Below, one piece after another: positions 1 through 46,952 of a stretch of DNA of 46,952 nt. Positions within the stretch are counted from its first letter, which is position 1. Each line of letters starts with the position of its first letter. Both the position numbers and the translations under genes were made by a program. Under the pieces are notes generated by a model that had not been told where the DNA came from, made no database searches, and saw only the letters and a list, made by a program, of their open reading frames with translations. This DNA comes from an uncultured Phycisphaeraceae bacterium. Its GTDB lineage: Bacteria > Planctomycetota > Phycisphaerae > Phycisphaerales > UBA1924. The stretch is taken from positions 1-46,952 of the forward strand of contig CALCCF010000039.1 in assembly GCA_937899905.1 (NCBI GenBank), in the 5' to 3' direction.

Positions 1-381
1 GGCTGTTTCTGTCGCTACGGTTTGAGCAACATGCTCGGCAGTCTTCGTCGCACTCCGCTCTGCTTCCTCCGCGGCGCTCAACATGACGAGCTCGACGGTC
101 TCCTCGGCGATTTCGCCCGCCGTAGTTTTAGCCTGCGATTCAGCGACCTGTTTTGCGAGATTTCGGAGGCCGAGTGCGGTTGTACCAAAGCCCAGCACAA
201 GAGCGATCACGATCACAGCGCTCGCAAACTTGACCGCTCGTCGCGGCAGGATGACGTAATTGGACTCGAGGTGTTTAGTGATACTGTCCAACAGCTCGGG
301 CGATGGCTTGCCAGACTGCTGTACGGCGGTTGTCTCGGGCACTAGAACGGAGGCCGCTGGCTTCTTGGGTGTATCGCTCAT
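1..381 (-). CDS. Partial single-pass membrane protein with coiled-coil-like tail, unknown function
   Basis: An ATG at 381 opens a frame that runs without a stop to base 1, so only the first 127 residues are present and the 3' end lies outside the window. The first 50 residues are polar and Pro/Lys-rich. Residues about 51-71 form one hydrophobic segment (ending LVLGFGTTALG). The rest is an Ala/Glu/Thr-rich, probably helical region (ETVELVMLSAAEEAERSATK) that resembles a coiled coil. This suggests an N-in anchored protein with a long helical periplasmic part. There is no clear Shine-Dalgarno. I do not recognise the family. The gene is co-directional with the small frame at 423-665. Confidence 0.6.
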   Translation of the reverse strand, partial: MSDTPKKPAASVLVPETTAVQQSGKPSPELLDSITKHLESNYVILPRRAVKFASAVIVIALVLGFGTTALGLRNLAKQVAESQAKTTAGEIAEETVELVMLSAAEEAERSATKTAEHVAQTVATETA

Positions 382-422
382 AGTGGTGATACGGTAGTGC
401 TATTAAGCATGTCGGTTGTGGG

Positions 423-665
423 CTAGCAGCAATTTACATGGGCCTTGCTGAAGAGAGGCACGACGGCCGCGTTCCGCGTTGTGCCGGCCTTGCAGAATAA
501 CACGGCGATTTTTGCCCGAACCACGGTCGTCGCCTTCCGCATCTTGGCCGCCGCTTTCCATATCAAGACGATGCGCGTCACCATCGCAGCAATTTCTTTG
601 GCCACCTGCGCGATTCCTTTGATGACGGGGGGCGTTTCCTTCCCCACGAAGACTATTTCCTTCAT
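423..665 (-). CDS. Doubtful small basic protein (80 aa)
   Basis: This ATG-started frame encodes about 80 residues with an alternating hydrophobic/Lys-Arg pattern (VAKEIAAMVTRIVLIWKAAA) that could form an amphipathic helix. A GAGAG lies about 11 bases before the ATG as a weak ribosome site. It ends 41 bases before the start of the minus-strand membrane gene and could share a transcript with it. The stretch is visibly less GC-rich than most of the window, and an opposite-strand frame (445-672, TTG start) covers the same bases, so coding is uncertain. No family is recognised. Confidence 0.3.
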   Translation of the reverse strand: MKEIVFVGKETPPVIKGIAQVAKEIAAMVTRIVLIWKAAAKMRKATTVVRAKIAVLFCKAGTTRNAAVVPLFSKAHVNCC

Positions 666-1028
666 GAAGTAAACGACTCTCGTGCAGACATATTGGACCA
701 AGCGCCCCCGCTGATAGCCCGTGAGGGCCGATCGGCCTGTTCCCGGACGCAGCGCTGGCGCTCGGGCGTCGTTCGGCCGGGCCCAAAACTCCACGCCGCC
801 ATCCAACTTCCAATAAAGCGGCCCCCGGATCACCCCGATGCATGATCGGACCGGGCCGCCGTTGGCCCCGGTCGAGTCCATCCAGGCCGACCGCTCGCAT
901 GCTGTTCCGCCGGCGACCGGCCGTAACGCAGGAGTGCACCACATGCACGACCTTCGTTCGCAGCCGTCGGCGGCCCGGCTCGTCTGGCACGCCAATGTAA
1001 GTACCACCATGCAGACCGGAGCGGACCA
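666..1028. other. Gene-poor stretch upstream of the FN3-like gene, with one stem-loop
   Basis: I see no convincing gene here. An imperfect palindrome at 818-859 pairs GCGGCCC with GGGCCGC around an inner CCGAT/ATCGG hairpin. A plus-strand frame at 838-1032 ends overlapping the next start codon but has no recognisable features. The stretch probably holds the leader and promoter of the gene at 1029; no clear -35/-10 pair was found. Confidence 0.4.
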
Positions 1029-1745
1029 ATGAGCACTATCCCCCAGAGCAACGACGACGCCCTGACCTGGGTCATCGACCACGTCGCCCAGTGGACCGCC
1101 GATCCCGAGGCCATCGGCCTCGATGCCAGCTCCGTGACGGAGCTAGCGGCGCTCGCTTCCACGGCACAGACGCGCCAGCAGACGCGCAACAACACCCGCG
1201 ATGCGGCACGCGGGGCGACGAACTCGTTCAACAGCTCGGCCGACGCGATGCGCGAGTTTGCCTCGCTCCAGGTCCAGCGCATCCGCACCTTCGCCCGCGG
1301 AGCCGCCGAGCCGGCCACCGTCTACGAGGACGCCGGCATCCCCGCCCCCGCCGACCGCTCGCCGACGCCCGCCCCCGGCACGCCCGAGGCCTTCCAGGTG
1401 TCGCTGCTGCAGAACGGGGCCATCGAGGTCACCTTCGACTGCCCCAACCCGCCGCGCGTCACCGTGGCCAACTACATCGTCGAGCGTCGCCTGGGTGCGC
1501 AGGGCGACTTTGAGTTCCTCATGAGCGCCCTGGAGCGCCGCTTCACCGACGCGACCATCCCGCTGGGCACCAGCCAGGTCGCCTACCGCGTTACCGCCCA
1601 GACGGCCACCCGCTTCGGCAACCCCGGGCAGTACGCCGTGCAGTTCGGGGCCGGGAACCAGGTCACCGGCGAGCCGGCCAGCGCGGAGAGCGCTCCGCCG
1701 ACGACCGACGGCGCCGGGGGCACGGGCGACCTGAAGGCCGCGTAA
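1029..1745 (+). CDS. Fibronectin type III-like domain protein (238 aa)
   Basis: The start is an ATG with GGAG eight bases upstream. No signal peptide is visible. Residues 1-95 look helical and polar, with a run rich in Gln, Thr, Arg and Ala. A Pro-rich linker (about 96-120) follows, then a beta-rich domain of about 90 residues (AFQVSLLQNGAIEVTFDCPN, YIVERRLG, AYRVTAQT) that has the strand pattern of a fibronectin type III fold. The C-terminus is low-complexity Ala/Gly/Thr. The FN3 call rests on pattern only; function is unknown. The gene is convergent with the lipoprotein gene at 1873 and is followed by a GC-rich hairpin. Confidence 0.7.
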   Translation: MSTIPQSNDDALTWVIDHVAQWTADPEAIGLDASSVTELAALASTAQTRQQTRNNTRDAARGATNSFNSSADAMREFASLQVQRIRTFARGAAEPATVYEDAGIPAPADRSPTPAPGTPEAFQVSLLQNGAIEVTFDCPNPPRVTVANYIVERRLGAQGDFEFLMSALERRFTDATIPLGTSQVAYRVTAQTATRFGNPGQYAVQFGAGNQVTGEPASAESAPPTTDGAGGTGDLKAA

Positions 1746-1779
1746 GCCACCACCGAACCCCACATCACGCCTCACATCA

Positions 1780-1813
1780 CGCGGCGGCGGGGCGGGAGCG
1801 CCCGGCCGCCGCG
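1780..1813 (+). terminator. GC-rich hairpin after the FN3-like gene
   Basis: CGCGGCGG pairs with CCGCCGCG, and an inner GGGCG/CGCCC stem closes a GGAG loop. Only TTGT follows on the plus strand, so this is a strong stem without a good U-tract. It lies between two convergent genes and may serve both. Confidence 0.45.
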
Positions 1814-1872
1814 TTGTCGTGCGCGCCCATCACGCCGCGCCGAGCGCCGTGCGCCCGGCTCCCCAGGCCCGC

Positions 1873-3135
1873 TCACGGGCCGAGGTCGAGCCGCACGCGC
1901 TCGCCCAGCGCGGCGATCACCGCTGCCAGCTCGTCAATCAGCAGATCCGGCCCCGCTTCGCCCCGCCACTCGGTCCTCGGTCGCAGCACCGGCTCGCGTT
2001 CGAGTGGAAGCTCGTGCAGCGCGGCGAGGCTCGAACGCCTGGCGTCGGGGTGCCGCGACACGTAGATCCGATCGAAGAACACCACGCCCAGCTCATCCTG
2101 GGCGCGCACGCGGAAGGCGATCTCGATGCAGCGCTGCTGGCCCACGCGCGGGAAGTCCATTCGCGTGATCCACGCGCTGACATCCGCTGCGCCCTCGGTC
2201 ACCACGTGCCCGCTCACACCCTGGGCGACGCGTTCGGCCAGACGGAGCCCGATCTGCGCCTGGGCGACGGCCTCTTCGAGTTCGCGGATGCGCTCGCGCT
2301 CGGCCCCGTCCGAGCCGGTGATCGCACCGATCACCGAGCCGACGCCGGTGACGAACGCGCCCACCACAACGCCCGGCATGGTAATGAAGATCGTGCCGAG
2401 AGGATGCCCACCGCCCGCTTCCATGCTGGCGCCCATGATCTGCAGACCGGGCGAGTCGCCGACCATCATGCCGCCCACCATGCCGCGCAGCGCGCCGCCC
2501 CGCGGCACAGGCGCGTCGTCGACAAACGCGAACACCGACGCCCCCGGGTCGATTCGCTCGTGCGAAGGGAGCGGGCGGTCGTATCGGCGAGTCGGCGAGA
2601 ACGCGACCGTCCCGGGCACACGCGCGAGCTTGCCGCCCTCGGCTCGCTCGGCCTCGATGATCGCCCGGGCGTGCGTGCTCTCGTCGGTCAGCGTGGGCTC
2701 GCCGGTCTGGGTGTCCACGTGGATGCTGCCCACGTAGACGATGCTGGCTCCCTCGGGCACGCCGAACTCGATCCGTGGTGCGTCCAGCTGAGGATCGTTG
2801 TCAAAGAAGCTCTTGTGCTCGACGAGGCTGACATGCCGCCCCGGCTCGAGCACCTGGTAGTACCAGCCTTGCGCTGAGAGCGCCCTATGGAAGGACCGCG
2901 GGAAGGGTCGCGAGCCGTGCACCTTGAATCGGTCCGCGGGGCTCCAGAAGGCAAGACCGAACCGGCTCGGCACGCGCTCGTCGCCCTTGGTGTACCGATA
3001 GAGCACGACGGCGGCCTCGCCTCGCGCGATCCGCGATTGCTCCCTCCAGCTCGGGGCGCCCCGGTACGTGCAGGCGGAGGCCGTGGCCAGGAGGCAGGCC
3101 AGCAACACCAATGAAATGCAACGCGTGCCAAGCAT
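1873..3135 (-). CDS. Putative lipoprotein with glycine-rich hydrophobic middle (420 aa)
   Basis: ATG at 3135 is preferred because GGGGGTGG lies just upstream; an in-frame TTG at 3156 would add seven residues. The N-terminus has an export signal ending ATASAC, a plausible though not ideal lipobox. The first half is mixed alpha/beta. The middle holds a Gly/Met/Val-rich stretch (GGALRGMVGGMMVGD and GVVVGAFVTGVGSVIGAITG) that resembles a glycine-zipper membrane segment, followed directly by a coiled-coil-like helix (ERIRELEEAVAQAQIGLRLA). The C-terminal third is a soluble domain. I do not recognise a family. It is probably envelope-anchored. It lies 87 bases downstream of the GNAT-like gene on the same strand. 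Confidence 0.65.
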   Translation of the reverse strand: MLGTRCISLVLLACLLATASACTYRGAPSWREQSRIARGEAAVVLYRYTKGDERVPSRFGLAFWSPADRFKVHGSRPFPRSFHRALSAQGWYYQVLEPGRHVSLVEHKSFFDNDPQLDAPRIEFGVPEGASIVYVGSIHVDTQTGEPTLTDESTHARAIIEAERAEGGKLARVPGTVAFSPTRRYDRPLPSHERIDPGASVFAFVDDAPVPRGGALRGMVGGMMVGDSPGLQIMGASMEAGGGHPLGTIFITMPGVVVGAFVTGVGSVIGAITGSDGAERERIRELEEAVAQAQIGLRLAERVAQGVSGHVVTEGAADVSAWITRMDFPRVGQQRCIEIAFRVRAQDELGVVFFDRIYVSRHPDARRSSLAALHELPLEREPVLRPRTEWRGEAGPDLLIDELAAVIAALGERVRLDLGP

Positions 3136-3222
3136 CCGACGCCACCCCCGGAGCAAGCCTGGGAACGAGGCAGGATCGACCGAGCCATGATACGGCTGCC
3201 CATCGGAGGCTGCACGCCGAGT

Positions 3223-4206
3223 CTACGTGAGCCGCGTGACGAACCACACCGCCCCGATCACCTGACGCCCTGCCCGTCGCGCCGTCGCGAGGCTGGGCGC
3301 GTTCCCGCCCAGGATCGTGCCGAACATGGGGAGCGCGGCGTTGGCCGCGTCTCCGGCCACCAGCGTGCGCGCCAGCTCCCGCTGCGCCGCCGCGGCCGAG
3401 CGACGGCCCGAGGCCCAGCCGGCCACGCACTCCTCGACGACGAGCCAGCCGTCCATCGCCTGGAAGTCCAGACGCTGCACACACAGCAGGCCGGCCGGTT
3501 TCTCCGGCTCATCTTCCAGGGACCAGAACAGCACGCGGCCGTCCTTCGCGCAGTCCTCGATCTCGTCGCGGCCCGACGGGCGGACGTCGCGTTGCAGCGC
3601 CGCGTCGCGGTCCTGGAAGGCGTCGTAGCAGTCGGCCTCGAACAGCAGGGCGTCGTCGACCGTCGCGGCTCGCAGCGACACCGCTGGCAGCTCGACCTCC
3701 GGGGGGCGTTCCACCATCTCGCCGAGCGTCGCGCCGACGAGGGCCTGATCGACCGCCGCCCGCCACCCCGATGGCAGCGGTGGGGCGTCCGATCCCGCGA
3801 CCGGGATGCGCACCATCGGCGGTGCGAACGCCGGATACGCCGCCATCGCCGCACGCGCGATCTCGGCCAGCCGATCGCCCGACCACGCCGCCGCGTCCGT
3901 CGTCGCCACGAGATCGACGAACGGCCGGTTGCCATCGCCCCCATAGTGCCGGATGCCGCAGAGCGTCTTTGAGTCCGCGACATCGAGCACAACATTCAGG
4001 AAGTCACGCGGCGCGCCCACCATCATGCTCGCCGCCCGATTGCCAGCAACCATGCGATCCTCACACCACGCCAGCTGCTCGTCGATCCACTTCGCCCGCG
4101 CAGCCCGCACCTCGTCCATCGGCCGCCACCCGCGCACGGCCTCGGGCAGCATGGCCAGGTCGGCTTCCAGCATGGCGTCGCGCACGCTCGGTTCGACGAC
4201 CAACAC
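3223..4206 (-). CDS. GNAT-like acetyltransferase domain protein (327 aa)
   Basis: A GTG start follows the TGA of the phosphatase gene directly, which suggests translational coupling. The C-terminal half fits a GNAT N-acetyltransferase: a strand with AGLLCVQRLDF, then VVEECVAGWASGRRSAAAA where the acetyl-CoA loop normally sits, and near the end TILGGNAPSLATARRAGR, which matches the usual Asn-x-Pro-Ser...Arg-Ala-Gly element. The N-terminal 180 residues have no fold I recognise and may be a degenerate second GNAT unit. The R/Q-x-x-G-x-G/A pyrophosphate loop is not perfect, so activity is uncertain. No substrate can be named. It is probably co-transcribed with the Ppx/GppA gene. Confidence 0.6.
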   Translation of the reverse strand: MLVVEPSVRDAMLEADLAMLPEAVRGWRPMDEVRAARAKWIDEQLAWCEDRMVAGNRAASMMVGAPRDFLNVVLDVADSKTLCGIRHYGGDGNRPFVDLVATTDAAAWSGDRLAEIARAAMAAYPAFAPPMVRIPVAGSDAPPLPSGWRAAVDQALVGATLGEMVERPPEVELPAVSLRAATVDDALLFEADCYDAFQDRDAALQRDVRPSGRDEIEDCAKDGRVLFWSLEDEPEKPAGLLCVQRLDFQAMDGWLVVEECVAGWASGRRSAAAAQRELARTLVAGDAANAALPMFGTILGGNAPSLATARRAGRQVIGAVWFVTRLT

Positions 4207-5922
4207 TCAGACCACCTCGAACGCGCACCGCAGCCCGAACGCCAGCGCGAACAGCTCGGCCTTGCGCTGGGCGCCCCAGATGTCGGTGCTCACGTCGTCG
4301 GGCGCGTCGATGCGGAAGACCGCGGTGTTCGGATGGTCGGCGTTGTGTTCGTGGGGGGCACGCGTCTCGATGTCCACCGTCACGCGCTCGACCACCTGCG
4401 TGTGCGTGCGGTCTAGGCCGTCGGCCACGCGCAGCACGCCGGCCAGCCGCCGCACGATCTTGCGGTCGTGCGGGTCGAGCGCCCGGTACGCCTCGTGGCT
4501 GCCCTTGGGATGGCTCCGCCGGTGGTACCGCGCCACATTGGCGATCAGCTCGCGCTCGCGCGGCGTGAACCCGTCGAGGTCGCCGTTGGCGATGATGTAG
4601 TAGCTGTGCTTGTGGTGCTTGCTGTGGTTCACGAGGTAGCCGATGTCGTGCAGCACGCCCGCGGCTTCGAGGATCGCCCGCGCCTCGCCGTCCATCGCCG
4701 TCGCGGCGTCGAGCACCAGCGGGTGCGTCGGGCTCGTCTTCGCCAGTGCCCCGGCGAGCTCGGGCAAACGCTCGGCAAGCTGGTCAAAGATCTCCAGCGA
4801 CAGCCGTGTGACGTGCTCGCTGTGGGCCGCGTGGTACCGGCACTGCCGGGCGAACCGGCGGATGGCCTCGGACCGCCCGCCGGTCGCGGCTCTGGGCGCA
4901 CTCGCCTCCGGCGGCACCAGCGACGCGATCGCGCCCTCCGTCTGCGCGTCCATCATGGTCAGCATGAGCCCGTCGCGGATGCCACGATCGTGCACGACCA
5001 GCTCGTCGATCTTCAGCGTCTTCATCAACGCTTCGACGATCGCCGCGCCGGGCACGATGATGTCCTGGCGATCCTTGTTGAGCCCCGCCACGCCGCCGCC
5101 CTTCGCCAGCGACGAACGCAAGTCCTTCAGCGTCCGCGTCACCTGCTCGCGCGTCAGCCGCTGGCCCTGCACGCTATCGAAGGCCTGGCCCTCCTTGGCG
5201 AGCTGGATCGAAGCCAAGGCCGCGTACGTGCCGCCGGTACCAAAGAGCACTGTCGGCTCGACCGCAACGCCGGCGACCGCCGACTCGATCTCGCCCCTGA
5301 GAAACTGCCGCATCTCGTCGAAGGCCTTGGTTTCGGTCACGCCCTTCCCGCCGAACATGTCGGCCACGCGCACCGCGCCCAGCTTCAGGCCCACGACCCT
5401 CTCGACCACGCCACCATCGCTGAACACGACCTCGGTCGAGCCGCCGCCGATGTCCGCGACCGCGAACGCCAGCCCCTCGATGTCGAACGCCGCCGCGACG
5501 CTGGTGTGCGCCAGCCGGCCCTCGTCGTCATGGCCGATGACCTGGACGGCGAGGTTGCTGGTGCGTTTCACGCCCTGCACGAACTCCGAGCCATTGGACG
5601 CCTCGCGCACGGCGCTCGTGGCGATGACCCGGATCTCGGCCACGCCATAGCCCAGCGCGAGCTGCTTCATCCGCCCCACGGCGTCGATGGCCGACTCCAT
5701 CCGATCGGGCGCGATCAGCCCGGTCTCGGCCATGCCGTGCCCCAGCCGCGGCGTGACCTTCTCCTCGTCGAGCACGCGATACCCGCCCTCGTCGTCCCGC
5801 TCGGCGATCAGCAGGCGGATCGAGTTGGTGCCCACGTCGATGGCGGCCAAACGCAGCGGGCGCTCGACATCCGGCTTCGCGTTCTCGGGCTGCATGCTCT
5901 GGGGAGTGGGGGAGCTATCCAT
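4207..5922 (-). CDS. ppx: Ppx/GppA phosphatase with C-terminal HD domain (571 aa)
   Basis: The N-terminal half has the ASKHA (actin/Hsp70-type) phosphatase signatures of exopolyphosphatase and pppGpp phosphohydrolase: DVGTNS at residues 29-34 (phosphate loop), RVIATSAVREA, and ADIGGGSTEV (second phosphate loop). The C-terminal third is an HD hydrolase-like domain with HDIGYLVNHSKHHKHS. Members of this family release phosphate from polyphosphate or pppGpp; which substrate applies cannot be read here. ATG at 5922 is chosen because the longer frame starts with TTG at 5988, nearly inside the divergent ffh start. The downstream GNAT-like gene begins directly after the stop. Confidence 0.9.
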   Translation of the reverse strand: MDSSPTPQSMQPENAKPDVERPLRLAAIDVGTNSIRLLIAERDDEGGYRVLDEEKVTPRLGHGMAETGLIAPDRMESAIDAVGRMKQLALGYGVAEIRVIATSAVREASNGSEFVQGVKRTSNLAVQVIGHDDEGRLAHTSVAAAFDIEGLAFAVADIGGGSTEVVFSDGGVVERVVGLKLGAVRVADMFGGKGVTETKAFDEMRQFLRGEIESAVAGVAVEPTVLFGTGGTYAALASIQLAKEGQAFDSVQGQRLTREQVTRTLKDLRSSLAKGGGVAGLNKDRQDIIVPGAAIVEALMKTLKIDELVVHDRGIRDGLMLTMMDAQTEGAIASLVPPEASAPRAATGGRSEAIRRFARQCRYHAAHSEHVTRLSLEIFDQLAERLPELAGALAKTSPTHPLVLDAATAMDGEARAILEAAGVLHDIGYLVNHSKHHKHSYYIIANGDLDGFTPRERELIANVARYHRRSHPKGSHEAYRALDPHDRKIVRRLAGVLRVADGLDRTHTQVVERVTVDIETRAPHEHNADHPNTAVFRIDAPDDVSTDIWGAQRKAELFALAFGLRCAFEVV

Positions 5923-5996
5923 CCGCCAAAACGGTAGCACGTCGCGCAACCCCCATACAATGGCAGCCAACCGTCCCGAATGCCCCAAGGACCACC

Positions 5997-7502
5997 ATGC
6001 TCGAACGACTCACCGAAGGCTTCCAATCCGCCCTCCGCAACCTCTCGGGCCAGGGCGCCATCTCCGAGAAGAACGTCCGCGACGCGATGGCCGAGGTCCG
6101 AGAGAGCCTGCTCGAGGCCGACGTCGCCCTCGAGGTCGTTGAGCAGTTCTGTGATGAGGTCGTCCAGGATGCGCTAGGCCAGAAGGTCACCGAGAGCGTG
6201 AAGCCCGGCGAGGAGATGATCAAGATCGTCCACGACCGGCTCGTGGTCCTGCTCGGCGGCGAGCCGGGCAAGGCGACCGACCCAGGCATCCACCCCGTCA
6301 GCCCCGGCCCAACCGTCATCATGATGTGCGGACTGCAAGGCAGCGGCAAGACGACCACCTGCGGCAAGATCGCCGCGTGGCTGCGCAAGAAGGACCTGTC
6401 CAGCACGCTCGTCGCCGCCGACCTCCAGCGTCCCGCCGCCGTTGAACAGCTCCAGACCGTGGCGTCGCAGGCCAACGCGATGCCGGGCAGCTCCCCCGTG
6501 CAGTTCCACGGCGAGCTCGACCAAATCGGCGCGTATGGCGAGCGTGTGGGCGTTGCCGTCGACGTGTGCAAGCGCGGCTTGAAAGCCGCCAAGCAGAACG
6601 GCAGCGACGTCGCCATCCTCGATACGGCTGGCCGCCTGCACGTCAACGACGAGCTCATGGGCGAGCTCAAGAAGGTCAAAGCGGCGTGCAACCCGCACTA
6701 CATCTTCTTGGTCGTCGATTCCATGACCGGCCAGGACGCCGTGCGTTCTGCCAAATCCTTCCACGAGCAGCTGGGCATCGACGGTGTCATCCTCACCAAG
6801 TTCGACAGCGATACCCGCGGAGGCGCAGCGCTCAGCGTGCGTCAGGTCACCGGCGCGCCCGTCCGATTCGTCGGCATGGGCGAGAAGCTCGAAGCCCTTG
6901 AGCCCTTCCATCCCGAGCGCTTTGCCGGCCGAATCCTGGGCATGGGCGACGTCGTCTCGCTCGTCGAGAAGGCCCAGGAAGAGGTCTCCGAGGAAGAAGC
7001 CGAGAAGCTGCAGAACAAGATGATGCGCGGCGAGATGGGCATGGACGACTTCCTCAAGCAGCTCAAGACCATCCGCAAGCTCGGCCCGATGAAGCAGGTT
7101 CTGGGCATGCTGCCCGGCGTCGGGTCCATGCTCAAGGACGTGAACATCGAGGACAAGGAGCTCGACCGCGTCGAGGCCCAGATCCAGTCGATGACGCCCG
7201 ACGAGCGGAAGAAGCCCAAGCTCATCGATAACGCGCGCAAGCGCCGCATCGCAAAGGGCTCGGGCGTCGACCAGCCCACCGTCAACAAGCTGGTCAAGCA
7301 GTTCAACACCATCAACCAGCTCACCAAAGGCATGGCTGATATGAGTGCCCGCGGCAAGATGTCCAAGATGACGAACATGGCCGCGAGCGCGGGCGGTGGG
7401 GGTGGCGGCGCCGCGGCGGACATGATGCCCGGGCTGACGCGCCGAAAGCCGACGAAGTCGGGCAAGCCAAAGGGCTTCAAGCAGCGCAAGAAGCGGAAGT
7501 GA
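5997..7502 (+). CDS. ffh: Signal recognition particle protein Ffh (501 aa)
   Basis: Ffh is the GTPase that binds 4.5S/6S RNA and signal sequences emerging from the ribosome and delivers nascent chains to FtsY. All parts are visible: the N-domain helices (MLERLTEGFQSALRNL), the G1 loop GLQGSGKTTT, the G3 motif DTAGRL, the G4 motif TKFDSDTRGGA, and a Met-rich M domain starting about residue 330 (GMDDFLKQL, MKQVLGMLPGVGSM, RKRRIAKGSG). The protein ends in a Gly-rich linker and a Lys/Arg-rich tail (GFKQRKKRK), giving a length somewhat above the usual 450 residues. It is divergent from the phosphatase gene. Confidence 0.97.
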   Translation: MLERLTEGFQSALRNLSGQGAISEKNVRDAMAEVRESLLEADVALEVVEQFCDEVVQDALGQKVTESVKPGEEMIKIVHDRLVVLLGGEPGKATDPGIHPVSPGPTVIMMCGLQGSGKTTTCGKIAAWLRKKDLSSTLVAADLQRPAAVEQLQTVASQANAMPGSSPVQFHGELDQIGAYGERVGVAVDVCKRGLKAAKQNGSDVAILDTAGRLHVNDELMGELKKVKAACNPHYIFLVVDSMTGQDAVRSAKSFHEQLGIDGVILTKFDSDTRGGAALSVRQVTGAPVRFVGMGEKLEALEPFHPERFAGRILGMGDVVSLVEKAQEEVSEEEAEKLQNKMMRGEMGMDDFLKQLKTIRKLGPMKQVLGMLPGVGSMLKDVNIEDKELDRVEAQIQSMTPDERKKPKLIDNARKRRIAKGSGVDQPTVNKLVKQFNTINQLTKGMADMSARGKMSKMTNMAASAGGGGGGAAADMMPGLTRRKPTKSGKPKGFKQRKKRK

Positions 7503-7522
7503 CTTTGGCCTGCTCGTTCCTC

Positions 7523-8383
7523 CTACGGGCAACCCGAGTCAAACGCGCTCTGGAACGACAGGAAGTCGAACAGCGTCAGATCACCATCGCCGTCGAAGTC
7601 CGCTCGGGCATCGCCATCGGCGAACAGCTGCTGGAACTCGAGGAAGTCGAAGAGTGTCAACTCGCCGTCGCCATCGAGGTCGGCCGAGCACGCGGTGACC
7701 ACCCGTCCTTCGGCCATGATGATCGCGTCGCAAGGCCAGCCGAAAGCGCAGAGGTCATCGCTACCGACCGGATCAGACAGCCCGCACGCATCGGATGCGA
7801 CGGAAAAGCCTGGGAACGCTGGTGGCTGGGCACCTCCAAGCTGGAAGAAATCGCCGAACTCCCCGCCGGCTAGCTGTCTGAAGTCCGGTGCCGATACCTC
7901 ATCCATCCGCGATGCCCCCGCTCCGACGACTCCGGAAATTGGGACTGGGACGATCTCGAACGAGGGGAGGCTCGGTTGGCGAAGCGTGATCGTGGTCGAG
8001 CTAAGAAACTCACTGTCGGGCGACCGGGGCGCGATCGGTGGACTGTCCGCTGGGATCTGGTACAGGCTGATCGTGATGTCAGCCTCGGGAAGCGTGACCA
8101 ACACTACGAACTCCACGCCGAACTCGACGGTGTGAATCTCGAGGTCATCGAGCACACCAAAGTCTGAGAGCGTGAAAGCACGGTACCAACGATTGTCGGC
8201 CGAAGTCTGAATCGTTCCCGTAGCGCACACGACTCCAGTACCGGAGACCACCACGCCCGCATCGTGGTGCGACAGTCGGACCTGCCCGTGCGCCAGCGAG
8301 GCGGCCACGAGCAGGCCCATGCCGGCAGCGGCGGCACCCGTGGGCCGTGCATCAAGGGCGGGGCGGCGAAACGGAGTGGTCAT
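7523..8383 (-). CDS. Secreted protein with C-terminal GC-type dockerin-like pair (286 aa)
   Basis: ATG at 8383 is chosen because GGAGG lies six bases upstream. A signal peptide (GMGLLVAASLAHGQ) is followed by a beta-rich body of about 200 residues with no recognised fold. The last 55 residues contain two calcium-loop repeats, DLDGDGELTLFDFLEFQ and DFDGDGDLTLFDFLSFQ, and the chain ends GCP. This is the layout of the GC-type dockerin anchor seen in planctomycete surface proteins. The protein is therefore likely exported and held at the cell surface. A good promoter lies at 8416-8444. A second protein with the same anchor is at 13065-15287. Confidence 0.8.
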   Translation of the reverse strand: MTTPFRRPALDARPTGAAAAGMGLLVAASLAHGQVRLSHHDAGVVVSGTGVVCATGTIQTSADNRWYRAFTLSDFGVLDDLEIHTVEFGVEFVVLVTLPEADITISLYQIPADSPPIAPRSPDSEFLSSTTITLRQPSLPSFEIVPVPISGVVGAGASRMDEVSAPDFRQLAGGEFGDFFQLGGAQPPAFPGFSVASDACGLSDPVGSDDLCAFGWPCDAIIMAEGRVVTACSADLDGDGELTLFDFLEFQQLFADGDARADFDGDGDLTLFDFLSFQSAFDSGCP

Positions 8384-8415
8384 GGTCGGCCTCCATTGCG
8401 TGCTTGGTCCGGGCC

Positions 8416-8444
8416 ATTCTAATGGAAGCACAACCCGATCACAA
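8416..8444 (-). promoter_or_regulatory. Sigma-70-type promoter of the dockerin-like protein gene
   Basis: On the minus strand TTGTGA (-35, 4 of 6 matches to TTGACA) is separated by 17 bases from TAGAAT (-10, 5 of 6 matches to TATAAT). It lies about 33 bases upstream of the ATG at 8383. The match is by eye; no start-site data exist. Confidence 0.55.
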
Positions 8445-8552
8445 GCCGATTTTCCTAGATTCTCAGAGCATCAAACTCCCGGACCTCGGGCGTGAGACTC
8501 CAAACAGAATCTGATCGCGCGACGCCCATCCCCGAGTCCGCACGTACATAAG

Positions 8553-8582
8553 TTGTGTGGATCTGGACGATCCGGGTATACT
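8553..8582 (+). promoter_or_regulatory. Sigma-70-type promoter of the PEP-CTERM-like gene pair
   Basis: TTGTGT (-35) and TATACT (-10, 5 of 6 matches) are separated by 18 bases, 22 bases upstream of the ATG at 8605. This leaves a leader of only about 15 bases that holds GAGGAGAGGA. It shares the 222-bp divergent region with the opposite promoter at 8416-8444. Confidence 0.55.
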
Positions 8583-8604
8583 GGCCGCCAGAGGAGAGGA
8601 CCCC

Positions 8605-9192
8605 ATGCGCCCACCGACCACCGCCATGCTCAGCCTTGCGCTCGGGATCCAGGCCCTCGCCCAGGACCAGTACGCCCTGCGCTTCGATATCCAGGACGAC
8701 ACGCTCCTGCCCGGCCAGAGCACCTCCATCACACTCGCCGCCGCCTACGGCAGCAACTGGGCACTGGCCACGGTCGCCACAGAATTGGTCGCCTCCACCG
8801 GAAGCGACGGCCTGAGCGACTGGGCCCTGATCGCGCCGCTGGACGGACCGGGCACCACGCCCGGCGCGCTCAGCGCCACCGGCGTCGACGGCATCCTCGC
8901 CGGCCAGCTCAACTTCCCGCCCGCGGGGCACTGGGAGCCACAGCCCAACCCCATCCCGTTCTGGACGGCGACCTACACCGCACCAACGGACGTGGCCGCC
9001 CCGTTCGACGTGACGCTGTCAACGCTGACCAGCCGCTACGAGGTGTACATCTCGCGCGACGACCCGGTTGGCCGATCCCGCCTGGACGACCTGGTCGAGG
9101 GCAGCGCCGTGATCCGCGTCATCCCCGCGCCGGCGAGCGCGCTCGTGCTCGTGGGCCTGCCCGCCATCACCACCCGCCGCCGATCGGGCTAG
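8605..9192 (+). CDS. PEP-CTERM-like secreted protein, copy 1 (195 aa)
   Basis: ATG at 8605 is chosen because GAGGAGAGGA precedes it by four bases. A signal peptide (MLSLALGIQALAQ) leads into a beta-sandwich-like body containing DDTLLPGQSTSITL, a possible cohesin-like or Ig-like exported domain. The C-terminus is a sorting-signal layout: VIPAPAS, then a hydrophobic stretch (ALVLVGLPAI), then TTRRRSG. Such tails are thought to be recognised by an exosortase and to target proteins to the surface or matrix. The next gene encodes a paralogue with the same sentence-like motifs (LIAPLDGPGTT, GQLNFPP, FWTATYTAP), so the pair arose by tandem duplication. Confidence 0.8.
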   Translation: MRPPTTAMLSLALGIQALAQDQYALRFDIQDDTLLPGQSTSITLAAAYGSNWALATVATELVASTGSDGLSDWALIAPLDGPGTTPGALSATGVDGILAGQLNFPPAGHWEPQPNPIPFWTATYTAPTDVAAPFDVTLSTLTSRYEVYISRDDPVGRSRLDDLVEGSAVIRVIPAPASALVLVGLPAITTRRRSG

Positions 9193-9207
9193 CCAGAGGG
9201 ACCACCC

Positions 9208-9771
9208 ATGAAGCCCCTTGCCGCCGCACTGTTCGCCTTCCCCGCGCTTGCACTCGCGCAGGGGGCCGTCATCATCGAGGTCGACGACGACACGCTCCTG
9301 CCAGGCCAGAGCACCACCGTCACGCTCTCGGCCCAATGGACCGACTACGCCATGTGCTGTGTCTTCACCGATCTGGTCGCCTCGACGGGCGACGCCGGCT
9401 GGAGCGACCTGGCCCTGATCGCGCCGATGGACGGCCCCGGCACCAGCGAGGGCATGCTCGCGCCCCTCGGCGTCGACGACATCATCGCCGGCCAGCTCAA
9501 CTTCCCTCCCGGCTCGTTCCCGCCCCCTCCCAACCCGCAACCTTTCTGGCGGGCCACCTACACCGCGCCCGATGACGTCATCGCGCCGTTCGACGTCGAC
9601 CTGACGACCGAGACCAGCCTGTTCGAGGTCTATGTCGAACGCGGCACGCAGGAAACCCGCGATCTCCTGCCCGGCCTGGTCGAGGGCAGCGCCACCATTC
9701 GCGTCATCCCAGCGCCGGCGAGCGTGACCGTGCTGGCCCTCGGCCTGATCGCCAATCGCCGCCGCCGTTAG
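9208..9771 (+). CDS. PEP-CTERM-like secreted protein, copy 2 (187 aa)
   Basis: This begins 15 bases after the first copy, with AGAGGGA before its ATG, so the two are an operon. A signal peptide (MKPLAAALFAFPALALAQ) is followed by a body closely similar to copy 1 (DDTLLPGQSTTVTL, LIAPMDGPGTS, GQLNFPPGS, FWRATYTAPDDV, GLVEGSATIRV). The tail is VIPAPAS, a hydrophobic stretch and NRRRR. Unlike copy 1 it has adjacent cysteines (MCCVF) near residue 50. The stop overlaps the stop of the convergent membrane gene. The function of the body is unknown; surface location is inferred from the tail. Confidence 0.8.
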   Translation: MKPLAAALFAFPALALAQGAVIIEVDDDTLLPGQSTTVTLSAQWTDYAMCCVFTDLVASTGDAGWSDLALIAPMDGPGTSEGMLAPLGVDDIIAGQLNFPPGSFPPPPNPQPFWRATYTAPDDVIAPFDVDLTTETSLFEVYVERGTQETRDLLPGLVEGSATIRVIPAPASVTVLALGLIANRRRR

Positions 9772-10112
9772 CCGCCGGCGTCGTCGAGCTGGTTCATGTT
9801 GACCAGCGCGATGATGCCGCACACGAAACTCACGACGTTGCCGAAGATAATCGAGATCACCTGGATGATCGCGATCGTGTGCGCGTTGGACTTGTGCATC
9901 GCGTAGGGCCCCGGCCCCGAGAGCCTGTTGTACATCTTGAGCTCGAAGATGCCCAGGATGATCGCCGGCACAGGGATGATCAGGCACGCGCACCCGATCC
10001 CAAGCGTTGCGATACCTAGCACGAGCGCCGAGAACGTGGCGCTCGCCGCATAGATCAGATTGAAGATCCCCGATACGAGCATCGGGATCGCCACGCCATT
10101 CGGCTTGTTCAT
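9768..10112 (-). CDS. Small integral membrane protein (114 aa)
   Basis: ATG at 10112 is preferred over a TTG one codon earlier; GGGGG lies a few bases upstream. Hydrophobic stretches near residues 10-35, 38-56 and 80-104 (VISIIFGNVVSFVCGIIALV) indicate about three to four membrane helices. The N-terminus is short and Lys-containing; the loop between the helices is basic (KMYNRLSGPGPYAMHKS). No conserved motif is recognised. It follows the permease gene on the same strand after 48 bases and may be co-transcribed with it. Confidence 0.7.
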   Translation of the reverse strand: MNKPNGVAIPMLVSGIFNLIYAASATFSALVLGIATLGIGCACLIIPVPAIILGIFELKMYNRLSGPGPYAMHKSNAHTIAIIQVISIIFGNVVSFVCGIIALVNMNQLDDAGG

Positions 10113-10160
10113 CAAAAACCCCCACGAACCACTGCCGGCCGGGTTGCCGATCTGCCAACC

Positions 10161-11702
10161 CTACCGCTTCAAGGGCAGGAAGTCCTTCTCCTCGCCCTTC
10201 AGCCACGCGTGGAATCGCGGCCAGAAGAACTCGCGAAGCAGGAGCTTGACGCACGCCGCCACCGGGATCGCCAGCAAGAGGCCGTAAATCCCTGCCAAAA
10301 TGCCGCCCGCCAGCGAGGCGAACAGGATCGTGGGTGTGTCCATGTTGGTCGCCTTGCCCTGAATGGCCGGGGTGAGGAGATAGTCGTCGACCGCTTGGCC
10401 TAGGAAATACACGGCCACGGGAGCGCCGAGGGTCCACCACCACGAGCCCTGAAACGCGAACCACCCGCTGTTGTCGATCGCCAGCGCGATGATCGTCACT
10501 GGGATACCGAGCAGCGCCACATACGGCACGATGCTCAGGATGCCCACGAGCGGCCCGAAGATAAGCGGCGCCGGCACACCGATGATCCAGTACAGGATCG
10601 TGAAGATCACGCTCTGGATGATCGCGATCGTGATTCGGCCGCGCACGAACCCGGCGACCACCGCATCCATCTGCTTGAGCAAGTCGACGATCCGATCTCG
10701 GTGTTCATGCGGTAAGACCTCGAAGCCGAAGCCGCGCACCTTCGCGTAGCCGGTCGAGAGGAAGAAGAAGAAGAAGCCGGTCAGGAACAAGCCGAACAGC
10801 AGCATGCCGATCGAGGTGACAGTCGCGAGCCCGGTGGCGATGGTGATGCGTCCGCTCTGGACCGCCGCCTCGGTCATCGCCGCCGCATTGCCGCGTACGA
10901 TGCCTAGGACCCAGTCCACGAGCTGGACCGCCGAGCTCGCCGAGGCCTCTGATGGATCGAGGTCGAGCGTCAGGCGACGCAGGTACTCGTGCACGATGGG
11001 CTTGAGCACGTCGGGCAAGCCCTCGAACGCCACCGATGCGGCATTCGCTTGCGACGTGACCACGCGCTCGCCAGACGGCAGCGGATTCGGATCGAGCTCC
11101 TCTCCGACATCGGCGAGTTCGCCCACGCCATCGTCGATCGGCTCACCGACGCTAACCGTTCCATCGGGTTCCGATGCCGTCGTGTCGCCCTCGACTCGCT
11201 CGTAGAACTGGAGGGTGTAGCTCGGTGGCTCCGCTTCACCATCTACGGCTCGATCGAGGTCGAAGTGCGGAACGACCGAACCGGCGTTGTCTCGTGCGTA
11301 GCCCGTCACGATCGAGAAGCGATCGATCTGCGCCTTGGTCGTATCAGCGATGCCCACCGCCTGCACGACCGCGAACGCCGTCGCCAGTGTCACGGGCACC
11401 ACGACGAGGAACACCACGGCCGCAAGGATGCCCGCTACAGCACCCTGCCGCGTGAAGTGCTTACTCCGCTCGACACGCTGCACAACAGGCTCGAGCAGAT
11501 ACGCGAGCAGAAGCGCCAGCAACAGTGGCACCGTCACCGTTCGGAGCACGTACCCCAGGTACAGCAGCCCAAACACCGCGAGCAATAGCAGCACATCGCG
11601 GATCGGTAGGATCTGCCAAAGGTGCCGCCCGTACCACGGCTGGCGGCCCGACGATTGAGCGTCGCCGGCCTCGTCCCCACGAGCGTCGTCAGCCAAGCTC
11701 AC
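10161..11702 (-). CDS. AI-2E family (PerM-type) membrane permease (513 aa)
   Basis: The chain fits the AI-2E/PerM family: an N-terminal membrane pair (LLLLAVFGLLYLGYVLR, VPLLLALLLAYLLEPVV), the start of a third helix, a long periplasmic insertion (about 150 residues, acidic), then a C-terminal set of helices with GFFFFFLSTGYAK, AGFVRGRITIAIIQSVIF, GVPAPLIFGPLVGILSIVPY, and a final DYLLTPAIQGK...PTILFASL block. GTG at 11702 is chosen; it overlaps the preceding gene by 14 bases, and a TTG at 11696 is an alternative. The family includes autoinducer-2 exporters and sodium/proton antiporters, so the substrate cannot be named. The inserted domain is longer than usual. Confidence 0.85.
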   Translation of the reverse strand: MSLADDARGDEAGDAQSSGRQPWYGRHLWQILPIRDVLLLLAVFGLLYLGYVLRTVTVPLLLALLLAYLLEPVVQRVERSKHFTRQGAVAGILAAVVFLVVVPVTLATAFAVVQAVGIADTTKAQIDRFSIVTGYARDNAGSVVPHFDLDRAVDGEAEPPSYTLQFYERVEGDTTASEPDGTVSVGEPIDDGVGELADVGEELDPNPLPSGERVVTSQANAASVAFEGLPDVLKPIVHEYLRRLTLDLDPSEASASSAVQLVDWVLGIVRGNAAAMTEAAVQSGRITIATGLATVTSIGMLLFGLFLTGFFFFFLSTGYAKVRGFGFEVLPHEHRDRIVDLLKQMDAVVAGFVRGRITIAIIQSVIFTILYWIIGVPAPLIFGPLVGILSIVPYVALLGIPVTIIALAIDNSGWFAFQGSWWWTLGAPVAVYFLGQAVDDYLLTPAIQGKATNMDTPTILFASLAGGILAGIYGLLLAIPVAACVKLLLREFFWPRFHAWLKGEEKDFLPLKR

Positions 11703-12222
11703 CGTTCCCGCTCTGGTCCGAGCCGCCGCCGCAGTCCGCGAGGCTGTCCGTGGGCCGATCGAACGCCTCGTCGAAGTCGTATACGCCGCGGAAGTCGTCC
11801 ATCGAGTCGTTCTCGCTGGTGCGTAGAAGACCCGCATCGACCATGGCGTACACGATCTTGCCAAAGTCCTCGGTGCTGCGCACGCCCCATCCTCGCAAGA
11901 CGGTCGGCGCCAGAAGGCCGTACTTCTCCATGGCCAGCGAGCGAAGACCCATGCACAATTGCTGACCGCTCACGTGGTGGCCGACCATCTCGGGTGTCTC
12001 GACCTCGTCGTCGACGTGCGAGTCCATGTCAAACAGCGATCCGATCAGCTCAGAGGCCATCGAACCCGGGTGCTCTTCGCTCGGGGACTCATCCCGGTGG
12101 ATCACCGCGCTGGCTTCCAACTGCTCAATGGTGTGCCGCAGGCCCTCTTGCACAAAGCGAAACGCCTCGGGCGCAAACGGCGCCGAGGCCCGCATCTTCT
12201 CCCAAGCGCTCGTGTCGGTCAT
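11689..12222 (-). CDS. Minf_1886 family protein (177 aa)
   Basis: The core matches the conserved pattern of the Minf_1886 family found mainly in Planctomycetes and Verrucomicrobia: FRFVQEGLRHTIEQL, HVSGQQLCMGLRSLAMEKYG, TVLRGWGVRSTEDFGKIVYA and DDFRGVYDFDEAFD. Its function is unknown. An acidic, Ser-rich insertion of about 35 residues (HRDESPSEEHPGSMASELIG) sits between the first helix and the HVSGQ block. ATG at 12222 is preferred; GTG four codons earlier is possible. The 3' end overlaps the start of the permease gene by 14 bases, so the two are probably translated from one message. Confidence 0.8.
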   Translation of the reverse strand: MTDTSAWEKMRASAPFAPEAFRFVQEGLRHTIEQLEASAVIHRDESPSEEHPGSMASELIGSLFDMDSHVDDEVETPEMVGHHVSGQQLCMGLRSLAMEKYGLLAPTVLRGWGVRSTEDFGKIVYAMVDAGLLRTSENDSMDDFRGVYDFDEAFDRPTDSLADCGGGSDQSGNGELG

Positions 12223-12389
12223 GGCCTTCTTCACCCGCCCTTCGGCGGCTCCTGCCCCGCGACAACCGCCGCACGGAACTGACGCGGAGCAAATGCTATT
12301 CGGCACTGCCGAGGATATCGGCTACCCGCACGCAATCCCGACAATACCAAACACGTTCCGATCTTGCGGCTTTTCGCATCAAAGTCGCC

Positions 12390-13058
12390 TCAGACAGCCC
12401 GCGGAAACGGCTTGCTTAGGCTCGCGCTCCCCTCCACACCAAACCGCAGTGGTGCGCTAACCCAGGGCTCACCCGCGCGATCGATCCCGATCCGCGGGCC
12501 GACCAGCACCTCGTCAGGCCCATCCCCGGGCTCCAGCCAAAGGTCCTCGCCACGCTTCGCTCGCGTGAGCAGATCGACCCCATCCCACGCCCTGTCCAAT
12601 CCCATGGCCGCGCACAAGCGCGCTGGCCCCGCGCCGATCTTGGCTTCCGCCAGTGTGCGCGCCGCCTTCGCGTTTGAGAGTCGCAGCGATTCCATCCGCT
12701 CCACACCCTCGATCGGCTCGATCGCCCGCAGTAGCACCGCCTGCGGATCGCCCTCATTAGCGCACGAGACGTTCATGCACCAATGCATGCCATACGTGAA
12801 GTACACGTACGCCGTCCCCGCGCGCGCATACATCGACTCGTTCCGCGCCGTTCGCCGCCCCCCAAACGAATGGCTCGCCGCATCCTCAACGCCCGCATAC
12901 GCCTCGGTCTCCACGATCCGGCCGCGAAGCACGTCACCGCCACTCAACCGCCTACACAGGAACCAGCCGAGCAGGCATTGGGCTGCTCCTCTTGCCGAGC
13001 CGCGAAGGTCGTCAAGGCACTGATCGTGATGCACTGTCTTTCGATCGTCGCTGCCCAC
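12390..13058 (-). CDS. mpg: DNA-3-methyladenine glycosylase, AAG/MPG family (222 aa)
   Basis: This enzyme removes alkylated purines such as 3-methyladenine by cutting the N-glycosidic bond, the first step of base-excision repair. The family signature is complete: AQCLLGWFLCRRL, GRIVETEAYAGVEDAASHSF (the Glu of ETEAY is the catalytic acid in characterised members), RNESMYARAGTAYVYFTYGM, CMNVSCANEGDPQAVLLRAI and GAGPARLCAAMGL. The length is normal. The start is a GTG at 13058, six bases after the stop of the upstream dockerin gene; no ATG lies before the core. It is probably monocistronic or coupled to the gene before it. Confidence 0.92.
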   Translation of the reverse strand: MGSDDRKTVHHDQCLDDLRGSARGAAQCLLGWFLCRRLSGGDVLRGRIVETEAYAGVEDAASHSFGGRRTARNESMYARAGTAYVYFTYGMHWCMNVSCANEGDPQAVLLRAIEPIEGVERMESLRLSNAKAARTLAEAKIGAGPARLCAAMGLDRAWDGVDLLTRAKRGEDLWLEPGDGPDEVLVGPRIGIDRAGEPWVSAPLRFGVEGSASLSKPFPRAV

Positions 13059-13064
13059 GCCGCA

Positions 13065-15287
13065 CTAAGGACAGCCGGCAACGAAGGCTTGCTGGAACGC
13101 CTGGAAATCGAGCACCGTGAATGCACCATCGCCGTCAAGGTCCGCTGCGGTCTCGCCCATCTCGAGTGCATTGAAGAATGCCAGGTAGTCGAAGATTGTA
13201 AGTTCTCCATCGGCATCGAAGTCGGCCTCGCACCCGCAACGCAGCCGGATGAGGTTCGGCGAGACGATATCATCAACGCCGGTGAATCCTCCTGCGATCC
13301 ACAGTTCGCCATTGGCGACTTGTATCTCACGAACATCTAGTGAGGTACTCAGGAAACGATCACCGAATTCGAACCACCGGTCCCCTTCCCATCGCGAAAG
13401 CCCGGAGCTTCCACCGCCCCAGCTTCCGACGTACACTTGGCCTTTGTACCACGCAAACGTGCCCCATCGGCCGTCGATCGGATCCGTGAAGTACTCCCAG
13501 CGGTTGTCTTCGAGGCGCATCACTCGTTTGGTCCCCCGGCTCGGGTTGCTGGCAAGGACGTATAGGCTCCCATCGCGTTCGGCGATCTCTAACGGCGAGT
13601 GGTCAAGGCCGTCCGTTCCAAGCTCCCGCCAACGTCCCACCGACTCGTCCCAGTAGGCGATCCGGTGGATACCTCCGTCCGGATAGTCGCCCTCAAGCGT
13701 CGTCCCGCATAACACCAGGCGATCCTCGAAGACGATGGCATCTGTCGCCGTTCCCGACAATCGACCGTCGCCGAATTGCTCCCAGTTCGTGCCGTTCCAG
13801 CGAGCGACGGTCACCACGGGTTCGTCATAGTTGCTGCTGAACGCGCCGACCGCAAGGAGATCGTCCCCGTATCTCAGGATCCGGTTCACGTTGTTGTTCA
13901 GCCCACGATCCATCGGCACCCACCGGCCATCCTCAACCATCGTCACGCACGTGGACCATCGGTCGCCATCGCCAACGAACCGGCCGCCGATGTAGAGCCG
14001 ATCGCCCTCGGCCAGGGTGGTGTACACCTGGCTCAAGAGCACATCTGCCGATCCGTCGTCGACGACGGGCGAGAAGGTGGTTCCGTCGTAACGAGCGACC
14101 AGCGAGACCCTTCCGACATCAGGAAACAAGCCAAAACTGCCGATCAGTAGGGCGTCTCCATCAACACCAAGATGCAAGATGCCGCCGGGAACACTCTTTG
14201 TGCCTAGCACGTGCCACGTATCCTCACGATGCACCATCACGTTGTCGCCCGGCTGCTGTTGGTGGATGAGCGAAGATCCTCCTACAACAACGCGGCCGCC
14301 GGCCGAGTGCAAGTGGAATCCGCTGTCGGCCTCGATGTTGCGAAATCGCCGCCAGGATCCGCCATCCAACTCGATGATCGCGTCACTATCTGTTGCGAAC
14401 AATCGCGCCACCACGAGCCGGCCATCGATGCTCGCAAGCGCGTACACGCGGTCGCCAGGCGGCAAAGCGATCTCGTTCCACGCACCATCCCGAAAGACGG
14501 CTAGTGCTCCTTGGCTATCGCGTCCTTCGCCTCCGAGATACAACTCGCCATCGTGCAGGACCATGGCGCGCACCGAAGACCAGTCTGGCGCGTTGGGGAA
14601 GATGGTCCATTCAAGACCGTCCCATGTTGCCATGCGCGATACCGGATCGCCGTCCTCCAATCTGAAGATGCCATACGCGTACAGCAACTCGCCATCGCTC
14701 ACCACGAACTCGGATGAGGCAAGAAACGCGTCACCCAGCGGCTGCCAGCGTCCATCAACGAGAGCCGACGTGTTCAGAAAATCCACGGCGGGGCCCGGGG
14801 CCGGCCCCCAACCACCAGCAACGATGAGTTGTCCCTGATGCACAACAAGTGGGCCAGCTGGAAAAGCGCCACCAGCCACCGGGATCCAGTTGCTGCCGTT
14901 CCACGCGTGCACGGCAACTTCACGATCAAAGACCTTAGCGGAGGCATACAAGGTGCCGCCAAACTCGACCAGAGAGACGACCCGTTCTTCGTCAAAGCGT
15001 GGGCGGCCGACATCAATGCCGTTGCCCATTGGGTGCCACTGGTCACCATCCCATCGGGCAACGTTCGCGGCCAAGTCGTCTCCCGCGGCAATGAAACTAC
15101 CGCCGACGATCAGTTGCTCGCCGAGTGGCCCTGGACCGTCCGGATCCCAATACGTTGATGTCCACACGATACCTGCGGTGCCGGCCAGGCCCCGGACAGA
15201 ATCAAACTCCGGATCGCATTGCGCTCCTGCCGGAGCATCGATCACCGATAGCCCCAGGATCACAGCCACGGATGCCCAGACTCGCAT
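13065..15287 (-). CDS. Secreted repeat (beta-propeller-like) protein with GC-type dockerin-like tail (740 aa)
   Basis: ATG at 15287 has AAGGGGGC upstream. A signal peptide (VILGLSVIDAPAGAQ) precedes a long array of about 13 repeats of roughly 50 residues, each built around a phrase such as VARWDGDQWHPMGNGID, MATWDGLEWTIF, VARWNGTNWEQFGDG or LSRWEGDRWFEFGD, alternating with GxLYVGG-type strands. This is typical of kelch- or WD-like propeller proteins; 13 units would make two propellers. The last 50 residues carry two calcium-loop repeats (DFDADGELTIFDYLAF, DLDGDGAFTVLDFQAF) and end GCP. The protein is probably exported and surface-held. The ligand is unknown. Confidence 0.8.
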   Translation of the reverse strand: MRVWASVAVILGLSVIDAPAGAQCDPEFDSVRGLAGTAGIVWTSTYWDPDGPGPLGEQLIVGGSFIAAGDDLAANVARWDGDQWHPMGNGIDVGRPRFDEERVVSLVEFGGTLYASAKVFDREVAVHAWNGSNWIPVAGGAFPAGPLVVHQGQLIVAGGWGPAPGPAVDFLNTSALVDGRWQPLGDAFLASSEFVVSDGELLYAYGIFRLEDGDPVSRMATWDGLEWTIFPNAPDWSSVRAMVLHDGELYLGGEGRDSQGALAVFRDGAWNEIALPPGDRVYALASIDGRLVVARLFATDSDAIIELDGGSWRRFRNIEADSGFHLHSAGGRVVVGGSSLIHQQQPGDNVMVHREDTWHVLGTKSVPGGILHLGVDGDALLIGSFGLFPDVGRVSLVARYDGTTFSPVVDDGSADVLLSQVYTTLAEGDRLYIGGRFVGDGDRWSTCVTMVEDGRWVPMDRGLNNNVNRILRYGDDLLAVGAFSSNYDEPVVTVARWNGTNWEQFGDGRLSGTATDAIVFEDRLVLCGTTLEGDYPDGGIHRIAYWDESVGRWRELGTDGLDHSPLEIAERDGSLYVLASNPSRGTKRVMRLEDNRWEYFTDPIDGRWGTFAWYKGQVYVGSWGGGSSGLSRWEGDRWFEFGDRFLSTSLDVREIQVANGELWIAGGFTGVDDIVSPNLIRLRCGCEADFDADGELTIFDYLAFFNALEMGETAADLDGDGAFTVLDFQAFQQAFVAGCP

Positions 15288-15361
15288 ATCGAGCCCCCTT
15301 TCGATGTACGGAGGGTATACGCAATCAGCTTACCTTCGGTTTTCAAACGGCAAAGCCCCCC

Positions 15362-15424
15362 GCCGCAGTCCGCGAGTTCCTCGGCTTAGGCGATGCCCCA
15401 CACCTACTCGGGGCGGACTGCGGC
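15362..15424 (-). repeat. 12-bp inverted repeat, possible terminator of the pseudopilin gene
   Basis: GCCGCAGTCCGC (15362-15373) is the exact reverse complement of 15413-15424, with a 39-base loop that can fold further. It starts 15 bases after the pseudopilin stop on the minus strand, and a GGGGGGCTTTG run follows the stem. A termination or 3'-end stabilising role is an inference. Confidence 0.4.
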
Positions 15425-15438
15425 CAGCAACTTGGACG

Positions 15439-16128
15439 CTATCGAAGCGTCCCTAGCCACGCATCCTCCACCCCCTCAAACGCCCGCGCCGATCCATCGA
15501 ACATCACCGCGTGGCAGCGCCCGCGCGCGCGACCGCCGTGCCAAAACCCCAGGCGCTGCGCGACGTGATCGGTCTGCCGGAAGTCGATCACGCTCGCCGT
15601 CCGTGTCGCCGGCGGCAGATCGGGCCCGCGTGGTGTCGGCGCAGAGTCCACGAGAAGCGGCATCTCCGAAGGAAGCTCAACAAAGTCGAAACGCATAAAC
15701 GTCGGCCGTGCGTCGTAGTCGCCGCGGTCCCCATCGAGTCCTGCCAGCCCCGTCGCATTCATCGCGTATGTCCGCCGCATGCGCTCGCTCGTTTGCGCCT
15801 GGCACGCCGGGCACACAAGTACGCTGTCTTCCTCGTAGATCTCGCCGGGGTTCGAGCCCGCACGATCGGCACCGCCCTTGGCCTCGGTCTGAACGACGAG
15901 CGCCCAATTCGGCGCGCTGCCATAGGGCTGGCCGATCGCCGGTCCGAAACCGTCATACGTGTCGGCATATTGCGAGCAGATCAGGTGCGCCTGGCGGAGG
16001 TTCGACAGGCACACCGCCGACCGACCCGCGTCCCGAGCGCCCGCGAGCACCGGCAGCAGCACCCCGAGCAAGACCGCGATAATCGCGATAACCACCAAGA
16101 CTTCGATGAGCGTGAAACCGCGGCGCAC
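15439..16128 (-). CDS. Type II secretion/type IV pilin-like pseudopilin (about 229 aa)
   Basis: The N-terminus has the prepilin peptidase site RRG/FTLIEVLVVIAIIAVL, with cleavage expected after Gly and methylation of Phe, followed by the hydrophobic assembly helix. The rest is a soluble domain with SAVCLSNLRQAHLICSQYAD, a CPAC pair, and VMFDGSARAFEG near the end, a layout common in the large planctomycete family of type II-secretion-like (DUF1559-type) proteins. GTG at 16128 is preferred because it gives a normal short leader (MRRG) and leaves 64 bases for divergent promoters; GTG at 16191 is possible. The partner machinery is not in the window. Confidence 0.8.
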   Translation of the reverse strand: MRRGFTLIEVLVVIAIIAVLLGVLLPVLAGARDAGRSAVCLSNLRQAHLICSQYADTYDGFGPAIGQPYGSAPNWALVVQTEAKGGADRAGSNPGEIYEEDSVLVCPACQAQTSERMRRTYAMNATGLAGLDGDRGDYDARPTFMRFDFVELPSEMPLLVDSAPTPRGPDLPPATRTASVIDFRQTDHVAQRLGFWHGGRARGRCHAVMFDGSARAFEGVEDAWLGTLR

Positions 16129-16150
16129 GGTGTAGTGTATGTGAGACGAC

Positions 16151-16178
16151 GACAGCACTACATGCCCGTGACAGCACT
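16151..16178. repeat. Two 9-bp direct repeats in the divergent intergenic region
   Basis: GACAGCACT occurs at 16151-16159 and again at 16170-16178, 19 bases apart (about two helical turns), between the pseudopilin and thioredoxin-DUF3738 starts. This could be an operator for a dimeric regulator, but no regulator gene is nearby. Confidence 0.3.
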
Positions 16179-16192
16179 TGGGGGTTCTCACA

Positions 16193-17440
16193 ATGCACGC
16201 CAGCCGGCTCCGTATTCACGCAGTGGTTCTCTCCACCGCCCTCGTTGCCTGCATTTCGGCGGTCGCGACTGCCCAGCCCGCTCCGGGTCGCGGCGATGCC
16301 GCGCCGCCGATCTCCATCGATGCCTTGACCAACGCCTCGCTTGGGGACCAAGCAAACTGGCGCGCGTGGGCCGAGGGGACGACCGTGATCGAGTTCTGGG
16401 GCACGTGGTGCGCACCGTGCGTCGCCGCTATCCCACACCTCAATGAATTACACGATTACTTCGCCCCCAAGGGCGTCAACTTCCTCAGTGTCACCTTCGA
16501 GGAACCCGCGATCACCGACACGTTCCAGGAGCGCAAGAAGCTCCACACCTGGATCGGCCACGACATGGACCGGTCGATGGTGGAGGACTACGGCGTCCGA
16601 AGCTGGCCCACGACCTTCGTCGTGCGCGATGGTGTGATCGTTGCGCGGACGCACCCCAACCAGCTCTCAAAGGACCGGCTCGCGGCGCTCGTCGAGGGTC
16701 GGCCCGATCCACTGCAGCCCAAGCCCGCGGCGGAGACCGAAGCAGAGAAGGACCTCGGCGCCGACGGACGGCCGGTCATCTCCGGCGGCGTGAGGCCGGG
16801 CATCGATCCGTTCACACCGATTGAGGACCAGCCCGCCGTCCAGGTCATCGTGAGGCCCGCCGGCGACTACTCGACAACCACGTCCAGCGGCATGGCAATG
16901 ACGGCGTTGGGTGCCGACGTAGCCAACATCGTGCGCATGACCCACACACTGAGTGGATATGCCATGGAGGTCGACCCCGCGGTCCCCGACCAGAAGTATG
17001 ACGTCATCTATCGCATCCCGCGCGAGCAGTACCCTGCGCTCATGTCCTCCGTGCGCGAGCTCATCCTGGTTGGTCTCGGCGTGCGGCTCGAGACAGAGAA
17101 TCGCGAGGTTGATGCCTACGAGCTGCGCGTCGCCGAAACGGGCCTGAAGCTGCAGGACTCGGGGATGGGGCGGCAGATGGGCATCAGCTCGCAGACGACC
17201 GAGTCGGCGACCACCATCATCAGCTCGAGTGGCAAGATGGCCACCCTCGCCGCCTTCATCTCGAGCAATGTGGGCGCTCCCGTCCTCAACCGCACCGATC
17301 ACGAGGGCTTCCTCTTCCTCGATCTCGAATTGCCCAGAGACAAGGGCGAGCTTTCCAAGATGCTCCGCCAAGAGGCAGGCCTCGTCCTCGTACCTACGAA
17401 GCACGAGATCGAGTTCACGACCATTGTGCCAGCGCAGTAA
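16193..17440 (+). CDS. Secreted thioredoxin-fold and DUF3738 fusion protein (415 aa)
   Basis: ATG at 16193 has GGGGG eight bases upstream. A signal peptide (STALVACISAVATAQ) is followed by a TlpA/ResA-like thioredoxin domain with VIEFWGTWCAPCVAAIPHL (redox cysteines at residues 73 and 76) and the cis-Pro region SWPTTFVVRDG. A Pro-rich linker leads to a C-terminal domain of about 190 residues with VDAYELRVAETGLKL and FLDLELPRDKGELSKMLRQE, which fits DUF3738 (TIGR03435). The thioredoxin half probably reduces or isomerises disulfides outside the cytoplasm; the role of DUF3738 is unknown. It is convergent with rarA with no gap. Confidence 0.85.
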   Translation: MHASRLRIHAVVLSTALVACISAVATAQPAPGRGDAAPPISIDALTNASLGDQANWRAWAEGTTVIEFWGTWCAPCVAAIPHLNELHDYFAPKGVNFLSVTFEEPAITDTFQERKKLHTWIGHDMDRSMVEDYGVRSWPTTFVVRDGVIVARTHPNQLSKDRLAALVEGRPDPLQPKPAAETEAEKDLGADGRPVISGGVRPGIDPFTPIEDQPAVQVIVRPAGDYSTTTSSGMAMTALGADVANIVRMTHTLSGYAMEVDPAVPDQKYDVIYRIPREQYPALMSSVRELILVGLGVRLETENREVDAYELRVAETGLKLQDSGMGRQMGISSQTTESATTIISSSGKMATLAAFISSNVGAPVLNRTDHEGFLFLDLELPRDKGELSKMLRQEAGLVLVPTKHEIEFTTIVPAQ

Positions 17441-18790
17441 CTACGACCGCCGCTTCCGCCGCATCGCGCGGATCTCCGCCAGCCTCTTCGCCATTGCTCC
17501 CTCTTCGCCGGTATCGCCGGGCTCGTAGTACCGCTTCTCCACGCCCAGGTAGTCCTGGCCGGTTACTCCGCCCTCGGCGTTGTGGCTGTACTCGTACGAC
17601 TCGCCACCGGCCTTCTTCGTGCGCACACCGGTGGCGGTGTCGGTCGTGAGCGGCGAGCTGTTCGGATCACGAAGATACACCGGCACCGGAACGGTCCGGC
17701 CCTCGCGCACGTCCTTGAGCGCCGAGTCGATCGCAACATATGAACGGTTGCTCTTGGGTGCGAGCGCAAGGTAGCACGCGCAGTGGCCCAGCGTGATGCG
17801 CGCCTCGGGCATGCCGATGCGTTCGACAAGTTCCCACGCCGAGGCGGCGACCGTGATCGCGCGTGGGTCCGCGTTGCCGATGTCCTCGCTCGCCAGGATC
17901 GCCAGCCTGCGCGCAATGAACCGTGGGTCCTCGCCGCCCTCGAGCATGCGCGCGATCCAGTAGCATGCGGCGTCTGGGTCGCTGCCGCGGATGCTCTTGA
18001 TCATCGCCGAGGCCGAGTCGTAGTGCTCGTCATCGCCGTAGACCGCCGCCTTCTGCTGGATGGAATCCTCAGCAGTCTGGCGATCGATCACGATGGGCTG
18101 GTCGGCCGACTCCGAACTGAGCACGGCGACCTCGAGCGCGGTCAGCGCGCGACGGGCGTCACCATCGCACTTGGCGGCCCATACGCCCAGCGCGTCATCT
18201 TGCGCCTCGATGCGCACCTTGCCAAAGCCGCGCTCGTCGTCCGTAATCGCGCGCCGAAGGACGGTCGTGATCTCGTCCTCGGTCAGTGGCTCGAGCCGGA
18301 ACAGCGTGCTGCGGCTCACCAGCGCGGCGTTGCAGGCAAACAGCGGGTTCTCCGTGGTCGCGCCGATAAGCGTGAGCACGCCCTGCTCGACATCTTCCAG
18401 CAGTACGTCCTGCTGGCTGCGCGAAAAGCGGTGGACCTCATCGAGGAAGAGCACCGTGCCGGGACCGCCGTCTTCGAGCCTGGCACGCGCGACCTCGGCG
18501 ATCTCTCGGATGCGCTTCACGCCGATCGACGCGGCGTTGGCGGCCTCGAAGTGCCTGTTGCTGAAGCCGGCAATGAGACCCGCTAGCGTGGTCTTGCCAG
18601 TGCCGGGCGGCCCATGCAGGATCAGGCTCGTCAGCGTGTCGGCCTCGAGCATGCGCCGGAGCAGTTTGCCGGGGGCAAGGATGTGCGACTGGCCGACGAC
18701 CTCGTCGATGGACCGGGGGCGCATCCGAGCCGCCAACGGCTCGGCCCGCCGGCGTCGCTTCTCGCGTTCTGCACCGAACAGGTTGCTCAT
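17441..18790 (-). CDS. rarA: Replication-associated recombination protein RarA (MgsA/WRNIP1 family) (449 aa)
   Basis: RarA is a clamp-loader-like AAA+ ATPase acting at stalled replication forks. Visible are the N-terminal MRPRSIDEVVGQSHIL block, Walker A GPPGTGKTT (residues 60-68), Walker B LFLDEVHRF (114-122), sensor 1 GATTENP, the SRSTLF arginine-finger region, and the C-terminal MGS1 domain (KSIRGSDPDAACYWIARML, RRLAILASEDIGNADP). ATG at 18790 gives the family's normal length and begins MSNLFGAE. The C-terminal KRYYEPGDTGEEGAMAKRL is also typical. It is divergent from the acyltransferase gene and convergent with the thioredoxin-DUF3738 gene. Confidence 0.95.
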   Translation of the reverse strand: MSNLFGAEREKRRRRAEPLAARMRPRSIDEVVGQSHILAPGKLLRRMLEADTLTSLILHGPPGTGKTTLAGLIAGFSNRHFEAANAASIGVKRIREIAEVARARLEDGGPGTVLFLDEVHRFSRSQQDVLLEDVEQGVLTLIGATTENPLFACNAALVSRSTLFRLEPLTEDEITTVLRRAITDDERGFGKVRIEAQDDALGVWAAKCDGDARRALTALEVAVLSSESADQPIVIDRQTAEDSIQQKAAVYGDDEHYDSASAMIKSIRGSDPDAACYWIARMLEGGEDPRFIARRLAILASEDIGNADPRAITVAASAWELVERIGMPEARITLGHCACYLALAPKSNRSYVAIDSALKDVREGRTVPVPVYLRDPNSSPLTTDTATGVRTKKAGGESYEYSHNAEGGVTGQDYLGVEKRYYEPGDTGEEGAMAKRLAEIRAMRRKRRS

Positions 18791-18877
18791 TGCCGATGGT
18801 ACGAGGAGGTCGCCTGTGCGCCAAAAGGCGTACTCGTGGTCGAACGCGAACCTAATGGGTGCTAACCTGTAGCCCTC

Positions 18878-19585
18878 ATGCCCGAATGGCTTCCCTGGAT
18901 CATCCTCGCCCTGCTGCTCTGGCTGGGGTTGGCGTTGCTCGCCGACCTGCTGCTGGAGGGGCCGCGGGGGGATGATGTCGTGGGGAATGCGGCATACCGC
19001 ACAATCCGGCTGTACGTCCGGCTGCGGCACACGCCGGTGATTTCGGGATCCGAGCATCTCGCCGATGCCGATGATGGGCCGCTGATCGTGGTGGCGAACC
19101 ACGCGTCAGGGGTCGATCCGCTGCTGATCCAGGCGGTGCTGCCGTTCGAGCCGCGGTGGATGATGGCGATCGACATGCGGCATCCGCTGGGCGAGTGGTT
19201 GTGGCGGTTTGGCAAGATCATCTTCGTCGATCGGAGCAGTCGCGACCCGGTGGGCGTGCGAGACGCGATCCGCCACCTTGGCGATGGCGGTGTGCTCGGG
19301 TTGTTTCCCGAGGGCGGGATCGAGCGCCGGCCGCAAACGCTCAAGCCGTTCCAGCCGGGTGTCGGTTTGCTGGTGCGCCGGAGCGGGGCGCGCGTGCTGC
19401 CGATCGTGATCGAGGGCGCGGCCATGGCCCCGACCGCGTGGGGCGCGCTGTTGCGGCGCAGTCGGCCGACGATCCGGATCATGCCCGTGATCGCCTATGA
19501 GCGTTTGGTGCCAGCCGGGGAGGTAGCAGCCGACCTTCAGGCCCGGTATGAGGCGTGGACGGGGTGGGGCGTCGAGGAAGCCTAA
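18878..19585 (+). CDS. PlsC-type lysophospholipid/1-acyl-glycerol-3-phosphate acyltransferase (235 aa)
   Basis: The N-terminus is a membrane helix (IILALLLWLGLALLADLLL). The acyltransferase motifs are NHASGVD at residues 74-80 (the His-x4-Asp catalytic pair), VDRSSRDP, FPEGG at 143-147, and a final strand with LPIVIEGA. Members transfer a fatty acyl chain to lysophosphatidate or related lipids at the inner membrane. Which acceptor is used is not visible. The gene ends two bases before the end of the convergent Xer-type gene. Length and motif spacing are normal. Confidence 0.9.
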   Translation: MPEWLPWIILALLLWLGLALLADLLLEGPRGDDVVGNAAYRTIRLYVRLRHTPVISGSEHLADADDGPLIVVANHASGVDPLLIQAVLPFEPRWMMAIDMRHPLGEWLWRFGKIIFVDRSSRDPVGVRDAIRHLGDGGVLGLFPEGGIERRPQTLKPFQPGVGLLVRRSGARVLPIVIEGAAMAPTAWGALLRRSRPTIRIMPVIAYERLVPAGEVAADLQARYEAWTGWGVEEA

Positions 19586-19587
19586 GT

Positions 19588-20580
19588 TCAGCCAAGCGGC
19601 AGATGCTTGGCGACCGTCTCGTGCAGTCGCTCGCCGTCGAGGTGGGTGAAGATCTCTGTTGTCGCAAGGCTGGCGTGGCCCAGCATCTCCTGGACGACGC
19701 GGAGGTCGGCGCCGCCGGTCATCAGGTGCGTGGCGAAGCTGTGCCGGAGCATGTGGGGGTGGATGCCCTTGAGCCCCGCGCTCGTCGCCCAGCGCCGGAC
19801 GATGACCCAGACCGCCGTGCGCTCGAGCGGCCGGCCGGTGCGCGAGAGGAAGAGGCGGCCCTGGTGGTGGTTGGCCTTGCGCGCGAGCTCGGGCCGGCAC
19901 TCGGTGCGGTAGCGTGCGATCCAGTGGACGGCTGGCATGCCCATGGGCACGACGCGTTCCTTGTTGCCCTTGCCGCGGACGCGCAGGATTGCGACGTCCC
20001 GAACGGGGTCGTCGTCGGCGAGGTCGCAGACTTCCGAGGCGCGCACGCCGCAGGCGTACATGAGCTCGAGCATGGCGCGGTCGCGCAGCCAGAGTGGCGG
20101 GCCCTTGGCGTGGGCCGGGGCGTGTGGGGCCTCGATGAGCGACTGGATCTGGGACGGCGAGAGCGTCTTGGGCAGTCGTCGCCAGCGCGCCGGGCGCAGC
20201 AATGGCTCGGTTGGGTCTTCTTCGAGCGCACCGCGCGCATTGAGCCAGCGGCAGTATGCGCGGATCGCGGCGAGGTGGCGTGCGAGGCTGGCGTGGTTCA
20301 CGCCGCGCTCACTGGTGAGCCGTCCGAGGTGGTCTGCCAGGCTGCGCGGCTCGATGGTGCTCGGGTCGGCGATGCCGTGTGCGGTGAGGTCTTGGGCGAG
20401 GTCGCGCAGGTCTCGGGCGTAGGCGAGGCGTGTGTTGTGGCTCAGGCCACACTCCACGCGGAGGAACGTGAGGAACGCGCGCAGCTGACGCTGGTGGGCG
20501 TCGGGCAGCTCGTCCAGGCCCGGGATGTCGTGCGGGGATTGCGGCACTGTGCAGGTATCGGCAGGGTTGGCCGTGCGCAT
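19588..20580 (-). CDS. XerC/XerD-type tyrosine recombinase lacking its catalytic tyrosine (330 aa)
   Basis: Both domains are present: an N-terminal SAM-like core-binding domain (residues about 28-115, FLTFLRVECGLSHNTRLAYA) and a full C-terminal catalytic domain. Catalytic residues R180 (ACGVRASE), K204 (VRGKGNKE), H276 and R279 (HPHMLRHSFATHL) and H302 (LGHAS) are intact. At the nucleophile, where XerC/XerD read TTxIYTH, this protein reads TTEIFTHL: F311, codon TTC at 19648-19650. No later tyrosine exists. Without the tyrosine, strand cleavage should be blocked, so this copy may be a regulatory or structural partner, or the base may be a sequencing error. The start is ATG at 20580, just after the flagellin terminator. 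Confidence 0.9.
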   Translation of the reverse strand: MRTANPADTCTVPQSPHDIPGLDELPDAHQRQLRAFLTFLRVECGLSHNTRLAYARDLRDLAQDLTAHGIADPSTIEPRSLADHLGRLTSERGVNHASLARHLAAIRAYCRWLNARGALEEDPTEPLLRPARWRRLPKTLSPSQIQSLIEAPHAPAHAKGPPLWLRDRAMLELMYACGVRASEVCDLADDDPVRDVAILRVRGKGNKERVVPMGMPAVHWIARYRTECRPELARKANHHQGRLFLSRTGRPLERTAVWVIVRRWATSAGLKGIHPHMLRHSFATHLMTGGADLRVVQEMLGHASLATTEIFTHLDGERLHETVAKHLPLG

Positions 20581-20585
20581 AGCAA

Positions 20586-20615
20586 AAGGCCCGCCCCGAG
20601 ATTGGGGCGGGCCTT
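20586..20615 (-). terminator. Rho-independent terminator of the last flagellin gene
   Basis: AAGGCCCGCCCC pairs perfectly with GGGGCGGGCCTT around a six-base loop. On the minus strand the stem ends in CCTTTTGCT, giving a short U-run. It sits between the flagellin stop and the Xer-type start (six bases from that ATG), so it probably isolates the recombinase from the flagellar block. Confidence 0.85.
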
Positions 20616-20634
20616 GAAGGTGCTTTCACCAGTC

Positions 20635-20659
20635 CCGGCTAGCTGGTATCGCTAGCCGG
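20635..20659 (-). repeat. Hairpin after the flagellin stop
   Basis: CCGGCTAGC pairs perfectly with GCTAGCCGG across a seven-base loop, 20 bases after the flagellin stop. No U-run follows. It may stabilise the 3' end of the abundant flagellin message ahead of the true terminator at 20586-20615. Confidence 0.5.
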
Positions 20660-20678
20660 TGTCGTCAGCTGGGGGGCC

Positions 20679-22202
20679 TTAGCCCAGAAGCTGGAGGACG
20701 GACTGGGGCTGGCTGTTGGCCAGCGAGAGGATGTTCGTCGACGACGAGACCAGGATCTGGCTGCGGGTCAGGGCAGCGGTCTCGGCGGCGAAGTCGGTGT
20801 CACGGATGACCGAGTCGGCCGCTCGGGTGTTCTCAACCGAGATGGCCAGGCTTCGGATGGTGGCGCCAACGGTGTTCTTCTGGAAGGCACCGAGGCGGCC
20901 GCGGAGGCTCGAGACCTGCTCGATGGCCTCGGAGACAACATCCTGGGCACCCGACAGGTCATCGCCGTCGGCCAGGTTCAGGCTCTTGCCCGAGGCGAGG
21001 TCGCCCAGGAAGCCGTTGTCGGAGTTACCCAGGTTGCGGACGGCGACGTTGGAGATGCCCAACGAGACCTTGCCGGCGATGTCGACCTGACCAGCGAGCT
21101 GGAAGTCGGCACCACCGCCGGTGACCTGGAGGGTCGGCTGGCCGGCGCTGGCCTCGACGGCGCCGAGGGTCTGCGAGGCGGCGGTCGCGAGGGTCAGCTC
21201 AACATCGAGGAAGTCGGTGTTGATCCGAAGGTCCTTGCCGTCGGCAACCGCGCGGACACCGTTGATGGTGCCGGCGACGTCCTGGCCGAGGTCGCGGATC
21301 TCGTTGGTGGCGGCGGCGAAGGTGCTCGTCGCGGTGGTCTCGGCGGTGCCGAAATCGTCGGCTTCCAGATCGAAGATACCGATGCCCGTACCGGTGATGC
21401 CGGCGTCGTCGAGCACGCGGACGGAGACGAACTCGTCCGAACCGAAGTCCTCGCTGGCCAGCACGATACCGGTGCCCGAGACCGTGGCGGTCACGCCGGT
21501 GACATCACTGAACTGGTTGATGGCGCCTGCGACATCGGCAACGGCCGTGGTGGAGCTGAAGCTGAACTCACGGCTGCCGAGGCGGCCGGCCACCTCGATA
21601 CGGAAGTCATCGCCGCTGCCACCGAGATCGAGGGTGGCGCCGGTGGACAGGAAGAAACCGGCCTGCTGGGCGGACTGGGTGACGAGAACGTCGACATCGA
21701 GCGTCGCGCTCTCGAACTTCGCACCGTTGACCTTGAAGTCGGTGACCTCGCTGGCAACGTTCTGGGCGCGGTAGTCGAAGCTGCCGTTGAGGAGCTTGGT
21801 GCCCTGGAAGCTGGTGGCCGACGCGATGCGGTCGATGGTCTGGAGGATCGAGTCAACCTGCTGCTGGTTGGCCGACTTTTCCTGCTCGCTCAGACCGGCC
21901 TGGTTGGCGGTCGTGGTCAGCAGACCCTGGAGCTCGTTGAGGAGGTTGGAAACTTCCTGGAGACCACCCTCGGCGATGTTCACGACCTGGTCGGCGCGCT
22001 CGGCGTTGCCGATGGCGGCGGTCAGGGCGGTGGCCTCGGCCCGGAGGTTCTCCGAAGCGATGAGGCCGGCCGGGTCGTCCTTACCGCGGTTGATGCGGGT
22101 ACCGGTCGACAGACGCTCGAGCGACTGGCTCAGGTTGGTGTTGTTCAGGCCGAGCACACGCTGGGCGAGAAGCGACTGCACGTTGGTGTTGATGCGACTC
22201 AT
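20679..22202 (-). CDS. fliC: Flagellin, copy 1 (507 aa)
   Basis: Flagellin polymerises into the filament. The conserved ends are clear: MSRINTNVQSLLAQ...LSQSLERLSTGTRINRGKDD at the N-terminus and SVIRDTDFAAETAALTRSQI...SQPQSVLQLLG at the C-terminus. The centre is variable and includes a stretch (AVADVAGAINQFSDVTGVTA, DFGSDEFVSVRV) that matches the flagellin IN motif pattern. ATG at 22202 has GGAGGA nine bases upstream; the longer frame is rejected. It has its own leader with a candidate sigma-28-type promoter and CsrA-type hairpin. Cells export it through the flagellar apparatus, and FliW would bind it in the cytoplasm. Confidence 0.97.
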   Translation of the reverse strand: MSRINTNVQSLLAQRVLGLNNTNLSQSLERLSTGTRINRGKDDPAGLIASENLRAEATALTAAIGNAERADQVVNIAEGGLQEVSNLLNELQGLLTTTANQAGLSEQEKSANQQQVDSILQTIDRIASATSFQGTKLLNGSFDYRAQNVASEVTDFKVNGAKFESATLDVDVLVTQSAQQAGFFLSTGATLDLGGSGDDFRIEVAGRLGSREFSFSSTTAVADVAGAINQFSDVTGVTATVSGTGIVLASEDFGSDEFVSVRVLDDAGITGTGIGIFDLEADDFGTAETTATSTFAAATNEIRDLGQDVAGTINGVRAVADGKDLRINTDFLDVELTLATAASQTLGAVEASAGQPTLQVTGGGADFQLAGQVDIAGKVSLGISNVAVRNLGNSDNGFLGDLASGKSLNLADGDDLSGAQDVVSEAIEQVSSLRGRLGAFQKNTVGATIRSLAISVENTRAADSVIRDTDFAAETAALTRSQILVSSSTNILSLANSQPQSVLQLLG

Positions 22203-22210
22203 TTGCGAGA

Positions 22211-22246
22211 TCCTCCGTGAACCCGGACTCCGTGGGTTGTGTCCGG
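22211..22246 (-). promoter_or_regulatory. CsrA-type binding region in the leader of flagellin copy 1
   Basis: Two ACGGA pentamers lie in the leader on the minus strand: one (22214-22218) overlaps the GGAGGA ribosome site, the other (22229-22233) sits in the loop of a hairpin whose CCGGAC/GUCCGG stem spans 22223-22246. ANGGA in a loop plus a second copy at the Shine-Dalgarno is the known CsrA arrangement. Binding is inferred. Confidence 0.6.
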
Positions 22247-22334
22247 CGTCCAACCGCGGGGGTCAAGCGTCCCCGCCTCGTTCGCCCGAGTGGCGCTGGC
22301 GTCCATACCAGGGCCTCGCTCGTGCTTGGTGGGG

Positions 22335-22362
22335 GGATCGACGGAACCGGAGGGGCGATTTA
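22335..22362 (-). promoter_or_regulatory. Candidate sigma-28-type promoter of flagellin copy 1
   Basis: On the minus strand TAAA (22362-22359) is followed after 16 bases by GTCGAT (22342-22337), close to the flagellar consensus TAAA-N15-GCCGATAA. It would give a leader of about 125 bases containing the ACGGA hairpin. The match is partial. Confidence 0.4.
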
Positions 22363-22399
22363 GTCCAACTTGGCAATCTGGAGAAAATCGAGCGCAGAC

Positions 22400-22433
22400 G
22401 ACCACGAGCCCGGTTTTGACCGAGCTCGTGATC
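22400..22433 (-). terminator. Long hairpin between the two flagellin genes
   Basis: A 15-bp stem (two G-U pairs) closes a CAAA loop, about 45 bases after the stop of flagellin copy 2. A smaller CGCCCC/GGGGCG hairpin (22452-22471) comes first. On the minus strand the run TTTT comes only about 12 bases later, so termination may be partial; the opposite orientation has a better U-tract. Confidence 0.45.
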
Positions 22434-22478
22434 GAATTTTGTTAGGTTTTTCGCCCCAAGTCGTCGGGGCGGTCTGGT

Positions 22479-24038
22479 TTAGCCGAGGAGCTGGAGGACG
22501 TTCTGGGACTGCTGGTTGGCCAGGCTGAGGACGGTTGTGCCCGAGCTGGCCAGGATCTGGGCCCTGGTCAGGAGGCTGGTCTCGGCGGCGAAGTCGGCGT
22601 CCCGGATGATCGACTCGCTGGCGGTGAGGTTCTCAACGGCCAGTGAGAGCGAACGGATGTTGGTCTGGAGGGTGTTTCGCTCGAAGGCGCCCAGGCGGCC
22701 TCGCACGATGGTGATCTCGTCGATCGAGGTGTCCGCGATCCGGCTGGCCGCGGTGAAGTTGCCGCGGTCCTTGCTCGCGGCGAGGCTGTTCTCTCGGCCG
22801 GTCTTGAGCGACTCGAGGAACTCGAGCGACCCCTCGACGATCGTGCCACCCAGTCGGGTGGCCGCCACCGAATTGACGCCGATGTTCACCTGCTGCTGGG
22901 CGACCACTTCCGAGCCGAGCTGGAAGAGCGAGCCGCCGCCGGTGATGTTGAAGGTCGACGTCGTGCCGGCACTGGTGGCAAAGTCCGCGGTGAGGGTCAT
23001 CTCGAGCGAGAGCTGGGTGCTCGCGGTCGAGACGTTGAGGCCGTCGCCGCTTGCGAGTGCACCGTTGATGATCGCTTCGACGTCGCGGCCGCCGTCGCGT
23101 ACGGCTGTGAGCAGATCGGTGCCGACACTGCCCCACGGGAACGGGTCGTTGATATCGATCGGCAGGCTGTCCTCGAACTTGTAGGTCTCCCAGACGCCAC
23201 CGGTCGGCGGAGCGGCCAGTCGTTCTACGGAGACGAATGAGCGTGAGCCGTACCCCTCGCTGCGGAACACGAGGCCGCTGGTCGCCGCGCCATTGATGAG
23301 TTCTGCGACAACGCCGGTCGAGGGCGTGAGTCGATTGACGGCATCGACGACATCGTTGAACGTCTGGCCGCTCGTGAACTCGAGGCTGACCACGCCGTCG
23401 GGGCCGCGAACCTCGAGGACGACGGTCGAGAGGATGGTGCCGTTGAGGGGATCGCCCGGGGTGGGAAGATCGCCACGCACGTAGAGGCCACCCTGCTGCG
23501 CGGAGTTGAGGATCTCGACGTTGACGTCGAGCGCGTCGTCTTGTGAGAAGCTCGCCGCACGGACGTTGGTCTTGGCGATCGCCGAGAGCGCGATGCCCGA
23601 GGTCTGGTATCCGAGCGAACCGTCGAGCAGCTTCAGGTCGCCGAAGGACGCGGTGTCGGCGATTCGAGTGATCGAATCGATGGCCGAGTCGATCTGGGCC
23701 TGGTTGGCCGCGATCTCCTCGTCGGAGAAGGCACCGGTGTTCGCCGCCTCGACAACGAGTGCCTTGATGGAGTTGAGCAGCTCGTTGATCTCGGTCAGCG
23801 AGCCTTCCGTGGTCGCGATGACCGCCGAAGCGCGCTCGGCGTTCTTGATGCCTTGCTCTGCGCCGCGGATGTTCGAGCGCAGGCGCTCGGAGATAATGAG
23901 GCCGGCGGGATCGTCCTTGCCTCGGTTGATGCGCAGGCCGGTCGAGAGCCGTTCCAGCCGGACATCGAGTTCACGATTGGTCTTCGTGAGATTCGATCGA
24001 GCGATCATGCTGGGCACGTTGGTATTGATGCGAGTCAT
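22479..24038 (-). CDS. fliC: Flagellin, copy 2 (519 aa)
   Basis: This second flagellin has the same conserved ends (MTRINTNVPSMIARSNL, ERLSTGLRINRGKDDPAGLI; SIIRDADFAAETSLLTRAQI, NQQSQNVLQLLG) but a clearly different core, with VVLEVRGPDGVVSLEF and GYGSRSFVSVERL corresponding to the IN-motif region of copy 1. ATG at 24038 has GGAGGATC upstream. The gene follows csrA after 94 bases with no obvious own promoter, so it is likely expressed with the fliW-csrA transcript. Its leader has an ACGGA hairpin like copy 1. The two flagellins may form different filament segments or filaments of mixed composition. Confidence 0.97.
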   Translation of the reverse strand: MTRINTNVPSMIARSNLTKTNRELDVRLERLSTGLRINRGKDDPAGLIISERLRSNIRGAEQGIKNAERASAVIATTEGSLTEINELLNSIKALVVEAANTGAFSDEEIAANQAQIDSAIDSITRIADTASFGDLKLLDGSLGYQTSGIALSAIAKTNVRAASFSQDDALDVNVEILNSAQQGGLYVRGDLPTPGDPLNGTILSTVVLEVRGPDGVVSLEFTSGQTFNDVVDAVNRLTPSTGVVAELINGAATSGLVFRSEGYGSRSFVSVERLAAPPTGGVWETYKFEDSLPIDINDPFPWGSVGTDLLTAVRDGGRDVEAIINGALASGDGLNVSTASTQLSLEMTLTADFATSAGTTSTFNITGGGSLFQLGSEVVAQQQVNIGVNSVAATRLGGTIVEGSLEFLESLKTGRENSLAASKDRGNFTAASRIADTSIDEITIVRGRLGAFERNTLQTNIRSLSLAVENLTASESIIRDADFAAETSLLTRAQILASSGTTVLSLANQQSQNVLQLLG

Positions 24039-24046
24039 CGCGATCC

Positions 24047-24079
24047 TCCGTGAGCCGAAGCCGCACTCCGTCGCGGCCT
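24047..24079 (-). promoter_or_regulatory. CsrA-type binding region in the leader of flagellin copy 2
   Basis: ACGGA occurs at 24047-24051 (overlapping the GGAGGA ribosome site) and at 24067-24071, the latter in the eight-base loop of a hairpin (24058-24079; GCCGC/GCGGC core extended by G-U and A-U pairs). An alternative fold between the two motifs (24050-24066) carries a UUCG tetraloop. The layout mirrors that of flagellin copy 1. Confidence 0.6.
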
Positions 24080-24132
24080 GGTGGAACTACTCGAAGCGCC
24101 CTTTCGTGCGGCGCCGGGCTTTCGCGCCCTAA

Positions 24133-24498
24133 TCAGGTCGAAGCCCTTCTGCGTGCGTTGTTGCCGTTCAGCGGCGTGCGCGGTGCGCGTTCGCTGGCGG
24201 CCTGTCCGTTGTCCGTGGTTGGTGTGGCCGCACCGTTGATGCGCCCGGCTGGGCTGAGCCCCGCCTTGCGTCCGGGCCTGATCGCCGAATTGAGGGCGTT
24301 GAACTCCGTGCCCTGGGTCTCGGCGGCCTTGCGGTTCTCGGCCTTGATGGCGTCGTACACCTCCTTGCGGTGTACGGCTACTTGTGGTGGGGCGTTGATC
24401 CCGAGTCGGACCTTGTCGCCCCGGATATCGACGATGGTGATTTCCACCGCATCGCCGATCATGATCGTTTCGTCGCGTTGCCTTGACAGCACCAGCAT
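24133..24498 (-). CDS. csrA: Carbon storage regulator CsrA with long C-terminal extension (121 aa)
   Basis: CsrA is a dimeric RNA-binding protein that blocks translation by covering GGA-containing ribosome sites. The core is complete: [31 protein letters not shown] and [10 protein letters not shown], including R44, needed for RNA binding in characterised homologues. Beyond residue 60 there is a tail of about 60 residues, low-complexity and ending in the basic sequence NNARRRAST, twice the family's usual length. It sits between fliW and the flagellins, the arrangement in which FliW sequesters CsrA until flagellin is plentiful. Its own leader carries three ACGGA motifs. Confidence 0.96.
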
Positions 24499-24560
24499 CC
24501 GTGCGCTCCGTGAAACCCCCGCGGGGGTCGCCCTTGTGGCTGTGTCCGTTCATCGCCACA
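24498..24560 (-). promoter_or_regulatory. csrA leader with three ACGGA motifs and two hairpins
   Basis: ACGGA lies at 24545-24549 in the loop of a perfect TGTGGC/GCCACA hairpin (24535-24560), at 24507-24511 in the ribosome site, and at 24498-24502 overlapping the ATG. A 14-bp palindrome ACCCCCGCGGGGGT (24515-24528) lies between. This suggests CsrA autoregulation. Confidence 0.55.
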
Positions 24561-24565
24561 TGCGG

Positions 24566-25015
24566 TCAGGCCGTCGCGGCCTGCTTCTCCTCGATGCCGA
24601 CCTGCATCAGCGTGTGGCGTGTGGACCACCGCTTGTCGGCGAGCACGAGTTGCTGTCCAGACAGGTTGAGCGTGTTGATGAGCAAAGGGCCCTGGAGGTT
24701 GGCGGTGAGCATCTCGCCGACCTTGTTCACGATCACGAAGACCTGGGCGTCCTCGATCTTGTCGATGTTCAGGCTCTCGGCCTGCTCGGCGCGGATCGGC
24801 ACTTCGTAATCCTTGAAGAAGCGCGCCGGATCGGTCACGACGAAGGCGAGCGCGGGTTCATCGAGGGATTGGAGCCAGAAGAAGCAGGCCTCGTCCCCGG
24901 GCTCGAGCAGGCAGTATCGCCTGTGGTCTGGGAAGCCCAGCAGGCCCTGGGGAAAGGTGATGACCTTGTCGTCGGCGATATCCACCACGCCGAATCTGGT
25001 CGTCTTGACTTGCAT
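24566..25015 (-). CDS. fliW: Flagellar assembly factor FliW (149 aa)
   Basis: FliW binds either flagellin or CsrA; when flagellin is exported, freed FliW traps CsrA and relieves repression of flagellin translation. Family marks: MQVKTTRFGVVDIADDKVIT, FPQGLLGFPDHRRYCLLEP, FFWLQSLDEPALAFVVTDP, and the C-terminal PLLINTLNLSGQQLVLADKR. The length is normal. GGAGG lies eight bases before the ATG, preceded by a GGGC-GAAA-GCCC hairpin at 25032-25045. The stop is 67 bases before csrA. Confidence 0.96.
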   Translation of the reverse strand: MQVKTTRFGVVDIADDKVITFPQGLLGFPDHRRYCLLEPGDEACFFWLQSLDEPALAFVVTDPARFFKDYEVPIRAEQAESLNIDKIEDAQVFVIVNKVGEMLTANLQGPLLINTLNLSGQQLVLADKRWSTRHTLMQVGIEEKQAATA

Positions 25016-25031
25016 GCCGTAATCCTCCGGC

Positions 25032-25045
25032 CGGGCTTTCGCCCG
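25032..25045 (-). other. GNRA-loop hairpin just before the fliW ribosome site
   Basis: CGGGC pairs with GCCCG around a GAAA tetraloop in the fliW leader, ending five bases before GGAGG. It contains no ACGGA. It might affect initiation or mark an RNA processing point between flgL and fliW; no evidence decides this. Confidence 0.4.
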
Positions 25046-25132
25046 CGTGTGTCCCGTATGTGAACCCTGTGTGCGAATCTTCGAGTCTGAGTCGTTGGGT
25101 ATGAGTCGTTGAATCCGATCACCCCAGGGCGC

Positions 25133-27181
25133 TTACCCCAGGAAGTCGAGCAGTGATTGCTGGCGGCTGGTCGCGGTGACCTGGAGAGCCGCCTGGAGCT
25201 GGACCTGCAGCTGGCTGAGTTGGACGGCCGCTTCGGCGAAGTCGGTGTCCTGGAGCTGGCTGCGTGTTGCCTCGTCTAGAAGCACGATGTCCTCCCGCAG
25301 ATCGGCGGCGTCTTGCACACGCTGTGCGTTGCCGCCCACGATGGCCCGGGTTTGTGCGATCTCGCTCAGCCGGGCTTCCACTCCCTCCCCCGCAAAGCCG
25401 ATGCCAGTTTCGTCGTCGTTGAGGAGCGCTTGGCGCAGATCCAGCAGATCGCTGAAGATATTGCGCACGCGCACCTGCGCGACGTCCTCACCGATGATCG
25501 TGCCGCCGGCGGGGTCGAAGGTGGACTCGCTGAGCCCAAGGTCTCGCAGCGCCGGCGAAGAGTTGAGTTGCTCGACCTGCATGATGCCGCCGACCGCGCC
25601 GCCTTGCTGGAGGCTCAGCCCGCCGGGCCCGAACTCGACGACACCAGATCGGAACTCGCCGGGCACATCGATGCCCGCGTCGGCCGCCGCTTGGTTGATG
25701 CGCGTCGCGATTGCCGCGGTAGTGGTCAGGTCCTCGGGTCGCAGATCGACGTCGAAGGTTCGGCCGTCTCCAAGCGTGATGCGAAAGTCGGTGTTGCGGT
25801 CGGTGGTGACCTCGCCGGTGACAGGGTCGGCCTGGCCGTCGACGATGCGTACGCCACGGCCGTCGTTGAGGCTCTCGACCGGTGTTTCGGCGGCAAAGCT
25901 GCGGATGCCGAGCCGCTGGGCGGTCTGGAAGTTGCCCTGGACTTCCTCGACGCTCAGACCGTTGCCGACGGCGACGGCGAGATCGCTGATGAGGTCGATC
26001 GTTCCCGTTTCGGGATCGAGCTCGACGCGAACGGCCAGGCCGGTGGCCTCGACGGCGTTGCGTACGTCTTGCAGCGTTTCAGCCTGGCTGAGATCGACGA
26101 GCTCGGTCTGGCCACCGTTTCGGATGCGGATCTGGCCCAACGGGAGGTCGTCCATGTCGGCGATGGGGCTGAGCCAGGAAAGCCGGGGGTTGAGGTCGGC
26201 ACCATCGCCGTTCGTGGCGGTGAACCCGGCAACGTCGGCCAGGCCGAGGTCTGTTGCGGTGGTGCCCTGGGCGATGTCGGCGATGGTGAGGCCGGGGATC
26301 GGACCGTCCTGATCGGCCGCGAGCAGGTCGATGCGCAGGGACCGCGCCTCGAAGCGCACGCCCTGCGGGCCGAGATATGTCCGCTCGGTCCGGTCTTCGA
26401 TGCGTCGGATGCCAGCCTCGATGGCGTCGGCGATGTCGCCGGCGGTGTCGGAGCCAGAAAGGCTGACGGTTTCGGTCTCGCCGTCGATGTTGAGCAAGAG
26501 ATCGCCCAGCTCGATGCCCTGGCCGCGGGCGCCGCGGAGGTCGGAAATCGGCGTGTCATCGGTCACGGGCGGGCGGATCTCGGCGAATCCGCGCACGCGG
26601 GCCGATGTGCCGCCGAGCGGGCTGCCCGGACCGAGCGTGAGTGGGACGTCGACGCCCGGGCCGAGGTCGATGCGTAGGCCTCCGCCATCGGCGCCGAAGC
26701 TGTACCCGCCGAGCATCTCGGTGACGGGCTGGATGCTCGGGCTATCGCCGCCGAACATGTGGCCGACGTTGCTCTTGCGGTTCGCGGCCTCGAACGCCTT
26801 GGCGATCAGGCTGTCGACGGTGACGGAGGCCGCGGCGCGGTCGTCGGCATTAAACGTGGAGTTGATGTACTCGAGCGCGATGCTCTTGGCCTGTAGCGCC
26901 GCGTCCTGGGCGTCGCCGAGTGCTCCATCGAGCGAGTCAAGCGCGGTGGTGGCGGTGTTGAAGTTGCGGAGCCACTGGCCGGAGCGCTCGAGTGACTGAT
27001 TGATCGTGGATATGGCCGATGCGCGAACGGGATCGTCGCTGACACGGTTGATATCTCGGCCGGTGGCCAGGCGGTTCTGGACCTCGAACAGCGAGACATT
27101 GCCGCGGTTGATGCGGTCGAGCTGGACCTGTGCCAAGAAGAGATTGGGTGCTCTGGAGAGTCCGGCTGGGATGCTGGTCAT
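25133..27181 (-). CDS. flgL: Flagellar hook-associated protein FlgL (682 aa, long form)
   Basis: FlgL is the second hook-filament junction protein. The flagellin-like ends are clear: NLFLAQVQLDRINRGNVSLF, NRLATGRDINRVSDDPVRAS at the N-terminus and LQDTDFAEAAVQLSQLQVQL...SRQQSLLDFLG at the C-terminus. The chain is about twice the usual 300-400 residues: residues about 150-580 form an expanded beta-rich middle with at least two repeat-like units (ETETVSLSGSDTAGDIADAI; GQTELVDLSQAETLQDVRNA) that look like flagellin IN-type modules. AAGGAG lies eight bases before the ATG. It follows flgK after 43 bases. Confidence 0.94.
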   Translation of the reverse strand: MTSIPAGLSRAPNLFLAQVQLDRINRGNVSLFEVQNRLATGRDINRVSDDPVRASAISTINQSLERSGQWLRNFNTATTALDSLDGALGDAQDAALQAKSIALEYINSTFNADDRAAASVTVDSLIAKAFEAANRKSNVGHMFGGDSPSIQPVTEMLGGYSFGADGGGLRIDLGPGVDVPLTLGPGSPLGGTSARVRGFAEIRPPVTDDTPISDLRGARGQGIELGDLLLNIDGETETVSLSGSDTAGDIADAIEAGIRRIEDRTERTYLGPQGVRFEARSLRIDLLAADQDGPIPGLTIADIAQGTTATDLGLADVAGFTATNGDGADLNPRLSWLSPIADMDDLPLGQIRIRNGGQTELVDLSQAETLQDVRNAVEATGLAVRVELDPETGTIDLISDLAVAVGNGLSVEEVQGNFQTAQRLGIRSFAAETPVESLNDGRGVRIVDGQADPVTGEVTTDRNTDFRITLGDGRTFDVDLRPEDLTTTAAIATRINQAAADAGIDVPGEFRSGVVEFGPGGLSLQQGGAVGGIMQVEQLNSSPALRDLGLSESTFDPAGGTIIGEDVAQVRVRNIFSDLLDLRQALLNDDETGIGFAGEGVEARLSEIAQTRAIVGGNAQRVQDAADLREDIVLLDEATRSQLQDTDFAEAAVQLSQLQVQLQAALQVTATSRQQSLLDFLG

Positions 27182-27224
27182 GTCGTGGTCTCCTTCGGCC
27201 AGGCTGGTCTCGACGCGGGACGGC

Positions 27225-28964
27225 TTAGAAGATGGCCAGGAGTTCCTGCTGGAGCTGGTCGACGGTGGCGATGAACCGGGCGGCGCCCTGGTAGGCCTGC
27301 TGGTATGTCACGAGGTTGATCGCTTCCTCGTCGAGGCTGACTCCGCTGACGGCGGCGCGCTGGGCCTCGATCGATTCGCGGACGACGGCGGAGGCCTCGG
27401 CGTTCGTGATCGCGGCGTCGGTCTGCGCGCCGATGTTGCCGGCGACGGAGGTCCAGAACGTGTTGAAGCCGCGACCGCCCAGGGCCTCGAAGCCGAGGTC
27501 TTGCAGGTTGGCCATATCGAGTGCGGCGGCGTTCTCGCGGAACTCACCGTCAACGCCGATGCGGCCGACCTGAAGCAGGCTGGGGTCGGCCGCCAGGTCG
27601 GCGCGGACGGCGATGTCGTCGGCGCTCGAGCCCTCGAAGAACGCGTTCATGCCGATGGCGCCGAGCAGGCCGCTGGAATCCTCGCTGAAGGAGAAGCTCG
27701 CACCGCCCTCGCCGCGGACGCGGAGGCGGCCGTCGGGCGTGAAGTCGGCGTTCAGCCCTTCAACCGAGTCGAGCGCCTGGCGGATGGCTTCGAGCGAGGT
27801 GTCGTTGAGCGTGCCGGCGCTGCCGTCGTCGGCGAGGCCGTCGAGGTCGACGGTGATGCGCGTGGCCTCGTTGGTGGTCGATCCCGGCGCCTGCACGTGC
27901 ACCAGGAATGAGCCGTTGGTGATCTCGAAGGGCAGGTCGGCCGTGCTGGGGTTGGTGGGGCTGTTGATGGGCAGAAGGCGATCGTCGGGCGGCATGCGCA
28001 GCTGGCTGGTCGCCTCGCGGAGGCCGTCGGGACCCGTAGCGGTCGCATGGATCTTGTTGGCTTGGAAGATGAGCTCGGCGGCGAGCTGATCCAGTTGATC
28101 GATGGTGCCACCGACGGCGTTGTCGCGGGCGGCGATCAGCGCGCCGCCCTGGCCCGAGCGTACCGGCAGCTGCGTGCCATCGGCGCGGACTCGCAGGGCG
28201 ATCTCGACGCGGCCGTCGACCGATTGGCGGTTGAGTTCGATGCCACGACTCTGGCCGGCGAGGACCATCGGCGTGCTGCCGACATAGATGTCGGTGGCCC
28301 CCGAGGCGCGCTCGACGGTGTCGATGTCGATCAGGCCGGCGAGCTCTTCGAGCACCCGGTCTCGCTGGTCTTGCAGGCTCGCGGTGTCGCCGCCGGCGAC
28401 CTGGGCGCGGGTGACGTTCTGGTTGATGGACGCGACCTGCTCGAGCAGGTCGTCGACGCGGGGCACGAGGTCGTCCAGCAGGGCCTCGGTTTGCACGCGC
28501 TGCTGCACGAGGTCGTCGCGCATGCGTTGGATCGAGCTGACCAGCGTCTGCGCCTGTTGGACAACGACGCCGTCGTTGGCGACGAGCGTGGAGCGATCGC
28601 TCCAGGCGCCGAAGAAGCTGGTCAGTTGCGTGGTCAGCCCGGTGTCCGAGAGCTCGCCGAGGGTTGCCTCCAGGTTGCTGAGCGACTGGAGCGTCTGGTT
28701 GGCCTCGCGCTCGCGTGCGATCTGTCCGCGCAGTCGCGCGACCACGGCCTCGTCGATGACGCGCGAGAGCGACTCGGGGCCTACCCCATTGCCCGGCTGG
28801 AAACGCGCGGACGGATCGGCGCTCTCCAGCGGGCTGAGCAGGAGCGATCGCCGGGCGTATCCGGGCGTGGCGACGTTGGCCATGTTGTTGCCGGTGACCT
28901 GCACGCCGAGCTGGCTGGCGGTCAAGGCAGACTGGCCGATGCGGAGAGCGCTGGTCAGGCCCAT
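27225..28964 (-). CDS. flgK: Flagellar hook-associated protein FlgK (579 aa)
   Basis: FlgK is the first hook-filament junction protein. The N-terminus carries the rod/hook signature ALTASQLGVQVTGNNMANVA followed by TPGYARRSLLL; FlgK-specific helices follow (LSNLEATLGELSDTGLTTQL, SFFGAWSD, DDLVPRVDDLLEQVASINQN). The C-terminus has the typical SGVSLDEEAINLVTYQQAYQ and QLQQELLAIF. The length fits the family. AAGGAG lies six bases before the ATG. It lies between the FlgN-like chaperone and FlgL, both expected partners. Confidence 0.96.
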   Translation of the reverse strand: MGLTSALRIGQSALTASQLGVQVTGNNMANVATPGYARRSLLLSPLESADPSARFQPGNGVGPESLSRVIDEAVVARLRGQIAREREANQTLQSLSNLEATLGELSDTGLTTQLTSFFGAWSDRSTLVANDGVVVQQAQTLVSSIQRMRDDLVQQRVQTEALLDDLVPRVDDLLEQVASINQNVTRAQVAGGDTASLQDQRDRVLEELAGLIDIDTVERASGATDIYVGSTPMVLAGQSRGIELNRQSVDGRVEIALRVRADGTQLPVRSGQGGALIAARDNAVGGTIDQLDQLAAELIFQANKIHATATGPDGLREATSQLRMPPDDRLLPINSPTNPSTADLPFEITNGSFLVHVQAPGSTTNEATRITVDLDGLADDGSAGTLNDTSLEAIRQALDSVEGLNADFTPDGRLRVRGEGGASFSFSEDSSGLLGAIGMNAFFEGSSADDIAVRADLAADPSLLQVGRIGVDGEFRENAAALDMANLQDLGFEALGGRGFNTFWTSVAGNIGAQTDAAITNAEASAVVRESIEAQRAAVSGVSLDEEAINLVTYQQAYQGAARFIATVDQLQQELLAIF

Positions 28965-28991
28965 GGCTGGCTCCTTGCGTGTGTCGTGTGC

Positions 28992-29504
28992 TCAGGAGAC
29001 AAGGTCGACCCCCCGTGGCGACTGGCCGGTCGCGAGCGAACCGGAGGCGGCGTATAGACCGGCATGGTTGAGCTTGGCCATGACCTGGCGGGCAAGGCCG
29101 TCGAGGTGGGCCATGACGCCGGCGGCGGCGGTATGGACGACGCGTTGCTCGCGCTGGCAGGCGAGTATGGCGTGGCGTGCCGCGTCCGCGGCGTCGCGCA
29201 ACGCATCGCCACGATTCGTGTCGTGTGCGGAGAGCGCCTTGGTGATGTCCGAGAGCGACGCCGAGCCCGGCAGGCCGAGCGTCTGGGCCAGCGCGGTGGC
29301 GTGCTGGCGGCGCGCGAGTTCGGCATCGGCGAGCGCGCGGCCTGCGTCGCGTTGCTGTGCGGTGATACCGGCGACGGCTTCGGTCGCCATCATGCCGATG
29401 GCCTTGCGTTGCTCACGGGCGAGCGTGCCGAGGCTGGTGTTCGCTTCGGCGATGTCTGTAAGTGCGGCGGTGAGGCCGTCGGCGGCGGAGTTGCGCTCGG
29501 TCAT
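28992..29504 (-). CDS. flgN: FlgN-like flagellar export chaperone (170 aa)
   Basis: The protein is almost entirely helical and Ala/Gln-rich (ALTDIAEANTSLGTLAREQR, GITAQQRDAGRALADAELAR), with a C-terminal GLYAASGSLATG resembling the YxxxG end of FlgN proteins, which escort FlgK and FlgL to the export gate. Sequence identity in this family is low, so the call rests mainly on length, composition and position directly before flgK. Its ATG overlaps the stop of the preceding gene by four bases, indicating coupling. GGGAG is present upstream. Confidence 0.7.
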   Translation of the reverse strand: MTERNSAADGLTAALTDIAEANTSLGTLAREQRKAIGMMATEAVAGITAQQRDAGRALADAELARRQHATALAQTLGLPGSASLSDITKALSAHDTNRGDALRDAADAARHAILACQREQRVVHTAAAGVMAHLDGLARQVMAKLNHAGLYAASGSLATGQSPRGVDLVS

Positions 29505-29920
29505 GCCAGCACTCCCTGGGTACGAGTCGCGGTCGCTTGGGCCGAAACGGTTCGGCCCGATCCGGCGGATCGCATGGCCTCGAGCTGTGCGCTGCGTTCG
29601 GAGAGATCGGACTCGATGCGTTCGACAAGCGGGAAGCTCGACGCGCGGACGATCTGCTTGCTAAGGACCTGGTCCATGAGCTCGCCGAACTGACGCTCGG
29701 CTGGCCCGGGTGCGAAGGGCTCTGCCGCGTTGTTGGTCTCGCGGAGCTGTGCCAGCAGCGGCTGGACGAAGGCCATAGAAACGAAGTCCTCCGCGGCCTT
29801 GCGTGCGGACGCCGTGCTCGGGTCTCGCCCCTGATCTCGCGCGATGACCGAAGAGAAGTCCCGCTGGCGCTGGAGCATGGTCGGCGATGCGAGGCTGGTT
29901 GTGGTGGCGATGGCGTTCAC
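29501..29920 (-). CDS. flgJ: FlgJ-like rod-binding protein without muramidase domain (139 aa)
   Basis: The core matches the N-terminal rod-binding domain of FlgJ, which caps the growing rod: KAAEDFVSMAFVQPLLAQLR, AERQFGELMDQVLSKQIVRA. The peptidoglycan hydrolase domain of enterobacterial FlgJ is absent, as in many other phyla, so another enzyme must open the wall. The start is a GTG at 29920 with GAGGAG about ten bases upstream. It begins four bases after flgI and overlaps the flgN-like gene by four bases at its end. Confidence 0.85.
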   Translation of the reverse strand: MNAIATTTSLASPTMLQRQRDFSSVIARDQGRDPSTASARKAAEDFVSMAFVQPLLAQLRETNNAAEPFAPGPAERQFGELMDQVLSKQIVRASSFPLVERIESDLSERSAQLEAMRSAGSGRTVSAQATATRTQGVLA

Positions 29921-29924
29921 TTGC

Positions 29925-31058
29925 CTATTGCTCCTCGATGAAGTCGGCGTGGAGCGAGCCGGTCTTGTGCATCATGGCGAGTAAGTCGATCTGGTCTCGT
30001 ACAGGCACGTCGAGCGCGCGCAAGGCGGCCAGCAGATCGCTGAGCTTGGCTTGCTCGCTGGCGGAGACGGTGGAGGCGATGTCTGCCCAGCGTTCTTGGG
30101 TCGTGACGGGGTTCTCTGGCGTCGCGGGCAGTGCCGGCTGCGTTACGGTGAACTGCAGTCGCTCGTGGGAGACGCCCACCGGGCTGATGTCGACATCGGC
30201 CGTCGCGACGATGGCGCCGGTACGCCGATTCACGATCACGCGTGCGGGGAGGCTGAGCAGGTCGGGGTCTCGCACGCGGCGCGAGAGGATGAACTTGACG
30301 AACGCGACCATCGAGCCGCGGTCGGCCTCGGGTACGGTGATGCGCACGATTCGATCGTCGAGCGCCTCGGCGACGGGTGGCAGGTCGGGCTGGTCGGTGT
30401 TGTAGTACGCCTCGTTCAGCGTGGATGCGACAAGGTCGGTGGCGGCGTGTCCGGCGTAGCGCGTGCGAACTTTGAGCTCGAATACCGGGCCGACGTCCTG
30501 GGTGATGATGTCGCGTACGAGCTCGAGCCCGCCGGGCACGCGCCCGACCTGTGGCGAGGTGGCGTCATCGATGACGACGGCGCCCTCGGCGAACGCGTGC
30601 ACGCCGTCCCCGGGCAGGTGGCCGCGGATGGGCGCGATGAGCAGGCGGCCGCCCTCAAGGCTCGAGGCGGCGAGGGCGGGTGTGATTTGTGCGTCGAAGC
30701 GGTCACCGACGCGCCCGCCGGTATTCGGAATCTCGGCGGTGACCCAGACGAGTGCGGCGCTACGAGACTGTTCGAGCTGGGCGGGATCGCTGATCGGGAT
30801 GCCCTGGTTGCGCAGGGCGGCGACAAGCGGCTCGGTCGTAGCGCTGAGGCCGGCTTCGTCGCCGGTGCCATTGAGGCCCGTAACCAGGCCGACGCCGATG
30901 AGGCGGGAAGTCGTCGCGTTGGCGAAGTCGACCATCTCACGGATGTCGAGCTCGGCTCGGCGTTGCAGACCCCGGCCGGTCGAGCCGTCGAACACCTGCG
31001 CGAGCGCAGGCGAGGCAAGCAGTATGAGGCACAGGATGGCGAGTGTAGTCGATCGCAT
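29925..31058 (-). CDS. flgI: Flagellar P-ring protein FlgI (377 aa)
   Basis: FlgI forms the periplasmic P ring around the rod in the peptidoglycan layer. Signal peptide: MRSTTLAILCLILLASPALA. Family motifs follow: ELDIREMVDFANATTSRLIG, GVGLVTGLNGTGDE, a body with TAEIPNTGGRVGDRFDAQI and GGRLLIAPIRG, VIVNRRTGAIVATADVDISP, and at the end SDLLAALRALDVPVRDQIDL. The length is typical. ATG at 31058 is chosen because it starts the signal peptide; a longer frame is possible but has no signal. It starts 23 bases after flgH. Confidence 0.97.
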   Translation of the reverse strand: MRSTTLAILCLILLASPALAQVFDGSTGRGLQRRAELDIREMVDFANATTSRLIGVGLVTGLNGTGDEAGLSATTEPLVAALRNQGIPISDPAQLEQSRSAALVWVTAEIPNTGGRVGDRFDAQITPALAASSLEGGRLLIAPIRGHLPGDGVHAFAEGAVVIDDATSPQVGRVPGGLELVRDIITQDVGPVFELKVRTRYAGHAATDLVASTLNEAYYNTDQPDLPPVAEALDDRIVRITVPEADRGSMVAFVKFILSRRVRDPDLLSLPARVIVNRRTGAIVATADVDISPVGVSHERLQFTVTQPALPATPENPVTTQERWADIASTVSASEQAKLSDLLAALRALDVPVRDQIDLLAMMHKTGSLHADFIEEQ

Positions 31059-31081
31059 GGTGTTCTGGTGCTTGCTCTGGA

Positions 31082-31750
31082 CTAGAAGGGCAGGAGCCAT
31101 TCGACGAAGCGCGTCAGCGGGCCCTTGGTTGCGGCTTCACTGACGTCGCCGGTGTGCTCGACGATGAGCCTTAGGTCGGCGAGCTGGTTGCTCTGGATGG
31201 TGTTCTGCTCGGTCACGTCCTCGGTGCGGCACATGCCGCTGAGGATGAACGTCTTGGTTTCCTCGTCGGTGGAGGTGAAGCGCCGTGCCTCGAGCACGAG
31301 GACGCCGTTGGGCTTCACATCGATGACGGTGGCGGTGATGCGATCGATGATGCGATCGGTGCGCTCGTATTCGCCCTCGCCGGAGAATTCGCGCTCGGCG
31401 GCGTACCGCAGCAGTTCGAGGTCGCTGATGCTGCTGTTTTCGAGCCGCAGGTCGAGGAGTTCCTCGATGCTCAGTGTGGCGCCGAGCGTCGCGGAGCCGT
31501 CGGCTTCCTTCGTGGTCTCGAGCGTTTGCTCGGACTCTTGGGTGGAGCTCTCGTTGACGATGATCGTGATCAGGTCGTGGCGTTGGTAGGTGCGCGGCTC
31601 GGGCGGGCGTACGGCGAAGAGTGAGACGCCATAGAGGGTTTCGGCCGGGTCGGCGTCGGTGGGGGCCGGGTTGGGCTGGCGCGAGAGCTGGGCGTGCGCG
31701 GGCACGATGAGCAGTGTGAAGGCCGTAGCGATCGCGAAGAGGGTCTTCAT
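31082..31750 (-). CDS. flgH: Flagellar L-ring protein FlgH, without a lipobox cysteine (222 aa)
   Basis: FlgH forms the outer-membrane L ring. Family marks: LYGVSLFAVRPPEPRTYQRH, HDLITIIVNESSTQESEQTL, a helix around LLDLRLENSSISDLELLRYA, ERTDRIIDRITATVIDVKPN, LVLEARRF, and the C-terminal TIQSNQLADLRLIVEHTGDV. Known FlgH proteins are lipoproteins with Cys at position +1; here the signal peptide reads TAFTLLIVPAHAQLS with no cysteine, so cleavage by signal peptidase I is expected. ATG at 31750 overlaps the flgA stop by four bases. Confidence 0.93.
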   Translation of the reverse strand: MKTLFAIATAFTLLIVPAHAQLSRQPNPAPTDADPAETLYGVSLFAVRPPEPRTYQRHDLITIIVNESSTQESEQTLETTKEADGSATLGATLSIEELLDLRLENSSISDLELLRYAAEREFSGEGEYERTDRIIDRITATVIDVKPNGVLVLEARRFTSTDEETKTFILSGMCRTEDVTEQNTIQSNQLADLRLIVEHTGDVSEAATKGPLTRFVEWLLPF

Positions 31751-32775
31751 CGGGTAGGGGCTCCGGCGATGGCGACGGCGCTGCCCGCACTCTCGATGCG
31801 CGCATCGAAGCGCAGGCGGTCGCGTCGGCTTGGGGCCACGGACTCGAATTCGATGGTCTCGCCGACGCGGCCGTCCTTGAGGGCCCGGGCCAGCAGCGAG
31901 GCGGTGACCGTGGGGGTGATGATGCGGACCTGCACCCGGTCGCCACGCTTGACGGCGATGCTCGAGTGGACGTCGGCGTCGCGGACGATGCTCCCGGCCT
32001 TCAGCGTCATCGCGGCCTCGCGGCCGAGTATGGAAGTGGGGTCGGCGGGCGTGTCGGTGGCGTCGGTCCACTGCCGTTCGGTGCGGAAGTCGCCCTCGTT
32101 GACGATGCGGCGACGGGGAACGTCTCGCGTGAGCACCGCGACGTCTCGGCGGATGCGTACGACGGCGCGGGCCTGGCCTTCAACGACGGCATTGGCCCGG
32201 TCGTCATAAAGCGTGATGGTGAGCCACATACGGTCGGAGCGGCCGGCGTCGTCGAGGTGTGGGAGGAGGCCGGCCGTAGGATGGTCGAGCAGGCCTTCGG
32301 ATGCTTCGACCCAGCGGACCTCGATGTCTCGCGGGGCAACCTTGAAGCGGCGCGCGATGTGGTGCTCGGCTAGCTCGCGAACGGTGCCCGGGGTGGCCGG
32401 TGCGTCGAGCACGCGTTTGGGGCTTTCGGTCGCGTCCGCAGTTGGTGTCTCGGAGAGGGTGCGAACGTATGCCGGACCGCCGCGGAGCTGGATGGCGCCC
32501 CACATGGGGTTCGCCGATTCGAGCGCGGTGCGCACGGCCTGCGCGTCGATCTTGCGCCAGCCGGCGGGGTCGGGCCGTGCTGCCGAGGTGTCGATCGGCG
32601 TTTCGGCCAAGCGTTCGGCCTCTTCGCCCTTGAGGTGCGCAATATCGCCGAGGGTGAGTTCTTGGCCAGCCTGGGCGAGGATCGTCGAGCGCAGCGTGAT
32701 GGTGGCGGTCTCGCCGGAGCCGAGCGCGACGGTGGCGCAGACGAGGGTTGCCAGGATGGTCTCGATGGTGCGCAC
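31747..32775 (-). CDS. flgA: Flagellar P-ring assembly chaperone FlgA (342 aa)
   Basis: FlgA is the periplasmic chaperone for FlgI. GTG at 32775 is chosen: GGAGG lies seven bases upstream and the product then starts with a signal peptide (MRTIETILATLVCATVALG). The N-terminal 180 residues include DIAHLKGEEAERLAET. The C-terminal SAF-type domain is clear: TRDVPRRRIVNEGDFRTERQ, ILGREAAMTLKAGSIVRDAD, SIAVKRGDRVQVRI and ALKDGRVGETIEFES. It is longer than enterobacterial FlgA because of the extended N-terminal part. It overlaps flgH by four bases. Confidence 0.93.
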   Translation of the reverse strand: MRTIETILATLVCATVALGSGETATITLRSTILAQAGQELTLGDIAHLKGEEAERLAETPIDTSAARPDPAGWRKIDAQAVRTALESANPMWGAIQLRGGPAYVRTLSETPTADATESPKRVLDAPATPGTVRELAEHHIARRFKVAPRDIEVRWVEASEGLLDHPTAGLLPHLDDAGRSDRMWLTITLYDDRANAVVEGQARAVVRIRRDVAVLTRDVPRRRIVNEGDFRTERQWTDATDTPADPTSILGREAAMTLKAGSIVRDADVHSSIAVKRGDRVQVRIITPTVTASLLARALKDGRVGETIEFESVAPSRRDRLRFDARIESAGSAVAIAGAPTR

Positions 32776-32855
32776 GGGGAACCTCCGGCGGACCATCCTC
32801 AACTGGCGTGCCAAACGGATGGCGAGCCAGCTTCGCGCTCCTGTTAGACCTGCGC

Positions 32856-33668
32856 TTACCGGCGGAGCTGGGCGATGGTGGACAGCGCCTCGTCGGCGGT
32901 CCGGATGGACTGGCTGTTCATCTCGAAGGCGCGCTGCGTTCGGATGAGCTCGATGAGCTCGCGCGTGGGATCGACGTTGCTCGACTCGAGCATGTTCTGG
33001 CGGATGCCGCCGCGGTTGTCCTCCAACGGGTTGCCCTCCTGGGGCGTGCCGCTGGCGACGGTCTCAGCGAAGAGGTTGGCGCCCAGCTGCTTGAGGCCAG
33101 CGGGGTTGATGAAGTTGGCCAGCTCCAGCTGGCCGACGGGCGTGAGGGTCTCTGAGCCCGGCTGGCGGACGAGCACCTGGCCGTCGGCGGACACCTGGAT
33201 CGGGCGGATGGCATCGGTCGGGATCGTGATCGACGGCTCGAGACGACGGCCCTCGCTGTTGGCAAGGACGATGTCGCCGTCGGCGTTCAAGGCGAAGTTG
33301 CCGGCGCGGGTGTAGGCCACGCCGCCCGGTGCGACGCTGTCCTCGACGGAGACCTTGAAGAAGCCGTCGCCCTCGATGAAGAAGTCCAGGTCGTTGCCCG
33401 TTGTGACGGGGGCGCCCTGGGCGAAGCTGACCTGGGTGCCGCTGACCTTGACGCCCAGGCCGACGTAGAGGCCGGTGGGGCGCTGGTCTCCGGTTGCGGT
33501 CTCGACGCCGGGCTGCTCGCGTTCGACGTAGAGCAGGTCCTGGAAGTTGGCGCGGCTGGCCTTGAAGCCCTCGGTGTTCACGTTGGCCAGGTTGTTGGCC
33601 ACGACATCGAGCTTGGTGGAGAGGGCGCTAAGGCCCGAGGCGGCGGATTGGAGTGCGATAGCGGCCAT
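32856..33668 (-). CDS. flgG: Flagellar distal rod protein FlgG (270 aa)
   Basis: FlgG builds the distal rod. Signature: SGLSALSTKLDVVANNLANV, NTEGFKASRANFQDLLYVER; the FlgG-specific VGLGVKVSGTQVSFAQGAPV; DLDFFIEGDGFFKV; the C-terminal LESSNVDPTRELIELIRTQR and AFEMNSQSIRTADEALSTIA. Its length is typical (about 260). The gene lies 45 bases after the flgF-like gene and 80 bases before flgA. An AGAGAG element precedes the ATG. Confidence 0.97.
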   Translation of the reverse strand: MAAIALQSAASGLSALSTKLDVVANNLANVNTEGFKASRANFQDLLYVEREQPGVETATGDQRPTGLYVGLGVKVSGTQVSFAQGAPVTTGNDLDFFIEGDGFFKVSVEDSVAPGGVAYTRAGNFALNADGDIVLANSEGRRLEPSITIPTDAIRPIQVSADGQVLVRQPGSETLTPVGQLELANFINPAGLKQLGANLFAETVASGTPQEGNPLEDNRGGIRQNMLESSNVDPTRELIELIRTQRAFEMNSQSIRTADEALSTIAQLRR

Positions 33669-33713
33669 GCCGGTGGTCTCTCTTTAGCTTGGGGCTTCGT
33701 GGAACGTGGTCGC

Positions 33714-34502
33714 TTAGCCGACTCGGGCGAAGGTGTTGATGGCTTGATCGAGGAGCTGGTCGTGGTATCGCATCATGCGGGAGTTGCCATTGACGGACTG
33801 CCCCGCACGAGTGACGTCCATCATGGCGCGGATGGGATCGACGGCCGAGCCTTCGACCATGCCCTGGTGCACGCGGACGCCGGTGGCCAGCGGCTGGGTG
33901 TTGGCCTCGGCGAGCAGCTGCGGCGGCGCGGCGTAGAGCCCCTCGCCCAGCTTCTGGAGTTGGTCGGTGCTTGGGAGTGAGGCGACGGCGATCTGGGCGA
34001 GCTGGTTGCCATCCACGTCGTACATCGCGCCCTGGTGGTCGATGGTGACGGGCCCGGGCGGCAGCTGGATGGGTGAGCCGCCCGGGCTGAGTACGGGCAG
34101 CCCGCTCACGCTCTGAACGAGGCGGCCGAGGTCATCGCGCGTCAGGCGGCCGTCACGCGAGAGACGCGTCTCGGCACCCTTGGCCGTTTGCACGCTGATC
34201 ATGAAGAAGCCGTCGCCTTCGATGGCGAGGTCGAGGTCGTTGCCGGTGGACTCAAGCGGGCCCTGGTTGAAGCTGATTCGCTTGGGGCCCGCCAGCACGC
34301 CCGCGCCGAGCTGCTCGAGCAGCGGGTCGCTGGGCATGAAGCCCAGGTTGTCCTCCTGGCGAACGGGCAGGCGGCTCTGGGTCGTGGCGCTGTCGGGCTT
34401 GAAGCCCACGGTGTTCACGTTGGCCAGGTTGGCGGCCAGCACGTCGGTGCGGTACATGGCGACCATGGCGCCCGAGGCGGCGATGCGCATGCCCTGCTGC
34501 AT
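33714..34502 (-). CDS. flgF: Flagellar hook-basal body protein, FlgF-like (262 aa)
   Basis: This is a rod/hook-family protein with RTDVLAANLANVNTVGFKPD, PKRISFNQGPLESTGNDLDL, AIEGDGFFMISV, and the C-terminal GSAVDPIRAMMDVTRAGQSV followed by NSRMMRYHDQLLDQAINT. The C-terminal helix is typical of FlgF (proximal rod) rather than FlgG, and its position directly before flgG supports this. The start ATG follows the stop of the small gene upstream without a gap (TGA then ATG), so translation is probably coupled. Confidence 0.9.
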   Translation of the reverse strand: MQQGMRIAASGAMVAMYRTDVLAANLANVNTVGFKPDSATTQSRLPVRQEDNLGFMPSDPLLEQLGAGVLAGPKRISFNQGPLESTGNDLDLAIEGDGFFMISVQTAKGAETRLSRDGRLTRDDLGRLVQSVSGLPVLSPGGSPIQLPPGPVTIDHQGAMYDVDGNQLAQIAVASLPSTDQLQKLGEGLYAAPPQLLAEANTQPLATGVRVHQGMVEGSAVDPIRAMMDVTRAGQSVNGNSRMMRYHDQLLDQAINTFARVG

Positions 34503-34709
34503 TCAGTTGGCCTCCCCTGGGTTGGGCCGAAGGCTCACCCATTCATCGGCGAATGGCTGGGGCGCTTGGTCGTGAGCCGCGACCAGCTGGAGCAGGCCCA
34601 GGGCCTGGCCGGCGATCTCGCCGCGACGCATCATCTCCCGCGTGCTCGCGCCTTGGGCGACGCGTCGCACGAGGTGGCTGGTGGGTGCCGCGGGGCTCTG
34701 ATAGCGCAT
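34503..34709 (-). CDS. Small unknown protein at the head of the flagellar block (68 aa)
   Basis: ATG at 34709 has GGAGG six bases upstream, and the stop touches the flgF start codon. The product starts MRYQSPAAPTSHLVRR, has a helical middle (TREMMRRGEIAGQALGLLQL) and ends DEWVSLRPNPGEAN. It has no signal peptide or membrane helix. A longer frame back to 35057 crosses a tRNA gene and is rejected. I do not recognise a family. Good ribosome site, tight coupling and operon position support real coding; a role in rod assembly or control of this block is only a guess. Confidence 0.65.
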   Translation of the reverse strand: MRYQSPAAPTSHLVRRVAQGASTREMMRRGEIAGQALGLLQLVAAHDQAPQPFADEWVSLRPNPGEAN

Positions 34710-34754
34710 GGACTGCCTCCGTGCGGGCGCTCCGAAGGCCCGCGCTCGGATACA

Positions 34755-34770
34755 CTCAAGCCGCATGCCA
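34755..34770 (-). promoter_or_regulatory. Weak sigma-54-like element before the flagellar block
   Basis: On the minus strand TGGCATG-N4-TTGAG resembles the sigma-54 consensus TGGCACR-N4-TTGCW, but the key C of the -12 element is A. It is 46 bases upstream of the small gene. No sigma-70 pair is better here. Confidence 0.25.
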
Positions 34771-34819
34771 ACGGGTGGCCCCTGGATTTCGGTGGGAGGC
34801 TGTTTGGTTGGGAAGGCTC

Positions 34820-34892
34820 GCCGCCTTAGCTCAGTTGGTAGAGCAGCGGTTTTGTAAACCGCAGGTCGTCGGTTCGAGTCCGACAGGCGGCT
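34820..34892 (+). tRNA. tRNA-Thr, anticodon UGU
   Basis: The cloverleaf is complete: acceptor GCCGCCT/AGGCGGC, D stem GCTC/GAGC, anticodon stem GCGGT/ACCGC with loop TTTGTAA (anticodon TGT, reads ACA), and T stem GTCGG/CCGAC with TTCGAGT loop. The discriminator is T and no CCA is encoded. A run of five Ts at the 3' end may help termination. Confidence 0.97.
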
Positions 34893-34938
34893 TTTTGGGA
34901 TGCCCTGGCTGCGCGGGCGTGGCGCAGCTCCTGCGCTG

Positions 34939-35448
34939 ATGCAAACGACCGCACAGGCCACACCTGACCCAACGAGCGATACCGCGAGCCGGGCGGCCGA
35001 TGACGCTGGGCCGGGCGTGCTGTTCGATGGGCTGTGCGTCTTCTGCGATGGCTCCATGCGGCTACTGATGAAGATCGACCGGCGGGGTGTGCTGAGGTAC
35101 GCGCCGTTGCAGTCTGATGCCGGCCGTGCGTTGATCCAGGCCTACGGCGTGCCCGACTCGGTGGACTCGGTGGTGCTTGTCGACCGCGGCCGAGCCCTCG
35201 TACACAGCGCGGCGGCGCTGGGCATCACGCGGCGGCTGGGCCTGCCATGGTCGCTGGCGATGGTGTTCTGGGTGGTGCCGACGCCGATCCGGGACTGGGC
35301 GTATCGGTTGTTCGCAAGGCACCGTTACCGGATGTTCGGACGGCGCGAGTCGTGCCGGGTTCCATCGGCAGAGCAACGGGGGCGTGTGCTGGGAAGCGTG
35401 GAGGACGCCGGCGGCTTGCTGACTGCGGCCCGAACCGGATCGGGGTGA
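34939..35448 (+). CDS. DCC family (DUF393) thiol-disulfide oxidoreductase-like protein (169 aa)
   Basis: The family mark is VLFDGLCVFCDGSMRLLMK (canonical DGxCxxC), followed by YAPLQSDAGRALIQAYG, a strand VDSVVLVDRGR, and a C-terminal half with a hydrophobic helix (LGLPWSLAMVFWVVPTPIRD) and YRLFARHRYRMFGRRESC, which fit DUF393. The Cys-x-x-Cys resembles thioredoxin-type redox sites, but no member's reaction can be stated with confidence. ATG at 34939 is preferred over an ATG at 34900, which would lie eight bases after the tRNA. There is no clear ribosome site. Confidence 0.85.
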   Translation: MQTTAQATPDPTSDTASRAADDAGPGVLFDGLCVFCDGSMRLLMKIDRRGVLRYAPLQSDAGRALIQAYGVPDSVDSVVLVDRGRALVHSAAALGITRRLGLPWSLAMVFWVVPTPIRDWAYRLFARHRYRMFGRRESCRVPSAEQRGRVLGSVEDAGGLLTAARTGSG

Positions 35449-35506
35449 TCCGGCCGGGCGGTGTGCGTCGTATAGGATTGTGGAGACCCGAAGAGGAGAC
35501 CGAACG

Positions 35507-36832
35507 ATGCCCTACTACACCAAGCTCGGTAGTCTGCCCAAGAAGCGGCACACCCAGTTCCGTCGCCCCGATGGCAAGCTGTACTCCGAAGAGCTCTTCG
35601 GCACCGAGGGGTTCGTCGGCCCGACGAGCACGATGTACCACATCCACCCGCCTACCCAGGTGACGGGCTGGAAGAACCTCTACTCGACCAAGCCCGAGTA
35701 CGTCGAGGTCGACACGATGCGGATGCGGCACCTGCGCACCGCCGGCGCGCACACGCCGCCCAAGGGCGACAGCGTCACCGGACGCATCGTGCTCTTCGGC
35801 AACGGCGACGTCGAGATGAGCGTGTGCAACCCCGCCGAGCAGATGGGGTACCACTTCAAGAACGGCCAGGGCGACGAGTGCCTGTTCGTGCACTTCGGCA
35901 GCGGGACCGTGCGCACATTCATGGGCACGCTGAAGTTCGGCCCCAAGGACTACATCGTGATCCCCAAGGGCATCATCTACCACATGGAATGGGACGAGCG
36001 TCCTGAGGCCGGTGGAGATGAGGACAGCTTCGGTGGGCACAGCAAGGCCGAGATGCCCTTTGGCAAGTACGTCGGCTTCGAGACCGCCAACGGCAGCCAC
36101 ATCTTGCCCCCGCCGCGATACATGTCCAAGCAGACGAGCCAGTTCCTCGAGCACGCGCCGTACTGCGAGCGTGACCTCGTGATCCCTGTCGCCAACGACG
36201 AGCACCCGCTGTACACCGATGAGCTCGGCGAATACGAAGTCCGCATCAAGGCGCGCGACACCGTGCATTCGTACGTCTACAGCTACCACCCATGCGACAT
36301 CGTCGGTTGGGACGGCTGCTACTACCCCTACATCTTCAACATCGACGACTTCGCGCCGATCACCGGGCAGCTGCACATGCCCCCGCCGATCCATCAGACG
36401 TTCGAGGGGCACAACTTCGTGATCTGCTCGTTCTGCCCGCGCGCCCTGGACTTCCATCCCGAGGCGATCCCTGTGCCGTACAACCACAGCAACCTGGACA
36501 GCGACGAGATCCTGTACTACGTCGAGGGCAACTACAAGGCCCGGCGCGGCATCGAGCAGGGCTCGATCACGCTGCACCCCCAGGGCATCCCGCACGGGCC
36601 GCACCCTGGCACCGTCGAGAAGAGCCTGGGCGCAAAGTGGACGGACGAGCTCGCGGTCATGTGCGACACGTTCCGACCGATGTACCCGACCAAGGCGGCG
36701 CTCGGCATGGACGACCACGCCTACCCGGCGTCGTGGATCGACGCGCCCGCGCCTGACGCGACCACGAATGGACACGCGAACGGCGCCGCTTCGGCCGGTG
36801 CGCCGGCCGCTGGTGCGAGGCTCGATTCGTGA
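35507..36832 (+). CDS. Homogentisate 1,2-dioxygenase-like protein (441 aa)
   Basis: Homogentisate dioxygenase opens the ring of homogentisate in tyrosine breakdown, using Fe(II). The cupin-type family pattern is clear from MPYYTKLGSLPKKRHTQF onward, with YHIHPPTQV, the region GYHFKNGQGDECLFVHFGSG, PPPIHQTFEGHNFVICSFCP, and the metal-binding C-terminal segment YNHSNLDSDEILYYVEG, LHPQGIPHGPHPG. ATG at 35507 has AAGAGGAG upstream; the earlier frame start is rejected. No fumarylacetoacetase or HppD gene is nearby, so the true substrate is not certain. The last 25 residues are low-complexity Ala/Gly. Confidence 0.85.
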   Translation: MPYYTKLGSLPKKRHTQFRRPDGKLYSEELFGTEGFVGPTSTMYHIHPPTQVTGWKNLYSTKPEYVEVDTMRMRHLRTAGAHTPPKGDSVTGRIVLFGNGDVEMSVCNPAEQMGYHFKNGQGDECLFVHFGSGTVRTFMGTLKFGPKDYIVIPKGIIYHMEWDERPEAGGDEDSFGGHSKAEMPFGKYVGFETANGSHILPPPRYMSKQTSQFLEHAPYCERDLVIPVANDEHPLYTDELGEYEVRIKARDTVHSYVYSYHPCDIVGWDGCYYPYIFNIDDFAPITGQLHMPPPIHQTFEGHNFVICSFCPRALDFHPEAIPVPYNHSNLDSDEILYYVEGNYKARRGIEQGSITLHPQGIPHGPHPGTVEKSLGAKWTDELAVMCDTFRPMYPTKAALGMDDHAYPASWIDAPAPDATTNGHANGAASAGAPAAGARLDS

Positions 36833-37647
36833 TGCGCTCGATGCTGGCCCTTGTGGTGTTGCTCGGGTGCGCAGCGGCAACGCTCGCCCAAGGTGACGCT
36901 CCGACTGCCAGTGATCGGATCACCGAGTTGGAAGCCGAGGTCGAGGCCTTACGCAAAGAGCGCGATGCCTTGCGTGTGCGACTAGCCGAAGCGATCGAGA
37001 TACTCCGCAACCTCGGGTATGCAGCGCCCGAGCCCGTGCTGGCCGAGCCGAGCGATCCGATGGCGTCGCCTCTCGCGGCGATGCGAACGCTCAGGCAGCG
37101 CGCGAGGCTCGAGCTCAAGCCGCTGGCCCGCGACACGGCGGAAGCGCGGCAGGCCTACCAGCGGGCTGCGAAGGCCTGGGTGCAGACCATGAACGACGGC
37201 TTGCGCGGCGAGCGCCAGTGGCTCGTGCGTGCGATACGGGTGGACCTGCCGACGAGCGGCTCGGCCGCGGCGCGGGCTCGCGCCGAATTGCAGCTTTTCG
37301 ACGCTGCGTCAGGGGCTCCGCTGTCCATGCCGATGCAGGTCGGCGTACCCAGCCGCGTGGGTCGACGCATGGCCGAGGCGGGCCCGAACGTCGGCTGGAC
37401 GGCGCACGTCAGGATCGTGCCGAGCATCCGGCATAATCCCGATCGGCTGGAGCGGGGACCGTTCGATCACCCGCCGTTCTTGGCTGTTGAGGTCGAGGGC
37501 GATGTTGGCGTCGAGTGGCTGCGATTCGAGGAGGCCGAGGTCCCGAGCGGGTTCTTCCCACCACTACGCGATGCGGATGCGTTGGTGGCACCAAGCGGGG
37601 CATCGGTGGATTCGGGTGATCGGAGCCCGGCCCGGCAGCCACGTTAG
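36832..37647 (+). CDS. Secreted protein with N-terminal coiled coil, unknown function (271 aa)
   Basis: The start ATG shares a base with the stop of the dioxygenase gene (TGATG), so the two are translated together. A signal peptide (MLALVVLLGCAAATLAQ) is followed by a heptad-patterned coiled coil (ITELEAEVEALRKERDALRV, RLAEAIEIL). The remainder is a mixed alpha/beta domain with no known motif (VRAIRVDLPTSGSAAARARA, DVGVEWLRFEEAEVPSGF). It is probably periplasmic or surface exposed. The fluoride channel gene starts two bases after its stop. Confidence 0.7.
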   Translation: MRSMLALVVLLGCAAATLAQGDAPTASDRITELEAEVEALRKERDALRVRLAEAIEILRNLGYAAPEPVLAEPSDPMASPLAAMRTLRQRARLELKPLARDTAEARQAYQRAAKAWVQTMNDGLRGERQWLVRAIRVDLPTSGSAAARARAELQLFDAASGAPLSMPMQVGVPSRVGRRMAEAGPNVGWTAHVRIVPSIRHNPDRLERGPFDHPPFLAVEVEGDVGVEWLRFEEAEVPSGFFPPLRDADALVAPSGASVDSGDRSPARQPR

Positions 37648-37649
37648 CG

Positions 37650-38054
37650 GTGCGTTTGTTGATCGAGATCGCGGCGGTAGGGCTCGGCGGCGCGATCGGT
37701 GCGTCGCTTCGTTACGGCGCAGGCCGGGCGTTGCACGCGTCGCTCCGGGAGCACTCGCTCGCCTTGCCGGCCGCCACTCTGCTGGTAAACGTCATTGGAT
37801 GCTTCGCGATCGGGGCGGTGTTGCCCTGGCTGCTTGCGCGGGAAGCCGACGGCGCGGCCGGCCATCTGCGGCTGTTGCTGGTTGTTGGATTACTCGGCGG
37901 GCTCACGACGTACAGCGCGTTCGGCTTCGAGGCGATCGCGCTCTGGCGTGAAGGCCGCGGCACGATCGCGATCGGCTATGTCGCGCTGCACCTTGTGCTT
38001 GGGCTTGCCGCGGTGGGGGTGGGCGTGCTCATCGGCGAACGTGTGATCACCTAA
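37650..38054 (+). CDS. crcB: Fluoride channel CrcB/FluC (134 aa)
   Basis: FluC forms a dual-topology dimer that lets fluoride leave the cell. The family motifs are present: GGAIGASLRYG, the conserved Asn in LLVNVIGCFAIG (N47), and GGLTTYSAFGFE (the TTYS/F region lines the pore). Four membrane helices are visible. The length is normal. A GTG start follows the preceding gene by two bases. No fluoride riboswitch is expected because the gene is not first in its transcript. The stop abuts a large palindromic element. Confidence 0.93.
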   Translation: MRLLIEIAAVGLGGAIGASLRYGAGRALHASLREHSLALPAATLLVNVIGCFAIGAVLPWLLAREADGAAGHLRLLLVVGLLGGLTTYSAFGFEAIALWREGRGTIAIGYVALHLVLGLAAVGVGVLIGERVIT

Positions 38055-38126
38055 ACGAGCCCCTCGCGCAAGCGCGGGGATTTGGCGTGCGTCTGTCTGT
38101 TCCCCTCGCTTGCGCGAGGGGCTCGT
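38055..38126. repeat. REP-like double palindrome between crcB and gcvT
   Basis: Two 26-base arms (38055-38080 and 38101-38126) are inverted copies with a single mismatch, separated by 20 bases. Each arm also folds alone: the right arm contains CCCCTCGC-TTGC-GCGAGGGG, the left arm a near copy. This is the build of a REP/REPIN dimer. Lying between convergent genes, one base after the crcB stop and three before the gcvT stop, it may also act as a two-way terminator. Confidence 0.75.
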
Positions 38127-38129
38127 CCG

Positions 38130-39254
38130 TTACTTCGGCTTCTTATAGAGCGGGTTCGGACGCACCTCGGCGTCGAGCTCGGCCCGGCCCGAGTCGATCG
38201 TGACCTTCGTGCCCGACTCGTTCAGGGCGCGGTCGATGAAGCCCATGGCGATTGGCATGCCGAGCGTGGGGCTCGTGCAGCCGCTCGTGATGATGCCCAC
38301 CTCGTTGCCGTCGGCCTTGATGGGCATGCCCTGGCGGGGCGTGCGCTTGCCCTCGATGACGAAGGCCGCGAGCGTGCGCGGCGGCCCGCCCTCGTCGCGT
38401 GTGCGCTTGAGGGCTTCCTGCCCGATGAAGGGCTCGGGCATGTCGCCCTCGTCCTTGTCGAGCTTGATCGCGAAATCGATGCCGCAGCCAAGCGCGTTGA
38501 TTTCCTCGCCAAGCTCGTGCCCATACAGCGGCATGCCGGCCTCGAGGCGCAGGGTGTCGCGAGCACCCAGGCCCGCGAGCTTCACGTCGCTCTGCTCGGC
38601 CTTGAGATCGACGTCCTTGAACAAGAGCTTCAACGCCATGTCGATGATGCTTGATGGAAGGATGACCTCGACGCCGTCCTCGCCCGTGTAACCGGTGCGC
38701 GAGACCAGCAGCTTCGCGATCAGCAGGTTCTTCATCGTGAAGCGGTACCGCTTGAGCGTGGGCACCTCGGTGCTGATGCGGCCCACGAGATCCATGACCT
38801 TGGGACCCTGGATCGCGACCATCGCGGTCTTCATCGTTTGGTCTTCGAGCTTGACGACCAGGTCTTCGGCGGCGATGACGCTCTTGAAGTGCTCGACGAT
38901 CTTCTCTCGGTTCGACGCGTTGACGACGACGAGGAAGTCGGTGTCGTCCTGGCGGTAGACGAGCACGTCGTCCTTCACGCCGCCATTCTCGTTGCAGACC
39001 AGGCCGTAACGGCACTGGCCCTGCTGCATGTCGCTGATGCGGCGCGTGCACACGCGGCCGAGCAGGCGGCGCGCGTGGCGGCCGGTGACCTTCAGGCGAC
39101 CCATGTGCGAGACATCGAACATGCCGCCGCTCGTGCGGACCTGCGTGTGCTCGTCCTGGATGGAGCCATAGCTGATGGGCATGTCCCAGCCGGCGAAGTC
39201 GACCATCTTGCCGCCATGTTCGAGGTGGAGCTTGTGGAGCGGGGTCTTGAGCAC
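38130..39254 (-). CDS. gcvT: Aminomethyltransferase GcvT, glycine cleavage system T protein (374 aa)
   Basis: GcvT transfers the methylene group from aminomethylated lipoyl-GcvH to tetrahydrofolate, releasing ammonia. Motifs: KLHLEHGGKMVDFAGWDMPI, GGMFDVSHMGRLKVTG, the tetrahydrofolate contact area QGQCRYGLVCNENGGVKDDV, SRTGYTGEDGVEV, LGARDTLRLEAGMPLYGHEL, and the C-terminal ITSGCTSPTLG. GTG at 39254 is chosen because GGAGG lies six bases before it and the family begins here. The other gcv genes (P, H) are not in the window. The 3' end lies beside the REP-like palindrome. Confidence 0.95.
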   Translation of the reverse strand: MLKTPLHKLHLEHGGKMVDFAGWDMPISYGSIQDEHTQVRTSGGMFDVSHMGRLKVTGRHARRLLGRVCTRRISDMQQGQCRYGLVCNENGGVKDDVLVYRQDDTDFLVVVNASNREKIVEHFKSVIAAEDLVVKLEDQTMKTAMVAIQGPKVMDLVGRISTEVPTLKRYRFTMKNLLIAKLLVSRTGYTGEDGVEVILPSSIIDMALKLLFKDVDLKAEQSDVKLAGLGARDTLRLEAGMPLYGHELGEEINALGCGIDFAIKLDKDEGDMPEPFIGQEALKRTRDEGGPPRTLAAFVIEGKRTPRQGMPIKADGNEVGIITSGCTSPTLGMPIAMGFIDRALNESGTKVTIDSGRAELDAEVRPNPLYKKPK

Positions 39255-39330
39255 GGCTGGCCTCCTTCGGGGCTCTCCGACGCGGCTGGTTCGCGTTCGA
39301 GGGCCCAAGGATAGCGACCGTGACCGCCGG

Positions 39331-40215
39331 CTACAGCCCACGCAGGGGGGAATCGGCAGGCAGCGGCCAGGGGGCGTTGTCCAGCAGCCGGGTCTGGCCG
39401 AGGCGGCATGTGATAACCGCGCGCCATTGGCCGTCGGCGGGCGTGGAAGCCGGGTCGATGCGATGGAGCGTGCGAGCATCGCGGATCGTGGCGTACTCGA
39501 TGTCGAGGCCCGAGAGTGTGTCGCGCATGGCGGCCTCTGCTTCGCCCGCGGTGGCCGCCGAGGATGCGGCAAGGAGCGCGCGGGGGATCGAGCGGGCGGC
39601 GGTGCGTTCGGCCTTGCTGAGGAATCGGTTTCGGCTGCTGAGCGCAAGTCCGTCCGTGTCGCGCACGGTCGGGCCACCGATGATCTCGATGCCGGAGTGA
39701 GTCTGCTTTGCGAGTGCGCGGGCGAGCTGGAGCTGCTGCCAGTCCTTCTCGCCGAAGACGGCGGCGGCGGGCTTCGTGAGGTCAAACAGGCGGTCGAGCA
39801 CCTTGGTGACGCCGACGAAGTGGCCGGGCCGGTACTCGTCCTCAAGTCCCTTGTCGTGCGCGACGTCGGGGACCGGCGGGCCCGGCGCATCGAGGCCTTG
39901 CGGGTAGACCATATCGACGGTGGGGGCGATGACGGCCCTCGCACCTGCGGCTCTGCACTTGGCGGCGTCGTCTTCGAGCACGCGGGGGTAGCGCTCGAAG
40001 TCGTGGGCCTCGTCGAATTGGGTGGGATTCACGAACACGGTGACGACGCAGCCGGCGGCAAGGTCTCGGGCGGATGCCTCATGGGCGGCCTGATGGATCA
40101 GCGCCTCGTGGCCCGTGTGGAGTGCGCCCATGGTGGGCACGAGGACGCCGCCGGGATGTGTCCCGATTTCGGCCTGGTAGTCTCGGAGTTCTTGGGCCGA
40201 TTGAATGAGCCGCAT
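39331..40215 (-). CDS. panC: Pantothenate synthetase PanC (294 aa)
   Basis: PanC joins pantoate and beta-alanine using ATP, making vitamin B5 for coenzyme A. Motifs: VPTMGALHTGHEALI (HxGH nucleotide site), FVNPTQF, YPRVLEDD, FVGVTKVLDRLFDL, AVFGEKDWQQLQL, and VRDTDGLALSSRNRFL. The length is normal. ATG at 40215 (MRLIQSAQEL) is preferred over an ATG eight codons earlier. It follows the PilZ-like gene after 47 bases on the same strand. Confidence 0.95.
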   Translation of the reverse strand: MRLIQSAQELRDYQAEIGTHPGGVLVPTMGALHTGHEALIHQAAHEASARDLAAGCVVTVFVNPTQFDEAHDFERYPRVLEDDAAKCRAAGARAVIAPTVDMVYPQGLDAPGPPVPDVAHDKGLEDEYRPGHFVGVTKVLDRLFDLTKPAAAVFGEKDWQQLQLARALAKQTHSGIEIIGGPTVRDTDGLALSSRNRFLSKAERTAARSIPRALLAASSAATAGEAEAAMRDTLSGLDIEYATIRDARTLHRIDPASTPADGQWRAVITCRLGQTRLLDNAPWPLPADSPLRGL

Positions 40216-40262
40216 GGCGCAGCGTTCGGCGGCTAGCACTCGCAGTCAAGCGGTTTGCCTAC

Positions 40263-40844
40263 CTAGCGATTGGATTCCCAGTCGCGGATCTCGGCACTGT
40301 CGGGCTTGGGCATCAGCTCGATATCGACGAGGTACAGGCCCTCTTCGGCATAGTCGCACGAGATGACCCGGCCGGCGAGGATGATCGGCTTGTCGTCGAT
40401 GAGGTGGACGGCGACCAGCAGGATGGTCTTCGCGTAGCACATGCGGCGGGTGCGGATGCTCATGCTCGAGCGGTTGACGGACGTCGCCCGGGCCGACCAG
40501 GTCGTCACGGGTCGCAAACGCTCGTCGAGCTCTGCAACGTCGAGTTCGGCATCGAAGTGGTGGAAGGTGGGGGGCGCCTGCTCGTCGACACCCTCGCCGG
40601 CGGGCGGTGGGGGGTCGAAGTCTGAGGAGGGCTCGGGGAGTGGCTCGGGGTCGGATAGGGGTGCCGGCGCGGGCGCCGGTTCAGGAGTGATCGCCGGCTG
40701 GCCCGCCTCGGTCGGCATAGCCGTCGTGGGCTTGACCTTCGGCGGAGGCGGGACGGCGCCCCACTGGTCCCATACGCTCACGCCGGGATCGATCCAGGCG
40801 AACGGATCCCCCTGGCTGGCGTGCTGTGTGGGCGAATCGGCCAT
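40263..40844 (-). CDS. PilZ-like domain protein with proline-rich N-terminus (193 aa)
   Basis: Residues 30-90 are low-complexity, very rich in Pro, Ala, Glu and Ser (EPAPAPAPLSDPEPLPEP). The C-terminal 90 residues form a beta-rich domain with RATSVNRSSMSIRTRRMCYA, ILLVAVHL, AGRVISCDYAEEGLYLVDIE, which has the strand pattern of planctomycete PilZ-like domains. The Arg-rich loop of true c-di-GMP binders (RxxxR) is not evident, so nucleotide binding is uncertain. ATG at 40844; no good ribosome site. It is divergent from the gene at 40932, with 87 bases between the starts. Confidence 0.6.
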   Translation of the reverse strand: MADSPTQHASQGDPFAWIDPGVSVWDQWGAVPPPPKVKPTTAMPTEAGQPAITPEPAPAPAPLSDPEPLPEPSSDFDPPPPAGEGVDEQAPPTFHHFDAELDVAELDERLRPVTTWSARATSVNRSSMSIRTRRMCYAKTILLVAVHLIDDKPIILAGRVISCDYAEEGLYLVDIELMPKPDSAEIRDWESNR

Positions 40845-40931
40845 GTATCGTGCATCGGCCAGTCGGCGACGCCTCGCGAGGTCGGTGGAGATTTTCGGTC
40901 TCAACGGTTTGGTTACAGGACGCACGACGAG

Positions 40932-41543
40932 ATGAATGTGAGCATGCCGCCCTGGATCGCCCGGCTGAGGGCCGTGGTGGATGCCTCGGCCCTGGAAGGG
41001 TTGGAGCCCCATGGGTTCACGGATGAGAGCGGCAATCGGCGGGCCGTCGATGTGCCACTCATTGCGTGGTTGGTCGGCCAGCGGTTCGAACTCGATGCGC
41101 CGCTGAGTATCGACCTCGCGCTCTGGTCTGTGCTTGCGCGAGGCAGTGGCGATGTCAGTGCGGACTGGGCCGAACACGGCCCTTTGCAGGACGCCGAAGC
41201 GCCTAGCCGGGGTGAAGTTGCTATCGAGGTCTGGACGGAGCGCGAGCTGTCGGCGATCCAGGCGCTATGGACGCTGGGTGTCGAGCGTGGCAAGCGAGCT
41301 TGGTGTGATCGGGCCGAGCTGGCGGCGCGGTGGTGCGTAGAGGAGTTGCAGCCCGACAATGCGACGGCTCACCCGTGGGGGGTCAACGTCTTCGCGACGC
41401 TCGCGGGCGGCGGAGACATCGAGGCCGAGCTCTACGCACAAACACTGGTCCACAACTGCCAAGTCGGAACGGGCCGGCCTGGGCGGTTCGCGAATCTCGT
41501 GCTCTTGGCTTCGCTGCGCTCGCTCGAAGCTGCGGATCGCTGA
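40932..41543 (+). CDS. Conserved-looking hypothetical protein (203 aa)
   Basis: No signal peptide, membrane helix or known motif is visible. The protein is helical with a Trp-rich surface (VPLIAWLVGQRFELDAPLSI, WTERELSAIQALWTLGVERG, WCVEELQPDNATAHPWGVNV). The C-terminal NCQVGTGRPGRFANLVLLAS may be the most conserved part. ATG at 40932 is chosen; an ATG four codons later is also possible. It ends five bases before the stop of the convergent pyrG. Function is unknown. Confidence 0.6.
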   Translation: MNVSMPPWIARLRAVVDASALEGLEPHGFTDESGNRRAVDVPLIAWLVGQRFELDAPLSIDLALWSVLARGSGDVSADWAEHGPLQDAEAPSRGEVAIEVWTERELSAIQALWTLGVERGKRAWCDRAELAARWCVEELQPDNATAHPWGVNVFATLAGGGDIEAELYAQTLVHNCQVGTGRPGRFANLVLLASLRSLEAADR

Positions 41544-41548
41544 CCGGA

Positions 41549-43432
41549 TCAGGCCGGCTGGGTGCGCTTTCGTGGGCTGCGGATCCAGCGCTTGACGATG
41601 TTTGAAACTTCCTTGGGCGCGTCGGTCTCGTCCGGGCGCGGGCCGAGGGCGACGCGTCGCGCGATGGCGGCGGCGCAAAGCCCCATGAACATCGGCTGGG
41701 GCGTGAGCGGCCGGCTCGTGAGCTCGGGGTGGAACTGGGCCGCGAGGAAGAAGGGGTGGGTCGGCTCTGAGGCCTCGTCATCGCCTCCGGGTTGGGTCAG
41801 CTCGAGCATCTGCATGATGGGCTGCGTCGGGTGACGCCCGCTGAAGACCAAGCCGGCGTCGGTCAGCCGATCGATAAATTCGGGCTCCACTTCGTAGCGG
41901 TGGCGGAAGCGTTCGCGGATGCTCGCGTGTCCCGAGAAGAGGAAGCTCGCCAGCGAGTCGGGCGTAAGCGTCACGTCCTGGGCACCAAGTCGCATCGATC
42001 CGCCGAGGCCCTCGATCTTCTTCTGCTCGGGCAGCTCGCTGATGACGGTGTTTGCCGAGTCGGGGTCGAATTCGGTCGAGGCAGCGTCGCCCAGCCCCAG
42101 CACGTTGCGGGCGTACTCGATGACGGCGACCTGGAAGCCCAGGCAGATGCCCAAGTAGGGCAGGCCGTTCTCTCGGCAGTGCTTGACGACGGCGAGTTTG
42201 CCGTCGACGCCGCGGGCGCCGAAGCCGCCGGGCACGATCACCGCGTCGATGTCGGCCAATTCCGCTGCGACACGCTCCTCGGTGAGGTCGGTTGTGTCGA
42301 AGCGCTCGACGGTGATGCGGGCGTTGAGGTTGGCCGCGCAGTGTTCGATGGTCTTGTCGATCGAGGCGTAGGCGTCGCCCAAGTCGGTGTACTTACCGGC
42401 GAGCCCGACCCGAATGGCGTGCTGGGGTGGGCTGGTGAGGCCGCCGACGAACGAGGTCCAGCGTTCGCGTTCGCGATCTTCCTGGCCCATGTCGACGCGG
42501 TCGTGCAGGTCGAGCACGGAGAGGATCTCACGGTCGAGCCCGTCCCGACGCATCTCCTCGGGGATGAGGTAGATGCTTTCGCGATCGTGCATGCTGAAGA
42601 CACGCCGAAGCGGCACATTCGAGTACATGGCGATCTTCTGCATCGCCTGGCCGGTCACCGGGTTGTCGCAGCGGCAGGCGATCATGTGCGGCTGGATGCC
42701 CGCTTCCATGAGGCGCTGGATGCCGAGCTGGGCGGCCTTTGACTTCTGTTCGCCGAGGACCTTGGCCTCGATGACATAGGTCAGTGCCACGAAACAAACC
42801 GAGCGCGGGCCTTCTTCAAAGGCGAGTTCGCGGAGGGCCTCGATGTAGAAGCCGTTCTCGTAGTCGCCCACGGTGCCACCGACCTCGACGAACACGACGT
42901 CTGCCGGGCGACCCTGGCCGTCGCCGTACATGGCGAGTTCTCGGAGCTTGCGCTTCACCTCGCCGGTGACGTGTGGGATCATCTGGACGTCGCGGCCGAG
43001 GTAATCGCCCAAGCGCTCACGCTCGAGTACCTCGCTGAAGATGCGGCCCGAGGTCGTGAAGTTTCGGCGGCTGAGGTTCTGGGCGAGCATGCGCTCGTAG
43101 GTCCCCAGGTCCATGTCACACTCGGTGCCGTCGTCGAGAACGAACACCTCGCCGTGGCGGTAGGGGTTCAGCGTGCCCGAGTCGATGTTCAGGTAGCCCT
43201 CCATCTTGATGGGGGCGACGGTGAGGCCCTTGTCCTTGAGCAGCTTCGCGCCGCTGGCCGCGAAGATGCCCTTGCCCAATCCGCTCATGACGGTGCCCAG
43301 CACCGCGACGTACTTGGTGCGGCCGCGGCGATATCCGGGGGGGACGGGCGAGTAGAACTCGGTGGTCAGCGAGCCCTCGGCGGCCTGGACCAAGAGCTCA
43401 TCGGCGCGGCGGCGGCGGGCGTCCTCACCCAT
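41549..43432 (-). CDS. pyrG: CTP synthase PyrG, variant N-terminal motif (about 627 aa)
   Basis: CTP synthase aminates UTP with ATP and glutamine. The amidoligase domain has GLGKGIFAASGAKLLKDKG, HGEVFVLDDGTECDMDLGTY (magnesium Asp kept), VEVGGTVGD (magnesium Glu kept). The glutaminase domain has LGICLGFQVAVIEYARNVLG (nucleophile Cys), STEFDPDSAN, LGGSMRLGAQDVTL and QFHPELTSRP. The usual GGVVSSLGKG and KxDPYxNxDPGTM segments read GTVMSGLGKG and KMEGYLNIDSGTL, a less common type. ATG at 43432 gives a 40-residue lead; ATG at 43486 is possible; neither has a clear ribosome site. It follows kdsB, as in many bacteria. The tail is basic (RSPRKRTQPA). Confidence 0.93.
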   Translation of the reverse strand: MGEDARRRRADELLVQAAEGSLTTEFYSPVPPGYRRGRTKYVAVLGTVMSGLGKGIFAASGAKLLKDKGLTVAPIKMEGYLNIDSGTLNPYRHGEVFVLDDGTECDMDLGTYERMLAQNLSRRNFTTSGRIFSEVLERERLGDYLGRDVQMIPHVTGEVKRKLRELAMYGDGQGRPADVVFVEVGGTVGDYENGFYIEALRELAFEEGPRSVCFVALTYVIEAKVLGEQKSKAAQLGIQRLMEAGIQPHMIACRCDNPVTGQAMQKIAMYSNVPLRRVFSMHDRESIYLIPEEMRRDGLDREILSVLDLHDRVDMGQEDRERERWTSFVGGLTSPPQHAIRVGLAGKYTDLGDAYASIDKTIEHCAANLNARITVERFDTTDLTEERVAAELADIDAVIVPGGFGARGVDGKLAVVKHCRENGLPYLGICLGFQVAVIEYARNVLGLGDAASTEFDPDSANTVISELPEQKKIEGLGGSMRLGAQDVTLTPDSLASFLFSGHASIRERFRHRYEVEPEFIDRLTDAGLVFSGRHPTQPIMQMLELTQPGGDDEASEPTHPFFLAAQFHPELTSRPLTPQPMFMGLCAAAIARRVALGPRPDETDAPKEVSNIVKRWIRSPRKRTQPA

Positions 43433-43574
43433 CGAGCGATCAGGCACAGGACCACCAGCCGGGGAGTCAGGGCCTCCTACCGGCATGGGCCAGTCTTCTG
43501 ATGATGCGTCGTGGGCGTGCTTCGAGATTCGTTGGTCGGGCACCAGAGAGGATAGGCCGACTTTTGGCGTTGGG

Positions 43575-44411
43575 TCAGGCGCGGGCCCTATCGTCCTTGA
43601 AGCGCTCGACGAACGCCGCATATTGCTCGGGCGTGTCGATGCCCTGGTGCGAGCAGCGCCGAACGGCGACGGCGATGGGCAGGCCGTGCTCGAGCCAGCG
43701 GAGTTGCTCGAGCTTCTCGCACTCTTCGAGGGGGGTTGGTGGGAGCTTGGCATACTCGCGGAGCGAGTACGCGGTGTACGCGTAGATCCCGACATGCCTA
43801 AAGCGCGCCGTTTCGTTGGCGGAGTCTCTATCGAACGGAATCGAGGCCCTCGAAAAATACAACGCACGCCCGATGCTGAGGCTTGGTTGCGTGAGGTCTG
43901 CGATAAACTGCATGAGGCCTGTGACGACCTTGACGAGATTGGGATCGGCGACGTCTTCGTCATCGATGAAGGGCGTCGCTACTGTGCCAAGCCTTCGCTC
44001 GTGACCAAAGCCCGAGAGCTCGGAGAGTTCCTTTGTCGCGAGCGAGAAGAGCGCGATCAAGGCACTGTCGATCGTCTCGGGCTCGATCTCCGGCTCGTCT
44101 CCCTGGACATTGATGATGTAGTGCCGATCTTTGAGCCTCAAGTTTTGGGCGGCTTCGGCTAGGCGGCTCGTGCCGTTCTCGTGCTCGGCGCTCGTCATGA
44201 CGGCGTCAAAACCGTGGTCTTCAACGGCCTTGCGAACGTCGTGGCTATCGGTTGCGACCACCACGTTGGATACGAGTTCAGCCTTCTTCGCCTGCTCGCA
44301 CACGTGGACGACCATGGGCTTGCCGGTGTCGCTGGCGAGGGGCTTGCCGGGGAAGCGCGTGGAGCCCATGCGGGCGGGGATGATGGCGATGGCCTTTGGT
44401 AGACCCTTCAC
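43575..44411 (-). CDS. kdsB: 3-deoxy-manno-octulosonate cytidylyltransferase KdsB (278 aa)
   Basis: KdsB activates KDO as CMP-KDO for lipopolysaccharide inner core synthesis. Motifs: AIIPARMGSTRFPGKPL (CTP-binding loop), VVVATDSHDVRKAVEDHGF, SAEHENGTSRLAEA, IINVQGDEPEIEP, YFSRASIPFDRD, FRHVGIYAYTAYSLREYAKL, and EECEKLEQLRWLEHG. Its presence implies an outer membrane with KDO. The chain is a little longer than the usual 250 residues. The ATG follows the TPR gene stop by three bases, so they are likely in one operon; pyrG follows. Confidence 0.95.
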   Translation of the reverse strand: MKGLPKAIAIIPARMGSTRFPGKPLASDTGKPMVVHVCEQAKKAELVSNVVVATDSHDVRKAVEDHGFDAVMTSAEHENGTSRLAEAAQNLRLKDRHYIINVQGDEPEIEPETIDSALIALFSLATKELSELSGFGHERRLGTVATPFIDDEDVADPNLVKVVTGLMQFIADLTQPSLSIGRALYFSRASIPFDRDSANETARFRHVGIYAYTAYSLREYAKLPPTPLEECEKLEQLRWLEHGLPIAVAVRRCSHQGIDTPEQYAAFVERFKDDRARA

Positions 44412-44414
44412 CGG

Positions 44415-46040
44415 TCAGCTCTGCCGAAGCTCGGCGATCAGCTTCTTGATCGCGTCACGCTTCTGGCGGATCTCTTTGAAGCTGATGTTCTTGATGGCGA
44501 TGCTTGAGGCGATCTTGTCGGCCTCGACGACGGCGTCGAGTTCGCGGTGGTCGGTTGCCTTGGTCAGCAGCGCGTCCATGAGGCCGTAGTTGATCTCCAT
44601 GCCGGTGTCGTCGCTGTCGCGGCCGTGGGCGTCGAGGGCCTGGCGGAACGTCGTGACGGCCTCATCGCCCCATTGCATCGCGAGGAATGACTGGGCCAGC
44701 ATGTGGAGCGTCCTAACGCGGAGCTTGGGCTCCCCCTGCGCCTGCTGGAGGTTCGCGATGGCGTCCTCGTACTGCCCCTGGTCGAAGTACCGGCGGCCCA
44801 GTTCGTACTTGAGCTGGTTGTCGGTTGGATAGGCCTCGACGCGGGCGGCGTAGACCTTGGTCTCGGCCTCGAGCACGTCCTTGCGAGCGCTCTCGAGTTC
44901 TTGCTGGGCGTTCGCGTCGGCTGGGTTGTCGGCCGCCTTCTTCTCGAGGGCCATGAGTTTGCGGCGCCACGCACGCATCTTGATGTCGTCAGCCGCTTGG
45001 CGGAAGCGGAACTCCTGGGTGAGCTGGTAGGCCTTCTTGTAGTGCTCGTAGGCCTCCTTCTCGTCGCGAGGGGTGCCGCGCTCGAGGAGGCGCTTGGCGA
45101 GCGCGTTGATGGTGGGTGGGTCTTCTGGTCGCTCCTCGAGGTCGGCCCGGGCGCGCTCGATGAGACGCTCGATCGTGCCCTCGTCCTTTGAGATGGCCTC
45201 TTCGTCCTGGAGTTGCTTCTGCTTTGCAGCGTCGCGGATGTTCTTGCGGAATCCGCCTTCTTGGCCGACGTCGTCGTAGCCGCCCTGGCTCATCGTCGCC
45301 TGCGCTGAGAAGTTCTTGACGAGGTTGGCAAGGTCGGAGTCGGCGGGGTTGAGTTGGACGGCGATCGTGCCGCATTCCACGGCGTCGTTGTACGCGCCGA
45401 CATCGCCGAAGAGCTTCATGAGCTTCTTGAACGTAAGGTGGCTGGGACGCTTGGCCTGCTTGGCGAGGCCCATCGCGCGCTCAAGGCACCAGTACGCGGG
45501 CTCGTCGAGTCCGGCGTTGCTGGCTGCCTCGCCAGCACGCAGTGCGGCGTCGGCGTCGGTCAGCTTGCCGCCCCAGTTCAGCAGCGCCGCGAGGTACTTG
45601 TCCACGGGGGTCTTGACCTGGAGGTCGACCTTGGGCTTTTTCTTGGGGTTGGCCGCGTTGAACGCCTGGGCGGACGTAAAGAAGGCCTCCAGCCCGGTCA
45701 TGCTGCTGGCGTCGAGGCGCAAGCCGCTCAGCCAGAGGTTCATCGCGTACTCGTAGTTGGTCGTCTCGTGCGCGGTGCGCGCGTGCTCGAAGAAGCGTGC
45801 GGCACCTTCGGGGTTGAAGCTCGGGCCGGGTTCGGCGCCCTTGCCGCCGCCTTTGCCACCACCCTTACCAGCGCCGTCCTTCCCGGTGCCATCTTTGGCC
45901 GAGCCGCCCTTGCCCTTCTTGCCCTTGCCGGCGTCGTCCTTCGGCCCGTTGTCGTTGGGCTTCGGATCGGGCTCCTTGGCACCGTTGGACTCGGGAGTCC
46001 CCTGGGCTTCCTTCTTCTTCTTGCCGCCAAAGATCGCCAA
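44415..46040 (-). CDS. TPR protein with Lys/Gly-rich N-terminus (541 aa)
   Basis: TTG at 46040 is chosen as start: GGGAG lies eight bases upstream and it gives MAIFGGKKKK. Residues about 10-70 are low-complexity, Lys/Gly/Asp-rich (GKGKKGKGGSAKDGTGKDGA) and likely disordered. The rest is helical with TPR-like units (LGRRYFDQGQYEDAIANLQQ, HMLAQSFLAMQWGDEAVTTF; also DVGAYNDAVECGTIAVQLNP, EPAYWCLERAMGLAKQAKRP). It has no signal peptide and is probably a cytoplasmic scaffold. Its partner is unknown. It heads the kdsB-pyrG gene group and is divergent from def. Confidence 0.75.
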   Translation of the reverse strand: MAIFGGKKKKEAQGTPESNGAKEPDPKPNDNGPKDDAGKGKKGKGGSAKDGTGKDGAGKGGGKGGGKGAEPGPSFNPEGAARFFEHARTAHETTNYEYAMNLWLSGLRLDASSMTGLEAFFTSAQAFNAANPKKKPKVDLQVKTPVDKYLAALLNWGGKLTDADAALRAGEAASNAGLDEPAYWCLERAMGLAKQAKRPSHLTFKKLMKLFGDVGAYNDAVECGTIAVQLNPADSDLANLVKNFSAQATMSQGGYDDVGQEGGFRKNIRDAAKQKQLQDEEAISKDEGTIERLIERARADLEERPEDPPTINALAKRLLERGTPRDEKEAYEHYKKAYQLTQEFRFRQAADDIKMRAWRRKLMALEKKAADNPADANAQQELESARKDVLEAETKVYAARVEAYPTDNQLKYELGRRYFDQGQYEDAIANLQQAQGEPKLRVRTLHMLAQSFLAMQWGDEAVTTFRQALDAHGRDSDDTGMEINYGLMDALLTKATDHRELDAVVEADKIASSIAIKNISFKEIRQKRDAIKKLIAELRQS

Positions 46041-46144
46041 AGTTCCTGCTCCCGTCTGGTGGAAACACCGCTGGAAGGACCGCGGCCGAGATTCTAGCGG
46101 TGGCATCGAGCCTTGCCCGACGCGAGCACAATATCATTCGGGCG

Positions 46145-46759
46145 ATGCCCGAGCACGCCCAGAGCACCAGCCACCAACCAAGCGGCCCCGATGCGGTCGA
46201 TCCGTCCGGGCTCTTCCTTCGGCTGCACCCTGACACCATCTTGCGGGTAAAGGCCGAGCCAGTTGGGACGATCACCGACAACGTCCGTGAAGTTGCCCAA
46301 CGGATGCTCGAGATCATGCACCTAGAGGAAGGCATCGGGCTGGCGGCCCCGCAAGTGGGACTGCCTTGGCGGATGTTCGTGTGCCGGTTGCCGGCGGATC
46401 CCTCCGCGGATGCCTCCGTTGGGCCGGGGCTGGATGGTTTCGTGTCCGATACGGACGGGAAGCCGCTGGTGTGCGTGGATCCGGTGCTGAAGCCCGCCGG
46501 CGATCTGGAGCCATTCGAGGAGGGCTGCCTCAGCCTGCCGGACATCCGCGGGCAGGTCAATCGCCCGACGCTCGTCGCGATGGAGGCGACGGCGCTCGAC
46601 GGCCAGCGATACACCGTGCAGGCCGCGGGCCTGCTGGCTCGGTGCATCCAGCACGAGGTGGACCACCTAGACGGCGTGTTGATCATCGACAAGTTCGGGC
46701 AGCTCGACCGGCTGCGGACGCGGTCGGCGGTACGTCGGCTGGAGCGCAAGGCTCGCTAA
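46145..46759 (+). CDS. def: Peptide deformylase Def (204 aa)
   Basis: Def removes the formyl group from the N-terminal Met of new proteins. The three motifs are present: GIGLAAPQ at residues 63-70, EEGCLS at 125-130 (metal-binding Cys128), and HEVDH at 170-174 (metal-binding His residues and catalytic Glu171). An insertion of about 20 residues (ADPSADASVGPGLDGFVSDT) lies between motifs 1 and 2. ATG at 46145 is chosen; an earlier frame start lacks support. The fmt gene follows after 30 bases, the common def-fmt pairing. Confidence 0.95.
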   Translation: MPEHAQSTSHQPSGPDAVDPSGLFLRLHPDTILRVKAEPVGTITDNVREVAQRMLEIMHLEEGIGLAAPQVGLPWRMFVCRLPADPSADASVGPGLDGFVSDTDGKPLVCVDPVLKPAGDLEPFEEGCLSLPDIRGQVNRPTLVAMEATALDGQRYTVQAAGLLARCIQHEVDHLDGVLIIDKFGQLDRLRTRSAVRRLERKAR

Positions 46760-46789
46760 TCCCACGAACTCGGGCAGGGAGGCCCAGGC

Positions 46790-46952
46790 ATGCGAGTTGT
46801 GTACTTCGGCTCTGGGGCGTTCGGCGTGCCGACACTCCGTGCGTTAGCCGAGCGGCACGAGGTGCTCGCGGTTGTGACCCAGCCAGATCGGCCCGCCGGC
46901 CGAGGCAAGGGACTCAGCCCAACACCCATCGCGGCCGACGCAGAGTCGCGCC
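46790..46952 (+). CDS. fmt: Methionyl-tRNA formyltransferase Fmt, N-terminal fragment
   Basis: Only the first 54 codons are in the window; the gene continues past the right edge. The start ([19 protein letters not shown]) and [20 protein letters not shown] match the N-terminal formyl-tetrahydrofolate-binding domain of Fmt. GGGAGG lies upstream of the ATG. Fmt formylates Met on the initiator tRNA and works with the adjacent Def. This fragment is too short to judge the catalytic Asn/His/Asp. Confidence 0.92.

Follow-up and report, generated by a model that had tools for sequence, protein, structure and literature searches.

A FliW-CsrA switch acting on flagellin synthesis, combined with self-control of csrA, very probably operates in this bacterium of the order Phycisphaerales (Planctomycetota), as judged from its DNA sequence and from the leaders of its relatives; the nearest known counterpart is the control of flaA in Campylobacter. 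The genes, their key residues, the candidate CsrA sites and the conservation and covariation of these sites in relatives are established here for a window of 46,952 nucleotides, i.e. the whole stretch of DNA that was analysed (Table 1). A previous sequence-only reading had proposed one switch over two flagellins and csrA on the strength of ACGGA-loop hairpins in the three leaders. Comparison gives the switch good support, chiefly however through features other than those claimed, namely an extended CsrA consensus at both flagellin ribosome sites, a covarying hairpin at this place in relatives and ANGGA hexaloops in csrA leaders throughout the order.

Table 1 Genes and candidate CsrA sites of the FliW-CsrA locus (all on the minus strand; A positions relative to the start codon)
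Feature	Position	ACGGA	Remarks
fliW, CsrA antagonist, 149 aa	24566..25015		Pfam PF02623, 124.4 bits (cut-off 25)
csrA, 121 aa, long C-terminal extension	24133..24498		Pfam PF02599, 84.6 bits (cut-off 27)
Flagellin 2, adjoins csrA	22479..24038		Flagellin_N and Flagellin_C; N-terminus MTRINTN
Flagellin 1	20679..22202		Flagellin_N and Flagellin_C; MSRINTN from the ATG ending at 22202
csrA upstream hairpin UGUGGC-(14 nt with ACGGA)-GCCACA	24535..24560	24545-24549	centroid
csrA ribosome-site ACGGA, A at -13	24507..24511	24507-24511	same place in 7/7 genus genomes
Further ACGGA overlapping the csrA start	24498..24502	24498-24502	
Flagellin 2 upstream hairpin AGGCCGCG-ACGGAG-UGCGGCUU, A at -33	24058..24079	24067-24071	hexaloop
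Flagellin 2 ribosome-site CsrA consensus UCACGGAGGA, A at -13	24044..24053	24047-24051	
Flagellin 1 upstream hairpin CCGGAC-(12 nt with ACGGA)-GUCCGG	22223..22246	22229-22233	weak
Flagellin 1 ribosome-site CsrA consensus UCACGGAGGA, A at -16	22211..22220	22214-22218	

The neighbourhood of fliW, csrA and the presumed targets, noted in the sequence-only reading, is confirmed, with fliW beside csrA and csrA followed directly by flagellin 2. Of 59 fliW loci fetched from relatives, 52 show the order flgL-fliW-csrA-flagellin; five of the remaining seven have no flagellin nearby and two no csrA in the stretch. The best solved relative of the window's FliW is a FliW (5dmb_A), although its match to the NCBIfam FliW models falls short of their own cut-offs; CsrA scores above those of the corresponding NCBIfam models. 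The RNA-binding residues L4, R6 and R44 are present in the window's CsrA and in all 123 distinct CsrA proteins compared, two truncated ones being excluded (for L4 and R44 see the account in PMC7652899). Furthermore, it possesses I51 and N55 at the FliW-binding positions V/I51 and N55 (PMC7829508) as well as the C-terminal extension. These FliW-binding features, and likewise N55 taken singly, are found in 122 of the 123 proteins, the exception being that of locus L079.

From these parts we infer that CsrA binds, bridges two sites and represses, and that FliW relieves the repression. On both flagellin mRNAs, and likewise on its own, a free CsrA dimer would occupy the ANGGA motif that covers the ribosome site and block translation. 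On flagellin 2 one dimer would probably span the hexaloop hairpin at -33 and the ribosome site at -13. Upon export of flagellin, FliW would be released, bind the CsrA helix that carries I51 and N55, and thereby lift the block. With CsrA-type sites on flagellin and csrA mRNAs beside fliW, flagellin output is thus probably matched to flagellum assembly.

The background was taken from 822 predicted gene leaders (820 in later counts) in 1.07 Mb of the window's genome. Their starts come from a simple purpose-written caller instead of an annotation, which missed the window's csrA, so that this gene was added by hand. Control leaders were 110 nt long for genome genes and 80 nt for the remaining genes in the loci compared; where leaders had identical ends only one was entered. 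Two flagellin fragments were excluded, from L049 and from the edge of L066. All three upstream ACGGA pentamers and the second one at each ribosome site lie where they had been reported (Table 1). The pentamer as such was rejected as evidence: it occurs 72 times in the window against 114 expected and at 35 of the 822 ribosome sites, in agreement with the earlier caution that alone it is weak. The ribosome site of the 68-aa gene near 34709, named with that caution, is GCACGGAGGC, which departs from the consensus. The suggested scan for ACGGA in hairpin loops (minimum free energy (MFE) structure, stem of at least 4 pairs, loop of at most 14 nt) gave 5 of the 822 leaders, and 14 for ANGGA. An upstream hairpin ANGGA together with an ANGGA at the ribosome site is found in three of the 822 leaders. 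Two of these are the flagellins discussed here, flagellin 1 through another ANGGA at -104 and not through its CCGGAC/GUCCGG hairpin; csrA is not in this class. Promoter and terminator scans gave nothing that exceeds shuffled sequences.

The Csr/Rsm consensus WCANGGANGW is much more selective. It is present at the ribosome site in 5 of about 820 genome leaders, two of them these flagellins, and among 442 further genes from the loci compared in 4. In relatives, by contrast, 113 of 115 distinct leaders of flagellin 2 and 82 of 117 of flagellin 1 carry it; ANGGA itself lies over the ribosome site in 115/115 and 111/117, respectively. Outside the genus the flagellin ribosome site is mostly part of a covarying hairpin, CAAUC-ANGGAG-GAUUG, whose first five pairs are retained in 63, 63, 62, 57 and 57 of 63 distinct sites, and all four letters occur at the second loop position. 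A hexaloop stem of at least five pairs at this place can be formed in 93 of 115 flagellin-2 leaders, compared with 1 of 820 genome genes and 3 of 442 genes of the same loci. In the covariation test 20 cells with two-sided change were counted against 8.0 in shuffles, and none of 500 shuffles reached 20; for the number of doubly changed pairs and of types of pair, 6 of 500 did reach the observed value. Controls with slid positions gave up to 4 doubly changed pairs and 12 doubly changed cells. As the genomes are related, these leaders are not independent.

It is very unlikely that ACGGAGG does no more than provide strong ribosome sites for genes of high expression, with hairpins arising by chance. 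ANGGA is indeed common at ribosome sites (173/822), and the folding energies of the leaders are ordinary, none of the three being more stable at 91 nt than its shuffles (z 0.80, 0.51 and 0.42). However, the ten-letter consensus with its stem is rare in other genes, the covarying stem preserves bases beyond the ribosome site, and in csrA leaders ANGGA hexaloops occur upstream, independent of any ribosome site. Also very unlikely is a hairpin that acts alone, whether as thermosensor or as slow-start element, or that serves another protein binding GGA: the conserved stem does sit on the ribosome site, but leaves it exposed in the loop, CsrA requires these loop letters in the account of PMC7652899, and ANGGA loops mark the neighbouring csrA too.

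A wider ribosome-site regulon was considered and rejected. The pattern WCANGGAGGWN{2,8}ATG has 12 matches in the window's genome, compared with 3 when it is reversed. Two of the 12 genes have MqnC and MqnE as their best NCBIfam models, with scores under the cut-offs. The genomes G002, G004 and G006 contain 23 matches, and among the matches of the window's genome with frames of at least 40 aa only the flagellins have relatives there; the other matches in this genome are therefore taken as chance.

Within the window's genus flagellin 2 has a ribosome-site stem of only 1-2 pairs. The full consensus is kept in 5 of 7 genomes (not in G002 and G006), and ACGGA in all seven. The structured site lies upstream, where the ACGGAG hexaloop has the same position in 7/7 genus genomes; of the three proposed hairpins, this one stands. 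It belongs to the MFE structure at both lengths of one folding run and at three of four lengths of a second, being missing at 80 nt. The two ACGGA motifs are 20 nt apart in all seven genomes, a bridging distance. Outside the genus such an upstream second-site hairpin was found in only 2 of 108 flagellin-2 leaders. The comparison of related leaders bears out conserved loops for flagellin 2 and mostly for csrA. Compensating stem changes support the ribosome-site hairpin outside the genus; within it, the upstream stem of flagellin 2 shows one-sided changes only, and the stems of the window's own upstream hairpins hardly vary.

The proposed upstream hairpin of flagellin 1 is not upheld. It appears in the centroid structure with its 12-nt loop, in which the MFE structure places an extra lone pair, and its ACGGA, 15 nt from that of the ribosome site, exists solely in the window's own genome and is absent from the six others of the genus. 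This lack of conservation, together with the weaker stems and the lower share of leaders with the consensus, would fit a control of flagellin 2 alone, with flagellin 1 escaping and the two filament proteins under different rules. Such a division is unlikely, since the consensus in flagellin-1 leaders nevertheless far exceeds the genome background; moreover, in the genus it is complete in 6 of 7 genomes, and a pentaloop stem of at least five pairs, partly G-U, can form in all seven. Control of both flagellins is preferred.

For csrA the proposed hairpin stood in most genomes: GUGGC/GCCAC with a loop GGA is clear in five of seven and altered in G002 and G006. In the window, the full UGUGGC/GCCACA stem is seen in the centroid only, with a different MFE structure at 91 nt. 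The ribosome site of csrA does not fit WCANGGANGW, nor does any of 121 csrA leaders carry the full consensus there. These points would suit flagellins that are CsrA targets beside a csrA that has no self-control in the genus, its hairpin being a remnant or chance, which we consider doubtful in view of the order as a whole. There, 45 of 117 hexaloops in csrA leaders read ANGGAN, on 41 different stems, compared with 6 of 779 in this genome, while CNGGA, GNGGA and UNGGA as control loops give 0, 0 and 1. Counted per leader, this is 45/121 against 6/820; upstream stems of at least five pairs in the same zone are found in 33/121 against 6/820 genome genes and 4/442 genes of the same loci. By the hexaloop count the CsrA-type site of csrA leaders exceeds chance, and self-control of csrA remains the favoured reading.

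In relatives, the fliW leader carries a structured element with a consensus CsrA-type site, ACAGGANGU; besides the site GACAGGANGUC it comprises a covarying closing stem and another hairpin, in whose loop GGA is often present. A search of 61 genomes found matches only 5' of fliW, all 17 genome matches lying just upstream; in the window's genus the element was not detected. Among 18 fliW loci compared with Rfam 15 at E ≤ 1, eight of which carry the element, the sole match (L007, E 0.99) was below the gathering score. RNAalifold on the first alignment recovered the closing stem only, because the middle stems were misaligned, and the model was built from 16 better-aligned leaders. The stem counts lean towards this model, as the underlying alignment, which contains the one stray match, was fitted to it. 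If CsrA binds this leader, it also controls its own antagonist. The fliW mRNA of relatives might be repressed by CsrA or might titrate it; antagonism by protein and by RNA would then join in one transcript. That CsrA of the Phycisphaerales controls all genes of its own switch including fliW, and that the window's genus was rewired by losing the fliW element and by moving the structured site of flagellin to a position before the ribosome site, is conceivable at slightly less than an even chance.

The switch as such is already known from Bacillus and Campylobacter, and the lineage adds new twists. The flaA leader of C. jejuni, according to PMC4894983, has two ANGGA loops 21 nt apart, the second on the ribosome site, resembling flagellin 2 here; covariation among relatives and FliW as antagonist are further common features, and CsrB/C homologues are described as missing in C. 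jejuni. For flaA CsrA binding was demonstrated, whereas here it is predicted from sequence; as further differences, the ribosome-site stem is weak in the window's genus, csrA leaders carry ANGGA hexaloops order-wide and the fliW leaders of relatives bear a structured element. Similarly, hag of B. subtilis has two leader sites, one over the ribosome site, with adjacent fliW and csrA and partner switching with flagellin (PMC6529632; PMC7652899). B. subtilis has one flagellin where two with a site are found here, and the available text of these accounts mentions no site in the csrA or fliW leader. The arrangement on glgC of E. coli is also alike, with a high-affinity hairpin just upstream of a ribosome-site target, and the spacing allowed for bridging is 10-63 nt with an optimum above 18 nt (PMC7652899); control is exerted there by sRNAs and would be exerted here by FliW. 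The ACAGGANGU site of the relatives' fliW leader, often with its extra GGA loop, recalls the decoys CsrB and RsmZ (PMC4894983; PMC7652899). In contrast to these, the element precedes fliW and offers a smaller number of sites; nothing here points to a separate RNA, and in the window's genus it escapes detection.

A literature search naming the phylum showed, among the papers listed, no worked FliW-CsrA example from Planctomycetota, in line with the sequence-only reading. The present data provide comparative evidence for such a flagellin switch in this phylum and extend the predicted targets of CsrA to csrA itself and, in relatives, to fliW. The fliW leader of relatives offers a concrete test case, with the window's genus as natural comparison; if the proposed control of fliW is true, this genus would represent a natural rewiring of the switch.

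On the minus strand of the window, which is the complete contig C39 from a draft genome of 3.6 Mb, the genes flgK, flgL, fliW, csrA, flagellin 2 and flagellin 1 follow each other. The order flgL-fliW-csrA-flagellin is found in 52 of the 59 fliW loci fetched from relatives; in five others no flagellin lies near fliW-csrA, and in two the stretch contains no csrA. These relatives were fetched by name; most of them are MAGs that carry the label Phycisphaerales, Phycisphaeraceae or Planctomycetota. A FliW match is absent from one of 60, and the closest (locus L093) has a FliW identity of 89 %. Because the genomes are related, leader counts do not represent independent events. Control gene starts were predicted with a simple caller, and the genome background was sampled from 1.07 of 3.63 Mb, whole-genome pattern searches excepted.

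The sequence-only reading had placed ACGGA in hairpin loops of the flagellin 1, flagellin 2 and csrA leaders and a second ACGGA at each ribosome site. All these pentamers are present in the window, where ACGGA is rarer than chance. Folding supports the hairpin of flagellin 2, with ACGGA in a hexaloop; those of flagellin 1 and csrA appear in the centroid, not cleanly in the MFE structure, and the folding energies of the three leaders do not go beyond shuffles. An upstream hairpin-loop ANGGA combined with a ribosome-site ANGGA occurs in only 3 of 822 gene leaders of the own genome, two of which are these flagellins. Flagellin 1 enters this class through another ANGGA at −104, and csrA falls outside it.

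The upstream ACGGAG hexaloop of flagellin 2 lies at −33 in all seven genomes of the genus, with one-sided stem changes only, and an upstream ANGGA hairpin recurs in just 2 of 108 distinct flagellin 2 leaders outside the genus. There the motif lies in a hairpin over the ribosome site itself (CAAUC-ANGGAG-GAUUG, directly 5′ of the ATG). The consensus WCANGGANGW was found at the ribosome site of 113 of 115 distinct flagellin 2 leaders, both misses belonging to the genus of the window, compared with 4 of 442 further genes taken from the same loci and 5 of 820 genes of the own genome. A hexaloop stem of at least five pairs is present in 93 of the 115 (controls 3/442 and 1/820, respectively). Of 63 distinct sites outside the genus, 63, 63, 62, 57 and 57 preserve pairs 1 to 5, respectively, and 37 preserve pair 6; all four letters occur at loop position 2. 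Over the six pairs, 89.7 % of cells pair versus 84.1 % in shuffles (0/500 reach this value) and 12–55 % when the stem is slid. Double-sided changes comprise 20 cells versus 8.0 (0/500) and four pairs versus 1.8 (6/500), with 11 further pair types versus 7.9 (6/500). Since slid controls also reach up to four such pairs and 12 such cells, the covariation test is good but not overwhelming.

The upstream ACGGA proposed for flagellin 1 turned out to be confined to the own genome, and the other six genus genomes fold different hairpins there. The consensus at its ribosome site is present in 82 of the 117 distinct leaders and, within the genus, in six of seven genomes; a pentaloop stem of at least five pairs, partly G-U, is possible in all seven. 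A third flagellin-like gene outside the cluster carries CCAAAGGAGGGCGCC before its likely start, which does not fit the CsrA consensus. The extended ribosome-site pattern also occurs at two genes of the own genome, L233 (C20) and L235 (C31), whose best models, MqnC and MqnE, are both below cut-off; relatives of these genes were not found among the matches of three genus genomes. An AAGGAG hexaloop on a 9-pair stem lies at the ribosome site of a short, presumably transposase-like gene, judged from the protein by eye (L244, G000:C113:10999-11018, minus).

In the phylum, the pattern CARTCANGGAGGATTGN{1,5}ATG was detected in 17 of 392 genomes, the reversed pattern in none; 16 of the 17 matches are upstream of a flagellin, and 15 of the 17 genomes belong to the order, represented by 31 genomes. 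Outside the order 4 of 30 flagellin loci (22 genomes) fit the consensus, so the predicted switch site is not general across the phylum. One of these, from another family of the same class, reads CUUGUC-ACGGAG-GAUAAG, the same loop on a different stem. A flagellin of another family of this class (L295, G115:C45) has UUGUUC-AGGAGGUU-GAACAA at its ribosome site, AGGA replacing ANGGA.

In the csrA leader, five of the seven genus genomes clearly have the proposed upstream hairpin, GUGGC/GCCAC around a loop that contains GGA. The full consensus WCANGGANGW never occurs at the ribosome site in 121 csrA leaders; ANGGA does in 108. That only the flagellins, and not csrA itself, would be CsrA targets in the genus seems rather unlikely to us. 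Across the order, 33 of 121 distinct leaders have ANGGA loops of 5 to 8 on at least five pairs between −75 and −23 (controls: 6/820 own-genome genes, 4/442 control genes). When all 117 hexaloops within 110 nt are counted, 45 read ANGGAN and are carried by 41 distinct stems; C, G or U replaces the first A in 0, 0 and 1, and the own-genome background is 6/779. These loops match the known preference of CsrA, a hairpin whose loop exposes GGA; most of the loops selected by SELEX had six nucleotides (PMC7652899). Two ACGGA seven bases apart lie in the coding region of the csrA tail (window 24205-24216, minus), not in a leader.

A structured element was found in the fliW leaders of relatives. The motif GACAGGANGUC is present in 68 of 127 distinct fliW leaders versus 2/442 and 2/820 controls, and it contains the ACA, GGA and GU that are invariant or nearly so in CsrA SELEX (PMC7652899). 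Over the following 48 nt, the loop of the best hairpin contains GGA in 38 of 69 leaders (shuffle mean 7.3, maximum 13; control leaders 17/443), and the 67 hairpins comprise 53 distinct stems. Searched against 100 loci with an E limit of 0.1, a covariance model built from 16 leaders matched 58 times, 57 times in a fliW leader and once at another place (L043:1654-1721). Of 61 genomes, 17 have the element by this model, three of them in the training set; it occurs once in each and always directly upstream of fliW. None of the seven genus genomes has it by the model. Within the window the model scores no better than chance (best E 0.14), and no hit touches the fliW leader (25016-25132). Covariation is strong, with 91 double-sided cells versus 17.2 in shuffles, in an alignment fitted to the model. 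No Rfam family reached threshold in 18 fliW loci, eight of which carry the element. Resembling part of it, GACAGGAGGUC followed by a strong hairpin lies about 50 nt upstream of a gene which we take by eye to be a cytochrome oxidase subunit (L181:13349-13400, plus).

Features outside the window (G000, genome of the window; C, contig; L, fetched locus)
Feature	Location	Strand
Second CsrA-like protein, 80 aa, N55 not aligned	G000:C102:11553-11795 (L091)	minus
Third flagellin-like gene, off-cluster	G000:C79:30830-31210 (L264)	minus
fliW leader element: closing stem UCGGCC/GGCCGA, GACAGGANGUC, variable stem often with GGA loop	e.g. L100:8907-8983; L142:8908-8984; L067:2087-2160	

The CsrA of the window retains L4, R6, R44, I51 and N55. 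In C. jejuni CsrA, V51 and N55 bind FliW, isoleucine being a usual substitute at 51, and N55 matters in B. subtilis, too (PMC7829508). The best solved relatives of CsrA and FliW are chains of a single entry, 5dmb. All seven genus genomes also encode a second, diverged CsrA-like protein. Given the genes, key residues, candidate sites and conservation demonstrated here, CsrA would repress both flagellins as well as itself. On flagellin 2 it may bridge the two sites, 20 nt apart; bridging spacings of 10–63 nt, with an optimum above 18, are reviewed in PMC7652899. Upon flagellin export FliW would relieve this repression, by analogy with the B. subtilis model (PMC6529632). The closest precedent is flaA of C. 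jejuni: its leader has a pair of ANGGA stem-loops spaced by 21 nt, of which the second covers the ribosome site, with support from covariation (PMC4894983). The flagellin part of the putative switch is therefore counted as a kind already known. The departures from the known switch are the predicted csrA part and the apparent rearrangement within the order.
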